Assembly: GCA_009928955.1 (NCBI GenBank)
Contig: SABN01000003.1
Coordinates: 1 to 64,000 of the forward strand
Length of the DNA: 64,000 nt
Origin: Opitutia bacterium
Lineage (GTDB): Bacteria > Verrucomicrobiota > Kiritimatiellia > CAIQIC01 > Lenti-01
Reading direction: 5' to 3'
The notes under the pieces are model-generated. The model saw nothing but the letters and a program-made list of their open reading frames with translations. It searched no databases and was not told the origin of the DNA. The position numbers were made by a program, and so were the translations under genes. This document shows positions 1 through 64,000 of this stretch, piece by piece (positions within the stretch are counted from its first letter, which is position 1; the number at the start of each line of letters is the position of its first letter).

Positions 1-198
1 ATGCGGGGCTTGTTCGGCAAGAGCGTGGCGCCGGCCCGCGCGCTGGAGGCGGGGACCGTCTTGACGGAGGAGATGCTGGTGGCGCGGAAGCCGGGCACGG
101 GCATTCCGTATGCCGAGCGGGATCGGCTGGTGGGCCGGAAGCTGAAGGTGGCGGTTGAGCCGTTGCGCCTGCTGGACGGGAAGGACATCGATGAATAA
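1..198 (+). CDS. N-acetylneuraminate/nonulosonate synthase, C-terminal SAF-domain fragment (truncated by window edge)
   Basis: MRGLFGKSVAPARALEAGTVLTEEMLVARKPGTGI.. is typical of the NeuB C-terminal SAF domain; followed by neuC and neuA. Confidence 0.8.
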   Translation: MRGLFGKSVAPARALEAGTVLTEEMLVARKPGTGIPYAERDRLVGRKLKVAVEPLRLLDGKDIDE

Positions 199-1351
199 GC
201 GGAAAGTATGCGTGGTGCTGGTGGATCGCGCCAACTACGGGCGGATGAAGCCGGTGATGCGGGCGATCCAGGAGCATCCGGAGCTGGAATTGCAGACCAT
301 TTGCACCGGGACGATGCTGCTGGAGCGCTTCGGGGAGGCGGTGAAGATCGTGGAGGCCGACGGATTTCCCGTCAGCGGACGCATCTACGTGGAGCTGGAG
401 GGGTCGGTGCCCACGACCATGGCCAAGTCCATCGGCTTCGCCATGATCGAGTTCTCCACGGAATACCACCGGCTCAAGCCGGATCTCGTGCTGTTGATCG
501 GAGACCGCTACGAAGCCTTGGCCGCCGCGATTGCCGCCGCCTATATGAACCTCTGCCTGTGCCACATCCAGGGGGGCGAGGTGAGCGGCTCCATCGACGA
601 GAGCGCGCGCCACGCCATCACGAAATTCGCGCAGTACCATTTTCCCGCCACGAAGCGGGCCGCCGAATACATCGTCCGCATGGGGGAAGACCCGGCGACG
701 ATCCTGGGGATCGGGTGCCCGAGCAGCGATCTGGCTCCGGGGGTCACCGGCGCCGGGCTGGAAGAGATCCTCAACTGCTGCGGCCGGGGGTGCCACATCG
801 ATCCGGCCAAGCCGTTCCTGCTGTCGTTGTTCCATCCCATCACGACCGATTTCGGGGGGGAGGTGGAGCAGACGAAGCACCTGCTGGAGGCCTTGGCGCG
901 CATCGCCCAGCCGACCGTCCTGCTGTGGCCGAACATCGACGCCGGCGCGGATCACATCAGCAAGGAGATCCGGATCTTCCGCGACCGGCCCCACGCGACG
1001 TGGCTGCGCACGTTGGTCAACCTGTCGCCGGAGAGCTATCTGAAGGTGCTGCGGACGACGGTCTGCGCGGTGGGCAATTCAAGCAGCTTCGTGCGGGACG
1101 CGGGATATTTCGGGACGCCCGTCGTGTTGGTCGGCAACCGGCAGCAGGGGCGCGAGCACGACGAGCACGTCGTGCCGGTGCCCGTGGAGACGACCGCGAT
1201 CGAGGCGGCGATCCGCCGGCAATTGGTTCATGGGCGCTATGCGCCCAGCGCGCTCTACGGCGACGGCGCGGTGTCGGGCCGCCTCGCCGAATCCTTGGCC
1301 CGCCTGACGCCCTACACCCAGAAGCGGCTGCATTTCATCCGCGAGCGCTGA
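191..1351 (+). CDS. neuC: UDP-N-acetylglucosamine 2-epimerase (hydrolysing), NeuC/LegG family
   Basis: ATG at 191 overlaps the end of the neuB fragment; GDRYEALAAAIAAAYMN, HIQGGEVSGSIDESARHAITK and VGNSSSFVRDAG motifs. Confidence 0.88.
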   Translation: MNKRKVCVVLVDRANYGRMKPVMRAIQEHPELELQTICTGTMLLERFGEAVKIVEADGFPVSGRIYVELEGSVPTTMAKSIGFAMIEFSTEYHRLKPDLVLLIGDRYEALAAAIAAAYMNLCLCHIQGGEVSGSIDESARHAITKFAQYHFPATKRAAEYIVRMGEDPATILGIGCPSSDLAPGVTGAGLEEILNCCGRGCHIDPAKPFLLSLFHPITTDFGGEVEQTKHLLEALARIAQPTVLLWPNIDAGADHISKEIRIFRDRPHATWLRTLVNLSPESYLKVLRTTVCAVGNSSSFVRDAGYFGTPVVLVGNRQQGREHDEHVVPVPVETTAIEAAIRRQLVHGRYAPSALYGDGAVSGRLAESLARLTPYTQKRLHFIRER

Positions 1352-1365
1352 AGGAGGATGTCCCC

Positions 1366-2289
1366 ATGACCCGAGCCGAACGAATCCAGCAGGTCGGATA
1401 CGATTATGCTTCCCGCGCGAAGATCCGGACCGACGCCTGCAACCTGTGCGGGAGCGACGACCAGGTGGTGTTGACGCACCGGGACCGGTACGGGTTTCCC
1501 GCGCAGACGGTCGCCTGCGCCCGCTGCGGGCTGGCGGCGATGAATCCGCGCATGGCCGCGCGCGAATACGCGGCGTTCTACGCGCAATGGTATCGCCCGC
1601 TCGTCAGCGCCTACCATGGCCGGACGATCGACGCCGTTTCGGTGCAGCGGGAGCAGCAGGCCTATGCCGAGGAGATGGAGACGCTGGCGGGGCCCTATCT
1701 CGAACCGCGGCGCGGCCAGTCGTTCCTGGACGTCGGCGGCTCGACGGGCGTGATCGCGATCCATTTCGCCAAGCGCTTCGGGGTCGATCCGACGGTGATC
1801 GATCCGGCGCCGGACGAGATCCAGGAAGCGGACAAGTTCGGCCTGAAGACGATCACGGGCCTGATGGAGGAATGGGATCCGGGCGACCGGCGGTACGACG
1901 TGGTGGGGATGTTCCAGACGATCGACCACCTGCTGGACGTGAAGGCGACGCTGGAAAAGATCCGGTCCCTCCTGCGGGAGGATGGATTGTTCCTGGTGGA
2001 CATCGTGGACTTCCGCGCGGCTTGCCTGAAGAACGCCTCGGTCGAGCTGGCGACGAAGATCGACCATCCATACAGCCTGACGGAGTTCGCCATGGAGAGC
2101 TATCTGGCTCGGACGGGGTTTGATGTTTTGCGGCGTTCGTATAGCGCGGACCATCATCTGGTGGCCTATGTGTGCAAGCCCGCGGCGCCGCGGCCCGACC
2201 ACCTGCCGGAACGGAGCGAAGTCCGGGATTTCTTCCGCGAGCTTCGCCAAGTGCAGAACGCGCGGCCGGCGGCCGGAGGAAGCGCATGA
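1366..2289 (+). CDS. class I SAM-dependent methyltransferase with N-terminal CxxC..CxxC zinc-type motif
   Basis: CNLCGSD...CARCGLAAMNPRM then FLDVGGSTGVIAIHFAKRFG SAM-binding motif; AAGGAGG upstream of ATG 1366. Confidence 0.8.
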   Translation: MTRAERIQQVGYDYASRAKIRTDACNLCGSDDQVVLTHRDRYGFPAQTVACARCGLAAMNPRMAAREYAAFYAQWYRPLVSAYHGRTIDAVSVQREQQAYAEEMETLAGPYLEPRRGQSFLDVGGSTGVIAIHFAKRFGVDPTVIDPAPDEIQEADKFGLKTITGLMEEWDPGDRRYDVVGMFQTIDHLLDVKATLEKIRSLLREDGLFLVDIVDFRAACLKNASVELATKIDHPYSLTEFAMESYLARTGFDVLRRSYSADHHLVAYVCKPAAPRPDHLPERSEVRDFFRELRQVQNARPAAGGSA

Positions 2290-2984
2290 GCCGGATCCTG
2301 GGCCTGATCCCCGCCCGGGGCGGCTCCAAGGCGATGCCCCGGAAAAACATCCTGCCGCTGTGCGGGAAGTCCCTCGTTCAGCGCGCCTGGGAAGGCGCGC
2401 GGGTTTCGGGCGCGCTCGACCGCGTCATCCTGTCCACCGACGACGAGGAGATCGCGGCGCATGGGCGGGCGATCGGGCTGGAGGTGCCCTTCCTGCGGCC
2501 GGCGGCGTTCGCGGGCGACGCGAGCCCGATGATCGATGTGGCGACGCATGCGCTGGAGGCCTTGAGGAAGGCGGACAACTATGTGCCCGAGGCGGTGATG
2601 ATCCTGCAACCGACCTCGCCGCTGCGTTCTCCGGCGCACATCCGGCGCGCGGCGGAGCTGCTGGAGGGCCACGAGGCCGTGTGTTCAGTCTTGCCGCTGC
2701 CGCAGGATCTCTCTCCCTCCTATCTGATGAAGATCCGGGAGGACGGGTGTCTGGACTATTTCATGCCGGACGGCGGCCGGTTCACCCGCCGCCAGGATCT
2801 GCCGATCGCCTATCGGCGCGAAGGCACCATCTTCCTCACGCGCACGGAGGTGATCCTGGAGCAGCGTTCGTTCTATGGCCGGCGCTGTTTCCCGATGCGG
2901 ATGGAGCCGAACGAAGTCCTGAACATCGATACGCCGGAGGATTGGCGGGAAGCCGAACGCGTTCTGGGCGGGAGGAACGGGTGA
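2286..2984 (+). CDS. neuA: CMP-N-acylneuraminate (nonulosonate) cytidylyltransferase
   Basis: MSRILGLIPARGGSKAMPRKNI...LQPTSPLRSPAHI; ATGA overlap with previous gene. Confidence 0.9.
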   Translation: MSRILGLIPARGGSKAMPRKNILPLCGKSLVQRAWEGARVSGALDRVILSTDDEEIAAHGRAIGLEVPFLRPAAFAGDASPMIDVATHALEALRKADNYVPEAVMILQPTSPLRSPAHIRRAAELLEGHEAVCSVLPLPQDLSPSYLMKIREDGCLDYFMPDGGRFTRRQDLPIAYRREGTIFLTRTEVILEQRSFYGRRCFPMRMEPNEVLNIDTPEDWREAERVLGGRNG

Positions 2985-3919
2985 ACATCCTGCTGGCCGA
3001 ATCTTCGGGCTTCAGCCCGCGCGCGCTGGAACTTCTGCGCCCGCTGGGCGCCGTGCGCCAGGAAGACCTGTCCGGCGCCGCGCTGCGCGCCGCGGCCGGC
3101 GATTGCGACGTGTTGTGGGTGAGGCTGCGCACCTTCATCGGTCCCGAGGTGATGGATGCCGCGCCCCGCCTGAAGTGGATCGCGTCCCCCACGACCGGCC
3201 TGAACCACATCGATCTGGCGGCGGCGGAGAAGCGCGGCATCCGCGTTCTGTCCCTCCGGGGAGAAGTGGACTTTCTGAAGGAAATCCGGGCCACGGCGGA
3301 ATTGACCATCGGACTGATGCTAGCGCTGCTTAGGCATATTCCTGCAGCGGCCCAAGGGGTTCGGGATGGAGTCTGGGACCGGGACCGGTACCAAGGGCGG
3401 GAGCTTTTTGGCCAAGACGTGGGGTTGGTCGGTTTTGGACGGCTGGGCCGCCTCGTGGCCGGCTACCTGCTCGCATTCGGCAGTCGCGTCCGGGTGTATG
3501 ATCCCGCCGCAACGGAACCGGAGCTGCCGGGGGTGGAGCGCGTCGCGCTGGAGGATCTGTTGGCGTTTTCCCAATTGGTTTCCTTGCATGCAGCGTACGA
3601 ACCGGCCAATGAACGCTTCTTCAACGCCGCCTGTTTCCGGCGCATGCCGCGGGGAGCGTGGTTTGTCAACACCGCCCGCGGCGAGCTGGTGGATGAAGCC
3701 GCCCTGCTGAAGGCGCTGGAATCCGGGCATCTGGCCGGGGCGGCGGTGGATGTATTGGCGGCTGAACCCTCGCTGGTTTTGGACGCGCATCCCCTGGTCC
3801 GCTTCGCCCGCACCTCCGACCGCCTGATCCTCACGCCGCACATCGGGGGTTGCACGCAGGAATCGATGGAACGTGCGGAGTATTTCCTGGCGCGAAGAAT
3901 GAAGGAGGCCTTGGCCTGA
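2981..3919 (+). CDS. D-isomer specific 2-hydroxyacid dehydrogenase (SerA-like)
   Basis: GTG start at 2981 overlapping neuA; VGLVGFGRLGRLVAGYL Rossmann motif, FVNTARGELVDE, LTPHIGG. Confidence 0.85.
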   Translation: MNILLAESSGFSPRALELLRPLGAVRQEDLSGAALRAAAGDCDVLWVRLRTFIGPEVMDAAPRLKWIASPTTGLNHIDLAAAEKRGIRVLSLRGEVDFLKEIRATAELTIGLMLALLRHIPAAAQGVRDGVWDRDRYQGRELFGQDVGLVGFGRLGRLVAGYLLAFGSRVRVYDPAATEPELPGVERVALEDLLAFSQLVSLHAAYEPANERFFNAACFRRMPRGAWFVNTARGELVDEAALLKALESGHLAGAAVDVLAAEPSLVLDAHPLVRFARTSDRLILTPHIGGCTQESMERAEYFLARRMKEALA

Positions 3920-3972
3920 TGGGCCACGGGAAGCTTTGAACATGGATTTGTCCGCGGCGCACGATTCACGCG

Positions 3973-5391
3973 ATGATATTTAACACCGTCACCTTCATTG
4001 TTTTCCTGATCCTCGTATTCTCTCTGTATTGGGGGTTGAATCGGCGGTGGCAGAACGCGCTCTTGCTCGTCGCCAGCTACGTGTTCTACGGCTGGTGGGA
4101 TTGGCGGTTCCTGTCGCTGATCCTCATTTCGAGCCTCTTTGATTTCTGGCTTGGTCGGCGCATTGCCGCAACGTCGGCCCCGCGGCGACGAAAGGCGTAT
4201 ATCGTGCTGAGCCTGGTCAGCAACCTGGGGCTGCTCGGTTTCTTCAAGTATTTCAACTTCTTTGCGGAAAGCTTCGCGCACCTGCTGGCCGGGTTCGGCC
4301 TGGAGGCCGGTTTCGTCACGCTGCACATCATCCTGCCGGTGGGCATCAGCTTCTATACGTTCCAAAGCTTGAGCTATACGCTGGACGTCTATCGGGGCCA
4401 ATGCCTGGCGACATACACGCTGGTCGAATTTATGGCCTTCGTCTCCTTCTTTCCGCAACTGGTGGCCGGTCCGATCGAACGCGCCACGAACCTGTTGAAG
4501 CAGTTCGCCGGGGACCGCGTGTTCGACGTGCAGCAGGCGAAGGACGGCGTCCGGCAGATGCTCTGGGGATTCTTCCAGAAGATGGTGATCGCCGACGGCG
4601 CGGCGAAATACGTCAATGCGGTCTACGCGGCGGACGCGGAAGCCAACGGAGGCCGGCTGCTGCTGGGCACCGTATTCTTTGCGTTCCAGATCTATAGCGA
4701 CTTCGCCGGCTACGCGAACATCGCCTGCGGTTGCGCGCGGCTGTTTGGCTTTCGGCTGATGAGGAACTTCGCGTATCCCTATTTCTCCCGCAACATCGCC
4801 GAATTTTGGCAACGGTGGCACATCTCGCTTTCCACCTGGTTCCGCGATTACCTGTATATCCCGCTCGGGGGGAGTCGCCGCGGCCTCGCGCGCACGGCGC
4901 GCAACGTCCTGCTGACGTTCACGATCAGCGGGCTCTGGCATGGGGCCAACTGGACTTATGTTTTCTGGGGATTGCTGAACGGGCTGTACTTCCTTCCGGG
5001 CTTGCTGCGCCGCCGCCTCGGCCCGGCGCCAGTCGCCCCTCCGTCTCGGGACGCCCGCTGGACGGACCTGCCCGCGATCGGACTGACCTTCTTGATGACG
5101 TGCGCGGCATGGGTCTTTTTCCGCGCGGAGAGCTTGCCGCAGGCTTTCCACTTCTTCCGTGCGATGGCGGGGGCCTTCGATCTCCACGCGCTGGTTTTCG
5201 ATGCGCCGCAGATCAAGCTTCTGATTCTCGCGATGCTGGCCATCGAGTGGATCCAGCGGCACCGTGCCCACCCGCTGGACATCGCCGCCCTGCCTCTGCC
5301 CGTCCGTTGGGCCAGCTACTACGCGCTGGCTTCCGTGATCCTGGTTTTCGGGACGTTCCAATCCACGACCTTCATTTACTTCCAGTTCTGA
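3973..5391 (+). CDS. MBOAT family O-acyltransferase (AlgI-like)
   Basis: multi-TM; YFSRNIAEFWQRWHISLSTWFRDYLYIPLGGSRRG and LWHGANWTYVFWGLLNG motifs. Confidence 0.93.
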   Translation: MIFNTVTFIVFLILVFSLYWGLNRRWQNALLLVASYVFYGWWDWRFLSLILISSLFDFWLGRRIAATSAPRRRKAYIVLSLVSNLGLLGFFKYFNFFAESFAHLLAGFGLEAGFVTLHIILPVGISFYTFQSLSYTLDVYRGQCLATYTLVEFMAFVSFFPQLVAGPIERATNLLKQFAGDRVFDVQQAKDGVRQMLWGFFQKMVIADGAAKYVNAVYAADAEANGGRLLLGTVFFAFQIYSDFAGYANIACGCARLFGFRLMRNFAYPYFSRNIAEFWQRWHISLSTWFRDYLYIPLGGSRRGLARTARNVLLTFTISGLWHGANWTYVFWGLLNGLYFLPGLLRRRLGPAPVAPPSRDARWTDLPAIGLTFLMTCAAWVFFRAESLPQAFHFFRAMAGAFDLHALVFDAPQIKLLILAMLAIEWIQRHRAHPLDIAALPLPVRWASYYALASVILVFGTFQSTTFIYFQF

Positions 5392-5392
5392 T

Positions 5393-6586
5393 ATGAAGTT
5401 TCCTATGCCATATCGGTTCGCGCTCCGCACCCTGCTGTGGGCGCTCCCGCTTGGACTGCCGGTGGCGGCCTTCGAGCTGAGCCTGTGGCGGGCCGGCGAG
5501 ACGACGCCCATCGGGGAGATCTGCACGGTCCTGGCGGCCCGTCCCGACGCGCTCTTCGGGCGCCAGTTTTTCGACCAGGGCCTCTACCGGTTCAAGTGGG
5601 TTTCGATCCTGCAGCGCAATCCCGCGATGATTGCGCTGGGCAATTCGCGCGTGATGCAGTTCCGCCGGGAAATGTTCGGAGCCCGGTCCGCCGACTTCTT
5701 TAACGCCGGCGGCATGATCCAGCATGTCCGCGATTTCGAGCAGTTTGTTGAAATCCTGCCGGCGGATACCCGCATCGCTTGCGTGATCCTGAGGGTCGAG
5801 TATTCGTGGTTCAACGATTGCACGGCCATCGTCGCGGAACGCACGCGAGTCTTGGCAAAGTCCATCCGCTCCGACGAGGGCCTGGATGGATTTGCCCACG
5901 GGCACGTGTTCCAGCAGGTGTTGCGCAACGGGCTGACGCCGGATTTGTCGCGTCCCTCCTGGGCGGTGCTCGCCGGGGCGTGGCGGGGCGGAGACGCAGC
6001 CGCGGTGAATGCCTGGGGTTTCATGGCGCGAAACCGCCACGCGGGATTCCGCTCGGACGGGAGTTTCGAATATGGACTTTCCGCGCCCGGCGACTGGACG
6101 TTCCAAGACCGCGAACATCCGACCGTGATCGAGCGCATCAAGACCGGCACCCGGGGGTTTGAACCGATGGTCGCGCTTTCGGAAGATCGCGTGGAGCGGT
6201 TTCTGGCTTGCGTGCGGGCCTTGAAAGCGCGCGGCATCACCGTGCTCTGTTTTGCGCCACCCTATCCCTCCGCCGCAATCGCGGCGCTCGAGGCAAGCCC
6301 GGACCAGCAGGGCGGCTGGCGGCAGTACCGGGAGGAATTGCCTGCGCGCATCCGCGGGGCAGGGGCGGTATACGTTGACACTTCCACGCCGGGCGCGTTG
6401 GGCATGGACGACCGTTGCATGCGGGACGGCCTGCACGCGATGGAGACCTTTCACGTGCGGATCCTCGTGGCCCTGGCGGGCCAGCCCGGCGCCGATACTG
6501 CCGGGCTTGACCCCGCATTTTTGCGGCGGCTGATCGACGACCCGCGTTCCAACCCGTGGTTCCCGAACTACGGAGGAATCCAATGA
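5393..6586 (+). CDS. SGNH-hydrolase-like/AlgX-like partner of the MBOAT acyltransferase (putative)
   Basis: single N-terminal TM then IALGNSRVMQFR block; immediately downstream of MBOAT. Confidence 0.5.
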   Translation: MKFPMPYRFALRTLLWALPLGLPVAAFELSLWRAGETTPIGEICTVLAARPDALFGRQFFDQGLYRFKWVSILQRNPAMIALGNSRVMQFRREMFGARSADFFNAGGMIQHVRDFEQFVEILPADTRIACVILRVEYSWFNDCTAIVAERTRVLAKSIRSDEGLDGFAHGHVFQQVLRNGLTPDLSRPSWAVLAGAWRGGDAAAVNAWGFMARNRHAGFRSDGSFEYGLSAPGDWTFQDREHPTVIERIKTGTRGFEPMVALSEDRVERFLACVRALKARGITVLCFAPPYPSAAIAALEASPDQQGGWRQYREELPARIRGAGAVYVDTSTPGALGMDDRCMRDGLHAMETFHVRILVALAGQPGADTAGLDPAFLRRLIDDPRSNPWFPNYGGIQ

Positions 6587-6608
6587 TCTTTTTCCCACGA
6601 GGTGGCCC

Positions 6609-7010
6609 ATGTGCGGCATAGGATTCTGTTCCGGAATCCCGGACGTGACGGATGCCCTCGCGCGAATGGCCGCGGCGATGCGCCATCGCGGACCAGACGA
6701 CCGCGGGTTCGCCCTTGTCGCCGGGTCCTCCGCCGGCCTCGTGAACACGGCCCGGGGGGAACGGGTCGATGAGGACGCGTTGCTGGCCGCGCTGAAGTCC
6801 GGGCATCTGGCCGGGGCGGCCGTGGACGTGCTGGCGGCGGAATCCTCGGTGAACTTGCCGGAACATCCGCTCGGGGCCTTCGCGCGCGCCGACGACCGGC
6901 TGAGCCTCACGCCGCACATCGGGGGCTGCATCCGCGAATCGATGGAGCGCACCGAAGTGTTCATGTCGCAACAACTGCGGTCTTGCCTGCCTTCAACGGA
7001 TGCGGAATGA
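6609..7010 (+). pseudogene. chimeric remnant: AsnB N-terminus joined to SerA-like dehydrogenase C-terminus
   Basis: MCGIGFCSG...AMRHRGPDDRG (AsnB-type glutaminase start) continuing as LVNTARGERVDEDALLAALKSGHLAGAAVDVLAAE...LTPHIGGCIRESMERTE, matching the C-terminus of the 2981-3919 dehydrogenase. Confidence 0.8.
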
Positions 7011-7034
7011 GGAATTGGACAGAAGGGTGGAATC

Positions 7035-8885
7035 ATGCCGGGAATTTTCTTTGCCATAGCAACTGATGGAACGCCACTCGACAGCGCATGGCTGGAAACA
7101 GGACTGAAGCGCTTAGCTTCCTTCTCTGGAACGGCGCAAACGGCATCCGCTTCGCCCGGGTTGTTCGTCGGTCTGCATTGCGTGGGCTTGTTGGGCCACA
7201 GCCATGCCCGGCGGAATGCCCTTGAATGTTGGGCGTATGGACTGGTTTTGCCCATGGAATCCCGCCAAGCGGGCGGCGAAACGTGTTCTTCCGCCGAGCA
7301 CGCCCTTCAAGCCTATGAAAAGCACGGGGTGGGGTTCAGCCAGCACCTCCAGGGCGAATTCCAAGTGGTGCTGCGCGACGGCGAAACGGTGCTGGCGGCC
7401 AACGACCGATTTGGCCTTCGGCCCTGGTATGCCTGCAAACAGGCCGGATGCCTGATCCTCTCGCCCGCCGTGAAGGGGCTTCTCCCCTTGTTGCCCGGCG
7501 CGCCCGAGTTGGATCCCGTTTCAGTGGCGGGATTCCTCACCTTCAACAAGATCCGTCTGGGAAACCGCACCATGGTCAAGGGGGTGGAGGTATGGCCTCC
7601 GGCCTCACTGCTGATCCAGACAAAAGGAAAACCGGTTTCGCAACGGTCCACGTGGACGTTCCAATACAACGATTCCATGTCCGAAGAGCCGGCTTCGGAC
7701 TCCGCCATCGATGCATTGGTTGTCGCCTATCGGGAAGCCATGCGCCGGCACGCGGCCGTCCAAGCCGGTCGCCGCGTGGGAATTTCATTGAGCGGTGGAT
7801 TGGACTCGCGAACCATGGTGGGCGCGTTGGCCCCCGATGAAGCCAAACGGTTCAGCGCGCACACCTACGGGTTGTCCGATTCCGATGAAGTGTTGCTGGC
7901 GGGGCAGGTGGCCTCCACGGCGGGCATGCCCCACTTCTTCTATCCCATGGAGGCCGATGACTTCATCCGGCATGCCGACGTCACGGCGGATGTGAGCGAC
8001 GAAATGGATCTGTTCGTTCAAGGCGCCCAACATCTCTGGCTTGTCCCGGCCGCCGCATCCGTTGATGTGATGATGACGGGCTTGGATCTGGATGTGACCC
8101 TGGGCGGGATTTACCTCACGCCCGATGTCCTGGGTGCGCGCAACGACGTCGAGGTCCTCGACCTGCTCCGCAAGCGCAACCGGATCTTCACCGAGGAGGA
8201 ATTGGGCCTCTTGGCGGGGCCGTCGCTCCGCAACGACCGGCAGGCGCCGTATGATTTCGCCCGGGACCTGATCCGGGCGCTTCCGCAGAACCATCCCGCC
8301 GCCAAATACGATCTTTTCATCAACCAATACAGCATGCGCCGGGTGATTTTCGCCCGGTACGGCCAGATCCGCAACTACATGGAAACGGCAACGCCGATGC
8401 TGGACTACCATTTCATCGATTTGGTGTTGAAGTTGCCCACCCGGCAACGGGCCGGACATGCCACGTTCCAGCCCTTCCTCAACCGCCTTTGCCCCGAACT
8501 GTGCCGCATTCCGTATCAACGGACCACGTTGCCTCCCTGCGTCCCGGTCCGTTTCTGGGCCGACGCGGTCCGCATCGAGCAGGAGCGCGAAAAACTGTAT
8601 TTTCGCATCTGGCGCGAAACCCACGGCGAGATCCGGGTCCCGTACCGCCGTTATTACACGAATTTCGACGAATGGCTGCGTGAATCCCCCGCCTGGATTT
8701 CGTTTGCGGATCAACGGCTTCTCGACCCGGCCGCTCGCATCTATGGCATGGGGATTGCGGAGCCCCAGGCCGTCCGGCGATTCGTGGAGGAACATCGCCA
8801 AGGCCAGGTGTCGCGGCGCCAGCAGATCGTTTGCCTTCTCAGCCTGGAGGCCTACCTCCGCCGCTTTTTCGATGCGCATGAATGA
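7035..8885 (+). CDS. asparagine synthase-related protein lacking the N-terminal nucleophile Cys
   Basis: starts MPGIFF (no MCGI); RRVGISLSGGLDSRTMVGAL PP-loop retained. Confidence 0.8.
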   Translation: MPGIFFAIATDGTPLDSAWLETGLKRLASFSGTAQTASASPGLFVGLHCVGLLGHSHARRNALECWAYGLVLPMESRQAGGETCSSAEHALQAYEKHGVGFSQHLQGEFQVVLRDGETVLAANDRFGLRPWYACKQAGCLILSPAVKGLLPLLPGAPELDPVSVAGFLTFNKIRLGNRTMVKGVEVWPPASLLIQTKGKPVSQRSTWTFQYNDSMSEEPASDSAIDALVVAYREAMRRHAAVQAGRRVGISLSGGLDSRTMVGALAPDEAKRFSAHTYGLSDSDEVLLAGQVASTAGMPHFFYPMEADDFIRHADVTADVSDEMDLFVQGAQHLWLVPAAASVDVMMTGLDLDVTLGGIYLTPDVLGARNDVEVLDLLRKRNRIFTEEELGLLAGPSLRNDRQAPYDFARDLIRALPQNHPAAKYDLFINQYSMRRVIFARYGQIRNYMETATPMLDYHFIDLVLKLPTRQRAGHATFQPFLNRLCPELCRIPYQRTTLPPCVPVRFWADAVRIEQEREKLYFRIWRETHGEIRVPYRRYYTNFDEWLRESPAWISFADQRLLDPAARIYGMGIAEPQAVRRFVEEHRQGQVSRRQQIVCLLSLEAYLRRFFDAHE

Positions 8886-8969
8886 GGAGGTCGAAATGTT
8901 CCGTGCGAATGACAGGACATCGGCGCCCCTTGCGGATCGGCGCCATCCATTGCCTTGCGGGAAACCACC

Positions 8970-10772
8970 ATGTGCGGCATCTTAGGATATTGGGAGGCGA
9001 AGCGGGGCGCCTCTGCGCTGCTCCCGCGCCTGCGGGACGGGCTGGATCTCATCCGGCATCGCGGCCCCGATGACCAGGGGATCTGGACGGAGGATCCGCA
9101 TCCCGTGGGCTTGGCGATGGTGCGGCTATCCATCCAAGACCTCAGTTCGGCCGGGCACCAGCCCATGCTCGGCGGAAACCAGCGCTTTGTCATCGTTTAC
9201 AACGGTGAAATTTTCAATTTCAAGGAACTCCGCCCGGCGCTGGAATCGCAGGGCGTGCCGTTCCACAGCCATACCGACACGGAGGTTTTGTTGAACCTGT
9301 GGCACCGGGAAGGGGCCGCCTGCCTGAACCGGCTCAACGGCATGTTCGCGTTCGCGCTGTATGATCGGACGGAAAAAACGCTCCATCTCGTTCGCGACCG
9401 GTTTGGCATCAAACCGCTCTATGTGGCCACCGGTTCCGGCCGCCGGGTGTTCTGCTCGGAAATCAAAGGCCTGCTGCCCTGGGCGCGTTGTGGCGACTTC
9501 CCCGGTTGGGAGTTGAACGAGGATCGCCTGGGCGAATACATGCTGTTCCGCCACGTGGCCGGACGCGAAACCCTGATCCGGTGCGTGGAGCGAGTCCTTC
9601 CCGGCGAGCATTGGACGATCCGCGAGGATGGGACCACGACCCGCGAGCTTTGGTACGACCTCAATGCCCGGGCGCTCGAACTGGAGCCCGATCCGGACGC
9701 TCCCTACGATGAATGCGCCGCCAAGGAGGAAATCGGGGGGCTGCTGCAGGATGCCATCCGGTTGCGAATGATCAGCGATGCGCCGGTCGGCATATCGTTG
9801 AGCGGGGGCGTGGACAGTTCGCTCGTGACCTGCTTGCTCCGTCAACACCGGCCCGAGCCGATCAACACCTATTCCATCGTGTTCGATCCCGAAGACGCCT
9901 GCGGGCGCAACGACATCGACGAATCCCCCTTTAGCCGGTGGATCGCGGAAAAGTGCTCCACCCGGCACCATCCGATCCGGCTGAAGGAGGAAGAGTTCTG
10001 CGCCCTGTACCTGAAGGCGGCTTGGCTCAACGATGAGCCGATCAATTTTCCAAACTCGCTGGCGGTTCACCTGTTCTCTCGCATTGCGCGGCCGGAATGC
10101 ACGGTTCTTCTGGGCGGCGAAGGGGCCGACGAAGTGTTCGGGGGGTATTCCTTTTTTGCCGACCGGAACAAGCTCGCGCCGATGAAACATGCGGTGTTGA
10201 CCCCGGAATTCGCGGATCCGCTGGTCCGCGCTTCCTCTTATCAACTGCCTTGGCACGACCATGTGCTTGCCTTGCCCCTGCGTTCTCCGGTAAAAAAAGA
10301 AATCGTGCTGTGCATGCACACCTACTTGCAATCGGTTGAAAACCGGCTGGACAAGATGTCCATGGGGGCCAGTCTGGAGTTCCGGGTTCCTTTCTTGGAT
10401 TATCGGGTGGTGGAGGCGGGACTGAAGCTTCCGGCCGAAGGGTTGGTCAGCCCTGGCGGCGTCACCAAGGCCGTCATCAAGCGCCTGGCCGAGGACCATA
10501 TGCCGCGAGAGCAGATTTATCGGAAAAAGCTGGGGCTCAGCACGCCGCTGAATGAATGGATGGCCAATCCGGCGCGCCTCGGGCATCATCTGGATCTCCT
10601 CCGCCCGCATCCATTCCTGCGGATGGAGGGCATCCGCGCTCTTCTGCGCGCCCACCGCGCGGAGCCCGACACCCGGATCCATTCCAAGACCGGGAGGCTT
10701 TGGCTTCTGCTCAATCTGGAAGTGTGGCATCGGATGTTCATCGAGCAGATGCGCCCCATGGACGATGGGTGA
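8970..10772 (+). CDS. asnB: asparagine synthase (glutamine-hydrolysing) family amidotransferase
   Basis: MCGILGYW...IRHRGPDDQG; GISLSGGVDSSLVTCLL; LDKMSMGASLEFRVPFLD. Confidence 0.92.
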   Translation: MCGILGYWEAKRGASALLPRLRDGLDLIRHRGPDDQGIWTEDPHPVGLAMVRLSIQDLSSAGHQPMLGGNQRFVIVYNGEIFNFKELRPALESQGVPFHSHTDTEVLLNLWHREGAACLNRLNGMFAFALYDRTEKTLHLVRDRFGIKPLYVATGSGRRVFCSEIKGLLPWARCGDFPGWELNEDRLGEYMLFRHVAGRETLIRCVERVLPGEHWTIREDGTTTRELWYDLNARALELEPDPDAPYDECAAKEEIGGLLQDAIRLRMISDAPVGISLSGGVDSSLVTCLLRQHRPEPINTYSIVFDPEDACGRNDIDESPFSRWIAEKCSTRHHPIRLKEEEFCALYLKAAWLNDEPINFPNSLAVHLFSRIARPECTVLLGGEGADEVFGGYSFFADRNKLAPMKHAVLTPEFADPLVRASSYQLPWHDHVLALPLRSPVKKEIVLCMHTYLQSVENRLDKMSMGASLEFRVPFLDYRVVEAGLKLPAEGLVSPGGVTKAVIKRLAEDHMPREQIYRKKLGLSTPLNEWMANPARLGHHLDLLRPHPFLRMEGIRALLRAHRAEPDTRIHSKTGRLWLLLNLEVWHRMFIEQMRPMDDG

Positions 10773-10839
10773 CGCGCCCGGGAAGCCTATTCGCTGGAAT
10801 CCAATGAATCTCCATGTGCCGCAAAACAAAGAGGACCCC

Positions 10840-12177
10840 ATGAATCGCATTTTTCTTCCGATCGAAATCAAAGTGCGGGAATTCCACAGCAAATTGCTGT
10901 TCGCCCTTTTTGCGGCGGAGCGTGGATTCGAGACCGTGTTGGGGGGGCAGTTGGAGTTGATTGACCGCATGCCCCGCCTCGGAAACGGGATCTACATCGA
11001 TAAAAGCACGGCCATCACCAAGCGGGAATGGTTCAAGAAGTGCCGGCAAATGGGGAATTACGTGGCGGCTTGGGACGAGGAGGGGTTGCTGTACCTGGAC
11101 GATGAGGTGTATCACGCGACCCGAATGGATCCGGAATCGTTCGGGATGACGGATTTGTTTTTCACCTGGGGGCCTCATCACACCCGGACCATTTTGGCGA
11201 AATATCCGGACGCGGCGGACCGCGTGGTGCCGGTGGGCAATCCCCGGATGGATTTGTTGAGGCCGGAGTTCATCGGATACTGCGACGACCGTGTGGCGGA
11301 ACTGCGGCGCAAGCATGGACGGATGATCCTGATCAACACCAATTTCGCCAGTTACAATTATGCCAAAGGGCCCGAGGCGGCGGCCAAGTTGAATGATCCC
11401 TATCCGATCAAAAGCATGCGCGCGCTCACGGAGGGATGGGCTCAGTTTCAAAAAGAGGGGTTTGAATCCTTTGCGGCGGCGGCCCAGGCGATCTATGACG
11501 CGTTCCCGGACCACACGGTCGTCATCCGGCCGTGTCCGTCGGAAGCCAGCGGGCCGTGGCGCCAGCTGTTCGATGGCAAGGAGCGCGGTTTGGTGTCGAA
11601 GGAAGGCAATGTCATCGATTGGATTCATGCCGCCGAGGCCTCGATGCAGTTCAATTGCACGACCGGGGTGGAGGCCTATTTGATGGGCAGCCCATCCGTG
11701 GCCTATCGGCGGGTGAGGTCCCCCGTCTATGACACGCCGCTTAGCATCGCCTGCAGCCTGGAGGCGTTCACCGTCGAGGAATTGCTGGCGCAATTGCGCC
11801 GCATCGTCGATGCCGTTGCCGGAGGGAAGCCCCGGCCCCGGCCGATGTCAACGATCGCGGTGGGGGATTATATGGCGGCGCTGGATGGCGCCACCTCCTG
11901 CGAGCGGATTCTCGCGGAAATCCAGCGCCGGGATTTCAGCCCCAGGCCTTATGCGCTGCCCGCCCTTCCGCTCATCAAGCGAATTTGGCGCGCTTGGCTT
12001 CGCGTGGTTCGACGGCCGGATCCGTTGGACATCCAGTATTACCGGGAGAAATTCCCCGGTTTCTCCGTGGAAGAAGCGCGCGAGGTCGCGTTGGCGTTTT
12101 CGCGCGCCACGGGACGGTTCAAGAACGTCCGCATCGTTGGCGCCGGCCGCAACATCATCCGCGTTTGCCCCATATGA
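10840..12177 (+). CDS. surface carbohydrate biosynthesis protein
   Basis: MNRIFLPIEIKVREFHSKLLFALFAAERGFETVLG...IDKST pattern recalled from surface polysaccharide biosynthesis families. Confidence 0.7.
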   Translation: MNRIFLPIEIKVREFHSKLLFALFAAERGFETVLGGQLELIDRMPRLGNGIYIDKSTAITKREWFKKCRQMGNYVAAWDEEGLLYLDDEVYHATRMDPESFGMTDLFFTWGPHHTRTILAKYPDAADRVVPVGNPRMDLLRPEFIGYCDDRVAELRRKHGRMILINTNFASYNYAKGPEAAAKLNDPYPIKSMRALTEGWAQFQKEGFESFAAAAQAIYDAFPDHTVVIRPCPSEASGPWRQLFDGKERGLVSKEGNVIDWIHAAEASMQFNCTTGVEAYLMGSPSVAYRRVRSPVYDTPLSIACSLEAFTVEELLAQLRRIVDAVAGGKPRPRPMSTIAVGDYMAALDGATSCERILAEIQRRDFSPRPYALPALPLIKRIWRAWLRVVRRPDPLDIQYYREKFPGFSVEEAREVALAFSRATGRFKNVRIVGAGRNIIRVCPI

Positions 12178-13949
12178 ACGCCGCCGAATCGATGCTCGTC
12201 CCGTCCGGCCCCGCGCGATCTCCCGGGCGGTCCGGCATCGCGGCCGTCTTCGCCTACTTTGTTGGCCGTTATCCGGGGCGGACGATCGTTTCCATCCTAT
12301 GCCTTGTTCTTTCGGGCGTCGCGGAAGGGGTGAGCATCGTGCTGTTCATGCCCCTGCTGCAGCGGCTAACCGAAGGCGACATGACGGCGGGGGGGCGGTT
12401 GGGCGACGGGGTGTTCGCGCTGTTCGATGCCGCCGGAATCGCGCCGACGCTGCCGGCGCTGCTGGGGTTCATCGTGGCGGGTTTGGCCCTGAAGGGCGTG
12501 CTCTTTTGGGCGGCCATGAGCAAGGTCGGAGGCACGGTGTCCAGCGTGACCACGGACCTGCGGCTGGATTTGCTCCGGGCGATGATGCGCGCGCGCTGGA
12601 GCTATTTCACCAATCAGCCGGCGGGGCAGTTCGCCAATGCGATCGCCTCCGAGGCGCTCAAGGCCTCCGGCGCCTACTTGAGCGCCGCCTACATCCTTGC
12701 CTGTGCGGTTCAGCTTGCGGTCTACGCGGCGCTGGCTTTTCTGCTTTCATGGCAAACGGCGCTGGCCGGACTGGGAGCCGGGCTGCTGTTCGTGGGGTTG
12801 ATGCACCGGCTCATCCTCGTCAGCCGGCGGACGGGAAAGCAGCAGGTGGCCTTGCTCAAATCCGTGACCGGACGCATTGTCGACATGCTCCATGGCTTGA
12901 AGCCGATCCGCGCGATGGCGCGCGAGTCGGCTCTGGTGGATTACCTGGAGGCGGAGGCGGAAGCGCTCAATTCCGCCCAACGGACCGAGGTGCGCGCCGC
13001 CGCCGCGGTTGCGGCCGCGCAGGAGCCGGTGATGGCCGCCGTCATGGCGCTCGGTCTCTATGTCGTGATGGGATGGAACCTGATGCCGTTCTCCGCCCTG
13101 CTCGTTCTCGCGTTCCTCTTTTCGCGCCTGTTCAACCAGGTGAATCAGATGGTGCAGCATTACCAGAGGTTCGTCTCGTATGAGAGCGCCTTTTTCTCCA
13201 TTCGCGGACGGATAGACGAGGCGGAAGCCCGGCGCGAATCGGCTTTGGGCTCGCCGCCGCCGCGACCGCTGCGGCGCGGAATCTCGCTGCGCGGAGTGGT
13301 CTTCCGCTATGGCGACCAAGTCATCCTGAATGGCCTCACGCTCGAATTGCCCGCGCGGAGTTGGACGGCCTTGATCGGCCCCTCGGGAGCGGGGAAGACG
13401 ACGCTGCTGGACCTGATTGCCGGGCTTCAAACCCCCCAAGGGGGGGAAATCCTGCTGGACGATCAGCCGCTTTCGGAAACCTCGCTGGTCGGTTGGCGGC
13501 GGAATATCGGCTATGTGCCGCAGGAAATGCTGTTGCTCCACGGCTCCGTGCTTTCCAATGTGACGCTGGGCGAGCCGGATCTCACGCGCGCGGACGTGGA
13601 AAACGCGCTGCGCGAAACGGGCGCGTGGGAGTTCGTGGCCGCGATGCCGCAGGGGATGGATACGCCGGTGGGGGAGAGGGGCTCGCGCCTTTCGGGCGGG
13701 CAGCGGCAGCGCATTGCTCTGGCCCGGGCGCTGGTGCGCAAGCCGGAACTGCTGATCCTCGATGAAGCCACGGCTTCGCTCGATCCCGAAACGGAGCGGG
13801 CCTTGTGCGAGACCTGGGCCCGCCTGGCGCGCACGACGACCATCCTCGCCATTTCTCATCAGCCCGCCGTGGCGCAGGCTGCGGACCGGGTGTACGAAGT
13901 GCGCAACGGCATGGCCGTGCCGGTGCGGAAAGGAGCGGGGATGGCATGA
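12174..13949 (+). CDS. ABC transporter, fused permease/ATPase (MsbA-like)
   Basis: TM domain then GPSGAGKTTLLDLIAG Walker A, LSGGQRQRIALARAL signature, LILDEATASLD; ATGA overlap with previous gene. Confidence 0.92.
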   Translation: MNAAESMLVPSGPARSPGRSGIAAVFAYFVGRYPGRTIVSILCLVLSGVAEGVSIVLFMPLLQRLTEGDMTAGGRLGDGVFALFDAAGIAPTLPALLGFIVAGLALKGVLFWAAMSKVGGTVSSVTTDLRLDLLRAMMRARWSYFTNQPAGQFANAIASEALKASGAYLSAAYILACAVQLAVYAALAFLLSWQTALAGLGAGLLFVGLMHRLILVSRRTGKQQVALLKSVTGRIVDMLHGLKPIRAMARESALVDYLEAEAEALNSAQRTEVRAAAAVAAAQEPVMAAVMALGLYVVMGWNLMPFSALLVLAFLFSRLFNQVNQMVQHYQRFVSYESAFFSIRGRIDEAEARRESALGSPPPRPLRRGISLRGVVFRYGDQVILNGLTLELPARSWTALIGPSGAGKTTLLDLIAGLQTPQGGEILLDDQPLSETSLVGWRRNIGYVPQEMLLLHGSVLSNVTLGEPDLTRADVENALRETGAWEFVAAMPQGMDTPVGERGSRLSGGQRQRIALARALVRKPELLILDEATASLDPETERALCETWARLARTTTILAISHQPAVAQAADRVYEVRNGMAVPVRKGAGMA

Positions 13950-14731
13950 GCACCATCGTCGAGTTCATGGGATTGCCCGGATCTGGCAAAAGCGCGCTGG
14001 CGCGGTTGTTGCTTGCGGAGTCGAAGAGAAGTGGATCCTGCGCTTGGCTGCCGAACGACGCGGCGCTGGTCCGGTGCCTTCGTCGACGGAATGACGGCGT
14101 GTTGAGGAACGCATTGAAGAAACTTCCGCCGCCCGCATGGGAATCCCTTTTCGGAAGCCGCCATACGCTGGCGGAATTGACCCGATTTGCGGGATCTCAC
14201 CCGGCGCTGTTCGCCTTTGTTTTTGAAGTCTTGAACCGCCGTCCGATGCCGTTGGATTGGCGGACCTGCATTCTCCATGCGTTTTTCAAGAAGGCCGCCG
14301 AACGGCTGCTGATGGATGAATTCTTGTCCTCCGGCGAAAAGGTGTTTGTCGAGGAGGGGTTCGCGATGGGCGTTTTCACCTTGTTGGACGGCCTGTCCGG
14401 CCCCCCGAACGAAGAAGATGTCCAGCGGTATTGCCGGCATATGCCGGTTCCGCAGGCGGTCATCTGGGTGGACGTCGATCCCGCCCAATGTGCCGCGCGC
14501 CTGAAAAAGAGGATCGAGTTGCCTTTGCTGTGGGCGGGGTGCTCGGCGGCGGCCTTGCTGGATCGGCTGTCCGATGGCCGGCGCTGTTTGGAAATCGCCG
14601 CGAGCGAAATCGGGGCGCGGAACATTCCCGTCGCCCGGATTTCGAACCCGGACGGCCGTCTCGATGGGGTGTGGCCATCCGCCTGGCAGTGGGTGCTGAG
14701 CGGGATGGCTTCGGGATCGGTCTCCCTATGA
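13946..14731 (+). CDS. P-loop NTPase / small-molecule kinase-like protein
   Basis: MSTIVEFMGLPGSGKSALARLLL Walker A; ATGA overlap with ABC transporter. Confidence 0.65.
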   Translation: MSTIVEFMGLPGSGKSALARLLLAESKRSGSCAWLPNDAALVRCLRRRNDGVLRNALKKLPPPAWESLFGSRHTLAELTRFAGSHPALFAFVFEVLNRRPMPLDWRTCILHAFFKKAAERLLMDEFLSSGEKVFVEEGFAMGVFTLLDGLSGPPNEEDVQRYCRHMPVPQAVIWVDVDPAQCAARLKKRIELPLLWAGCSAAALLDRLSDGRRCLEIAASEIGARNIPVARISNPDGRLDGVWPSAWQWVLSGMASGSVSL

Positions 14732-15975
14732 GCTTGCGCGTCTGCATGGTGATCTACCACTACTGGCCCGGACCGGAGGGGGGGACCGAGCGGCAGTGCC
14801 GCCGGTTGGCCTCCGCCTTGTCGCGGCGGGGAGTGGCCTGCACCGTGTTGACCGCGCGGACGGATCGCGGCGCGCCGGCGCGCGCGCGGGACGGCGAAGT
14901 GCGCATCGCGCGCATGCCGATCCTGGAGGGAGTGTTGCGTCGTCCGGCCTTGGGCCCGGGGCCGGGGGCGCGCGCCGCCGGAACGGCGTCCGCTTCGCGG
15001 TCTCCGGGCCGGGCCGCCCGCCTCGCCGCCGCCGGGGTGGCGTGGCTCAACGCGCTGGGCTTCCAGGTCGCGGGCGCCCTGTTCTTGTGGCGCCACGCGC
15101 GGGAGTTCGATGTGATCCACGTGCACACCTCCGAGTGGATCGCCGGGTGGGCCGTGTGGGTCGGCCGCCGCATCCGGCGTCCGGTGCTCTGCAAGGGGGC
15201 GACCACGCCCGCCCTGCCGCCCTCGACCCGGCGCGTGCCGTTTGGGCGGATCTGGGACCGCGTGCGGATCGAGGCGGAATTCGTGGCCTTGAGCGACGCC
15301 ATGGCCTCGGGCTTGAAGGCGGCGGGCGTTCCGGACCGGCGGATCCGCGTGATTCCCAACAGCGTGGAACTTCCCGATCTGAGCGGGCGCCGCGAGGAGG
15401 CCGGACGGGTGCTGTACGTCGGCAACCTGACGCAGAACGAGTGGAAGGCCTTCGACGTGTTGTTCGACGCCTGGGCGAAGGTGCATGCCGCGGGGACGGG
15501 CGCGCGGCTGCATGTGCTGGGCGGGGGCGATCCGGCGCCTTGGAAGCGCTATCTGGATGAGCGCGGATGCCGGGCTTCCGTCGTCTTCGAGGGCTTCGTG
15601 CGAAACCCGGACGAGCAATATGCGCGCGCCGCGTTGTTGGTGCTTCCTTCGAGACAGGAAGGCATGTCGAATGCGCTGCTCGAGGCGCAAAGCTGGGGAA
15701 TCCCGGCGGTCGTTTCCAATATTCCGGCGAACCGATCGGTCGTGGACGAGGGCGTCAATGGGCTCGCTGTGCCCGTCGGCGAGGCGGAGGCTTTGGCTTC
15801 GGGCATCCTGCGTCTGCTGGGCGACGCGCCCTTGCGCATCCGTCTGGGGCAGGCCGCCCGAAGCCGGATGGAAGCGGGATATTCCATCGATTCCGTGGTG
15901 GAAAAAACCCGGAAGGCGTACCAAGCGCTGTTGCGTGGTCCGGACGGGATCCCGGCAGGCGGGAGGAGGCCATGA
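14728..15975 (+). CDS. glycosyltransferase family 4
   Basis: YHYWPGPEGGTERQCRRL; VLYVGNLTQNEWKAFDVLFDAW; LPSRQEGMSNALLEAQSWGIPAVVS. Confidence 0.88.
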   Translation: MSLRVCMVIYHYWPGPEGGTERQCRRLASALSRRGVACTVLTARTDRGAPARARDGEVRIARMPILEGVLRRPALGPGPGARAAGTASASRSPGRAARLAAAGVAWLNALGFQVAGALFLWRHAREFDVIHVHTSEWIAGWAVWVGRRIRRPVLCKGATTPALPPSTRRVPFGRIWDRVRIEAEFVALSDAMASGLKAAGVPDRRIRVIPNSVELPDLSGRREEAGRVLYVGNLTQNEWKAFDVLFDAWAKVHAAGTGARLHVLGGGDPAPWKRYLDERGCRASVVFEGFVRNPDEQYARAALLVLPSRQEGMSNALLEAQSWGIPAVVSNIPANRSVVDEGVNGLAVPVGEAEALASGILRLLGDAPLRIRLGQAARSRMEAGYSIDSVVEKTRKAYQALLRGPDGIPAGGRRP

Positions 15976-16083
15976 AGCGGTTCCTCGCATATGGAGGCGG
16001 CCCAGACGGCGCCTCCGCGCCAAGCCGCCCGGATGGGTTTTCGGCAATGAAGGAGAGCAAGCGGTTTGAAGGAGGGTTTCGGC

Positions 16084-17943
16084 ATGTGTGGCATTGCAGG
16101 ATTTGTTAGTCGAACCCCCCTTTTCGAGGAAACCCGGTTGCGGGCAATGCGCGACACCCTCGCGCACCGCGGGCCGGATGATGCGGGGCTCGCGCTCTGG
16201 GACGAGGGGGGGCGGCCGGTGGGCGAGGGCGAACCCGGCGTGGTGGGGCTGGCGCATCGGCGGCTGAGCATCATCGACCTGTCCGCGGCCGGGCATCAGC
16301 CGATGTCCAACGAAGCCGGCGACGTCTGGATCTGCTACAACGGCGAATTCTACAATTTCGGAGACTACCGCCAGGAACTCGAGCCGCGGCACGCCTTCGC
16401 CTCGCACACCGACACGGAGACGATCCTCCATCTCTTTGAGGAGCATGGACTGCCGGAGACCCTGCGGCGCATGAACGGCATGTTCGCGTTCGCGCTGTGG
16501 GATTCGCGCGCGAAGAAGCTCTTTCTGGCGCGGGACCGGCTGGGCAAGAAGCCGCTGTACTACGCGCATCTGCCGGACGGATCGTTGATCTTCGCCTCGG
16601 AGATCAAGGCGTTGCTGGCCTCCGGCAAAGTCGCCGGGAAATCTTGCGATCCGTCCGCGCTCGTTCAGTTCTGGACCTATGGCTATGCCACCGGAAGCCG
16701 CACGATCTTCCCGCAAATCCAGCGGTTGCTGCCGGGGCATTATGCCGTCTGGCAGGAGGGCCGCCTGGAAACGCATGAATATTGGGACTGTCCTTTTGGC
16801 CTCGGGGAACTCCGGAAAGAACCCCTGCCCGCGCTGGCGGATGAGCTTGAGGCGCTGCTGTGCGATGCCATTCGCCTCCGGCTGGTCTCCGACGTGCCCG
16901 TTGGCCTCTTCCTTTCCGGCGGGATCGATTCCAGCCTGATCGCGGCCCTCGCGAGCAAGGGGGTCGGGGTCGACCTGAACTCGTTCACCATCGGATTCGC
17001 CAGCCAGGCCTTCGACGAGGCTCCGCACGCGGCGGCGATCGCGCAGCACCTGGGCCTGTCCAATCGCGTCCTGCCCGTGGACGAGGATCTGCTGCCGCAG
17101 GTGGAGGCCATCGCCCGGCAGTTCGACGAGCCCTTCGGCGATTCGTCGGCGATCCCGACCTATTTCCTTTCAAAGCTGGCGCGGGCGCACGTGACGGTGG
17201 CGCTGACGGGCGACGCCGGGGACGAGCTGTTCGCCGGGTATCGCGTGTACGCGAAGGCGCTGCAACTGTGGGGGGATGCCCGGCAGCGCCGGATGTTCGA
17301 CGAGCCGCGCACCCTGCTGCGCCGGGCGATGGATGAGGTGTTCCGGCATGTCAACCGCCATCGCCTCGGCACCGTTGTCGAGATGCAAATGAGCCCCCGC
17401 CGTCTGCGGCGCGTGCTTTCCGGCAAAGTCTGGCGGGAACTGTCCGGCCGCAATCCGCATGCGGATCGCGAGAGCTGGTATCCCCGCGTGGCGGGGGCCG
17501 ATCTGTTGAGCCGGTTGCAGTATATGAACATCAAGACCTATCTCGTGGACGACATTCTGGTGAAGGTCGACCGAATGAGCATGGCCTGGGCCTTGGAATG
17601 CCGGTGTCCGTTCCTGGACCATCGCGTCGTGGAATTCGCGGCGCGGCTTCCCTACGAGGCCAAGATCGACGAACGGGGGCGGCAAAAAAACATCCTGCGC
17701 CACATCCTGCGGAAATACGTGCCCGACCGGCTGGTGGACCGGCCGAAAAGGGGGTTCGCGGTTCCCTGGGCCGAGTGGTGCCGTGGCCCTTTCGGATCGG
17801 AACTCCGGGAACGATGGAGCCGGCAGCGCAATGGCTATCATCGGCCGGAAGCGGCCGGTTTCCTGTTTCCGGCAGATCGAGACGGCGATGCGTTTCACCA
17901 GTGGCATGCGTATTGCGCCTTGCTGCATTTTGAGGCACAATGA
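16084..17943 (+). CDS. asnB: asparagine synthase (glutamine-hydrolysing) family amidotransferase
   Basis: MCGIAGF...LAHRGPDDAG; GLFLSGGIDSSLIAAL; LVDDILVKVDRMSMAWALECRCPFLD. Confidence 0.93.
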   Translation: MCGIAGFVSRTPLFEETRLRAMRDTLAHRGPDDAGLALWDEGGRPVGEGEPGVVGLAHRRLSIIDLSAAGHQPMSNEAGDVWICYNGEFYNFGDYRQELEPRHAFASHTDTETILHLFEEHGLPETLRRMNGMFAFALWDSRAKKLFLARDRLGKKPLYYAHLPDGSLIFASEIKALLASGKVAGKSCDPSALVQFWTYGYATGSRTIFPQIQRLLPGHYAVWQEGRLETHEYWDCPFGLGELRKEPLPALADELEALLCDAIRLRLVSDVPVGLFLSGGIDSSLIAALASKGVGVDLNSFTIGFASQAFDEAPHAAAIAQHLGLSNRVLPVDEDLLPQVEAIARQFDEPFGDSSAIPTYFLSKLARAHVTVALTGDAGDELFAGYRVYAKALQLWGDARQRRMFDEPRTLLRRAMDEVFRHVNRHRLGTVVEMQMSPRRLRRVLSGKVWRELSGRNPHADRESWYPRVAGADLLSRLQYMNIKTYLVDDILVKVDRMSMAWALECRCPFLDHRVVEFAARLPYEAKIDERGRQKNILRHILRKYVPDRLVDRPKRGFAVPWAEWCRGPFGSELRERWSRQRNGYHRPEAAGFLFPADRDGDAFHQWHAYCALLHFEAQ

Positions 17944-18080
17944 AACCATGATTGCTGACCAAGATGTTTGCGCGTGCCGGGCAAGCGTCCGGCGAGCCCG
18001 GCGGAATGCGAGGCGTTGATGCACACGGCTGGAATGCAAGGGAACCGGGGCCTGCGGGTTCAATCTGAAGGAGCGTCATC

Positions 18081-20090
18081 ATGAATGCGACCGAGGGCCG
18101 GCATGGCTGGAGAGGCCTGAGATCCGCCGGAAGCCGGAGCGGGAGGCTGGTGGCCTCCGCGTGGATGGCATGCCTGGGCGTCTATGTCGGACTCTTGTGG
18201 TCGGGCGTGGCGTGGCGCGTCGGATTTGAAGCCCGGTATGATTCCCTGTTCCTGCCGTTCATCCTGGCCGGGATTTTCATTCTTTTCGCGAACCTTCCAC
18301 GCCGGGTCGCGTTCCTCGGCCTGACGCTGCTTTCAACGGCGCTATGCGGATTGGTTCTTTCGGGGGTTTGGCGGAGCGGCGTCTCCGACCATTCCACCGT
18401 TGCGGGATTGTATCCATTCAGCGATGCCGCCGGATATGTCCAAGGCGCCCTGCAGGTTCTGCATGGCGAAGCCCTTGATGAATTTTGCTCCCGGCGCCCG
18501 CTCTCGACCGGCATTTGGGCGGTTCTGCTCTTTCTGACCCGGGAGAACATCAAGCATGGCATGGCCGCGATGGTTTTCCTGTGCGCGCTGAGCCTGGTGC
18601 TGCCCGTGCGCGAACTGGTCAAAACCCGCGGGTGGGCCGCAGGCTATCTGCTCTTTCTCGGGTTGTTCTTGTACTACCGGAGATTCATTGGAACCACGCT
18701 GAGCGAGAATCTCGGCTTGACGCTGGGCTGCCTCGGGTTTGCGATCATCTGGCGGGCGGCGAGGACCGGCAGAAGGAACCTGGTGCCGATCGGCCTGGTC
18801 ATCCTGACCCTGGCCATGAATGCCCGGGCGGGAGCTTTCTTTGTGCTGCCCGCGCTGGCCCTCTGGGCCGGGATCGAATGGCGGGGGGAGCGGCGATTCA
18901 GCGCGAGGACTTTCGTTCAGGCCCTCGCGGCGATCGCCGCGGGGTTCGCCTTGAACTGGTGCGTGCTGAATCGCCTCGGGCAGACCGAGGGATACCAGGG
19001 CAACTTCTGCTATGTCGCGTATGGGCTTACCCATGGCGGCGACTGGACCCTTGTGAATGAACAGCATCCGGAGGTGAAGGAAATTCCGGCCATGGAGCGC
19101 TCCCACAAGATCTATTCCATGGCCTTCCGGCGCTTTCGCGAAAAACCATGGATTCTCGCGTCCAGCATCGCGGCGGCCTACAAGGATTTCCTTTTTTCCC
19201 CGATGGGGGCCTATTCCTTTGTGAACATCGCCATGAGCAGATCCATCCTGCATTCGCCGGAAGAAATTTCCTTGCAGGCGCTTCTGTCGGGAAAAAAGGT
19301 TTCTGCCATCGGGCGGGAGATGCTGCAGAATCACTGGAAGTATCTCCAGATCCTGGCGACCGCCGCCACTTTCGCGCTCCTGTCCCTTTTGGCGCTTGTG
19401 GGGATCGCGCATCTTCGCCGGGCGCGCGCGCGGGATCGGAATCTGATGATATTCGGCTGGCTGGGGATCCTGGCTTCCGTTCCATTCGCCAGGCCGACCG
19501 AGGCCGACTTGATGCGGGCCTATGCGGTGACGATGCCGCTGTTCATCGCGCTTCCCGCCACGGGGCTGGCATGGCTTGCCGCCCGGAAGGCGGGGCGCGA
19601 GCCCCCCGCCGTTCCGGATGAACCTCCGGGCAAAATGGAGGAAATGGGATTTCGCGCGCTGCTGGGCCTGGTGATCTTGGCGTTGGTGATCTCTCCAATT
19701 GCGCTGGGGCTTTGGGCCCCCTCGCGCGTGGCGGGAGGGGGGGCGGCGGACCGGCCCCGGTTGAAGATCATACCGGGTTCGGTGGTCGCGCTGGTTCCCG
19801 AAAGGCGATTCTCCGCGTGGGGATCCCAGATCGCCATCCGCGATGTCGCCCGGAATCACGGCATTCATTCGCTGGCCAATGCCGATTCCGCCGCCGAGAT
19901 CAGGGCGTTCTCGGCGGGGGATTGCCTCGCCATGTACTACGAGATGCGGAGCGCGACATATCGGTATATTTTGCTAGAGCAGGAAGAAGTGGAACGGTAT
20001 GGTTGCGGATGGTTCTCGTCAGCCATAGAGCCGTTCCTGGCCAATGGGGGAAGAACCCTGTGGCATAAGCTCGGCGCTCCGGCCGAATGA
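18081..20090 (+). CDS. polytopic membrane protein, GT-C-like (function unknown)
   Basis: about a dozen hydrophobic segments; extracytoplasmic-type C-terminal tail. Confidence 0.55.
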   Translation: MNATEGRHGWRGLRSAGSRSGRLVASAWMACLGVYVGLLWSGVAWRVGFEARYDSLFLPFILAGIFILFANLPRRVAFLGLTLLSTALCGLVLSGVWRSGVSDHSTVAGLYPFSDAAGYVQGALQVLHGEALDEFCSRRPLSTGIWAVLLFLTRENIKHGMAAMVFLCALSLVLPVRELVKTRGWAAGYLLFLGLFLYYRRFIGTTLSENLGLTLGCLGFAIIWRAARTGRRNLVPIGLVILTLAMNARAGAFFVLPALALWAGIEWRGERRFSARTFVQALAAIAAGFALNWCVLNRLGQTEGYQGNFCYVAYGLTHGGDWTLVNEQHPEVKEIPAMERSHKIYSMAFRRFREKPWILASSIAAAYKDFLFSPMGAYSFVNIAMSRSILHSPEEISLQALLSGKKVSAIGREMLQNHWKYLQILATAATFALLSLLALVGIAHLRRARARDRNLMIFGWLGILASVPFARPTEADLMRAYAVTMPLFIALPATGLAWLAARKAGREPPAVPDEPPGKMEEMGFRALLGLVILALVISPIALGLWAPSRVAGGGAADRPRLKIIPGSVVALVPERRFSAWGSQIAIRDVARNHGIHSLANADSAAEIRAFSAGDCLAMYYEMRSATYRYILLEQEEVERYGCGWFSSAIEPFLANGGRTLWHKLGAPAE

Positions 20091-20194
20091 TCTTTCATGG
20101 GTTGCCGCCGCCCTTTTCGAATATGGCGACGGGCCAGGCGCCTGCCGGTTTCCCGCGGGATGCTGGATGAGCGGAGACGGAAGAGGAGAACAGC

Positions 20195-21664
20195 GTGAAT
20201 ACGGAAGCAGCGGACATGCAGGGTCAGGGCAATGTGACGCGGGAGGTCTTTACCCGCAAGCGAAGATGCCACTGGGATGACGTGGCTCGATCGGATTCTT
20301 TCGGGCGGGCGGGCGGGAAATACTATCACCAACGGCTGAAGCAAGTATACCGCCTGCTGATTCACAAGGATCTGCGCGTGCTCGAAGTCGGCTGCGGCCG
20401 GGGAGATCTTCTGGATGCGGTGCGGCCGAGCGCGGGGGTGGGCCTCGACTTTTCCCCGGAAATGATCCGCCGGGCGCGGGAGGCCTATCCGGGACTCACG
20501 TTCATGGAGTTGGATGCCCATGCCCATTTTGACGAAGAACAGAAATTCGATGTCATCATCATCTCCGACCTGGTCGACGATCTGTGGGACGTTCAAACGG
20601 TCTTTGAGCGCGTTCGCGAACACTGTCATCCCGGCAGCCGGATTATTTTGAACTTCTACAGCCGCCTGTGGGAAATGCCGTTGAAACTGGTCCAGAAACT
20701 GGGGCTGGCCACCCCGACGCTGCCGCAGAACTGGCTGACGCTCGATGATGTCGCCGATCTGTTGTATCTGGCGGATTTCGAGGTGATCAGCAGTTGGCAG
20801 GAGATCCTGTGGCCGGTCCGGACTCCGGTCATCGACGGAATCTTCAACCGGTTTCTGGTGAAGATGTTTCCTGCCAGCCTGTTTGCCCTTACCAACATCG
20901 TGGTTGCCCGTCCGCGGCCGGTTGCCCCGCGGCCGGCCGAACGAAAGCCCTCGGTCTCCATTGTGGTGCCCGCCCGGAACGAAGCCGGGAACATCGGCCC
21001 GATCTTCGAGCGGACTCCGGTGCTTGGCGGCGGAACGGAATTGATATTCGTCGAGGGCCATTCCTCGGACAACACCTATGAGGAAATCGAGCGGCAGATC
21101 GCCGCGCATCCGCACCGACCCTCAAAAGTGTTCCGGCAGAAAGGGATCGGCAAGGCCGATGCCGTGCGGCTCGGGTTCGAGAATGCGACGGGGGACATTT
21201 TGATGATCCTGGACGCCGACATGACCGTTGCGCCTGAAGATCTCCCGAGATTCTACGATGCGATGGTCTCCGGCCAGGCCGAGTTTGCGAATGGCGTGCG
21301 CCTGGTCTATCCCATGGAGGACAAGGCCATGCGGTTCCTGAACCTCCTCGGCAACAAGTTCTTCACGTGGGCGTTCTCGCGGCTGCTGAGGCAGCCGATC
21401 AAAGATACCCTGTGCGGGACCAAGGTGCTGTGGCGGAAGGATTATGACTTGATCGTGTCAAACCGGTCGTATTTCGGTGATTTCGATCCCTTCGGAGATT
21501 ACGACCTGATATTCGGGGCCGCGAAACTGAACCTCAAAATGACGGACATCCCGATCCGGTACCGGAACCGGACCTATGGGTCGACTCAGATCCAGCGATG
21601 GAAACATGGTTGGTTGCTGCTGAAGATGGTTGCCTTTGCCGCCCGCCGGATCAAGTTTGTGTAA
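20195..21664 (+). CDS. bifunctional class I SAM methyltransferase - glycosyltransferase family 2
   Basis: VLEVGCGRGDLLDAV (MT) then SVSIVVPARNEAGNIGPIFE...MILDADMTVAPEDL (GT2) in one ORF. Confidence 0.85.
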   Translation: MNTEAADMQGQGNVTREVFTRKRRCHWDDVARSDSFGRAGGKYYHQRLKQVYRLLIHKDLRVLEVGCGRGDLLDAVRPSAGVGLDFSPEMIRRAREAYPGLTFMELDAHAHFDEEQKFDVIIISDLVDDLWDVQTVFERVREHCHPGSRIILNFYSRLWEMPLKLVQKLGLATPTLPQNWLTLDDVADLLYLADFEVISSWQEILWPVRTPVIDGIFNRFLVKMFPASLFALTNIVVARPRPVAPRPAERKPSVSIVVPARNEAGNIGPIFERTPVLGGGTELIFVEGHSSDNTYEEIERQIAAHPHRPSKVFRQKGIGKADAVRLGFENATGDILMILDADMTVAPEDLPRFYDAMVSGQAEFANGVRLVYPMEDKAMRFLNLLGNKFFTWAFSRLLRQPIKDTLCGTKVLWRKDYDLIVSNRSYFGDFDPFGDYDLIFGAAKLNLKMTDIPIRYRNRTYGSTQIQRWKHGWLLLKMVAFAARRIKFV

Positions 21665-21669
21665 CCGCA

Positions 21670-22470
21670 ATGGGGTTTCTTTTCAATCTTCTCCGGCATC
21701 CGCTCACTCAGGGGATGGATGTGGACCATCCGGACACCACCGTGCGCCGGAGATCCGTCATCCGCGGGAAACCGTTTTTATGCCGCCTGTACCGCGAGTG
21801 GTACGACCTGGTCCGGCAGGCGATTCCCGGCGGGGCCGGCGACGTGGTTGAACTGGGCTCCGGCGCCGGTTTCATGAAGGAGGTGATTCCCGGCCTGATC
21901 ACGACGGAGGTCCTTCCCCTCGAGGGCATCGATGTCCGGATCCCTTCAGAGGGAACCCTTCCGTTCGCCGACCGGTCTCTCCGCGCGATCGTCATGACGG
22001 ATGTGCTTCATCACATCGGCGATCCGCGCAAGTTTTTTCGCGAGGCGTCACGAACCGTGCGCGCGGGCGGGGCCATCGTCATGATAGAGCCCTGGGTCAC
22101 CTCCTGGTCGAAATGGGTTTACGCAAAACTGCATTCGGAGCCGTTCCGTCCCGATTCCGCGGAATGGGAGTTTCCCGACAGGGGGCCCCTCTCGGCCGCC
22201 AACGGGGCGCTCCCGTGGATCATCTTCGCGCGCGACCGGGCCCTCTTTGAGCGCGAGTTCCCTGAATGGCGGGTGGGGCGCATCAGTCCCATGATGCCGG
22301 TCGCCTATCTGCTTTCCGGCGGGGTGTCCATGCGGTCCTTGTGTCCCGGTTGGGCGTATGGGTTCTGCCGTTTTTTCGAGCGGATGCTGCAGCGGGCCGG
22401 CATTCGGGCGGCCATGTTCGCATGGATCGTCTTGGAGCGCCGGCCGGGTTCGCCGGAGGGGTCCGCCTGA
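21670..22470 (+). CDS. class I SAM-dependent methyltransferase
   Basis: VVELGSGAGFMKEVIPGL; AIVMTDVLHHIGDPRKFFREASRTVRAGG. Confidence 0.82.
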   Translation: MGFLFNLLRHPLTQGMDVDHPDTTVRRRSVIRGKPFLCRLYREWYDLVRQAIPGGAGDVVELGSGAGFMKEVIPGLITTEVLPLEGIDVRIPSEGTLPFADRSLRAIVMTDVLHHIGDPRKFFREASRTVRAGGAIVMIEPWVTSWSKWVYAKLHSEPFRPDSAEWEFPDRGPLSAANGALPWIIFARDRALFEREFPEWRVGRISPMMPVAYLLSGGVSMRSLCPGWAYGFCRFFERMLQRAGIRAAMFAWIVLERRPGSPEGSA

Positions 22471-22517
22471 AAAAGGCCGGCCTCGGCCGCCCGCTTGAAG
22501 CAAGGAGCCGGTGAATT

Positions 22518-23108
22518 ATGAATACTAAAAGGGAAAGTCCGCTGGCGCGGTTCAGGGAAAAGTATGCGGGCCGTCTGTTCCACATTTGGATGGAAGAGTA
22601 CATCGGCTGGATTCTCCGGTATCTGCCGTCGTTCGAAGGCATGCTGCTGCGGAGTGGCCTGTACCGCCTGTTGTTCAAATCGATCAAATCCTTTGCCACC
22701 ATCTATCCCGGCGTCTATTTCACGCACACGTACGGGATCAGCGTCGGCCGCCGGTTTTCCATCAACACCGGGGCCATCATCGATGGCCGGGGGGGGGTGG
22801 CCATCGGCGATGATGTCATGATCGGCCCCCATGCCGCCATCTACTCATCGGGACACGACATGTCCCAGATGGACCGGCCAATGGCGGCCTGCAATCATGT
22901 CCTCAAGCCCGTGGTGATCCATGACGACGTCTGGATCGGCGCCAACGTGAGCATCCCCGGGGGAGTGACCATCGGGCGGGGCTCCGTGGTGGCGGCGGGA
23001 GCCGTGGTCGTCAAAGATGTCGAAGCGGGCACCATCGTGGGCGGCGTGCCCGCACGCGTGATTGGTTCCCGTTCCGCAAATGCGGCATCCGCGCGGTGTC
23101 CGCGCTGA
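22518..23108 (+). CDS. acyltransferase, left-handed beta-helix hexapeptide family
   Basis: GVAIGDDVMIGPHAAIYSSGH...VVIHDDVWIGANVSIPGGVTIGRGSVVAAGAVVVKDV. Confidence 0.9.
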   Translation: MNTKRESPLARFREKYAGRLFHIWMEEYIGWILRYLPSFEGMLLRSGLYRLLFKSIKSFATIYPGVYFTHTYGISVGRRFSINTGAIIDGRGGVAIGDDVMIGPHAAIYSSGHDMSQMDRPMAACNHVLKPVVIHDDVWIGANVSIPGGVTIGRGSVVAAGAVVVKDVEAGTIVGGVPARVIGSRSANAASARCPR

Positions 23109-23152
23109 GAGTTCACGGGTCTCCATTGTCAAAATTGCAAGAGGGTGTTCGT

Positions 23153-24418
23153 ATGCGAATCGGCATGCTCGTGTGGTCATACTGGCCCGAACCCGAAGGG
23201 GGGGCGGAGCGGCAATGCCGTTTGTTGGTGCGCGAATTGACCCGCCGCGGGCATGCCTGCGCCATCTATGCGAGTTGCGCCGAGCGGCCGGGGATGGACT
23301 CGCCGGAACCGGGCCTCGCCCCGGTTGTCGAGCGGATGGGAGTTCTGTGTCCGCTGGAAAAGAAACTGCGCCGGATTTTGCCGAAATGGGGGCGGCGGTT
23401 GGGCGGGACGCCCCCGCTTGCGCTCGGGAAAGCCGTGGAGTTTTGGCTGTTGGCTCCCATGGTATGGCTGTCCCGCCTCTCGTTCCTTGCGGCTTTATGG
23501 GTGAAGGTGCGCCGCGGGAAACCGCCTCCGGTGGATGTGCTGCATGTCCATGAATCCGGATGGTTGGCCGGCGTGGGCGTCTTCTGGGCGCGCCGGTGGA
23601 ACATACCCGTCCTGATCAAAGAAGCCACGTCGCCCGCATTGGGGCGCATCAGTTACGGAACTCCCTTGCGGCGCACTTGGGACCGCCGTCGGCGCGAGGC
23701 GGATGGCTGGGGGGCGCAAACTCCGGCGGTCCGGCGGCAATTGGAGGAGAAGGGCATTCCCGCCCGCCGCATCCATCTGATTCCAAACGGCGTGAGGATC
23801 CCTCCGTCGCGCGCCTGGCCGGATCAATCCGATTCCGTCGTGTACGTCGGGAACCTGACGCAGGGATCGGACTGGAAAGCGTTCGACGTTCTGTTCGACG
23901 CATGGATCCGGGTGGCCCAAGCCCGGCCGACCGCTCAACTGACCTTTGTTGGCGCCGGTGATCCCGCCCCTTGGATCCGAATGCTCCAGGCGGGCGGGCT
24001 GGCGCATACGGTTCGATTTGTGGGGCGCGCATATGACGCCGCGCCGCATTATGCATCCGCGGGAATATTCGTCCTTCCTTCCCGCGTGGAGGGCATGTCC
24101 AACGCCTTGTTGGAGGCGCAGAGCTGGGGGTTGGCCTGCGTGGTGTCGGACATCCCGGGCAATTGCGCCGTGGTGCGGGACGGCGTGAACGGCTTGGTCG
24201 TTCCGGTTGGCGATGCCGCGTCTTTGGCCGCCGCCATTCACCGGTTGCTGGAGGATGCCGGGCTGAGAAGGCGGCTGGGAGATCGCGCCCGCGACCAGGC
24301 GATGAAGGAATATGGCATTGACTCGGTTGCGGAAAGGTTGCTTCATATTTACGGTGAGATCCTGTCCGCGGGCGCAGGTTCCGGCTCTCCGGCTCCGGGC
24401 GCCGCTCGATCCCCTTGA
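23153..24418 (+). CDS. glycosyltransferase family 4 (paralogue of 14728-15975)
   Basis: YWPEPEGGAERQCRLL; VVYVGNLTQGSDWKAFDVLFDAW; LPSRVEGMSNALLEAQSWGLACVVSDIPGN. Confidence 0.88.
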   Translation: MRIGMLVWSYWPEPEGGAERQCRLLVRELTRRGHACAIYASCAERPGMDSPEPGLAPVVERMGVLCPLEKKLRRILPKWGRRLGGTPPLALGKAVEFWLLAPMVWLSRLSFLAALWVKVRRGKPPPVDVLHVHESGWLAGVGVFWARRWNIPVLIKEATSPALGRISYGTPLRRTWDRRRREADGWGAQTPAVRRQLEEKGIPARRIHLIPNGVRIPPSRAWPDQSDSVVYVGNLTQGSDWKAFDVLFDAWIRVAQARPTAQLTFVGAGDPAPWIRMLQAGGLAHTVRFVGRAYDAAPHYASAGIFVLPSRVEGMSNALLEAQSWGLACVVSDIPGNCAVVRDGVNGLVVPVGDAASLAAAIHRLLEDAGLRRRLGDRARDQAMKEYGIDSVAERLLHIYGEILSAGAGSGSPAPGAARSP

Positions 24419-24478
24419 TCTGGATGGATTGCAGGGGAATGCGTTGGAAAACCAGGAATCGTTGGCAAAGGTGTCGCA

Positions 24479-25477
24479 GTGGAACTCAAAGATAAAAAAG
24501 TGCTGGTCACGGGGGCGGGCGGATTCATCGGCAGCCATCTGACGGAGATGTTGCTCCAACGGGGTTGCCGCGTGCGGGCGTTGGTCCGCTATAATTCGAA
24601 AAACAGCTGGGGCTGGCTGGACGATCCGGCGCGCCGCGCAGATCCGAACCTCGAGGTTGTCGCCGGAGATATCCGCGATGCCTCCGGCGTGATGGAGACA
24701 ATGAAAGGCTGCGACGTCGTGTTCCACTTGGCGGCGCTGATCGGCATTCCTTTTTCCTACCATTCTCCGGACACCTACGTGGATACGAACATCCGGGGCA
24801 CGCTGAATGTTCTGCAGGCGGCGCGCCAGTTGAATGCGGAGCGGGTGGTCATCACCTCGACGTCGGAAGTGTATGGCACGGCCCAATACGTTCCCATCGA
24901 TGAAACCCACCCGTTCCAGGGTCAATCCCCGTACAGCGCGACGAAGATCGGCGCCGACCGCTTGGCCGAGTCGTTCCATCGTTCCTTCAACGTTCCGGTC
25001 ATCATTGCGCGGCCGTTCAACACCTATGGCCCCCGGCAATCCGCGCGGGCGATCATCCCGACGCTGATCACGCAGTTGCTTGCGGGCCGCAAGCGCATCC
25101 AGGTCGGCAGCTTGGAGCCCACGCGCGATTTCAATTTCGTCCTGGATACGGCGGCCGGGTTCATCGCGCTGGCGAGTGCCGACCGCGCCGTCGGCCAGGA
25201 AGTCAACATCGCGACCGGCGAAGAATATTCGATCCGCCAGGTGGCGGAGATGCTGATTCAGGAAATCGATCCGGAAGCCGCGCTGATCGGCGATGAAGTC
25301 CGGGTGAGGCCTGCGGCGTCGGAAGTCATGCGCCTGTGCGGGGCCAACGCCAAAATCGCTTCGCTGACCGGCTGGCGGCCGACCCACACGTTGCGGCAGG
25401 GACTGCTGGCGACCGTGGAGTGGTTCAGAAATCCGGAAAACCGAGCCGGCTACAAGTCGGACATCTACAACATATGA
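24479..25477 (+). CDS. legB: NAD-dependent 4,6-dehydratase LegB family
   Basis: GAGGFIGSHLTEMLLQRGCRVRALVRYNSKNSWGWLDD...HLAALIGIPFSYHSPDTYVDTNIRGTLNVLQAAR...YKSDIYNI. Confidence 0.88.
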   Translation: MELKDKKVLVTGAGGFIGSHLTEMLLQRGCRVRALVRYNSKNSWGWLDDPARRADPNLEVVAGDIRDASGVMETMKGCDVVFHLAALIGIPFSYHSPDTYVDTNIRGTLNVLQAARQLNAERVVITSTSEVYGTAQYVPIDETHPFQGQSPYSATKIGADRLAESFHRSFNVPVIIARPFNTYGPRQSARAIIPTLITQLLAGRKRIQVGSLEPTRDFNFVLDTAAGFIALASADRAVGQEVNIATGEEYSIRQVAEMLIQEIDPEAALIGDEVRVRPAASEVMRLCGANAKIASLTGWRPTHTLRQGLLATVEWFRNPENRAGYKSDIYNI

Positions 25478-26202
25478 CAGGACGTATCATGAGAGCGGTC
25501 ATTCTAGCTGGGGGAAAGGGAACCCGTCTGCTGCCCTATACCACCTTGATCCCAAAGCCGCTGGTGCCTTTGGGTGGAAAATATGCGATTCTTGAAGTCG
25601 TTGTCATGCAGCTCGCCCAATGTGGGTTCACCCACATCACCATGGCGGTAAATCATTTAAGCAATTTGATCATGGCATACTTCGGTGATGGATCTCGGTG
25701 GGGAATCCACATTGATTATTCCTGCGAAGACCGGGCGCTAAGCACCATCGGTCCCCTGACGCTCATCCGCGATTTGCCCGACGATTTTCTGGTCATGAAC
25801 GGGGACATCTTGTGCGATCTGGACTATGGGAGCTTTCTCCGGCAGCATGTCCAAGGCGGCCAGTCGGTTTCCGTGTCGGCCTATCGGCGGGCGGTTCCGA
25901 TCGATTTCGGAGTGCTGGAATATGATGGGGAAGGCCGCTTGACCGATTTCCGGGAAAAACCCGTGTTCTCGTTCGACGTCAGCATGGGCATCTATTGCCT
26001 GAACAAGCGCGTGATTCACGATCTGCCGAAAGGCGAGCCCTACGGGTTTGACCAGTTGATGCGCGACAGTCTTTCCTGCGGCCGAAACGTGGCGATCTGT
26101 CCCTTCAACGGATTCTGGCTGGATATCGGGCGCGCCGACGATTACGAGTCCGCCAACGAAAACTTTTCTTCGCTGGCCGAAAAACTGGGCTTGCCGCTAT
26201 GA
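25474..26202 (+). CDS. sugar-phosphate nucleotidyltransferase (start 25474 or 25489)
   Basis: MRAVILAGGKGTRLLPYTTLIPKPLVPLGGKYAILEVVV; overlaps legB stop. Confidence 0.88.
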   Translation: MTGRIMRAVILAGGKGTRLLPYTTLIPKPLVPLGGKYAILEVVVMQLAQCGFTHITMAVNHLSNLIMAYFGDGSRWGIHIDYSCEDRALSTIGPLTLIRDLPDDFLVMNGDILCDLDYGSFLRQHVQGGQSVSVSAYRRAVPIDFGVLEYDGEGRLTDFREKPVFSFDVSMGIYCLNKRVIHDLPKGEPYGFDQLMRDSLSCGRNVAICPFNGFWLDIGRADDYESANENFSSLAEKLGLPL

Positions 26203-27065
26203 GGCGGATTCTCGTCACCGGCGCGAGCGGAGCGTTCGGCCCGTCGGTCCTCGCCGGGTTGTCCAGCCGGCCGGATTTCACAGTATTCGGGACTGACATG
26301 AATTGCCCCCCCGGAGGAATCGTCCGGCCCTGCGACATGCGGGATCGCGTGCAGGTGGAGGCCTTGCTGGGCGACATCCGCCCGGATGTGATCGTGCATT
26401 TGGCGGGCACGACGAGCGCCGAACCCGCCGATGCCTATGCGATCAACGTGGAGGTGGCGCGCACGCTGCTGGAAACCGTTGAGAAAAAGCACCGGGATGC
26501 GCGCGTGGTGTTGACCGGGTCGGCGGCCGAGTATGGGGTTGTTTCCCCGGCGGAAAATCCGATTCCCGAAACGCATGCCCTGGCGCCCGTTTCGATATAT
26601 GGCCTGACGAAGGCGTGGCAGACCCTGCTGGCGCATTTTTTCACCCATCGGGGGGTGGAGGTCGTGGTGGCGCGGCCCTTCAACTTGGATGGTCCGGGGC
26701 TTTCGGATCGGCTTTTCATTGGACGGGTGCAACGACAGATTGAAGCGATCCTGTCGGGCAAGGCTGAAAAAGTGAAGGTGGGGCCGCTTTCCGCGGTGCG
26801 CGACTATCTCCGCTTTGAGGAGGCCGCCCTCCAATATGAGGCCATCGCCCGGTTTGGCGCCGCGGGGCAAGTTTACCATGTCGCCAGCGGGATCCCGGTC
26901 TCGATGCGAGAGGTCCTGGCCGGCCATCTCGAACGGCATGGCTTGGATTTCTCTTGTGTCGAAGAGGACGCCGTGAATTCCAACCGCAGCGGATACGATG
27001 TGCCCATGATCTATGCGGATACAACCCAAACCAGGCGGCTGCTGATGAAAATGGAGGAGGAATGA
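26199..27065 (+). CDS. NAD-dependent epimerase/dehydratase (SDR)
   Basis: MRRILVTGASGAFGPSVLAGL...SIYGLTKAWQTLLAHFF (YxxxK); ATGA overlap. Confidence 0.85.
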   Translation: MRRILVTGASGAFGPSVLAGLSSRPDFTVFGTDMNCPPGGIVRPCDMRDRVQVEALLGDIRPDVIVHLAGTTSAEPADAYAINVEVARTLLETVEKKHRDARVVLTGSAAEYGVVSPAENPIPETHALAPVSIYGLTKAWQTLLAHFFTHRGVEVVVARPFNLDGPGLSDRLFIGRVQRQIEAILSGKAEKVKVGPLSAVRDYLRFEEAALQYEAIARFGAAGQVYHVASGIPVSMREVLAGHLERHGLDFSCVEEDAVNSNRSGYDVPMIYADTTQTRRLLMKMEEE

Positions 27066-27296
27066 ATTGGCATCCCCATCGGCGAAGAGAAGATGGGGGA
27101 CCTGCCTGCATTTCCCGTCCGGACGGGACGGGACGGACTTCTGGAATCCTTCGGGGCGGCGGCCCGGTTGTGGCTTGAGCCGATGACCGGGTTCGCCGCA
27201 TTCGCCTTTTTCCGGAAAACTCGCCGGGCAACGGGCATGCGCGAGACGGATGAGGAGGCGAGTTGCCATGCCACGTGCCGGCCATAGGGGTTGCGG

Positions 27297-28442
27297 ATGA
27301 AAATCGCATTTTTCTGTTGGGAATTTCCGCCCGTGGGCTCGGGCATCGGGAGGTATGTGGCGGAAATGTCGTCCGCTTTGCGGGACATCGGGCACCAGAC
27401 CGTGATCGCAACCAGCCGGGCCGCCGGGTGTCCGGAAAGGGAAGAAAGCGAATCGGGGATCATATATCGCTGTTTCGACCGGGCGGACATGCGGTCGAAA
27501 TGGGTTGCGGAGCGGGTGCTGGACATCGCCCGGCGGCATGGCGCGGATTGGATCGAGGGGGCGGACCATTGGGGGGAATGCGCCCCCCTGCTGCGGCTCC
27601 GGAACCGTCCGCCGGTCGTGGTCAAAATGCACTACAACGATGTGCTGAAAACGCCGCGTCATGCGCAAGCATGGCGCCCGTGGCAAAAACCGATGATTGA
27701 TCTGGCCTGTGTCCGGCAATGGCGGTCGATTCGGGCGGAACAAGATTGTCTGGAACATGCCGATATTCTGCTGGCCTCGTGTCAGAAAATAATGGATGAG
27801 GCGGAACGCCAACGCTTGAAAATGCCGAAGTTCCGAACGGTGGTGCCCAATCCGATTCCCTCGCTCCCCCACTGGGAAAACCGGGAGGCGGATTCGCCCA
27901 CGTTGCTGATGGTGGGCCGCTGCGACATCGGCAAGGGGATCGGGTATCTTCCGAAATTGCTTTCAGAATTGGCGCCGGATTTCCCCGGATTGCGCTTGGA
28001 GATTCGCGGCGACGACAGCTATGCGCGCGGCCTCGGTTCCATGCGGGCTTGGCTGGAACGTCAGCTGGGCCCCCTGATGCGGCACGTCCGCTTTCTGGAT
28101 TTCTTGGACCGCGAAGCGCTGGATGACGCCTATCGTCGCGCATGGGTTGTCATGGTGCCCTCCCGCTGGGATACGTTTCCCCAGGTGGTATTGGAGGCGA
28201 TGGTGCGGAAGAAGGCGATCGCGGCCAGTCCGTTCGGTGGAATGCCGGAGATGCTGGCCGATACTTCCTGTGCGGTGGCGGAACCCTCCAGCCATGCCTT
28301 TGCCGGCGCCATCGCGCGCTTTTTGGATGACCCGGCGCGGCGCCGCCAAGCGGGCGAGTCGGCATGCCGGCGCGCGGCAAAAGCGTATGCGCCGGCGCAG
28401 GTCGCCCGGGACTATGTTGAGTTCATTTCGGCCCATTTATGA
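27297..28442 (+). CDS. glycosyltransferase family 4
   Basis: MKIAFFCWEFPPVGSGIGRYVAEMSSAL; VMVPSRWDTFPQVVLEAMVRKKAI. Confidence 0.87.
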   Translation: MKIAFFCWEFPPVGSGIGRYVAEMSSALRDIGHQTVIATSRAAGCPEREESESGIIYRCFDRADMRSKWVAERVLDIARRHGADWIEGADHWGECAPLLRLRNRPPVVVKMHYNDVLKTPRHAQAWRPWQKPMIDLACVRQWRSIRAEQDCLEHADILLASCQKIMDEAERQRLKMPKFRTVVPNPIPSLPHWENREADSPTLLMVGRCDIGKGIGYLPKLLSELAPDFPGLRLEIRGDDSYARGLGSMRAWLERQLGPLMRHVRFLDFLDREALDDAYRRAWVVMVPSRWDTFPQVVLEAMVRKKAIAASPFGGMPEMLADTSCAVAEPSSHAFAGAIARFLDDPARRRQAGESACRRAAKAYAPAQVARDYVEFISAHL

Positions 28443-29539
28443 AATCCGTTGTTCTCATCCCGTATTGTCCGATTCCCGCCGATCACGGAGGAAAGGTGGA
28501 GATGGGGAAGGCGCTGGAATGCTTGCGCGACTTGGGGCCCTGCACGATCCTGTCGGCCCGGACGCGGCCGGTGGGCATGGGGTGGACGCCAGCCGCGCGC
28601 GACGAATTCAAGGGGAAGGGGTTTTCGGTGGTTTTCCGCGAAGACGACGAGCCGCGCCGGTTCCGCCCCGGACGCGCCTGGGGTATGGCCTATGCGGCCG
28701 GCTGCAAGGCGCTGGGGCGGGAGCGGGCGTTTGGGCACGCCAATCCCTATCATCGGCTGGCGTTTGATCCGGAATGGGTGGCGCGGCGCGCGGAATCCGC
28801 CGATCTGGCGGTTTTCACCTACAGCTATTGGGCCGGATTTCAGGTCCCGTGCCCCAAGGCGGTCCTCCTGCTCGACTTGTGGTCGGACTTCATGCGGGGC
28901 GGGACCGAGGCTGAAACGCAGGACCTCAAGACCGCCGATCTGGTCATCGTGATTTCAAAACAGGAGGAAGCCCGCCTCCATGGGCGGGGAATTTCCAGAA
29001 CCTTGTGGAGTCCGCCGTTCGTGGCCGCGCAAGAATTGCCGGACTCGGACCGCATCGGATTGGTCGGTTCCGCCAACGAATTCAACCGCGAGGGGTTGCG
29101 CTGGTTGGGAACCGGCAGGTCCGATGTGCCGGTGAGGGTTTTGGGCGGGCTGGCGCGGTTTGCCTCGGGACCTGGATTCGAATCGGCGGGGCGCTATGGC
29201 GATGCGATGGATCCCTACCGCCAATGCGGAATCATCCTGATGACGACGGCGTTGGGAATGGGCGTGCAGATCAAGAGCATCGAGGCGCTGGCGGCGGGAC
29301 GGGCCATCGTGGCGCGGCGCGGCGCGATGCGCGGCATCCCTCCGGGGGATGGCGCCTGGATCGAAGTGGATGCGCCGGAGGAAATGCGGGAGGTCGCGAG
29401 ACGGTTGCAGATGGACGGCGCGGCCCGCGCCCGGCAGATGGCCGCCGCCCGGGCGTATTGCCGCGCCCATCTGGACGCCAGCCGGCTGCGCGCCGAGTTG
29501 CGCGATGCCTTGCTGAAAACCGCGCCAGCCAAGCGCTGA
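28439..29539 (+). CDS. glycosyltransferase (GT4/GT1-like)
   Basis: PYCPIPADHGGKVEMGKALECL; GMGVQIKSIEALAAGRAIVARRGAMRG; ATGA overlap. Confidence 0.78.
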   Translation: MKSVVLIPYCPIPADHGGKVEMGKALECLRDLGPCTILSARTRPVGMGWTPAARDEFKGKGFSVVFREDDEPRRFRPGRAWGMAYAAGCKALGRERAFGHANPYHRLAFDPEWVARRAESADLAVFTYSYWAGFQVPCPKAVLLLDLWSDFMRGGTEAETQDLKTADLVIVISKQEEARLHGRGISRTLWSPPFVAAQELPDSDRIGLVGSANEFNREGLRWLGTGRSDVPVRVLGGLARFASGPGFESAGRYGDAMDPYRQCGIILMTTALGMGVQIKSIEALAAGRAIVARRGAMRGIPPGDGAWIEVDAPEEMREVARRLQMDGAARARQMAAARAYCRAHLDASRLRAELRDALLKTAPAKR

Positions 29540-29552
29540 GGAGGGGGCGGAA

Positions 29553-30947
29553 GTGCGGATGGAAAAGCAATTCCGGTTGAGCGATCCCGGGCTGGTGGCG
29601 GCTTGCGGGCTGGCGTGGATTCTGGCCGGACTTTTGCCCGCCCTGTATTTCTTCCGCTTTCTCTATGCGGACGGGGCGTATTTCTTTTTGCAGATCTTGG
29701 AGCAGCAGGCCGTTTTCTTTCCGGCGGAGGGGCGGGCGGCCACTTATGTCCTGACCCAGTGGCCGGCGCCGGTGGCGATCGCGGCGGGTTGTTCGGACAT
29801 CCGCTGGCTGGCCGGGTGTTTCGGCGCGGGCTTGATGCTCACCCCGGCCATCCTTCATGGCGCATCGCTCTGGCTTCTGCTGCGGAAAGGCTGGGAAGCG
29901 CAGGCCGTCGTTTATCTGGCGATGGTTTTTCTTTTGATGGGCTTTGGCGGCTTGTGCATCGTCACGGATTCGCATACGCCGACAGCCCTTTTCCTGCTGA
30001 CGCTGGTTGGGGCGGTTTCTTTTGCGCCCGAGCATGGCCGATCATGGCTGCCGCTGTTGGCCGCGGGCCTGCTCTCCTGGGTTCTGTACGAGTTCTGGGC
30101 ATTCTATGCGGTGGGCATGGGGATCATCCTGGGGTGGCGGCTCTGGCCCCGGTGGCCGGGCTTGTCTCGACAAGTTCGGACTGCCGGGGTTCTGGCGCTG
30201 CTTGTTTTCGCGGCCAGCGCAGGAATTCATGCGTGGCGGCTTTCGCATGCTTCAGACAATCCCAACCAGTCCAGCCTGCTTCAGATGCTGCATGGCACGA
30301 CCTATCCCGTCTATTTGGCGCTCATCACCGCTTGGTTTCTCGGCGTGTGCGCGCATGTGGGATGGGCCACCCGGTTCCGGGACCGTTCGCAGCCGGGATG
30401 GATTCCGTCGAGCCGCGCGCGGCTGTGGGTTCTGGGCGTGTCCTTCGCGCTGCTGCTGATTTTGTGCGCGATTCAGCACCCGACGATGATCCGCTACAGC
30501 TATCCGTTCCGCACGCTCAACCTGATTTTGCCGTTGGCGTATGGCGGGTGGCTGATGGCGGTCGCCCGGGGCGGGGAAACCGCGCGGATGCCTGCCGGCG
30601 GGCGGGCGCTTTTGGTATGGATGACCCTCGCCTTGATCGCCAGCGAAACCTGGATGACGGCGGGCTGGCGGGAGTATCAGGCGTGGGCGGGAGAGGTTTC
30701 GCGCGTGGAACCGGGCGTCGTCCATGTCGATCAGCCGCCCGCGACGCCGATGGCGCAAGCTTGGATCTATCCGTGGTCGCACTCGGCCCAGAGCTTTTTG
30801 GCGCAGGCTCTTTGGTTTGGCCGGGTGCGGGCCGTTGGCTGCGATCCCGGCGCCGGCTGGGACCCCTATGGTCCGGGGCACGAAGAATCGCTCCGCCAGA
30901 TCGCTGAACACCACGGGGTACAATGGGAACTGGAAAATCGCGAATAG
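29553..30947 (+). CDS. polytopic membrane protein, GT-C-like
   Basis: about 10 or more hydrophobic segments; position within the glycan operon. Confidence 0.5.
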   Translation: MRMEKQFRLSDPGLVAACGLAWILAGLLPALYFFRFLYADGAYFFLQILEQQAVFFPAEGRAATYVLTQWPAPVAIAAGCSDIRWLAGCFGAGLMLTPAILHGASLWLLLRKGWEAQAVVYLAMVFLLMGFGGLCIVTDSHTPTALFLLTLVGAVSFAPEHGRSWLPLLAAGLLSWVLYEFWAFYAVGMGIILGWRLWPRWPGLSRQVRTAGVLALLVFAASAGIHAWRLSHASDNPNQSSLLQMLHGTTYPVYLALITAWFLGVCAHVGWATRFRDRSQPGWIPSSRARLWVLGVSFALLLILCAIQHPTMIRYSYPFRTLNLILPLAYGGWLMAVARGGETARMPAGGRALLVWMTLALIASETWMTAGWREYQAWAGEVSRVEPGVVHVDQPPATPMAQAWIYPWSHSAQSFLAQALWFGRVRAVGCDPGAGWDPYGPGHEESLRQIAEHHGVQWELENRE

Positions 30948-31049
30948 ATGGCAGGGGTTTTCCGGGCCACTTGTTCGGGGCATGGCGGGCGGGGGCGATC
31001 GCTTCGCGGGCGGCGGGAATGAGCCGGGGTCGCGACCGGGGCCGCAGCG

Positions 31050-33365
31050 GTGAATGTGCTTGCCCAAAGCGGCGGTTGGAGCAAGAGTAGTCCCCCTATG
31101 CTTGGTTGGTTTTCAGACATTCGCAAGGATCCGGGGCGTCTGGGGCGGTGGGGTCTTGCCGTCTGGACGTTGCTGGCGGCGGGGCTGTTTCTTTGGAGGG
31201 TCCAATGGCGGGTCGCGACCTATGTCTGCGGCAACGACCCCATGCTGTACATCCGGGCCGCGAGAACCTTGTTGCAGCCCCAAATTTATGGAGCGGAGGC
31301 CGTGCGCCACGCGTTGACGTTCGTGGCTCCGGGCTATCCCGTTTTCCTGGCGGGGGTCATCCAGCTGTTTGGCCCCTTGTCGCCCTATTGGATCAACGCC
31401 GTCGTGTGGACGGCGGTCTTGCCCCTGATGTGGCATGTGTTCCGGCGCCTGATGGGGTCGGGGCGGGCGGCGTCGTTTGCCCTGCTCAGTTGGCTTTGGA
31501 TCATTTTCAGCGGCCATCCGCTGCATGCGCCGTTTCTGCTGTATCCGTTTCGCGAGACGCCGCGGCTCGCCTTGGTTTTCGTTTCCTATGCCTTGTTGTT
31601 GGTCGGAATGGGATCGGCCGGGTGGCGCCGCCGGGGCGGCTTGTTGGGCGCCGGTTTGTTGCTGATGGCGGCCTGTGCGATCCGCGAGCCCTCGGTGCTG
31701 GTGTTGCCGGGGTTGCTTCTGGGGCTGGGGGGGTTGTCCCGTTCGTGGCGCGGGCGGATCCAGGCGTGGGGCTGGTTTCTGGCGCCTTGGATCGTGGCGG
31801 GCGGCGCGGCCTGGGTGGTGCTGTCCGCCATTTCCATCCAGGATTTCAGCCAATTTTCGGTGATGGGATACCTCGGCAATCACGGCGTGGCGCTGGAGCG
31901 GGCCGGGAGAATGCTGAGTTGGTTTCCGCAGAAGGCCGGCGGTTGGCTGGGGCTGTTCCTGATCGCGCTGGGCCTCGCGCGCGCGGCGTGGAAGTCGCGG
32001 GTGCTGCTGGCTTGGTTCCTGTTCCCGGCCGTTCTGTTCTTTGCGTTTTGCGCGTACATGCAGATGCATGACCGGTATTTCCTGACCTCGTTGCTTTTTC
32101 TGGTCGTGTTCGCGGGATACGGCTTGGATGGGCTTTGCCGTCTGGTGGAACGGGGCGGGGCGGTTTTTCCCGCGGGGGTGGGCCGAGGGACCCGGCCGGG
32201 CGCCGTCTTGCTCACCGGCGGACTTTGGATTCTGCTGGTGGCGGGCTTGGTCCGGACCACGCGGCAAGTTGCGGTTTGGGGCCCCGCCGTCACCGCCGCC
32301 GACGTGCGGGCGTGGCAGTCGCGGGTGGCGGGGCTTGAGCCGGGGCCGGACGGGCGCGTGCGGATCGCCGTGGAGCAGCGCGCGCGCTATCTGGAAGACA
32401 TGCTGATGTCCTACACGGATGCGGAACTGCTCGATCCGAAGCAGATGGAGGCCTGGCCTGCGGGCTGGGCTCCCGCGCACTATTTCAAGCCGTTGAACCA
32501 CAAGGCGCTGTGGGCCACTCCGCAATGGTTGATGTATCTGAAGGTGTTTGCGGACCGGATCTTGGAGCATCGCGCGGACCTGTTGCCGGTGGGCGAGGGC
32601 GAGGACGGCATCCGCCTGATCGGCGCCGGCCGCTATGCCCAGCATCGCCTCGCGCCATGGCGGGCGGGGCGGCGCGAGCAGTCCGTGGCGCTGGTGCCGG
32701 GGGTCGACCAGATTCTCTGGCTGGATTTCGGGGGATCGGACCCCGCGCTGCGCAAGAACATCCAGATTCAAGATGCCGGCAGCGGCGAGGTGTGGAGCCG
32801 CCATGAACTGGACGGGAACGGACTCCAAGCCCTATTCCTTTCCGGCGCGGGGGTCTTGGGCAAAAAGGCCTTGCTGTCTGCGGACGGCGATGGTCCGTTC
32901 CCGTCCCGCCCGGTCGTCGCCGCGGTTCGGGGGGATGAGCCCGTCACCTTTGACCTCGGACGAGACCGGCGGCTTTCCAGCAATTCCCTGTTTCCGGAAC
33001 GCAAGCCGGATGATGAGAGGCCCTCTTGTCCGTTTTTCAGCACCGCCCGGGATCTGCCGCTGAAATTGCCGCCGGTGCTTGCGGATGTCCCCATCCGCTG
33101 GGAGATGGTGTTGAACGGGAAGATTCCGGCGGGGGGCGCGGTGTGGCGGTTGCCGGTTTTGGCCGGGGACCCGGCGGAAACGCCGTGCGACGTGGATGCC
33201 GGCGCGGGCCGGATCCGCTGCGAAGGGGCGGGGGGCGAATCGATCTTGCTGCGGCTGGTCGCGGCTGAACGTGGGGGCGCCCCGGTCCACATGGAATTGA
33301 CTTCCGTTGAATTCCGCGCTCGACGGCAGGTGGGGCGCGGTGAAAAGATCGGCGGGAATGAATAA
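31050..33365 (+). CDS. GT39/PMT-like membrane glycosyltransferase with long soluble C-terminus (start may be 31098)
   Basis: N-terminal TM region with VCGNDPMLYIRAARTLL and APGYPVFLAGVIQLFG, then about 350 aa soluble tail. Confidence 0.6.
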   Translation: MNVLAQSGGWSKSSPPMLGWFSDIRKDPGRLGRWGLAVWTLLAAGLFLWRVQWRVATYVCGNDPMLYIRAARTLLQPQIYGAEAVRHALTFVAPGYPVFLAGVIQLFGPLSPYWINAVVWTAVLPLMWHVFRRLMGSGRAASFALLSWLWIIFSGHPLHAPFLLYPFRETPRLALVFVSYALLLVGMGSAGWRRRGGLLGAGLLLMAACAIREPSVLVLPGLLLGLGGLSRSWRGRIQAWGWFLAPWIVAGGAAWVVLSAISIQDFSQFSVMGYLGNHGVALERAGRMLSWFPQKAGGWLGLFLIALGLARAAWKSRVLLAWFLFPAVLFFAFCAYMQMHDRYFLTSLLFLVVFAGYGLDGLCRLVERGGAVFPAGVGRGTRPGAVLLTGGLWILLVAGLVRTTRQVAVWGPAVTAADVRAWQSRVAGLEPGPDGRVRIAVEQRARYLEDMLMSYTDAELLDPKQMEAWPAGWAPAHYFKPLNHKALWATPQWLMYLKVFADRILEHRADLLPVGEGEDGIRLIGAGRYAQHRLAPWRAGRREQSVALVPGVDQILWLDFGGSDPALRKNIQIQDAGSGEVWSRHELDGNGLQALFLSGAGVLGKKALLSADGDGPFPSRPVVAAVRGDEPVTFDLGRDRRLSSNSLFPERKPDDERPSCPFFSTARDLPLKLPPVLADVPIRWEMVLNGKIPAGGAVWRLPVLAGDPAETPCDVDAGAGRIRCEGAGGESILLRLVAAERGGAPVHMELTSVEFRARRQVGRGEKIGGNE

Positions 33366-34392
33366 CAAGGGATTCGACGGCATGAAATTGGTCATTCAAC
33401 TTCCGGCGCTCAACGAGTCCGCGACCCTCGGGCAGGTCTTGGATGGCTTGCCGAAAACCCTGCCGGGCATCGACGCCATCCAGGTCGTGGTGGTGGATGA
33501 CGGATCTTCCGACGGCACGGGGCGCATCGCCGCCGAGCGGGGCGCCCAGGTGGTGGTCCACGACCGGCCTCGGGGGGTGGGCGCGGCCTTCCGATCGGGG
33601 CTGAGCCGCTCGATCGATCTGCTGCCGGACATCCTCGTGACGATGGACGCCGACGGCCAGTTCAATTCCAAGGATATTCCGGCCCTGATCGCGCCGATCT
33701 TGGCGGGCGAGGCGGATTTCGTGAGCGCGTCCCGGTTCCACGATCCGGCCTTGGAACCGGCCATGCCGAAGGCCAAGCGCTGGGGGAACGGGGTGATCGC
33801 CCGCTGGCTGAGCCGCATGACGGGCCGGGAGTTCCACGATGTGTCCTGCGGGTTCCGGGCCTACGCGCGCAAGGCGTTCCTGCGGTTGAATCCGCAAGGG
33901 GATTTCACCTACACCCACGAGGTTTTCCTGTCGCTGGCTTTTGCCGGATTGCGGATCCGGGAGGTGTCGGTCGAGGTGCGCGGCGTGCGCGAGCATGGAA
34001 AATCGCGGGTGGCGGGGAATTTGTTCCGCTACGCGTGGCAAGCCGCCGCCATCATCTTGGCCACCTATCGCGACTATCGGCCGCTGGCCTTTTTCGGGGC
34101 GCTGGCGGCGGCGCTGGGCGCCCCGGGCGTCGCCGCGCTGGTTTTCCTCGGATTCCATTGGGCGCGCACCGGGGCCTTGTTTCCTTACAAAGCGGTAGGA
34201 TTCGCCGGGGGGGCGTTGTGCGGCGCGGCCCTGCTGGTGTTCCTGATTGGACTGGTGGCCGCCATGCTGGCGCGCGTGCGCAGCGGGTTGGAAGCCGCGC
34301 TCTTGCGGGCGGGAGAGATCGACTATCGCTTGCGAGTCGCGGAACGCAGGGCGGGGATGGGATCTCCGAACGCCCCGGCTCCGCCCCCATGA
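33358..34392 (+). CDS. glycosyltransferase family 2, DPM1-like with C-terminal TM helices
   Basis: VIQLPALNESATLGQVLDGL...VVVVDDGSSDGT...TMDADGQFNSKDIP. Confidence 0.9.
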   Translation: MNNKGFDGMKLVIQLPALNESATLGQVLDGLPKTLPGIDAIQVVVVDDGSSDGTGRIAAERGAQVVVHDRPRGVGAAFRSGLSRSIDLLPDILVTMDADGQFNSKDIPALIAPILAGEADFVSASRFHDPALEPAMPKAKRWGNGVIARWLSRMTGREFHDVSCGFRAYARKAFLRLNPQGDFTYTHEVFLSLAFAGLRIREVSVEVRGVREHGKSRVAGNLFRYAWQAAAIILATYRDYRPLAFFGALAAALGAPGVAALVFLGFHWARTGALFPYKAVGFAGGALCGAALLVFLIGLVAAMLARVRSGLEAALLRAGEIDYRLRVAERRAGMGSPNAPAPPP

Positions 34393-36407
34393 AGACCGCC
34401 CCCCGGATCGCGGTGGTGGTGGGCACCCGGGCGCAATTGATCAAGGTGGCGCCCGTCATGCGCCTCTTGGAGCAGCGGGGCATTCCCTATTGGTTTGTTT
34501 TCACCGCGCAGCACCGGGAGACCATCGACGCCATCCGCGCCAACTTCGGGATCAAGGCCCCCGATTGCACGCTGGCGGCGGGCCCGTCCGAGGCCAAAAC
34601 CATCCGCCTGTTCGGGGGCTGGGCGTGGCGGGCGTTCTGGGCGTTGTGGTTTCGGCGGCGCGCCCTCATCCCCTTTCGCGGCGGCATCGTGCTCAACCAC
34701 GGCGACACGGCCACCTGCCTGTGGGGCACCCTGCTCGCGCGCCTGACCGGCAACCAGGCGCTGCATCTCGAAAGCGGCTTGCGGTCGTTCCATCTGTTCA
34801 AGCCGTTTCCCGAAGAACTGATTCGGCTGCTCACGTTTGCGCTGACGACCGTCTATGCCTGCCCGAACGAATGGGCGCGGCAGAACCTCCGGCGTTACCG
34901 CGGGGTCAAGCTCAACACCGAGCTCAACACCCTGTACGATTCGGTCCAACTGGCGCTGGCCGGGGGCGCCACCGCCGCGCTCCCGGCGTCGCCCTACGTC
35001 GTGGCGAGCATTCACCGGTTTGAAAACATCTTCGATCCCGCGGCCTTTCGCCGGGTCCTGGACCGTCTGGAGCAGATCGCCGCGACGAGGGACGTCGTTT
35101 TCGTCGAGCATCCGGCGACGGCGCGGCAACTGGATCGGCTGGGCTTGCGCTCCCGGCTGGCCTTGAATCCCCGGATCACCGTTGCCCCCCGGCGCGATTT
35201 TTTTGAATTCATCCAGCTGATTGCGCATGCCGAATTCGTGGTGACCGACGGGGGCTCGAACCAAGAGGAACTGTCCTACCTCGGGAAGCCCACGTTGATC
35301 ATGCGCCACGCGACGGAGCGCCGGGAGGGACTCGGGGAAACCGCCGTTCTTTCGGAATTCGATCCGGCCCGGATCGACGACTTTTGCGCCCGCTACGCGC
35401 AATACCGCCGCCCGCCGCTGGTCGCGGCCCCGGCGCCCTCGGCGATCGTGGTCGACTGGCTGGTTGCCCAGGGCTTTGCGGCGCCGGCGGAGAGCAAAAT
35501 CACCCTGCGTCCCGCTTTCTGGCGGACCGCCTCGTTGCTGATCCTGTTCGGGCTGGTGGCGGGATACATCGGCCGCCACGCCGCCGAGCTGCGGGAACAC
35601 CTCCAAAACTTCAGGCCGGAATACGTGCCCGGGCTGATGGCGACCGCGCTCGCCAGCATCGTTCTCAACGGGCAGATCATGAACCGCCTGGTGCGTCAAT
35701 TCGACGTGCGGCTCCGTCCCTGGGAATGGATCGGCCTCACGGCGGCGGGATCCCTGGGGAGCTATCTGCCGGTGCCGCAGGCCGGGGCCATCGTGCGGGG
35801 CCTGTATCTGAAGCGGGTCCATCAATTGCCCTATGACACCTTTACCGCGACCGTCCTGGTGACCTACGCGATGATGCTGCCGGCCATCGGCATCCTCGGG
35901 TTGCTTGGATTGGCCGGGATGCGCTTCCATGGGCTGGCGGCGCCGCAGCCGTTGTGGTTCCTGTTTGCGGGGCTGGCGGCCAGCGTGGCGCTGTTCAGCC
36001 CGCTCCTCGGGATGTTGCGGCCCTGGCGCCGGCTGCAGCGCTTCCAAGCGGGAATGGCCACGCTGCTGCAACACCATATCCTGGGGCGGATGGCGCTGTT
36101 GCAGGTGGCGCAACTGCTGCTGACCACCCTGGCGCTTTGGCTGTCCTTCCGGACCTTGGGCGCGCCGCTGGGGTGGGACGGCAGCCTGATGCTGGGCCTG
36201 CTTTCGAATGCGGCGGGCATTGCCAACGTCACGCCCGGCAATCTGGGCGTCACGGAAAGCGCCAATGCCTTGGGCGCATATTTCCTGGGCGGCAATCCGC
36301 ACTTGGCGGTCGTGGCCTACTCGGTCTACCGCGTGGCCAGCATCGGCGTGCTGAGCGGCGTCAGCTTGGTTTTCCTGTGGCGGTGGCGCAAGCGGGACCG
36401 CGCATGA
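34389..36407 (+). CDS. fusion: UDP-GlcNAc 2-epimerase-like domain + lysylphosphatidylglycerol synthase TM / flippase-like domain
   Basis: RIAVVVGTRAQLIKVAPVMRLL...NHGDTATCLWGTLLARLTGNQALHLESGLRS...VVTDGGSNQEELSYLGKPTLIMR, then multi-TM region with GSLGSYLPVPQAGAIVRGLYLKR and NVTPGNLGVTESANALGAY. Confidence 0.82.
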   Translation: MKTAPRIAVVVGTRAQLIKVAPVMRLLEQRGIPYWFVFTAQHRETIDAIRANFGIKAPDCTLAAGPSEAKTIRLFGGWAWRAFWALWFRRRALIPFRGGIVLNHGDTATCLWGTLLARLTGNQALHLESGLRSFHLFKPFPEELIRLLTFALTTVYACPNEWARQNLRRYRGVKLNTELNTLYDSVQLALAGGATAALPASPYVVASIHRFENIFDPAAFRRVLDRLEQIAATRDVVFVEHPATARQLDRLGLRSRLALNPRITVAPRRDFFEFIQLIAHAEFVVTDGGSNQEELSYLGKPTLIMRHATERREGLGETAVLSEFDPARIDDFCARYAQYRRPPLVAAPAPSAIVVDWLVAQGFAAPAESKITLRPAFWRTASLLILFGLVAGYIGRHAAELREHLQNFRPEYVPGLMATALASIVLNGQIMNRLVRQFDVRLRPWEWIGLTAAGSLGSYLPVPQAGAIVRGLYLKRVHQLPYDTFTATVLVTYAMMLPAIGILGLLGLAGMRFHGLAAPQPLWFLFAGLAASVALFSPLLGMLRPWRRLQRFQAGMATLLQHHILGRMALLQVAQLLLTTLALWLSFRTLGAPLGWDGSLMLGLLSNAAGIANVTPGNLGVTESANALGAYFLGGNPHLAVVAYSVYRVASIGVLSGVSLVFLWRWRKRDRA

Positions 36408-38524
36408 GTCCGGGGTGGACCAGCTTGCTGTTGGCGTTGCGCATCGTCTCGCTGGGCGAGGTGTGGGTGGCCTGGCCCGCCGGCATCGGCGGGCGGTGGC
36501 GGATGGCGGACGGCCTGGACCGGCTGGGGCTCGTGGTCGTGCTGGGGCTGTTGCTGAATCTGCTGCCCGCGCTGGTGTTGGCGCCCCTCGGGGTGTGGAC
36601 GCCGGCCGGGGATTGGGTGGCGTGGGGATTGTGGCTGGGCGCGGGCGCCTGGCGGGTGCGCGGGACGCTGGGCTTGCGCGCGCGCGCGCGGTCCGCCGGC
36701 TTGGCGTTTGCGGCGGTGGGGATGACGGCGCTGGTCGTCCTGCTCTTGCCGACGCGATCCGAATGGTGGGCGGGGGGATGGGATCCGGGCCTGTATCAGA
36801 ACAACGCGCGCGCCATCGCCGCCCGCAACGGCCTGCAGCCGGCGCGTCAGACCGTCTACGCGGCGATGACCGAAGCGGAACGGACCTTGGTCAGCCAGTC
36901 GGCGGACACCTATCCCGAGGCTCTTCCGGGGGTGCCGATTCAATTGTCAGACGGAGCCCTGCCGCTGTTCTTTTTTCATCTGACCCCGATCTGCGGCGCG
37001 TGGTTTCATCGCTTGGGCGGCTCGGATCTGTTGAACCGGATGCCGGGGATGTTGGCGCTGCTGGGGCTTTGGCCGGTCTATTCGTTGTTGCGCCGGCTGG
37101 GGCTGCGCCGTTGGCGACCCGTGGCGGGGGTCGCGTTGTGGTGCTTGGCGCCCATGTGGTGGTACCAGCAGGCGATTCCCACCACGGAGCCTTTGTACAT
37201 GCTGCTCCTGTGCGGCGGCCTGCTCTTTTACGTGCAGGCCGCCGCCGCGCGCGCAACGTGGCCGCTGGCGGCGGCGCTCTGCTTGTTGGCCGCCACGATC
37301 AACCACCTCAACTTTTGGGTGGTGGGCAGCGTTCTCCTGCTGGTTGCGGCGGGAGGCGAAGCGGCGGCGCGACTTCCGGGACGTTTGGGCCGGGTGGGGT
37401 TGGGCGTGGCCGCCTTGGCGGCCGGGGCGGCCTGGGACATGGTGTTTGCCCAAACCACGATCCACAAGCTGCACGCCAAGGACGGTGTCTTGTGGTTGGT
37501 GCTGGTCCCGGCGGTGGCCCTCAGCAGCTTGGCGCTCCTATGGGCGTGGCGACCTCTGCCCTCCCGGTGGGTCGCGCGGGCCAGTCGCGCCGCGCGGTGG
37601 ATTTTTGCCGGGGGGGCGGTCGGTTTGGCGGTGTTGGTTGTCGCGCTGAGCGTGCCGGCTGCGCGCGACTTCTGTTTTCGGGGGGTCGATCTGGTTCCCG
37701 GCGCCAGGAATGTCTTGCTTCGGTTCGACCGGCTGTTGGCGTTCCACGGCGCGGCCACCTTCCTGCTGGTCGGGATGGGAATGGGGTGTGCCGCTTGGGA
37801 TCGGCGGCCTTCTCGCCGGGCGTTGCGCCTGGTTGTGCTGGGGTTGGGGCTGGTCATGGCGCTTTTCTTGGTCAACGGCGGAGTGGCCCCCATCTATCCC
37901 TGGGCCCTGCGCCGGTATGTGATCGTGGCGGTGCCGTTCATGGCGCTGACCCAGACCTATGGAATCATCCGGCTGGTGGAAAGTTGGCGGCGCATTCCGC
38001 TGGTTTGGCGCGGGCTGGGTTGTCTGCTGATAGGCTTGGCCCTGGTTGGCGGGGTGGAAAACAGCGTGGCGGCCTGCCGGGTGGGCGACTACCGGGGGTT
38101 GTCCGAGCTGCTTCAGGATTGGGATGCGCATCTGGAACCGGGCGATGTGGTCGTCGCGGACGATCCGCGCTGGGGCACCCCGCTGCTGCTGGCCTATGGA
38201 CGGGATGTGCTGGACGGCAAGCGCCTGTGGGAAAGTTCGGAGCCCGGATTCCAGGCGGACTATCTCCGGATGCTGCGGCGCCTGCAGCGGGAGGAAGGGC
38301 GGCGGGTGCTGTGGCTGACCAGCACCGCGGACGGGCTGGGGGTGTATCCGCTGGACATCGGTCCGGTCCTGCCGGTGCTTGAGAACAGGCCCTTCGTCTA
38401 TCGCACCGTGGTTCACAGCGCGCGCGCGGACCACTTCGAAACGCGCGGAAACCGGCGCGTGTTCGGCCTCTACGAATGGCCGGCCGAGCGGGCCGCCGAT
38501 CCCGTCCCGTCCCCGGCGGAATAG
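36404..38524 (+). CDS. polytopic GT-C-like membrane protein
   Basis: many hydrophobic segments; WDPGLYQNNARAIAARNGL near N-terminus; ATGA overlap with upstream fusion gene. Confidence 0.6.
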   Translation: MSPGWTSLLLALRIVSLGEVWVAWPAGIGGRWRMADGLDRLGLVVVLGLLLNLLPALVLAPLGVWTPAGDWVAWGLWLGAGAWRVRGTLGLRARARSAGLAFAAVGMTALVVLLLPTRSEWWAGGWDPGLYQNNARAIAARNGLQPARQTVYAAMTEAERTLVSQSADTYPEALPGVPIQLSDGALPLFFFHLTPICGAWFHRLGGSDLLNRMPGMLALLGLWPVYSLLRRLGLRRWRPVAGVALWCLAPMWWYQQAIPTTEPLYMLLLCGGLLFYVQAAAARATWPLAAALCLLAATINHLNFWVVGSVLLLVAAGGEAAARLPGRLGRVGLGVAALAAGAAWDMVFAQTTIHKLHAKDGVLWLVLVPAVALSSLALLWAWRPLPSRWVARASRAARWIFAGGAVGLAVLVVALSVPAARDFCFRGVDLVPGARNVLLRFDRLLAFHGAATFLLVGMGMGCAAWDRRPSRRALRLVVLGLGLVMALFLVNGGVAPIYPWALRRYVIVAVPFMALTQTYGIIRLVESWRRIPLVWRGLGCLLIGLALVGGVENSVAACRVGDYRGLSELLQDWDAHLEPGDVVVADDPRWGTPLLLAYGRDVLDGKRLWESSEPGFQADYLRMLRRLQREEGRRVLWLTSTADGLGVYPLDIGPVLPVLENRPFVYRTVVHSARADHFETRGNRRVFGLYEWPAERAADPVPSPAE

Positions 38525-38584
38525 AAGGGGGGGGCTTGTGTTTTTCTTTCCAAGCGTTCGGGGGCGTAGTAGTCTGCAAGACCT

Positions 38585-39358
38585 ATGAACAAGGCGTTTT
38601 GCGCGACAAGCGAACAGATCCTGAAGCATCTGGTGGTGGTGGTGCCGGCGTTCAACGAGGAGGCCTCCCTGGGGGGCTTGCTGGCCGAGATCCGTTCGGC
38701 GCTGCCGCAGGTGCCGATCCTCGTGGTCAGCGATGGATCGAAGGACCGGACCGTGGACGTGGCGCGCGCCGCCGGGGTCCGGGTGCTGGATCTGCCGCAT
38801 AACATGGGGGTGGGCGGAGCCGTGCAGGCGGGCTTCCAATACGCGGTCCGCAACGGATTCGGCCATGTGCTGCGGATGGACGGCGACGGCCAGCATCCGC
38901 CCGCCGAGGCCATGAAATTGATCGCCCGGATGGCGGAAAGCGGCGCGGATCTGGTCGTGGGCAGCCGGTTCGGGGCGACCCGGGAATGCGTCAGCTCCCG
39001 CTTCCGCTATGCGGGCATCCGCACGCTGGCCTTGTTCCTGAGCCTGATCTGCCGCGCGCGGATTTCGGATCCCACCTCCGGATTCTGGCTGGTGAGCCGT
39101 CCGTTGCTGGACTATTTCGCCCGCTATTATCCGACCGATTATCCGGAGCCGGAGGCCGTGGCGTTGCTGCGCCGCCAAGGGTATTCCTTCGCGGAGGCGT
39201 CCGTGCGGTTCCGCGGGCGGCAGGCGGGGCAGTCGTCCATCGGCTTCGTGGATGCCCTCTACTACATGGTCAAGGTGGGGCTGGCCCTGCTGGTGGATCG
39301 GGTGCGGGAAGTGAATCCGCGCTTTGCCAAGCAGCGGCTGGAGGGGGCCGGAACATGA
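38585..39358 (+). CDS. glycosyltransferase family 2 (polyprenyl-phosphate sugar synthase-like)
   Basis: VVVVPAFNEEASLGGLLAEI...LVVSDGSKDRT...LRMDGDGQHPPAE. Confidence 0.92.
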   Translation: MNKAFCATSEQILKHLVVVVPAFNEEASLGGLLAEIRSALPQVPILVVSDGSKDRTVDVARAAGVRVLDLPHNMGVGGAVQAGFQYAVRNGFGHVLRMDGDGQHPPAEAMKLIARMAESGADLVVGSRFGATRECVSSRFRYAGIRTLALFLSLICRARISDPTSGFWLVSRPLLDYFARYYPTDYPEPEAVALLRRQGYSFAEASVRFRGRQAGQSSIGFVDALYYMVKVGLALLVDRVREVNPRFAKQRLEGAGT

Positions 39359-41664
39359 ACCTAAAGGAAATGACGGACGCCCTTCTGTTCTGGGTTTCCC
39401 AATGGGTGGGCGTGACCCTGCCGCTGGTCGTCACCTTGCTGGTCGGGTTGATGGCGTGCGTGGCGGCGGTGACCGCGCTGTGGACGCGGCGCATCCGGGT
39501 GGCGCCCGCCCTGCTGATCCTGTTTGCCGGCGTGTTCCTGGTGATGATCAGCTTGGACACCCGGATCCTGCACTGGCTGGTTTCGACCAGCTATCTGATC
39601 CGCATCCGGTTGGTCATGGGGTTGCTGAGCGTGTTGGTCATGGGCGTGACCTTCGAGGCGGTCCGCCGGTCCCGGCTCAAGGAGCGCTACGCCATCTTGT
39701 GGATGTTCACGGGCGGCGTGATCCTGCTGTGCGCGTTTTTCCCGGCCATCCTGGACTTCCTGACGGCGCTGCTGGGCATGCAATACGTGACGGCGGTCGG
39801 CGTGCTGATGTTCGTTTTTTTCCTGATGGTGCTGTTCCACATTTCGCTGGCGCTGTCGAACATCCAAGAGGACGAGACCGCCACGGCGCAACGGTGCGCC
39901 CAGCTGGAGGCCCGGCTGGAACAGTTGGCGGGCGAGTTGGCGGGTTCCCGTGGAGCGGGCGCCCTTGCGCCTCCGGTGACGCCGCCGGCTCCGTTCGCGC
40001 CGCCGGGCGAACCGGACCGCCCTGAATGCGGCCGGCGCATGTTGCGCGGGTTCGTGGTGGGCGTTCCGGTGTTGATCGCGGGGTTCGCCTTGGCGGTGCT
40101 GTGGTCCGGGTTCCGGGCTCCGCAGGCCATGGTGGGGGACGAGGTCACGCATTACCACATGCTGGTCCATCAGGCGGAGGTCTTGCCGGCGGCGACCTTC
40201 GAGTCGCACATTTCCACCGGATGGGGAGGGGCGGAAGTCCGCTGGTACCCCCACACCCATCTGTGGCATTATGCGGGCGCTTGGCTGTACCGATGGATTC
40301 CCGCCTTCGCCGTCATCCAGATCTACCAAGCGCTCTTCCTGGTCCAGCTCCTGTTGGCCGGGTTCTTCCTGATCCGCCGCCGGCCGGAGGCGACCACGCC
40401 GGCCATCTTGCTGTATCTGCTGGTGCTGGCTTCCTTGCCCGTCACCCTGATTTTTTCCATGACGTTCTATCAGGATGTTCCGGTCACCGCGCAGGTGGTG
40501 ACCGCCTTCTGCCTGCTGGACCGCCGCCGCTGGGTCTGGGCGACCGTCTTCATGATGGCGGCGCTCGGGGTCAAGGAAACCGCGATCCTGTTCCTGCCGG
40601 CCTTCATGCTGTTCCTGCTGCTCCAGCGGTGGGGCGCGGCCCGGGCGGAATCCCGCCTCGCGGTCCGCCTCGGCCGGGTGGCGCTGCCGCTGGCAGTGGC
40701 CGGCGTCCTGCTGTGGATGCCCATGAAGATTTCAGACCGTTTGCTCGAGCGCTACGGCGGCTACTATCCATTCGGGCAGTTGACCTCCCTCGCCAGGAAG
40801 GTGGCGGGTGGCCTCGCCCGTCCCGTCGCCGCACCGCCCCCGGCTCCGGCTCCGGTTTCCGGCGGCGGGGCGGCAGTGGACTCCCATCCGATCACCTCGT
40901 ACGAAGCGGAAATCATCGTCAACCATCCGGGCGATTTGCGGCAACCGATGAACTGGGTGCTCTATGGCGGCGTCCTGCTGTGGCTGGTCATCGGGCTGGG
41001 GCTGGCGCGCCGCCTCACGGGGTGGCGGGAGCCGGTGGGCTGGCGCACGCTCGGGCGGGATCAATGGCCTCTTTGGGTGGGCCTGTCCTATCTGGCGCCC
41101 ACGGCGTATTTGTTGAAGACCGCGCCGGACGCCCGGTTCTTCCTGCCGGCGGTTCCGTTCCTCCTGTTGCCGTTCGTGGAATCCTTCTCGCGGCTGCCCC
41201 GGCAGCGGATCTGGATGTCGCTGTGGGTGGCCCTCGCCATCGCGCAGTCCGGATTCGTGCTCTCGAAGGCCGTGCAGTTGCGGCAGGTGACCCCCGAACT
41301 GAAGGCGGGCATGGCCTATCTGAAAGACAATCCGCCGCCGCACAACCGCGTGTTCATGTACCCGGAAGGCAACTACCGCCTGTTTCCCGTCACGCACAAC
41401 TGGTACTTGCAGTACCGCCTGCGCGATTTCTGGCGGGGCGACAATGATTTCCGCCTGCGTTTGCTGGCCGAGAACCGGGTCGGAGGCCTCGTGGTGAAAA
41501 AGCATCTGGTGAGCCCGGTGGACGAGGCCCTCACGAACTTGGGCGTTTATCCGGACTATTTCGTGAGGGAAATCGAGGCGGATCCCCGGTTCCGCAAGGT
41601 GTTCGACAATCCGGCGGTGGCCATCTATGTATTCGACGCGTCGGGACCGCCGGTTCTGGACTAG
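39355..41664 (+). CDS. DUF2304 domain fused to GT-C-like membrane glycosyltransferase
   Basis: RSRLKERYAILWMFTGGVILLCAFFPAILDFLTALLGMQYVTAVGVLMFVFFLMVLFHISLALS (DUF2304 pattern), coiled linker, then GT-C-type TM region; ATGA overlap with GT2. Confidence 0.72.
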   Translation: MNLKEMTDALLFWVSQWVGVTLPLVVTLLVGLMACVAAVTALWTRRIRVAPALLILFAGVFLVMISLDTRILHWLVSTSYLIRIRLVMGLLSVLVMGVTFEAVRRSRLKERYAILWMFTGGVILLCAFFPAILDFLTALLGMQYVTAVGVLMFVFFLMVLFHISLALSNIQEDETATAQRCAQLEARLEQLAGELAGSRGAGALAPPVTPPAPFAPPGEPDRPECGRRMLRGFVVGVPVLIAGFALAVLWSGFRAPQAMVGDEVTHYHMLVHQAEVLPAATFESHISTGWGGAEVRWYPHTHLWHYAGAWLYRWIPAFAVIQIYQALFLVQLLLAGFFLIRRRPEATTPAILLYLLVLASLPVTLIFSMTFYQDVPVTAQVVTAFCLLDRRRWVWATVFMMAALGVKETAILFLPAFMLFLLLQRWGAARAESRLAVRLGRVALPLAVAGVLLWMPMKISDRLLERYGGYYPFGQLTSLARKVAGGLARPVAAPPPAPAPVSGGGAAVDSHPITSYEAEIIVNHPGDLRQPMNWVLYGGVLLWLVIGLGLARRLTGWREPVGWRTLGRDQWPLWVGLSYLAPTAYLLKTAPDARFFLPAVPFLLLPFVESFSRLPRQRIWMSLWVALAIAQSGFVLSKAVQLRQVTPELKAGMAYLKDNPPPHNRVFMYPEGNYRLFPVTHNWYLQYRLRDFWRGDNDFRLRLLAENRVGGLVVKKHLVSPVDEALTNLGVYPDYFVREIEADPRFRKVFDNPAVAIYVFDASGPPVLD

Positions 41665-41670
41665 GGGGCG

Positions 41671-41802
41671 ATGAACACCTCTTTTCGGCTGGGCGTCAAC
41701 GCGCGGGCCCATCTTCCGGGAGGGCCGGGTGTTTGGGGAAAGGCCGATTCCTCACGGCCGGCCAGCGGCCATCTGCGGCGGGAACGTCCGGCAGGTTCGT
41801 GA
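41671..41802 (+). pseudogene. 5' stub of a glycosyltransferase (43 codons)
   Basis: MNTSFRLGVNARAHLPGGPG.. resembles LRLGVNALFYLPGEVGG of the 44206-45366 GT4; shares exact 16-mer CTGGGCGTCAACGCGC; TGA reached after divergence. Confidence 0.6.
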
Positions 41803-41803
41803 A

Positions 41804-44209
41804 ATGAACCGGCCGGAGATGCGCGGCGCGAGAAGTGCCCAGGTGAAAATGGCGTTGTTCCGGAAAACATTGGGCTTTGCGGGCGAAGGTTGGTTTTGGC
41901 TGTTGGTGGCCCTCGCCTTTGCGATGGCGTGGAAATGGTTGGCGCTGGCCGCCGCCGCGCCTCACGGAGGTCTTTCCCTTTTGCGATTCAGCGCGATTAC
42001 CGTCGCCCTGTTTGCCGGGCCGGGCTTGTTTCTGCTCAAGATGTTTCCCATGCCGGATTCATCCCCCCTGACCCGATTTCTGTGGGTGGTTTGGATCAGT
42101 TTAGGCGCCAATCTATTGGTTTTGTGGGCATTGTATTGGTTCGGAATCTACACGGGGACGGCGGCGTGGAGCGTGCTCGGAATCTCCGGGCTGCTGGGCA
42201 TGGCGGGAGCGTCCGGCGCGCATCCCCTCTCGGCGGCGTTGGCTTTCCGCCGCTGGTGGTTTCGGCAGCCGAGACTGGACCGGATCGTCTTTGCGATCCT
42301 TGCGCTGGATCTTGCGTTTTCGATGCTGCAGGCCGCCGGAACCCATTTCGGGGCTTGGGATGCCATTGTGTCATGGGATAAATGGGGCTGCGACATGGCC
42401 GAGCGGACGGGCTTGGGGCGCTATGCCATGGGGGGCTATCCTCAAATGCTTCCGACGCTGTATTCCCCGTACTACAAGGTGGCCGGAACCTGGTTGGCGG
42501 GACTTCCGGACGAACAACTGTTGTTGCATGGCCTGAATGCCCTGTTCCCCTTATTGCTGTTGGCGGGCCTGATCCGCTTGTGCGCCGTGTTGCGCGTGCG
42601 CTGGTCCCTGGCCGCCCTTGTCTTGTTTGGAAACGAGCATGTGCGGCTCTGCTTGACATCGGGATATGCGGACATTCCGGCGACGGCGTTGACCATCGGG
42701 GGCTTGGCGCTCATGTTGACCGCCGCCGTCGACCCATGGCCCGCATCCTGGACGGGGCGGCGCCCCGTGATCGGCCTGCTTTTTTCCCTGCCCGTTTTTC
42801 TCATGGCATTTTCCAAGGCGCAAGGCGTGGTGTTCGCGTTGCTGGGACTGGCGTGCGGCGTGTGGCTGGCGCCCCGTTCGCGGCGCTGGCCCGTCGCCGC
42901 ATGGCTGGGATGCGCCGTCGCGCTGGGTCTTCTCTGGACCGCGCCATTCTATGTCCACCAGTCCTATTATTCCCGGCATTACGACGAGGCCGACGCAAAT
43001 CCTCGGTTGCACACGTTCGTGGTCGAGGTGTCCAAGCCGAACTTGATCCAGCCGTCCTGGCGGAAGGCCGGATCCGATGCGAAAACGCTGGTGGAGGGGT
43101 ATCGCCAACTTCCCTTTCTCCGGCGGGTGGATGCCCGCATCTGGTGGCTGGCGTTTTATGGGGGCGCGCTTGCGGCCGTGGCCATCCCCCGCCTGGTGCC
43201 CATTGCCCTGATGGCCGGGATGGGGTTCGTCCTGTGGTTTTTCACGGTTTCGTATGATTGGCGAAACGCCTTTGTCCCCTTGGCGCTGCTGTCCGTCCTG
43301 TTGGCCGGAAGCTTGACCTGGATGAACGAACGCTTGAAAAACCATCCTTGGATCGACGGACTGACGACGCTTTCCGTGTATCTTCTGTTCGGGCTGGGTT
43401 TTTCCTGGGGCACGATCCAAAACGCATCCCGGTGGGGGCAAGCCGTGCAAGCCCCCCGCATATGGAAAACCGAGCTGGCGGGGCGACTCAATCTTGTTTC
43501 CCCGGCCTTCCGGGTTGTCCGCAACCTCGTCGAGCAATCTCCGCTGGGGCGGCGGGCAAACCGGATCTACTGCGACGACAACCTGTACCGTTATCTGGGA
43601 TCCCGGGGTGTCTATACCTTGAAGGGAAATTCGTTTTCGGACATCAAAAACCATGACCTGTTGCTCCGCAAGGGCGACGAGCCCCTGCCGGGCGAATTCA
43701 CTTCCGTGGCGCGCCTGCACAGCTTGGGATATGACACGTTGGCCGCGGCGGGTCCCTGCTGGGTGCCGACGCCGTTCGACGTGGTTGCGCATGGCGAAGT
43801 GGGGCTGCGCCCGGATGGCGAAGGTGGATTTTTTCTGGCAGGGCTGGGCGATGCGGACTTGAGCCTGGCCGCACTCGGTCCGTTGCAAGGGCAATCCGTC
43901 GTGCTGCTCAACATCGAGTTCGGGTCGGAGTCCGAAGCCCATGCGGTCGAGGTGTCCTGGGCTCCGGATTGGGATGTCGCAACCGTTCTCCGCACGCGAC
44001 TTTTGTTTCTCGTGAAAGGGCGGTGCGCGCAGGGCGTGATTTGGCTGGACCGTCTGGGCGAAGAAGAAACCCTGGAAAACCCCTTTCCGATCCACATCCG
44101 CAAGAATGCGCCAGAGCAGATTTGCATCCGCAAGGTTGGGGTTGAAATCATCCCGCCTTTCGTGGAGGCTCAAGCGCAGAACCCTGGCAACAAAAGCGAA
44201 CCGGAATGA
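41804..44209 (+). CDS. polytopic GT-C-like membrane protein (start 41804 or 41849)
   Basis: about 12 hydrophobic segments and soluble C-terminus; lower GC than neighbours. Confidence 0.55.
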   Translation: MNRPEMRGARSAQVKMALFRKTLGFAGEGWFWLLVALAFAMAWKWLALAAAAPHGGLSLLRFSAITVALFAGPGLFLLKMFPMPDSSPLTRFLWVVWISLGANLLVLWALYWFGIYTGTAAWSVLGISGLLGMAGASGAHPLSAALAFRRWWFRQPRLDRIVFAILALDLAFSMLQAAGTHFGAWDAIVSWDKWGCDMAERTGLGRYAMGGYPQMLPTLYSPYYKVAGTWLAGLPDEQLLLHGLNALFPLLLLAGLIRLCAVLRVRWSLAALVLFGNEHVRLCLTSGYADIPATALTIGGLALMLTAAVDPWPASWTGRRPVIGLLFSLPVFLMAFSKAQGVVFALLGLACGVWLAPRSRRWPVAAWLGCAVALGLLWTAPFYVHQSYYSRHYDEADANPRLHTFVVEVSKPNLIQPSWRKAGSDAKTLVEGYRQLPFLRRVDARIWWLAFYGGALAAVAIPRLVPIALMAGMGFVLWFFTVSYDWRNAFVPLALLSVLLAGSLTWMNERLKNHPWIDGLTTLSVYLLFGLGFSWGTIQNASRWGQAVQAPRIWKTELAGRLNLVSPAFRVVRNLVEQSPLGRRANRIYCDDNLYRYLGSRGVYTLKGNSFSDIKNHDLLLRKGDEPLPGEFTSVARLHSLGYDTLAAAGPCWVPTPFDVVAHGEVGLRPDGEGGFFLAGLGDADLSLAALGPLQGQSVVLLNIEFGSESEAHAVEVSWAPDWDVATVLRTRLLFLVKGRCAQGVIWLDRLGEEETLENPFPIHIRKNAPEQICIRKVGVEIIPPFVEAQAQNPGNKSEPE

Positions 44210-45366
44210 ACAACCCGAGAAAACCGGCGCCGGAACGAACAAGGGCCGCCTCCCTGCGCCTGGGCGTCAACGCGCTCTTTTATCTGCCCGGAGAGGTGGG
44301 GGGCTCCGAAACCTATCTGCGGGAGACGCTGCGCGCGCTGGCGCGCCGGCCGGACAAGCCCGCGGTCACGCTGTTCTCCAACGCCGAAAACGACGGCGAG
44401 CTGCGCGCGGAATTTCCGGACGCGGAGGTGGTGGCGTCGGGCGTCGCCGCCACGAACCGCGTCGCGCGCATCCTGGCCGAGCAGGTCCGGTTGCCGCGCC
44501 TGGCGCAGCGCGCGGGCGTGGAGGTGCTGTGGTCGCCGGGGTACACGGCGCCGGCGCTTTGCCCCTGTCCGCAGGTGGTGTCGATCCTCGACATGCAGTA
44601 CAAGCGGTTCCCCGCCGATGTCTCCTGGCTCGCGGCGCGCGCGATGGATGTGCTCTATCCGTCCGCCGCGCGGCGGTGCGGGGCCATCGTCGCGATCTCG
44701 GAATTCGCCAAGGCGGAGGTCGTTCATTTTCTCGGCGTTTCGCCGGAAAAAGTGACGGTGACGCTGCTGGCGGCGGATCCCGCGTTCGGCGCGCCGGGAG
44801 GGCCGCCGCCCGCGGCGGTGGCCGGCGCACCGTATCTGCTGTGCGTGGCGCATACGTATCCGCACAAGAACGTGGCGCTGCTGGTGCGGGCCTTCAACCG
44901 GATCGCGGCGGAGATTCCGCACCGGCTGGTGCTGGTGGGCAAGGCGCGGCTGGGCGAGCCGGAGGTGGCCGCCGCGCTGAAGGATTCCCCGCCCGGGCGC
45001 GTGGTGCGCCTGCCCGGGTTGCCGCGGCGCGACCTGATCGCGCTCTACCAGGGCGCGGACTGGTTCGTTTTTCCGTCGCTCTACGAAGGCTTCGGCCTGC
45101 CCGTGCTCGAAGCGATGTCCGCCGGCGCGCCCGTGCTGACGACGCGGGAGGCGTCCCTCCCCGAGATCGGCGGCGACGCCGTGCGCACCGCCGACGGCCG
45201 CGACGAGGCCGCCTTCGCCGCCGCCCTGCGCGCGGCCGCGGCGCTGCCGCGCGACGAGCGGGCGCGGCAGGTGGCCGCGGCAAAGGCGCGCGCCGCCGGG
45301 TTCACGTGGGAAGCCAGCGCGGAAAAACTATGGTATGTTCTGACGCAGGTTTTGAAATCGAGGTGA
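44206..45366 (+). CDS. glycosyltransferase family 4
   Basis: LGVNALFYLPGEVGGSETYLRETL; VAHTYPHKNVALLVRAF; FPSLYEGFGLPVLEAMSAGAPVLTT. Confidence 0.92.
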   Translation: MNNPRKPAPERTRAASLRLGVNALFYLPGEVGGSETYLRETLRALARRPDKPAVTLFSNAENDGELRAEFPDAEVVASGVAATNRVARILAEQVRLPRLAQRAGVEVLWSPGYTAPALCPCPQVVSILDMQYKRFPADVSWLAARAMDVLYPSAARRCGAIVAISEFAKAEVVHFLGVSPEKVTVTLLAADPAFGAPGGPPPAAVAGAPYLLCVAHTYPHKNVALLVRAFNRIAAEIPHRLVLVGKARLGEPEVAAALKDSPPGRVVRLPGLPRRDLIALYQGADWFVFPSLYEGFGLPVLEAMSAGAPVLTTREASLPEIGGDAVRTADGRDEAAFAAALRAAAALPRDERARQVAAAKARAAGFTWEASAEKLWYVLTQVLKSR

Positions 45367-45370
45367 AGAC

Positions 45371-46069
45371 ATGAGCGCATCCCTGACCATCGTGCTGTTG
45401 AGTTTGCTGAGCGGCGCGCTGTTCGCCGGCCTGATCCTGGCCCTGCGCCGGAAGGGCGGCGGCAAGAAAGGCATGGAGATCCGCGCCACGGCCGCCATCG
45501 AGGAGCTGAAGGCCATTGGCGTGCTGTCCGTGTTCAAGGCGGTGACGAAGGAGATCGTGACGGCACGCGACCATTCGCTCGGCGATCTCGGCAAGCGCTA
45601 CCTCGAATGGCTGATCACGTCGAAGAAGATGGCGATGATCTTCGAGTTCGACATCGACTTCCAGTACGACCTGCGCGATCCGTCGTTCACGGTGCAGGCA
45701 GACGGTCCCGGCCGCTACCGCCTGCAGATGCCGCGCTGCGACTACGTCGTCCACGTGCGCAACGTGACCTTCTACGACGAGCAGGGCGGCAAGCTCCTGC
45801 CCATCATCCTGCCCGACGTGATCAACAAGATCCTCGGCGGCGGATTCAACGAAGTGGACCGCAACAAGCTGATGGAGGAAGCCAAGGCGCAGGCCGGGGC
45901 GCTCGCGGAAAACCTCGCCCGCCGCCTCAGCTCCGAAGTGCAGACCTCCGCGCGCCAGACGATGGAGATGCTGGCCAAGAGCTTCGGCGCGGCCGCCGTC
46001 CGCGTGATCTTCCCCGACACCGCGCCCCACAAGGCGCAGGTCGTCGAAAGCGCCGCCGCCGCGACCTGA
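45371..46069 (+). CDS. DUF4230-like membrane-anchored protein
   Basis: N-terminal TM, KAVTKEIVTARDHSLG...FEFDIDFQYDLRDPSF; family assignment from memory. Confidence 0.55.
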   Translation: MSASLTIVLLSLLSGALFAGLILALRRKGGGKKGMEIRATAAIEELKAIGVLSVFKAVTKEIVTARDHSLGDLGKRYLEWLITSKKMAMIFEFDIDFQYDLRDPSFTVQADGPGRYRLQMPRCDYVVHVRNVTFYDEQGGKLLPIILPDVINKILGGGFNEVDRNKLMEEAKAQAGALAENLARRLSSEVQTSARQTMEMLAKSFGAAAVRVIFPDTAPHKAQVVESAAAAT

Positions 46070-46106
46070 GCCACCCCTGCGGGGACGCGCGGCGCGCGCC
46101 GCGGCG

Positions 46107-46236
46107 AAAAGTTTTCCACACTGTGGAAAACTTTTTTCCACACCGTGGAAAAACCGGGCAGTTTTTTCCACACCGTGGAAACTTTTTTTCCATTGCGTGG
46201 AAAAACCCTGAAAAAGTTTTCCATTGCGTGGAAAAC
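46107..46236. repeat. cluster of five TTTTCCA-N(1-5)-TGGAAAA palindromes in convergent intergenic region
   Basis: AAAAGTTTTCCACA-C-TGTGGAAAACTTTT 46107-46135; TTTTTCCAC-ACC-GTGGAAAAA 46133-46153; TTTTTTCCACACCGTGGAAAC 46162-46182; TTTTTCCA-TTGCG-TGGAAAAA 46185-46205; GTTTTCCA-TTGCG-TGGAAAAC 46216-46236. Confidence 0.95.
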
Positions 46237-46238
46237 TG

Positions 46239-46619
46239 TCAGGTCCGGTCGTTTTCCAGTTCCCGGATGCGCGCTTTCAGGCGGCGGTTTTCCTCGGCCA
46301 GCGCTGCTGCGCTCGTTGGCGCGGGGGGCGGTTGCTCCTCCGCGATGCAGTCGTCCGTGAGATAGACGCCGCTGAACATGGCGGTCTTCACGTGCGCCCG
46401 GTGCAGGCGGCCGTGCTCGTCCCGGTAGGTGATCCGGTAGATCCGCGAATCCTTCTCGCCGGACCAGCCGGGGCCGAAGGGCTCCCAGCTGCGGTCGACG
46501 AGCTCCCAGCCGCGTTCGCGCAGATAGCGCTCGACGCGCTCGCCGTCGATGGAGCCCGCCATCAGCCGGATCACAATGATCAGGAGGATGAAGCCGATGA
46601 AGATGGCGGCGGGTTCCAT
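46239..46619 (-). CDS. small membrane-anchored protein with C-terminal coiled coil
   Basis: MEPAAIFIGFILLIIVIRLMAG..., AALAEENRRLKARIRELENDRT. Confidence 0.6.
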   Translation of the reverse strand: MEPAAIFIGFILLIIVIRLMAGSIDGERVERYLRERGWELVDRSWEPFGPGWSGEKDSRIYRITYRDEHGRLHRAHVKTAMFSGVYLTDDCIAEEQPPPAPTSAAALAEENRRLKARIRELENDRT

Positions 46620-46621
46620 GG

Positions 46622-48340
46622 CTACCGTTCCTTGACGAGGCGGAAGCCGTTGGCGGGGACGCGGAGGGGGCCGGCGGGAAGATCTTCGCCGGTCCAGAGG
46701 TCGCAGGCGGGGCGGGGCAGATCGATTTCCGCGTCTGCGCTTCCCTTGTGGATGGCGCAGACAATTTTTACGCCGTCGAGTTCGCGTTCGAAGACGAGCG
46801 TGGCGTCGTCGGGCGCGGGGAGCCAGCGGAAGGCGCCGCGCCGGAGCGCGGGTTCGGCGTGCCGGAGGGCGATGAGGCGCTGGTAGAAGGCGAAGAGGTC
46901 CAGATCGGGGTTGCGCGGGTGGGGCGCGAGGAGCGGGGCGCGGAAGCCTTGCGTTTCGTCTTCGTAGGCGAGGTCGCTCCAGAGCATGGGCTGGCGGTCG
47001 CAGGGATCGTTGGCGCCCCACATGCCGACTTCGGTGCCGTAGTAGAGCATGGGGGCGCCGGGGCCGGCGAACTGCCAGGCGGCGGCCATCTTCAGCGCCT
47101 GCTTGGCATCGGGGCCGGGGCGGTGCGTCTTCAGCGCGGGATTGTCGGCGGCCTTGGGCCAGTTGAAGTAGGCGTCCCACGAGGTCGGCGGCGGGCAGGC
47201 GCTTTCGAGCAGCGTGAGGATGCGGCCGGTGTCGTGCGAATCGAGCAGGTTCTGCATGATCAGATTGCTGCCCGGCTCGTGGCGCGCGTGGAGGGCGTCG
47301 ATGCGCGCGCGGAATTCGGCGGCGCCGATGGCGGCGGGGTTGGTGGTGAAGAAGGCGAGGGTGGGATAGGTCCACTCGTAGTTCATGACGGCGGAGAATT
47401 CGTCGGGCCGGATCCAGTCCTGGGCGGGGCCGACGATTTCGCCGGTGGTGTAGGCCTCGGGATTGATCGCACGCACATGCGCGTGCCATTCGCGCCAGAA
47501 GCCGTGGGGCACGCAGTAGGCGACGTCGAGCCGCCAGCCGTCGACGCCTTCGGACGGGCGGCCCCGGCCGGAGGGGTCCATCCAGCGGCGGGTGGCATCG
47601 AAGATGTACTGCTTGATGCCGGGGTTGAGGGTGTTTTCGTCGCGCCCGAAGTTGGGCAGGCTGCCGCCGCCGTCCCAACTGGCATGCTCGAAGGTGCCGT
47701 CCTCGCCCCACTTCGCGATCTGGTACCAGTCGGCGTAGCGGGAGGCGCGGCCGTTCTTCTTCAGGTCCTGGAACGCGAAGCAGCGGGTGCCGGAGTGGTT
47801 GAAGACGCCGTCGAGGATGAGGCGCATGCCCCGCGCATGGACGTCGGCCACCAAATCCAGAAAATAGCGGTCGGCGGCGGTCCAGATCCAGGTGGCGGGA
47901 TCTTCGGTCTCGTGGGCGGCGGCGAGCGCGGCGAGGTCGCCTTCGCGGTCGGGACCGAGGGTGGGGTCGATGTGGTGGTAGCAGGTGGCGTCGTACTTGT
48001 GCAGGGAGGCGGCCCAGAACACCGGGTTCAGGTAGAGCGCGTTGATGCCGAGCTGCTGCAGGTACGGGAGCTGTTCGCGCAGGCCGACGAGGTCGCCGCC
48101 GAAACGGCGGTCGAAGACGGTGCCCCAGAAGTTGTGCTGCTTGGGGCGTTCCCATTCGTCACGGCCGTACCACTCCATGCCCCAGGGGGAGACGCGCCAG
48201 CCGGGGATGCGCTCGCCGCCGAAATCCTCGGGGCGCGGGTCGGATTGCGGCGCGCCGTTGCGGAAGCGCTCGGGGAATACTTGGTACCAGACGGCGTCCT
48301 TGGCCCAATCGGGCGAGGCGGGGGGATTTTGTTGATGCAT
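46622..48340 (-). CDS. GH13 alpha-amylase family glycoside hydrolase
   Basis: GH13 regions DGVFNHSG, GWRLDVAYC, EIVG, LDSHDTGR; WAKDAVWYQVFPERFRNG. Confidence 0.92.
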   Translation of the reverse strand: MHQQNPPASPDWAKDAVWYQVFPERFRNGAPQSDPRPEDFGGERIPGWRVSPWGMEWYGRDEWERPKQHNFWGTVFDRRFGGDLVGLREQLPYLQQLGINALYLNPVFWAASLHKYDATCYHHIDPTLGPDREGDLAALAAAHETEDPATWIWTAADRYFLDLVADVHARGMRLILDGVFNHSGTRCFAFQDLKKNGRASRYADWYQIAKWGEDGTFEHASWDGGGSLPNFGRDENTLNPGIKQYIFDATRRWMDPSGRGRPSEGVDGWRLDVAYCVPHGFWREWHAHVRAINPEAYTTGEIVGPAQDWIRPDEFSAVMNYEWTYPTLAFFTTNPAAIGAAEFRARIDALHARHEPGSNLIMQNLLDSHDTGRILTLLESACPPPTSWDAYFNWPKAADNPALKTHRPGPDAKQALKMAAAWQFAGPGAPMLYYGTEVGMWGANDPCDRQPMLWSDLAYEDETQGFRAPLLAPHPRNPDLDLFAFYQRLIALRHAEPALRRGAFRWLPAPDDATLVFERELDGVKIVCAIHKGSADAEIDLPRPACDLWTGEDLPAGPLRVPANGFRLVKER

Positions 48341-48360
48341 AACGATGGCGGGGGGGGGGG

Positions 48361-48849
48361 CTGGAGGGATCCTGTGGCGGAGCAGAGCGATTTGAGCCAA
48401 GCAAGATAGGCGGGGGCCTTGGGGTCGCCTTCGGGCGGTGCGAAGGCGGCTTTTTCGGCCGGTACGAGGGGGACATAGGGGCCGGCCTTGGCCTCAAAGA
48501 AGAGGGTGCCGTCTTCGAGGGCGATCCACGTGTGGAACGTATTGTAGGGCACATCGGCGACTTGGCCGGGATGGAGAATTGAGGCGGAGAGTACTTGGCC
48601 GGCGTCATCAAAGATGACGGCCCCAAGTTTGCCGCGGAGGAGGACGAGGGATTCATCCTTAGAGGGATCCATGTGGCGGTGGGGTTGGACGTAGGTGTCG
48701 GCGCAGAGGGCGTTGAAGAAGCGCTGGCAGGGATAGTTGGGGCTGGCGTGGAGGTTGAAGTTTTTGCGGCGGCGGGGCGACGCGGCGGCCTCGGCGGCGA
48801 GGCGATCGAGAAAGGCATCGTCGAGAATGCGGATGGGGGGCGGGTTCAT
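48361..48849 (-). CDS. WbuC-type cupin fold protein (no in-frame stop before GH13; 3' end uncertain, ORF track extends to 48028)
   Basis: RRKNFNLHASPNYPCQRFFNALCADTYVQPHRHMDPSKDESLVLLRGKLGAVIFDDAG; domain ends at the C11 tract. Confidence 0.72.
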
Positions 48850-48930
48850 ATCGGTGCAAGGGATAGCAGAAATGCGGGGAAAACTTCAATATCCAATACC
48901 CAACAAGGAATATCCAATGTCCAATGTCCG

Positions 48931-48970
48931 GACCTGATTCACCCACGGGGCAAGCCCGTGGGGGTCTATG
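48931..48970. repeat. hairpin repeat GACCTGATTCACCCACGGGGCAAGCCCGTGGGGGTCTATG (copy 1)
   Basis: 8-bp perfect stem CCCACGGG/CCCGTGGG; contains GH31 stop codon. Confidence 0.9.
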
Positions 48971-51344
48971 GGGCGGTGGCGATGGCGACGGCGAAGGGGC
49001 GGCCTTCCCAGCGGACGGGGATGGTGAGGCGGCCGGTGGCGGCATCCCAGATGGCCTCGTCGGTTTCCCTGTCCGCCACGCGGACGGAGGCCGGAGGCTG
49101 GGGGAGGCCATGGACGACGAACTGGAGGAGGCGGGTATCGGGGCGGCCGGGATAGTCGTGTCGTTCGCCGTCGAGGTGCAGCACGAGTTGGCCGGCGGTG
49201 CGCTCGGAGCGGAAGCGCAGGAGTTCGTAGCGCCGGTTGGCCACGGCATCGGGCGAGATCCCGTCGTCGTCGTAGAATTGGCCGGTGGATTCCGCCACGG
49301 ACTCGTCGGCGTAGAAGTGGACGTGCAGGTTGGCCGGGTCGTAGCGGTCGGCGTTGGGAATGGGCTCGATCATGGGGATGAAGGCGCCGGCCCGGACAAA
49401 GACGGGGATGTGGTCCAGCGCGAGCGGCACGGCGAGGATTTGGCCGCCCGCGTGATGCGCGCCGGTCCGGAAATCGAACCAGTTGGCGTTTTTTGGGAGG
49501 GGCACGAGGCGTTCGGTGGCGCCCGGGTCGGTGACGGGCGCGACGAGGAAGGCGTCGCCCCAGAGGTAGGCATCGAGGCGGTCTTCCATTTCGGGGCGGT
49601 CGTCGAGGAAGAACAGCGGGCGCATGAGCGGGAGGCCGGCGGTGGCGTTCTCGAACATCAACGTATAGTTGTAGGGCAGGAGTCGGGTGCGCAGGCGGAT
49701 GGCCTCGCGCACGATTCGCTTGGTGTCGGCGTCCCAGAAGATGGGTTCGGGCGGCACGTTTTCGTGGCCGTGCGGCCGATAGATGGGTTGGAAGACGCCG
49801 TATTGCATCCAGCGGACGTAGAGTTCGGGGTCGCGGTTGTGCCCGGCGAATCCGCCGAGATCGGAGTGCATCCAGGCGACGCCTTGCAGGCCCATCTGCA
49901 GGGACAGTTCGACCTGCGGCCGCAGTCCGCCCCAGGTGCGGTTGACGTCGCCGCTCCACGGCAGGATGCCGTAGCGCTGGGTGCCGACGAACCCCGCGCG
50001 CATCAGGTTGAACGGGCGCCGATCGGGAAAATCCTTGCGGAACCCCTCATGCACCAGCCCCGCCCATTCATGGCCGAAGGCATTGTGCAGATCGTCGCCC
50101 CGCCCGATGGCATGGCGGATTTCGGCGGGATGCGTTTCGGGTTCGCCGAGGTCGCCCCACCAGCCGGCCACGCCGGTTTCCGTGTGCTTCTTGTAGAACC
50201 TCCAGAACCAGTCGCGGGCTTCCGGCTTGAAGACGTCGATCAGCGCGGCCTCGCCGAAAAAGGCGGCGAAGGTCTCGGGGTTTCCGGTGGCATCCGTGGC
50301 CAAGGCGCCGTGCGCGACGGCGTTGTCCCAGTTTTTGGATTCCGTGAGGACGAGCGGTTCGGTGATCAGGATGGTGTGGACGCCTTGGCGGCGGAAGTTC
50401 TCCATCATGGCGACCGGTTCGGGGAATGTCTTGCGGTCCCAGTCCAGGTTGCCCATGTTGCCGTAGATGCTGGCGCCGAACCAGAACAGGTCCAGCACGA
50501 CGGCATCCAGGGGAATGTCGTCGCGGCGGAAGCCCTCGACGACGGCTTCCACCTCGGCCTGGGTATGGTAGCCCATGCGCGAGGAAATGTGGCCCAGCGC
50601 CCAGCGCGGCAGCAGGGGCTGGTGGCCGGTCAGGTCCGCGATCCGTCCGCACAGGCCGGGCCAGGTGTCGTCCGCGATGAGCAGGCAGGCCAGGCGGCCG
50701 CCGACCGCCTCGAACGAGAGAACGCCGTCGCCCGCCGAATCGATGTCGAGCCATCCGCGCGCGGAGTTGTCGAACACCAGCATGTATTTCTTCGAGGAGA
50801 CGACGGCGGGCATGGAGTAGTACATGAGCCGGGCGGTTTCCTCGTAGGCGTAGCTGGCGCTGTTGTAGAGATCGAGCCGTTCGCCGCGCCGGTCCATCCG
50901 GCCCAGCGCGCGCGAGCCACCCCCGAAGAATTTCTCGCCGTCGGCGATCCGGAAGCGGAAGCCGTTTGCCACCCGGCCCTCCTCGGCGATCAGGTCCCGG
51001 CCCCGGAAGCGGTAGGCGACCCGGAACGGGGACTTGCGGACGTCGATTTCGAGACCGGCGGTGCGCAGGACGAGCGCGTCGGGCGATTCTTCCAAGGTGG
51101 CGGGGACCGGCCGGGGCGCAGCGCCGATGGCGAAGGACGGCAGCGGCGAGGCGTTCGTTTTGGGCGTGAAGACGGCTTCCAGCGCATGTTCCGAGTAGAG
51201 CGTCAGCGCCAACGCGCCGTCGGCGAGTTCGAGGGTCAACGTGCCGTTGGTGAAGGCGTGGTTTAGGAATTCAGGCATGGGGACCTCGGCGCGGGCGGCG
51301 GGGTGGAGCAACAGCAGGGATAGGAGAATGACTTGGATTTTCAT
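48966..51344 (-). CDS. GH31 family alpha-glucosidase-like protein with signal peptide
   Basis: MKIQVILLSLLLLHPAARA signal; VVLDLFWFGASIYGNMG, GWWGDLGEPE, LPWSGDVNRTWGGL. Confidence 0.9.
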   Translation of the reverse strand: MKIQVILLSLLLLHPAARAEVPMPEFLNHAFTNGTLTLELADGALALTLYSEHALEAVFTPKTNASPLPSFAIGAAPRPVPATLEESPDALVLRTAGLEIDVRKSPFRVAYRFRGRDLIAEEGRVANGFRFRIADGEKFFGGGSRALGRMDRRGERLDLYNSASYAYEETARLMYYSMPAVVSSKKYMLVFDNSARGWLDIDSAGDGVLSFEAVGGRLACLLIADDTWPGLCGRIADLTGHQPLLPRWALGHISSRMGYHTQAEVEAVVEGFRRDDIPLDAVVLDLFWFGASIYGNMGNLDWDRKTFPEPVAMMENFRRQGVHTILITEPLVLTESKNWDNAVAHGALATDATGNPETFAAFFGEAALIDVFKPEARDWFWRFYKKHTETGVAGWWGDLGEPETHPAEIRHAIGRGDDLHNAFGHEWAGLVHEGFRKDFPDRRPFNLMRAGFVGTQRYGILPWSGDVNRTWGGLRPQVELSLQMGLQGVAWMHSDLGGFAGHNRDPELYVRWMQYGVFQPIYRPHGHENVPPEPIFWDADTKRIVREAIRLRTRLLPYNYTLMFENATAGLPLMRPLFFLDDRPEMEDRLDAYLWGDAFLVAPVTDPGATERLVPLPKNANWFDFRTGAHHAGGQILAVPLALDHIPVFVRAGAFIPMIEPIPNADRYDPANLHVHFYADESVAESTGQFYDDDGISPDAVANRRYELLRFRSERTAGQLVLHLDGERHDYPGRPDTRLLQFVVHGLPQPPASVRVADRETDEAIWDAATGRLTIPVRWEGRPFAVAIATAP

Positions 51345-51444
51345 TTGGGTGCAAGGGGGAGCAGATGAGTGGGGTGACGGGAAGGGAAATGCGGAAAAAC
51401 TCAATATCCAATATCCAAGTGAGTGTATGCCATATGAATGTGTA

Positions 51445-51533
51445 GACCTGATTCACCCACGGCGCAAGGCCGTGGGGGTCTGAAGCCAGCGGACCTGATT
51501 CACCCACGGCGCAAGGTCGTGGGGGTCTGAAGC
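51445..51533. repeat. two tandem copies (51445-51486 and 51492-51533) of the GACCTGATTCACCCACGGCGCAAGGYCGTGGGGGTCTGAAGC hairpin repeat
   Basis: direct reading; same orientation as copy at 48931. Confidence 0.95.
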
Positions 51534-51535
51534 GG

Positions 51536-51931
51536 TCAGGCCTCGACCTGGATTGCCTTGGAGGACTGCCAGACGCCGTGGATGTTGCAGTAGGAGACGG
51601 CCTGCAGGACGCCCGACTTGGCCAGCGTGAGGTTGGCGATCATGCTCGGGTTGGTCAGCGCCGGGCCGGGCTGGTCCGTCGCGGAATCGGCGTGGGCGGA
51701 AAACTCGGCGTGGGCGAGTTGAATGGTCATCTTGGCGCCTTCGGGCAGGAAATAGAGGGAAATCCAGCGGATGTGGTGCTGGAGGGTGTTCGGATGGGCG
51801 ATGGCCTTGCCCAGGCCGGCCGTCACGGTGAAGAACTCGCCGGCCTTGACGGAATCCGGGGCTTCGATGACGGGGGCGTGCTTTTCGACTTTCCAATCGG
51901 CTTGCTGGATGGTGCTGTTGAATTCGGACAT
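51536..51931 (-). CDS. class II superoxide reductase / desulfoferrodoxin-like (neelaredoxin type)
   Basis: EKHAPVIEAPDSVKAGEFFTVTAGLGKAIAHPNTLQHHIRWI...SYCNIHGVWQS. Confidence 0.88.
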   Translation of the reverse strand: MSEFNSTIQQADWKVEKHAPVIEAPDSVKAGEFFTVTAGLGKAIAHPNTLQHHIRWISLYFLPEGAKMTIQLAHAEFSAHADSATDQPGPALTNPSMIANLTLAKSGVLQAVSYCNIHGVWQSSKAIQVEA

Positions 51932-52108
51932 GCGGATCTCCTGTTTTGGGGGTTGAATCTCCGGCCAATCCTAGCACGGAAGCCGTGAAATTGCCATCCG
52001 GGAAGGCGTAAAAAATTGATTTGGGCGAGGAATGGGGGTTGAACCCCTTTGTTTCTTCTGAAAGAATCTCATCCATATATGTTAGAAAGACACCCCAGGA
52101 GGCCCTGA

Positions 52109-53287
52109 ATGAGAAAGAGTTGGATTGTCCTCGCCCTTGCCCTTGGTTGCGCCGCCTCGGCCAGCGCCATGGAAGTGACCCTGAAAGATGCCGCCAACCT
52201 TCGCCTGCAGGTGTACGGCTATGTCAAGGCCGACCTGTCGTACGACACCCAAGGCACCGCGCCGAAAAACGACTTCACCTTCTATGTCCTGCCCGAAACG
52301 GCGGGCGAGAAGGACGCCCAGACCCGTCTCGCCGCCCGCGAGAGCCGGTTTGGCCTGAACCTGTTCGGGCCCGACACCGAGTCGTGGAAGACGACGGGCA
52401 AGATCGAGTTGGACTTCTACGGCGGCGGGAATCCCAATTCCTACAATCCGCGCATCCGCCTGGCCTATGTGGATCTCGCCCGCGCCTCCGGTTTTTCCGC
52501 GCGCTTCGGCCAGGACTGGGACACCTTCTGCGAGGTGGCTCCCCGGATCAACAACTTCGCCACCTTGGCGGATGTGGGGCTTCTCGGCCTCCGCCGGCCG
52601 CAGGCCCGCGTGACGCAGGAAGTGAAGTTCAGCGACAACACCAAGCTGGTGCTCAAGGCCGCCGTGGCGCAGACCGTGGGCGAGGACCTCGATGGCGGCG
52701 GGTTCGATGACGGCGCGGATGCCGACCATCCCACCGTGCAGTGGAACGTGGCCCTGCACCAGAAGCTCTGGACCGAGAAGGCCGCCCGCATTTCCTTCGC
52801 CGGCCACTATGGGCAGGAAACCGTGGATGCCGTCGACAGCAACAAGGTCGTCACCGCGACGGATGTCGCGGACTACGACACCTGGTCCGTCCAGGGATCC
52901 CTCTTCCTGCCGCTGACCAAGTGCCTGGCGGTGCAGGGCAACGTCTGGAACGGCGTGAACCTCGATACCTACTACGGCGGCATCGGCCAGGGCGTGAACG
53001 TGGCGTTGGACGAGGAAATCGAAGCCGTGGGCGGGTTCGTCCAGCTGCTCTACGATCCGACCGACAAGCTCTCCTTCGGCCTCGGCTACTCCGTGGACGA
53101 TCCGGAAGACGAGGATCTCAGCGTCGGCATGCGTTCCAAGAACGATCTGATCTGGCTCTACGGCGCCTACAAGATCACCCCGGCCGTCAGCGCGATCGCC
53201 GAATACAGCCAGATGACCACCGAGTATCTGGAGAAGGCCGACGCCACCAACGACCGCATCCAGGTCTCCATGAAGTACGTCTTCTAA
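52109..53287 (+). CDS. outer membrane porin-like beta-barrel protein
   Basis: MRKSWIVLALALGCAASASA signal; alternating amphipathic strands; C-terminal VSMKYVF; AGGAGG RBS. Confidence 0.78.
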   Translation: MRKSWIVLALALGCAASASAMEVTLKDAANLRLQVYGYVKADLSYDTQGTAPKNDFTFYVLPETAGEKDAQTRLAARESRFGLNLFGPDTESWKTTGKIELDFYGGGNPNSYNPRIRLAYVDLARASGFSARFGQDWDTFCEVAPRINNFATLADVGLLGLRRPQARVTQEVKFSDNTKLVLKAAVAQTVGEDLDGGGFDDGADADHPTVQWNVALHQKLWTEKAARISFAGHYGQETVDAVDSNKVVTATDVADYDTWSVQGSLFLPLTKCLAVQGNVWNGVNLDTYYGGIGQGVNVALDEEIEAVGGFVQLLYDPTDKLSFGLGYSVDDPEDEDLSVGMRSKNDLIWLYGAYKITPAVSAIAEYSQMTTEYLEKADATNDRIQVSMKYVF

Positions 53288-53309
53288 GACCTCCTGCGGC
53301 GTTCGCAAC

Positions 53310-53341
53310 GGGCTGTCCGGGAAACCGGGCGGCCCTTTTTT
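53310..53341 (+). terminator. Rho-independent terminator
   Basis: GGGCTGTCCGG-GAAA-CCGGGCGGCCC followed by TTTTTT. Confidence 0.9.
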
Positions 53342-53414
53342 CGTCCGGGCCGCCGCCCGCCCCCTGCGTTCAGGCGCCGCCGGGGGCCGGGCGCGGGGGT
53401 TTCCGCGGCGCGGG

Positions 53415-53446
53415 AAAAAGTTTTCCACGGTGTGGAAAAACTGCCA
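53415..53446. repeat. sixth copy of the TTTTCCAC-N3-GTGGAAAA palindrome, upstream of dusB
   Basis: AAAAAGTTTTCCACGGTGTGGAAAAACTGCC; reverse complement matches the 46161 copy context GGCAGTTTTTTCCACACCGTGGAAACTTTTTT. Confidence 0.93.
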
Positions 53447-53458
53447 TAGGATGGGGGC

Positions 53459-54523
53459 ATGGCCGAGTTTTCGCTCCAACCGGTGTTGATCGGGCCGCTC
53501 CGCGTGGAGTGGCCGGTGTTTCTCGCGCCGATGGCGGGGTATACGGACGGCGCGTACCGGTCGCTGTGCCTGGAGCAGGGGTGCGGGGCGGTGGTGACGG
53601 AGATGGCGAGCGCGCACGGGATGAGCATCGGCCATGAGCGCACGGGGCATTTCCTCGACACGTGGGGCGAGGAGCATCCCCTCGGCGCGCAGATCTACGG
53701 GTCCGATCCGGGGCGCATGGCGGCGGCGGCGGCGAAAGTGGCGGAGACGAAGAAATTCGATTTTCTGGACGTCAACGCGGGCTGTCCGATGCCGAAGATC
53801 CGCAACCGCGGGGACGGGGCGGGGCTGATGCGCGATCCTGCGAAGATGGCGGAGATCGTGCGGCAGGTGAAGGCGGCGGCGGGGGGCGCGCTGCCGGTGA
53901 CGGTGAAGACGCGGATCGGCTGGTGCGCGGACACGATCAACGTGCTGGAGACGACGGCGGGGGTGGAGGAAGCGGGGGCGGCGGCGATTTTCCTGCACGG
54001 GCGGGTGGCGAGCGTGCGGCATTCGGGGCCGTCGGACTGGACGCTCATCGCGGCAACGAAACGCGCGCGGAAGATCCCGGTGATCGGCAACGGGGGGGTC
54101 AAAACGGCGGCGGACGTGTTCCGGATGGTGGCCGAGACGGGGGTGGATGGCGTGATGGTCGGGCGGGTCGCGCTGGGCCATCCGTGGCTGTTCCGCGACA
54201 TCCGCGACCTGGCGGCGGGGCGCGCGCCGCGAATGCCGACGGTGGACGAAGTTCGGGAAACGATCCGCGAGCATCTGCGGCGGGAGATGGAGCTGATGGC
54301 GCGGCGCGGGAAGAAGGAGCTGAAGCTGGGGGTGGAGCTGACGGCGTGCCTGGTGCTGCGTCCGCATCTGGTGCGGTATCTGCGGGGCTTCCGGGGCTTC
54401 GGGGTGCTGGCGCGGACGTTGGAGGAACGGGTGGACGCGGCCACGCTGTTGGGGCGCGTGGACGAGGTGCTGGCGTCGGGGCGGAAGTGCGAGCGGGGCG
54501 GAGAGGATCTCCACATCCAATAA
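53459..54523 (+). CDS. dusB: tRNA-dihydrouridine synthase (DusB-type)
   Basis: FLAPMAGYTDGAYRSLCLEQGCGAVVTEM...LDVNAGCPMPKI...VIGNGGVKTAADVFRM...VMVGRVALGHPWLF. Confidence 0.92.
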   Translation: MAEFSLQPVLIGPLRVEWPVFLAPMAGYTDGAYRSLCLEQGCGAVVTEMASAHGMSIGHERTGHFLDTWGEEHPLGAQIYGSDPGRMAAAAAKVAETKKFDFLDVNAGCPMPKIRNRGDGAGLMRDPAKMAEIVRQVKAAAGGALPVTVKTRIGWCADTINVLETTAGVEEAGAAAIFLHGRVASVRHSGPSDWTLIAATKRARKIPVIGNGGVKTAADVFRMVAETGVDGVMVGRVALGHPWLFRDIRDLAAGRAPRMPTVDEVRETIREHLRREMELMARRGKKELKLGVELTACLVLRPHLVRYLRGFRGFGVLARTLEERVDAATLLGRVDEVLASGRKCERGGEDLHIQ

Positions 54524-54607
54524 CCAATGTCCGACATCCAATTCCCACGGGATGCAGCCATCTGGAATGGACTGTGCAGGGGGGCGGGAATCGGGTAAAT
54601 TGAGAAA

Positions 54608-56056
54608 GTGATGAAACAAGGCATGTTCCAGAACGCGCAGCTGCGCCAGGAGATGAAGCTGGCGCCGCGCATGATGCAGGCGCTGCGCTTCCTGCAGGCG
54701 CCGCTGCCGGAGCTGCGCGACCTGATCCGCGGCGAGTTGGAGCAGAATCCGGTGCTGGAGGAGAAGGTGGGCGATTCCGACGCCTTGCTGGCGCCGCTGG
54801 AGCCGGTGGCGGCGACGCTGGACGAGGCGGACCGGGAAAACGATTTCGATCCGGACGATTTCGGGCGGGAGATCGATGCGCTGGAGAAGATGCTGGAGCC
54901 GCGGCCGCTGGACGAGGCGCCGGGGACGCCGGTCTCTTCGCCCGAGGCGGATGAAAAACGACAGTTTTTCCTGGATTCGCTGACGGCGGCGCCGTCGCTG
55001 CATGCGCATCTGGAGGAGCAGCTGAACGAGTCGGGGCTGGACGAGGCGCAGAAGAAGGCGGGCGAGTACATCATCGGCAACGTGGATGAGAACGGCTGGC
55101 TGGCGGCGGACGTGGCGGAGGTGGCGCGGGAGGCGGGGGTGCCGGAGGCGGCGGTGGAAGCGGCGCTGGCGGTGATCCAGGAATTCGATCCGCCGGGCGT
55201 GGCGGCGCGGGGCCTGAAGGAATGCCTGCTGATCCAGCTGCGGCGGTCGGGGCGGGGGGCGGAATCGGCGGAGGCGCGGCTGGTGGCGGGGCATCTGGAG
55301 GCGCTGGGGGAGGCGGGCGCGGCGGCGCTGGCGAAGGCGGCGGGGCTGGCCGCGGACGAGGTGGCGGAGGCGCTGAAGGCGATCGCGCTGCTGGATCCGA
55401 AGCCGGGGCTGAAGTTCTCGGCGGCGCCGGCGGTGTATGTGACGCCGGAGGTGGAGATCCGCAAGACGGCGGAGGGGGAATACGTGGTGGAGATGCTGCG
55501 GGACGGGTTGCCGCGGCTGCGGATCAGCGCGGAATACGAATCGATGCTGGAGGACCCGGAGACGGCGGCGGAGGCGAAGAAGTATCTGGCCGAAAAGGTC
55601 CGGTCGGGCAAGTTCGTGATGGACAGCCTGCATCAGCGCCGGGAAACGGTGAAGCGCCTCGCGGAGGAGATCGCGGCGGCGCAGAAGGAATTCTTCGAGC
55701 AGGGGATTTCGCGGTTGAAGCCGTTGACGATGGGGGCGGTGGCGGAGAAGCTGGGCGTGCACGAGACGACCGTGGGGCGGGCGGTTTCGGGGAAATACGT
55801 GCGGACGCCGCAGGGGGTGTTCGAACTGAAGTTCTTTTTCACGGCGGGGCTGAAGATGGCGGACGGGGAGAGCATCTCGACGGAGGCGGTCAAGGAGGCG
55901 GTGGCGAAGGTGCTGGGGCACGAGGACGTGCGCAAGCCGCTCTCCGACCAGGCCATCGCGGACAAGCTGAAGGAGCAGGGCTTCCAGGTGGCGCGGCGGA
56001 CGGTGGCGAAGTACCGCGAGCAGCTGGGCGTGCCGCCGGCGCACAAGCGGAAATGA
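54608..56056 (+). CDS. rpoN: RNA polymerase sigma-54 factor
   Basis: MFQNAQLRQEMKLAPRMMQALRFLQAPLPELRDLIRGELEQNPVLEE; RpoN-box-like ARRTVAKYREQLGVPPAHKRK. Confidence 0.96.
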   Translation: MMKQGMFQNAQLRQEMKLAPRMMQALRFLQAPLPELRDLIRGELEQNPVLEEKVGDSDALLAPLEPVAATLDEADRENDFDPDDFGREIDALEKMLEPRPLDEAPGTPVSSPEADEKRQFFLDSLTAAPSLHAHLEEQLNESGLDEAQKKAGEYIIGNVDENGWLAADVAEVAREAGVPEAAVEAALAVIQEFDPPGVAARGLKECLLIQLRRSGRGAESAEARLVAGHLEALGEAGAAALAKAAGLAADEVAEALKAIALLDPKPGLKFSAAPAVYVTPEVEIRKTAEGEYVVEMLRDGLPRLRISAEYESMLEDPETAAEAKKYLAEKVRSGKFVMDSLHQRRETVKRLAEEIAAAQKEFFEQGISRLKPLTMGAVAEKLGVHETTVGRAVSGKYVRTPQGVFELKFFFTAGLKMADGESISTEAVKEAVAKVLGHEDVRKPLSDQAIADKLKEQGFQVARRTVAKYREQLGVPPAHKRK

Positions 56057-56072
56057 GCAAGCAGCCGAAGGG

Positions 56073-57056
56073 TTGGGAATGGCGATGAAGACGGATTTTG
56101 GAGCGAAGGATTTTTCGGAGTTCTGCCAGGCGCACCGGCCGGCCTATCACGCGGGTTATTACGCGATGTATTCGAGCTGGTGGGATGCGATCACCACGGA
56201 GCCGAACCTGATGGTGGTGCCGGTGGACGACCACATGGTGCACCGGGGCGACGGTTTGTTCGAGACGTTCAAATGCGTGGACGGGGCGGTCTACAACCTG
56301 GACGCGCATCTGGCGCGCCTCGAGGGCGGCGCGAAGACCATCGCGCTGCGGATGCCGTGGAGCCGCGCGGACCTGCGGAGGATCATCGGCGACGTCCTGC
56401 GGGCGGGGGGGCGGCGGGATGCGCTGGTGCGGGTGTTCGTGTCGCGCGGCCCGGGGGGGCATTCGGCGAATCCGTATGAATGTCCGGAGCCGCTGTTGAT
56501 GGTGCTGGCGATCCGGCTGGCGGAACCATTCATGGAGGCGCATCCGGAGGGGGCGAAGGTGGGCGTGAGCGGCGTGCCGAACAAGGAGGGGTTCTTCGCC
56601 CAGGTGAAGAGCGTGAACTATCTGCCGAACGTCCTGATGAAGAAGCAGGCCGTGGACGCGGGGGTGGATTTCATGCTGGGGTTCGACCAGAACGGGCATA
56701 TGACCGAGTTGCCGACCGAGAACTTCGGCATCGTGACGGCGGGGCGGTTGCTGCGGGTGCCGCGACCGGATCACATCCTGCTGGGCACCACGATGTTGCG
56801 GGTGATGCAGTTGGCGCGCGAACAGCTCGTTCCGGCGGGGATCCTCGCGGGCGTGGAGGAGGCGGACGTGCCGCGGGTTGAATTGGAGAAGGCGGCAGAG
56901 ATGCTCGTGTTCGGCACGAGCCCGCACGTGACGGCGGTGACGGAGTTCGCGGGGCGCCCCGTGGGCGATGGCCGGCCCGGCCCCGTTTGGCGCGAGCTGA
57001 GCCGCGCATTTGAGGAAGACCTGAAAAATCCGGCGATGTTGACGCCGATGGTGTAA
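56073..57056 (+). CDS. class IV aminotransferase (branched-chain aminotransferase / aminodeoxychorismate lyase family)
   Basis: VHRGDGLFETFKCVDGAVYNLDAHLARL...KSVNYLPNVLMKKQAVDAG...TELPTENFGIV. Confidence 0.88.
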   Translation: MGMAMKTDFGAKDFSEFCQAHRPAYHAGYYAMYSSWWDAITTEPNLMVVPVDDHMVHRGDGLFETFKCVDGAVYNLDAHLARLEGGAKTIALRMPWSRADLRRIIGDVLRAGGRRDALVRVFVSRGPGGHSANPYECPEPLLMVLAIRLAEPFMEAHPEGAKVGVSGVPNKEGFFAQVKSVNYLPNVLMKKQAVDAGVDFMLGFDQNGHMTELPTENFGIVTAGRLLRVPRPDHILLGTTMLRVMQLAREQLVPAGILAGVEEADVPRVELEKAAEMLVFGTSPHVTAVTEFAGRPVGDGRPGPVWRELSRAFEEDLKNPAMLTPMV

Positions 57057-57091
57057 CCTTTCCGTCTCGCGGAGCGACGATCTGGAAAACG

Positions 57092-58573
57092 GTGAAACAG
57101 ATGAAGAAGTGGAAGAGGCGCGGGGGCTGGGCGGCGGTGGCGGCGGCCCTGCTGTCCGGGTGCGTGGGCGTGCCGGATGCGGAGCAGATGCGCGGGATCC
57201 GGGCGGAATCCGCGGTTCGGCGGCTGGACGACTTGGCGCGGAAGACCACGACCGAAAGCGGGGTGTATCTGTCCGGGCCGTTGCTGCTGTGGGAGGCCGT
57301 GTCGTTGGCGCAAAGCTACAACCGGCCGCTCCAGCAGGAGCGGGTGGGGCGGGAGATCGCGCGGGGGCGCATCGAGGCCTCCTATTCGGAGGCGCTGCCG
57401 ACGCTGGCGCTGACGGGCGGCTACGTGCGGCGCGACGAGGAGCTGGGGACGACGAGGGACGGGGTCTATGTGCCGACGCGCCTGCAGGACCAATATAGCG
57501 CGGGGCTCAAGCTGTCGCAGCCGCTGTTCAACGGCCGGATCGGCGCGGCCCTGCGGGCTTCGAAACTCTATGGCGAATGGATGGAATCCACGATCCGCGC
57601 GGCGACGGAGTCCGTGCAGCGCGAGACCATCCGGGCCTATTATTCGGCCGTGCTGAGCGAGCACCTGCTGGAGGTGAACCAGACGGCGCTGGAAACGGCG
57701 GAACGACAGCTGGAGAACACGCAGGCGCGGCGGCGGCAGGGGATGGCGTCGAACTACGACGAGCTGCGCGCGCAGGTGGAGGTGTCGAACTTCCGCGCGC
57801 AGGTGTTGCAGGCGCGGAACGACAAGGACGTGGCCTATACGGCCCTGTACCGCCTGATGGGGGCGTCGCCGGAGAGCGCGGCGGAGCTGGTGGACGACGT
57901 GCCGCGGGTGGTCGAGGCGGTTTCCTTCGCCGACGCGGCGCGGACGGCGCTGGAGCGGCGCGCGGACCTGGCCGTGGCGGAATACGCCCTGCGGATGCAG
58001 CGCGAGAGCGTCGCGGCCGCGAAGGGGCGCTACCTGCCCGAGGTGTCGGGCTACGTCTCGCAGGCGTGGGCCAATCCCGATCCGCACGAATCCACGCGCG
58101 ACGACTGGGGCGACGAGTGGCAGGCGGGCGTGCAGGTGAGCCTGCCGCTGTTCGACGGCCTCGACCGGCGCGGCACGCTCATCCAGGAGCGGGCGAAGCT
58201 GCGCCAGTTCGAGATCGCCCTGCGGGACGCGGAAGAGCGGACCGTGAGCGAGATCCGCCAAGGAGTGCTGTCGCTGAAGACGGCCGAGGAATTCGCGCAT
58301 TCGCAGAGCCAGAATCTGGAGATGGCGCAGGAAGCGCTGCGCCTCGTGGAGGCGGGCCTGAAGGAAGGCCAGAATTCGCCGATCGAAGTGATGGACGCCC
58401 GCCAGGCCCTGACCAAGGCCTCCGCAAACTATTACGAGTCGATTTTCGCCCACGCGATGGCGCGGGTGGTCTTGCAGCAGGCGATGGGCTTGATGTCGCC
58501 CGACGTCCTGCCCGACGCGCCCGTGCTGGGAATTGCGGCTTCATCCGACGGATCGGTCGGATCCGCCGAATGA
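57092..58573 (+). CDS. RND efflux outer membrane lipoprotein (TolC/NodT family)
   Basis: AAALLSGCVG lipobox; two repeated alpha-helical OMF regions. Confidence 0.87.
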   Translation: MKQMKKWKRRGGWAAVAAALLSGCVGVPDAEQMRGIRAESAVRRLDDLARKTTTESGVYLSGPLLLWEAVSLAQSYNRPLQQERVGREIARGRIEASYSEALPTLALTGGYVRRDEELGTTRDGVYVPTRLQDQYSAGLKLSQPLFNGRIGAALRASKLYGEWMESTIRAATESVQRETIRAYYSAVLSEHLLEVNQTALETAERQLENTQARRRQGMASNYDELRAQVEVSNFRAQVLQARNDKDVAYTALYRLMGASPESAAELVDDVPRVVEAVSFADAARTALERRADLAVAEYALRMQRESVAAAKGRYLPEVSGYVSQAWANPDPHESTRDDWGDEWQAGVQVSLPLFDGLDRRGTLIQERAKLRQFEIALRDAEERTVSEIRQGVLSLKTAEEFAHSQSQNLEMAQEALRLVEAGLKEGQNSPIEVMDARQALTKASANYYESIFAHAMARVVLQQAMGLMSPDVLPDAPVLGIAASSDGSVGSAE

Positions 58574-58586
58574 TTTGGAGGAACCC

Positions 58587-59741
58587 ATGAAAACACGGTT
58601 TTTGATTGTGCTGGGCGCGGGGCTGGCCGCGGCGCTGGCGGTGGGCTGTTCGAAGCCGGCGGAGCAGGACAACGGCAAGCCGCAGAAAGGCCGCGGGCCG
58701 GTGGCGGTGCGCACGGCGCGGGTCGAGCGGCGGGATCTCTCGGAGACGATGCTGTTCACGGGCGAACTGGAGTCGCCGGTGTCGGTGGAGGTGAAGCCGA
58801 AGATCCAGGGGCGCCTGGAGAAGATGGAGCTGGAAGACGGCCTGCCGACGACGGAAGGGGCGGTGGCGAAGCGCGGCGAGACGATCGCCGAGATCGACCG
58901 CCGGGAACTGGATGCGCAGATGGCGCTGGCGGAAGCGCAGGCGCGCCAAGCCGAAGTGGCGCTGGCGGACCGCGAGCGCGAGCGCCGGCGGCTCGAGGCG
59001 CTGTTCGCGGAAGAGGTGGCGACCGAACAGGCGCGCGACGCGGCCGTGACCGCGCACGAGAGCGCCAAGGCCGCCCTGGCGCAGGCGCAGGCGCAGCGGA
59101 AGCTGGCGAAGGTGAACCTCGACGAGACGAACATCCGCGCGCCGATGGATGGCGTGGTGACGGACCGCCACGCGGATCCGGGCGCGATGGTCGGACCGTC
59201 GGCGCCCATCGTGCGGATGGCGCAGATGGATCCGCTGCGGTTGATGCTGGCGATCCCGGCGCGCCTGCTGCCGATGCTGGAGGAAGGCCGGACTCCGGTG
59301 TCGGTGGCGACGGACGTCCTTCCGGGACGCGCGTTCGACTGCACGGTGGCGCGGATCTTCCCGGCGGCGGACCCGGCGACGCGCACGGTGCGGGCGGAGG
59401 TCCTGCTGGCCAATCCGCGCGCCGCCGGCGGCTGGCCGCTGCGACCGGGCATGTACGCGACGGCGAAGCTGACGCTGGCCACGAGCCCGGGGGCGCTGGC
59501 GGTTCCGGCGGCGGCGGTCATCCGCGTGCTGGACCGCCAGCTGGTCTACGTCGTCCGCGACGGCGTGGCCCGCGCCGCGACCGTGCAGACGGGCGTCCGG
59601 GACGGCATCGACGTCGAAATCCTCGCCGGCCTGGCGGAAGGCGACGAATACGTGGCGATGGGCCAGAACAAGCTGACGGACGGCGCGGCGATCGAGCGGG
59701 TCGGCGAATTCGGGGCGCCGGCGGAACGGCCGACGGAGTAG
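58587..59741 (+). CDS. RND efflux periplasmic adaptor (membrane fusion) lipoprotein
   Basis: ALAVGCSKP lipobox; ETMLFTGELESPVSVEVKPKIQGRL; NIRAPMDGVVTDRHADPGAMV. Confidence 0.92.
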   Translation: MKTRFLIVLGAGLAAALAVGCSKPAEQDNGKPQKGRGPVAVRTARVERRDLSETMLFTGELESPVSVEVKPKIQGRLEKMELEDGLPTTEGAVAKRGETIAEIDRRELDAQMALAEAQARQAEVALADRERERRRLEALFAEEVATEQARDAAVTAHESAKAALAQAQAQRKLAKVNLDETNIRAPMDGVVTDRHADPGAMVGPSAPIVRMAQMDPLRLMLAIPARLLPMLEEGRTPVSVATDVLPGRAFDCTVARIFPAADPATRTVRAEVLLANPRAAGGWPLRPGMYATAKLTLATSPGALAVPAAAVIRVLDRQLVYVVRDGVARAATVQTGVRDGIDVEILAGLAEGDEYVAMGQNKLTDGAAIERVGEFGAPAERPTE

Positions 59742-59747
59742 CCGGCG

Positions 59748-62700
59748 ATGAAATTGCCCGAACTCGGTGTCCAGCGCCCCGTCACGACGCTGATGTTTTT
59801 CCTGGCGGTGTTCGTGATGGGCGCCGTGATGCTGACCCAGCTGCCGGTGGACCTGATGCCGGAGATCGAACAGCCGACCGTGACGGTGGTGACGACCTGG
59901 GAAGGCGCGAGCGCCGAGGACGTCGAAAGCAAGGTGACCAAGCTGGTGGAGCGGGCGCTGGGCACGGTGAGCGGCCTGGAAGAGATGACCAGCGCCACGA
60001 TCGAGGGTGTCTCGAGCGTGACCTGCGAATTTTCCTGGGGCACCAATCTCGACGAGGCGTCCAACGACATCCGCAGCAACCTCGAGCGCATCCGCAAGGC
60101 GCTGCCGGACGACGCCGACGCGCCCATCCTGTGGAAATTCAACACCTCGCAGATCCCGATCCAGTTCTACGGCGTCACCTGCGCCGAGAGCCTCGAGCAG
60201 CTCGAGGAGATCGTCAACAACGAGATCGCCGACCCGCTGAAGCGCCTGCCGGGCGTGGGGGCGGTGACGCTGTTCGGGGGACTCGAGCGGCAGATCAACG
60301 TGAAGCTCGATCCGGCGCGCCTGGCGGGCTACGGGCTGGTGTTCGACCAGGTCGCGGCGGCGCTGGCGAAGGAGAACGTGACGCTGCCGGCGGGCAACGT
60401 GAAGGTCGGGCGGATGGACTACACGATCCGCGTGCCGGGGGAATTCGCGACGGCGGGGGAGATCGGCGACATCGTGGTCCGGTCGGCGGGTGGCGCGCAC
60501 GTGCGCCTGCGCGACGTGGCGGAGGTGGAGGACGGCTTCGCGGAAGAGCGCCGGCTGGCGAAGGTGAAGGACCGCCGGGCGATCATGATGATGATCCAGA
60601 AGCGCTCCGGGGCGAACACGGTCGACACGGCCCGGGAAGTGATGCGGGAACTGGAACGGAACATCCAGCCGATGCTGCCGCGGGACATCGAAATCCACCA
60701 GATCTTCGACACGAGCGAGCAGATCACCCAGTCCATCTCCAACGTGGCCATGACGGTTCGCTGGGCGTTCGTGTTCGTGGTGCTGACGGCGTTCTTCTTC
60801 CTGCGCAACGTGCGCTCCGCGCTGATCATCGCGCTGACGATCCCGTTCTCGCTGATCCTGGCGTTCATCTTCATGTGGACGATGGGCTGGACCATCAACA
60901 TCATTTCGATGGCGAGCCTGGCGATCGCGATGGGCATGGTGGTGGACAACGCGGTGGTGGTGCTGGAGAACATCGCCACGAAGGTGGAGCAGGGAACGGC
61001 CCCGCGCGAGGCGGCGATGTTCGGCAGCGAGGAAGTGGGGATGGCGGTCAGCGCCTCGACGCTGACGACGATCGTGGTGTTCGTGCCGCTGATCTTCCTG
61101 AAGGGGGAGGCGGGGATCATGTTCAAGCAGCTCGGCGGGCTGCTGACGGCGACGCTGCTGGCGAGCCTGACGTGCGCGCTGTGGCTGACGCCGATGCTGA
61201 GCAGCCGCCTGCTGCGGGCGTCCGGGAAGCGCCGGGCGCGCGGGCGGTTCGCGGAGGCGTTCCACGCGTGGAGCGAGGCCCGGTTCGCGGCGCTGGACGC
61301 CGCCTATTCCGGGCTGCTGCGCCGGGCGCTGCGGGGCCGCTGGGTGGTCGTCGCGGCGGCGATCGCGGTGTTCGCGGGGAGCGTGGCGCTGTTCAAGGGG
61401 CTGGGGTCCGAGTATGCGCCGGAAGACGATTCCGGACGGTTGATGCTGCGCTACCAGACCGCCATCGGCACGCGGGTGGAAGAGACCGCGGCGCTCGGCC
61501 AGCGGATCCTGGAGGTGGCGCTGGAAGAGGCCGGCCGGGACAACGTGCTCGTCTACGCCTGGCGCTGCGGCGAGACCGGCGGCATGGGCGGCCGGGGCGG
61601 ATCGCACATCGGGCAGGTCATGATGCGCCTGGTGTCGCAGAGGCAGCGCGACCGCGGCCTCAAGGAAATCGGCCGCGCCGTGGGCGACGTCGTCGCGAAG
61701 TGGCCGGAGGTCCAGAAGTACAGCGTGGACACCGCCCAGATGGGGCCCGGCGGCGGGCAAAAGCCGATCATCATCGAGGTGCTGGGATTCGACCTCGACG
61801 TCCTGCAGGGCATCGCCGAGCATGTGCTGGAAGTGGTCAACACGACGCCCGGCGCGGTGGACGCCGAGATCGGGCGCGATCCCGGCCGGCCCGAAATCCG
61901 CGTGGAGATCGACCGGACGAAGGCGGCCGCGCACGGGCTGAACGTGTCGCAGGTGGCCAACGGCATGCGCACGCTGTTCTACGGGACGACGGCCACCCTG
62001 TTCCGCGAGTCCGACGAGGACTACGACGTCGTGCTGCGGCTGGACGAGCCGTTCCGGCAGACGGTGGCGGACATCGCGCAGTCGGAGATCGCGCTGCCGA
62101 ACGGCCGGCGGATCCGGCTCGACAGCGTGGCGAACGTGGCGGAACGCCTCGGGGCGCTGCAGATCGACCGCCGCAACCAGGAGCGCATGATCCAGGTGAC
62201 GGCCGACGTGTTCGGGCGCAGCAGCGGCGAGGTGGTCCGCGACCTGCGCCGCCGCCTCGCGGCGGAAGTGCCGCTGCCGTCGGGCACGGGCATCCATTTC
62301 GGCGGCACGGCGGAGGACCAGGAGGAATCGTTCCGCCAGATGGGCCTGATGCTGGTGCTGGGCATCCTGCTGGTCTACATGGTGATGGCGTCGCAGTTCG
62401 AGAGCCTGCTGGATCCGTTCCTGATCCTGTTCTCGATCCCGTTCGCGTTCACGGGCGTGGCGATCGCCCTGACGGCGCTGCAACTGACGGTGAGCATCAT
62501 GTCCTACATCGGGATGATCCTGCTGGTGGGCGTGGTGGTGAACAACGCCATCGTGCTGATCGACTACGTCAACCTGCTGCGGGAGCGCGGGCAGGGGCTG
62601 TCCGACGCGATCGTGAACGCCGGGCGCTCGCGCCTGCGGCCGGTGCTCATCACGACGATGACCACGTCGCTGGGGATGACGCCGATGATCCTGAGCCGGG

Positions 62701-62867
62701 GCGAAGGCGCGGCGACCTGGAAGCCGATGGCGGCGACGATCGTGGGCGGGCTGCTGTTCTCGATGCTGATCACGCTGGTGCTGGTGCCGACCCTGTACAG
62801 CTTGGCCCATTCGCGAGTGGCGCGGCGGCGGGAACAAGCGGCCGCCGAGAAGGGAGTGCGCGCATGA
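59748..62867 (+). CDS. RND efflux inner membrane transporter (AcrB/MdtB-like)
   Basis: LPELGVQRPVTTLMFFLAVFVMGAVML; 12-TM RND architecture; GMVVDNAVVVLENI. Confidence 0.95.
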   Translation: MKLPELGVQRPVTTLMFFLAVFVMGAVMLTQLPVDLMPEIEQPTVTVVTTWEGASAEDVESKVTKLVERALGTVSGLEEMTSATIEGVSSVTCEFSWGTNLDEASNDIRSNLERIRKALPDDADAPILWKFNTSQIPIQFYGVTCAESLEQLEEIVNNEIADPLKRLPGVGAVTLFGGLERQINVKLDPARLAGYGLVFDQVAAALAKENVTLPAGNVKVGRMDYTIRVPGEFATAGEIGDIVVRSAGGAHVRLRDVAEVEDGFAEERRLAKVKDRRAIMMMIQKRSGANTVDTAREVMRELERNIQPMLPRDIEIHQIFDTSEQITQSISNVAMTVRWAFVFVVLTAFFFLRNVRSALIIALTIPFSLILAFIFMWTMGWTINIISMASLAIAMGMVVDNAVVVLENIATKVEQGTAPREAAMFGSEEVGMAVSASTLTTIVVFVPLIFLKGEAGIMFKQLGGLLTATLLASLTCALWLTPMLSSRLLRASGKRRARGRFAEAFHAWSEARFAALDAAYSGLLRRALRGRWVVVAAAIAVFAGSVALFKGLGSEYAPEDDSGRLMLRYQTAIGTRVEETAALGQRILEVALEEAGRDNVLVYAWRCGETGGMGGRGGSHIGQVMMRLVSQRQRDRGLKEIGRAVGDVVAKWPEVQKYSVDTAQMGPGGGQKPIIIEVLGFDLDVLQGIAEHVLEVVNTTPGAVDAEIGRDPGRPEIRVEIDRTKAAAHGLNVSQVANGMRTLFYGTTATLFRESDEDYDVVLRLDEPFRQTVADIAQSEIALPNGRRIRLDSVANVAERLGALQIDRRNQERMIQVTADVFGRSSGEVVRDLRRRLAAEVPLPSGTGIHFGGTAEDQEESFRQMGLMLVLGILLVYMVMASQFESLLDPFLILFSIPFAFTGVAIALTALQLTVSIMSYIGMILLVGVVVNNAIVLIDYVNLLRERGQGLSDAIVNAGRSRLRPVLITTMTTSLGMTPMILSRGEGAATWKPMAATIVGGLLFSMLITLVLVPTLYSLAHSRVARRREQAAAEKGVRA

Positions 62868-63160
62868 AAGCGGTGTGGATGATGCACGACATCGTGCTGG
62901 CGGACGAGATTCAGGACATCCTCGACGAAATGGGGATCGTCGGGCTGTCGCGCTGGAAGCGCATGACCGGCCGCGGCCCGAAGAGCGGCGCGCGGATGGA
63001 CAACCATGTGTGGCCCGGGGCCAATTCGGGGGCCTTCGTGGTGGTGGAGGACGAGGTGGCGGCGCGGTTGATGGGGCGCCTGCAGGCGTTGCGCGACGAG
63101 GTGGGCGCCATGACCGGCCTGTGGGCGTTCACCACGCCGGTGTCGGAGACGCTCAAATAA
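62864..63160 (+). CDS. small RND-operon-associated protein (PG0541-like)
   Basis: ATGA overlap with RND gene; MKAVWMMHDIVLADEIQDILDEMGIVGLSRWKRMTGRGPKSG. Confidence 0.6.
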   Translation: MKAVWMMHDIVLADEIQDILDEMGIVGLSRWKRMTGRGPKSGARMDNHVWPGANSGAFVVVEDEVAARLMGRLQALRDEVGAMTGLWAFTTPVSETLK

Positions 63161-63284
63161 CCAGTGCCGGAACTTTGTTCGGCGGAAGAAGTTCCCCGGC
63201 GCCCGAAAATTATGGTTGTGTTCGTTCATCGCGATGAGGTATCTACACCGCACGATAGGGAGCATACGGAACCGGAGAAGTGAA

Positions 63285-63944
63285 ATGGCGAGAATAATGA
63301 CTTGGGCGAAAATCGGATGCGCGCTGTGGGTCGTGGCGGCCATGGGGGTCGGTTGCGAAACCGCGACGATGGACAATCAGGGCACCATCACGTTGGCCGA
63401 GTTGCAGGGCATCACGCCGGCCCCGCCTTCGGACCCGGGCGGCGGCGGGGACCCGGACGGCGGCGGAGACACGGGCGGCGGTGGGGACACGGGCGGCGGC
63501 GGGGACACGGATGGCGGCGGGGACACGGGCGGGGGTGGATTTGGGGAGATCACGGGTGCCATCAAATGGCTGAACACGGACGTGTCGGGCTGGTCCCAGA
63601 CCGCCAGCCTGAACGCGAGCGTCAGCGGCGGCACGATCCACATGCCCTACGACAAGGCCAAGGTGTGGCCTTCCGTGGACGGCTTGAACGGCAACTGTTG
63701 GGCCATCGTGAACATCGGCGGCCAATGGTATGCCGCGACCTTCGAATATCTTCGATCTGGGCAGACTTCGAAGCCGGTGGGGGTGCTGAATGGCAGCCTG
63801 GGCGACCATTTCAAGGTGTCGCCGCTGAGCCGGTGGCGCCCCAGCAGCGGAGAGCGGTTTGGCATCATGGTCAGCGGCTTGGCGCGCGGGGGATTGCGCA
63901 ATGTCAAGGAGCGCAGCAATGTTTCCATGGTCACCTGGCCGTAG
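63285..63944 (+). CDS. putative lipoprotein with Gly/Asp hexapeptide repeat linker and unknown C-terminal domain
   Basis: VVAAMGVGCETA lipobox; DPGGGGDPDGGGDTGGGGDTGGGGDTDGGGDTGGGG linker. Confidence 0.7.
   Translation: MARIMTWAKIGCALWVVAAMGVGCETATMDNQGTITLAELQGITPAPPSDPGGGGDPDGGGDTGGGGDTGGGGDTDGGGDTGGGGFGEITGAIKWLNTDVSGWSQTASLNASVSGGTIHMPYDKAKVWPSVDGLNGNCWAIVNIGGQWYAATFEYLRSGQTSKPVGVLNGSLGDHFKVSPLSRWRPSSGERFGIMVSGLARGGLRNVKERSNVSMVTWP
63437..63540 (+). repeat. 18-nt tandem repeat encoding D-T/P-G/D-GGG
   Basis: six hexapeptide units read directly in the lipoprotein ORF. Confidence 0.85.
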
Positions 63945-64000
63945 GGGTCGGACGGGAGGCCGCGCGAGTGAAGGCCGGACGGGGGCGGCCGTCTTCCGCG

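Follow-up and report, generated by a model that had tools for sequence, protein, structure and literature searches.

Interspersed palindromes are usually explained as REPs mobilised by RAYT transposases or as RNA terminators. Dispersed palindromic sites outside promoters also serve chromosome-organising proteins such as ParB/Noc, SlmA and MatP, and the specificity of Noc-type proteins can switch. Phased operators and iterons are multi-site protein-binding arrays in which the sites are spaced at integral helical turns, the contact bases are conserved and the linkers are free. REPs are extragenic and lie near gene 3' ends (PMC3733652), and the spacers of REPINs are less conserved than their ends, which are held at a set distance (PMC3116915).

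In this study, the palindromes of a 64-kb window (the whole stretch of DNA that was analysed, 64,000 nucleotides) and of related genomes are compared with these systems. The best explanation, to which we assign a probability of slightly below one half, is that they constitute helically phased arrays of dyad double-stranded DNA sites for a putative lineage-specific, dimeric and sequence-specific protein. The study is based on MAG assemblies, pattern-based ascertainment of the palindrome arms and few orthologous comparisons.

The palindrome array and its distribution

A sequence-only reading of the window had reported five palindromes, centred on positions 46121, 46143, 46173, 46195 and 46226 with spacings of 22/30/22/31 bp, beside a DUF4230-like gene on the + strand; all five are present as claimed and the neighbouring gene indeed matches PF14014 (Table 1). 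The first was correctly described as a perfect palindrome of 29 bp, its extended form comprising arms of 14 nt with 1 nt between them. The description of conserved arms around a variable centre also holds, with the successive five-base cores CACTG, CACCG, CACCG, TTGCG and TTGCG and a single arm mismatch, located in copy 3. The array reads S-22-S-30-S-22-A-31-A, where S and A denote symmetric and asymmetric cores and the numbers are spacings in bp. A search of the window with a relaxed pattern, allowing a centre of 3-7 nt, recovered four of the five array copies as well as a sixth at 53421, and all six were recovered when the pattern was shortened by one base per arm. Dinucleotide shuffles of the window (n=100) yielded no match to the relaxed palindrome pattern, and a chance origin of the window palindromes is excluded.

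Table 1. Coordinates of the palindromes, linkers and neighbouring genes in the window
Feature	Position	Strand	Sequence or match	Remarks
DUF4230 protein gene	45371..46069	+	PF14014, E 1.4e-10	
Palindrome 1	core 46112-46130, full 46107-46135		TTTTCCA-CACTG-TGGAAAA	Symmetric type (S)
Linker	46131..46133			3 nt; spacing 22 bp, ~2 helical turns
Palindrome 2	46134..46152		TTTTCCA-CACCG-TGGAAAA	Type S
Linker	46153..46163		ACCGGGCAGTT	11 nt; spacing 30 bp; joins sub-modules
Palindrome 3	46164..46182		TTTTCCA-CACCG-TGGAAAC	Type S; the one arm mismatch is the final base C
Linker	46183..46185			3 nt; spacing 22 bp
Palindrome 4	46186..46204	+	TTTTCCA-TTGCG-TGGAAAA	Asymmetric core type (A); orients the array
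Linker	46205..46216		ACCCTGAAAAAG	12 nt; spacing 31 bp, ~3 helical turns
Palindrome 5	46217..46235	+	TTTTCCA-TTGCG-TGGAAAA	Type A; direct repeat of palindrome 4
126-aa ORF	46239..46619	-		Without Pfam match; N-terminal hydrophobic stretch; adjoins the array
Alpha-amylase family gene	46622..48400	-		Next gene of the junction
Sixth, isolated copy	53421..53439		TTTTCCA-CGGTG-TGGAAAA	Between two + strand ORFs

The stop codon of the 126-aa ORF lies 3 bp beyond the end of palindrome 5, and no counterpart of this ORF was detected at the corresponding junction of five congeners. The palindromes translate to the repeated peptides FHTVE, FSTVWK and FPRCGK in several frames (46145-46360, with other ORFs over 46107-46237), and spurious ORFs over 46107-46237 are likely in automatic annotation. 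Additionally, contigs C36, C67, C75, C97 and C109 of the window assembly start within about 500 bases of arrays, which suggests that the repeats break the assembly. Masking of the arrays in the annotation of Kiritimatiellota MAGs may be worthwhile, since spurious ORFs are possible and several contigs end nearby.

The window assembly, a Kiritimatiellota MAG of 3.42 Mb in 345 contigs (90% complete, 7.9% contamination), contains 271 perfect copies of TTTTCCA-N5-TGGAAAA and none of the reversed control pattern, a genome-wide excess over what composition would give. The centre measures 5 nt in every copy listed. The single TTTTCCA palindrome occurs in every genome tested in the window's order, at 1 to 720 copies (a range of more than 100-fold). 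In a survey of 196 genomes across the phylum, the two-site array with a spacing of ~31 bp was present in all ten genomes of the order, in nine of 54 from the rest of the class and in none of 132 from the rest of the phylum. A two-palindrome scan of public genomes gave, among the matches listed, Kiritimatiellae, 'Lentisphaerae', 'Verrucomicrobia', one 'Spartobacteria' and further MAGs. Phage and plasmid collections held no match to the window array, and the palindromes matched no family in Rfam. The suggestion that the family was previously undescribed agrees with the open-access papers searched, in which no description of such repeats was found for names beginning with Kiritimatiell.

Spacing, linkers and turnover of the arrays

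The symmetric cores of the window genome include CACTG and CGGTG, the asymmetric cores are TTGCG/TTGTG (denoted 'a' when reversed), and the commonest module is S-22-S-30-a-31-a-22-S, or parts thereof. With regard to the inverted doublet and spacer that form the replicative unit of a REPIN, pairs at a fixed distance are present, but arrays of three to five units are common; in the window's genus (family f1) the asymmetric cores are direct repeats, with a consistent orientation inside 31-bp pairs. The linkers of 30-bp spacings in this genome carry a GGGC/GCCC core, which is a loose consensus, and those of 31-bp spacings carry a TCGCGAAAA-like core. The mean pairwise identity of f1 linkers is 0.57-0.68 (0.33 when shuffled), and their partial conservation means that modules have also been copied within the genus. 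In family f2 (genomes G017 and G020), where the palindrome is TTTTCCAAGGCTTGGAAAA-like, the linkers are essentially random in sequence, with an identity of 0.33-0.39 as against 0.32-0.34 for shuffled linkers; 149 of 160 adjacent spacings, degenerate second copies included, nevertheless measure 30-32 bp. Linker similarity was near random in G021 and weak in G018 and G019.

Three turns of B-DNA correspond to 31.5 bp, and 22 bp to about two. Second sites at ~30-31 bp gave 1914 matches over ten genomes (both strands summed) as against 31 for six shorter spacings of <30 bp, most of the latter being at 28-29 bp in G011 and G014. These two genomes display a minority spacing of 29 bp beside that of 30-31 bp, and phase tolerance may thus differ among genera. 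Neighbouring copies that had not been used as search seeds lie at 22 or 30-32 bp, and their mismatch frequency is about 0-6% per site in the inner arm and up to 18% at the outermost T/A. A simple model of DNA curvature was set aside on theoretical grounds: T- and A-tracts, both inside a unit and from one unit to the next, are ~1.5 turns apart, so that their bends should cancel.

Conservation of site and spacing around a free linker, as in a phased array, is seen in f2, and in f1 with linkers that are partly conserved. The sequence-only reading had offered a dimeric regulator site as one option, and the nearly invariant arms, the free centre and the lack of half-site enrichment fit it better than a RAYT-mobilised REP. 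It is preferred here because the spacing of about two or three turns is kept despite random linkers and because no strand bias of the RNA type is present. A dimer would contact each palindrome via both of its conserved arms, and the five bases at the centre would stay mostly free; adjacent dimers bound along the same helix face would fix the spacing at about three turns (30-32 bp), and in the TTTTCCA family also at about two (22 bp). We infer the existence of the binding protein, its cooperative binding and a barrier or structural role at gene ends. Genomes mostly have one protein of the ParB/Noc type or none, and these proteins do not track the palindrome; a ParB/Noc paralogue as the partner finds no support, as no extra paralogue follows the motif.

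The DUF4230-amylase junction itself lacks palindromes in five congeners, in which the genes there abut or nearly so. Neither of the outcomes by which the sequence-only reading could have been refuted occurred: copies are in genome-wide excess and are present in all sampled relatives of the order, although those of this particular junction are missing from congeners. The window genome and G001, which are about 83% identical at the nucleotide level, could be compared at seven sites, of which two are occupied in both, four in the window genome alone and one in G001 alone, so that presence or absence is clean, with one congener occupied, at five of the seven. At one of the shared sites an a-31-a-22-S module is nearly identical, including its linkers, and an additional S-22-S-30 module is found in the window genome only.

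Furthermore, relatives carry different palindromes. Genome G006, of the window's genus, has 133 copies of TTTTACGT-NNA-ACGTAAAA (a pattern also given as TTTTACGT-NNA-ACGTARAAA) but only 16 TTTTCCA copies; all 48 of its listed array spacings are 31, 32 or 62/63 bp, and the units inside one array share their orientation. G004 has 13 copies of the TTTTACGT type beside 179 TTTTCCA copies, and none was found in the other 24 genomes searched. Another genus carries TTTTGCCAA-N3-TTGGCAAAA, and G007 carries 162 copies of TTTTGCCA-N5-TGGCAAAA, which is absent from the other genomes searched, indicating that both arms changed together. The usp-parA junction is empty in the window genome and holds a TTTTCCA pair in G001, a TTTTACGT pair in G006 and a pair of another palindrome in G004, from which it follows that one junction can host different families. 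Site sequence is replaced genome-wide between congeners with the array geometry retained; under the protein-binding reading, a changed specificity of the partner would replace the whole genomic set of sites and keep the geometry.

The palindrome at the G004 usp-parA junction (L292), ACTGTTTTATAAAACAAT, occurs there twice, about 58 bp apart, and in seven copies genome-wide. The G004 palindrome TGTTTTATAAAACA was rejected as a large family, having 0-7 copies per genome everywhere. The G006 family was found only via the orthologous junction; it had escaped a de novo search for palindromes in small samples taken from G006, G008 and G023. In the low-copy relative G023, the GC-rich palindrome GCGGGGCTTCCAGCCCCGC is present three times in a small sample (L253 4927-6715) and is possibly another extragenic family.

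Several of these features count against protein-binding sites. The sharing of two of seven orthologous sites and the wide range in copy number look more like a repeat population than a set of essential sites, the orientation kept by the cores of f1 pairs and by G006 arrays is needless for simple dimer sites, 22 bp only approximates two turns, and the partly conserved linkers of the window's genus imply that modules are copied as well. A close second, which we regard as possible though less probable, is a life history resembling that of REPs or REPINs, with extragenic palindromes that are self-propagating or non-autonomously mobile, clustered in BIME-like mosaics, being spread by a putative enzyme other than a RAYT; single-stranded DNA would be the form in which their hairpins are recognised, and the fixed spacing would reflect the transposition unit. 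Gain and loss at clean junctions and the copying of f1 mosaic modules (S22S-30-a31a-22S), whose linkers are partly conserved, fit this well, as do the 1 to 720 copies per genome, the species-specific families, the extragenic placement near gene 3' ends known from published REPs, and the conserved ends, less conserved spacers and set distance that REPINs likewise possess. Random linkers at a fixed spacing of ~3 turns, and arrays whose 3-5 units are joined by differing linkers, are however unlike copied units.

The GTAG/CGTC tag of REPs is also absent: GTAG is found in 0-3% of palindrome flanks as against 4-7% of random positions in four genomes, and CGTC is at or below the random level in three of the four (19% versus 16% in G020). 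The number of Y1 transposase genes does not correlate with palindrome copy number (Spearman -0.35, p 0.09), and two of 38 Y1 loci (114 kb examined) hold a copy. Association with a RAYT (TnpA_REP), a check proposed by the sequence-only reading, is thus rejected, since the Y1 genes lack flanking palindromes and their counts are uncorrelated. Of the REP/BIME-like character that it had suggested, the genome-wide extragenic mosaic family arranged in sub-arrays stands, and membership of the RAYT-mobilised REPs is not supported. Two Y1 (TnpA-type) genes of the window genome (L021 871-1905 and L022 1432-2472) have GGGGTCAG/GACCCC inverted ends of the form GGGGTCAS, which are unrelated to the palindromes and fit the motif GGGGWSAS described for the ends of the TIRYT transposase class by Di Nocera and colleagues (PMC3733652). 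The protein-binding and mobiliser readings are not exclusive, because a mobiliser, too, binds DNA in a sequence-specific manner.

Placement at gene ends and alternative signals

Genes were called with a simple codon model of our own making, which gives approximate results, weakest for the mixed named loci. The comparison of intergenic and coding copies found palindromes almost never in coding sequence, with clusters inside it in none of 21 cases in a first sample and in two of 32 in a larger sample examined with this crude gene caller. In f1, palindromes occur in 18 of 76 convergent, 48 of 291 tandem and six of 103 divergent gaps (convergent versus divergent, p 0.0007). Within the tandem gaps of f2, the distance from the upstream stop codon to the first copy has a median of 10-13 nt, and this copy is closer to that stop than to the following start (13 v 58 nt, p 0.0008). 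The arrays lie chiefly at the 3' ends of genes and in convergent gaps; if they bind a protein, they would probably act as nucleoid-structuring sites or bidirectional barrier/insulator sites rather than promoter operators.

This placement, i.e. the short distance past the stop codon in f2 and the f1 preference for convergent over divergent gaps, would also suit RNA elements in the form of transcribed 3'-UTR hairpins that act as bidirectional terminators or mRNA stabilisers, and the folding energy of the 29-bp palindrome, which is followed by a T run, is -13.8 kcal/mol. Most single stems are weak, however (-5 to -10 kcal/mol), the f2 gap classes do not differ (p 0.14), divergent gaps carrying palindromes as often, and helical spacing has no obvious meaning for RNA. 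Departures of the G.U and A.C kinds were equally frequent on the sense strand (58 v 49 and 55 v 54), so that pairing of a transcribed strand is not favoured, and no consistent signal of complementarity between the palindrome and intrinsic terminators was found. We consider RNA elements an unlikely explanation.

Known signals such as tags resembling DNA-uptake sequences, clusters of DnaA boxes or CRISPR-like elements are a highly improbable explanation. TTTTCCACA resembles a DnaA box, a match that is lost in the variants TTTTCCAAGG, TTTTGCCAA and TTTTACGT. Uptake sequences can also occur as inverted pairs at gene ends; isolated half-sites are at expectation (90 v 81, 111 v 118, 31 v 29 and 32 v 27), and the uptake-sequence reading was rejected since single half-sites are not over-represented. 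For a CRISPR the arrays are too short and too dispersed.

Significance and comparison with known systems

The window's order harbours palindromes in their hundreds that pass neither the RAYT-REP nor the RNA-terminator test and that keep a near-integral helical spacing. Should the partner be a DNA-binding protein, they would represent an undescribed genome-marking or barrier system; should it be a mobiliser, a REP-like family outside RAYT; and under either reading they offer a short and precise target for a pulldown. On a more tentative note, they may belong to a clade-specific chromosomal system of the Kiritimatiellia in which a specificity-switching DNA-binding protein marks gene ends with helically phased palindrome arrays, the entire genomic set of its sites being rewritten upon a change in its specificity (TTTTCCA to TTTTGCCAA or TTTTACGT) with the geometry of ~3 turns kept.

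Like REP, BIME and REPIN elements (PMC3733652, PMC3116915), these are short extragenic palindromes of tens to hundreds of copies, found close to the 3' ends of genes and in convergent gaps, grouped in mosaics and divided into species-specific families with large differences in copy number. Unlike REPs, they combine a near-perfect short dyad with a free centre, have neither a GTAG/CGTC tag nor a RAYT, and are locked to a spacing near two to three helical turns with linkers that are random in f2. Intrinsic terminators share the position after stop codons and the dyad symmetry, whereas the stems studied here are AU-rich, mostly without a U tract of their own, arrayed and free of a sense-strand pairing bias. 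Similar to the sites of ParB/Noc, SlmA and MatP, the palindromes are dispersed outside promoters, although they are far more numerous and are arrayed. They share with phased operators and iterons a spacing of whole helical turns, the conservation of the contact bases and the freedom of the linkers; they differ from these in that each genome has hundreds of such arrays, most of them at gene ends, and in that the site sequence is replaced wholesale between congeners.
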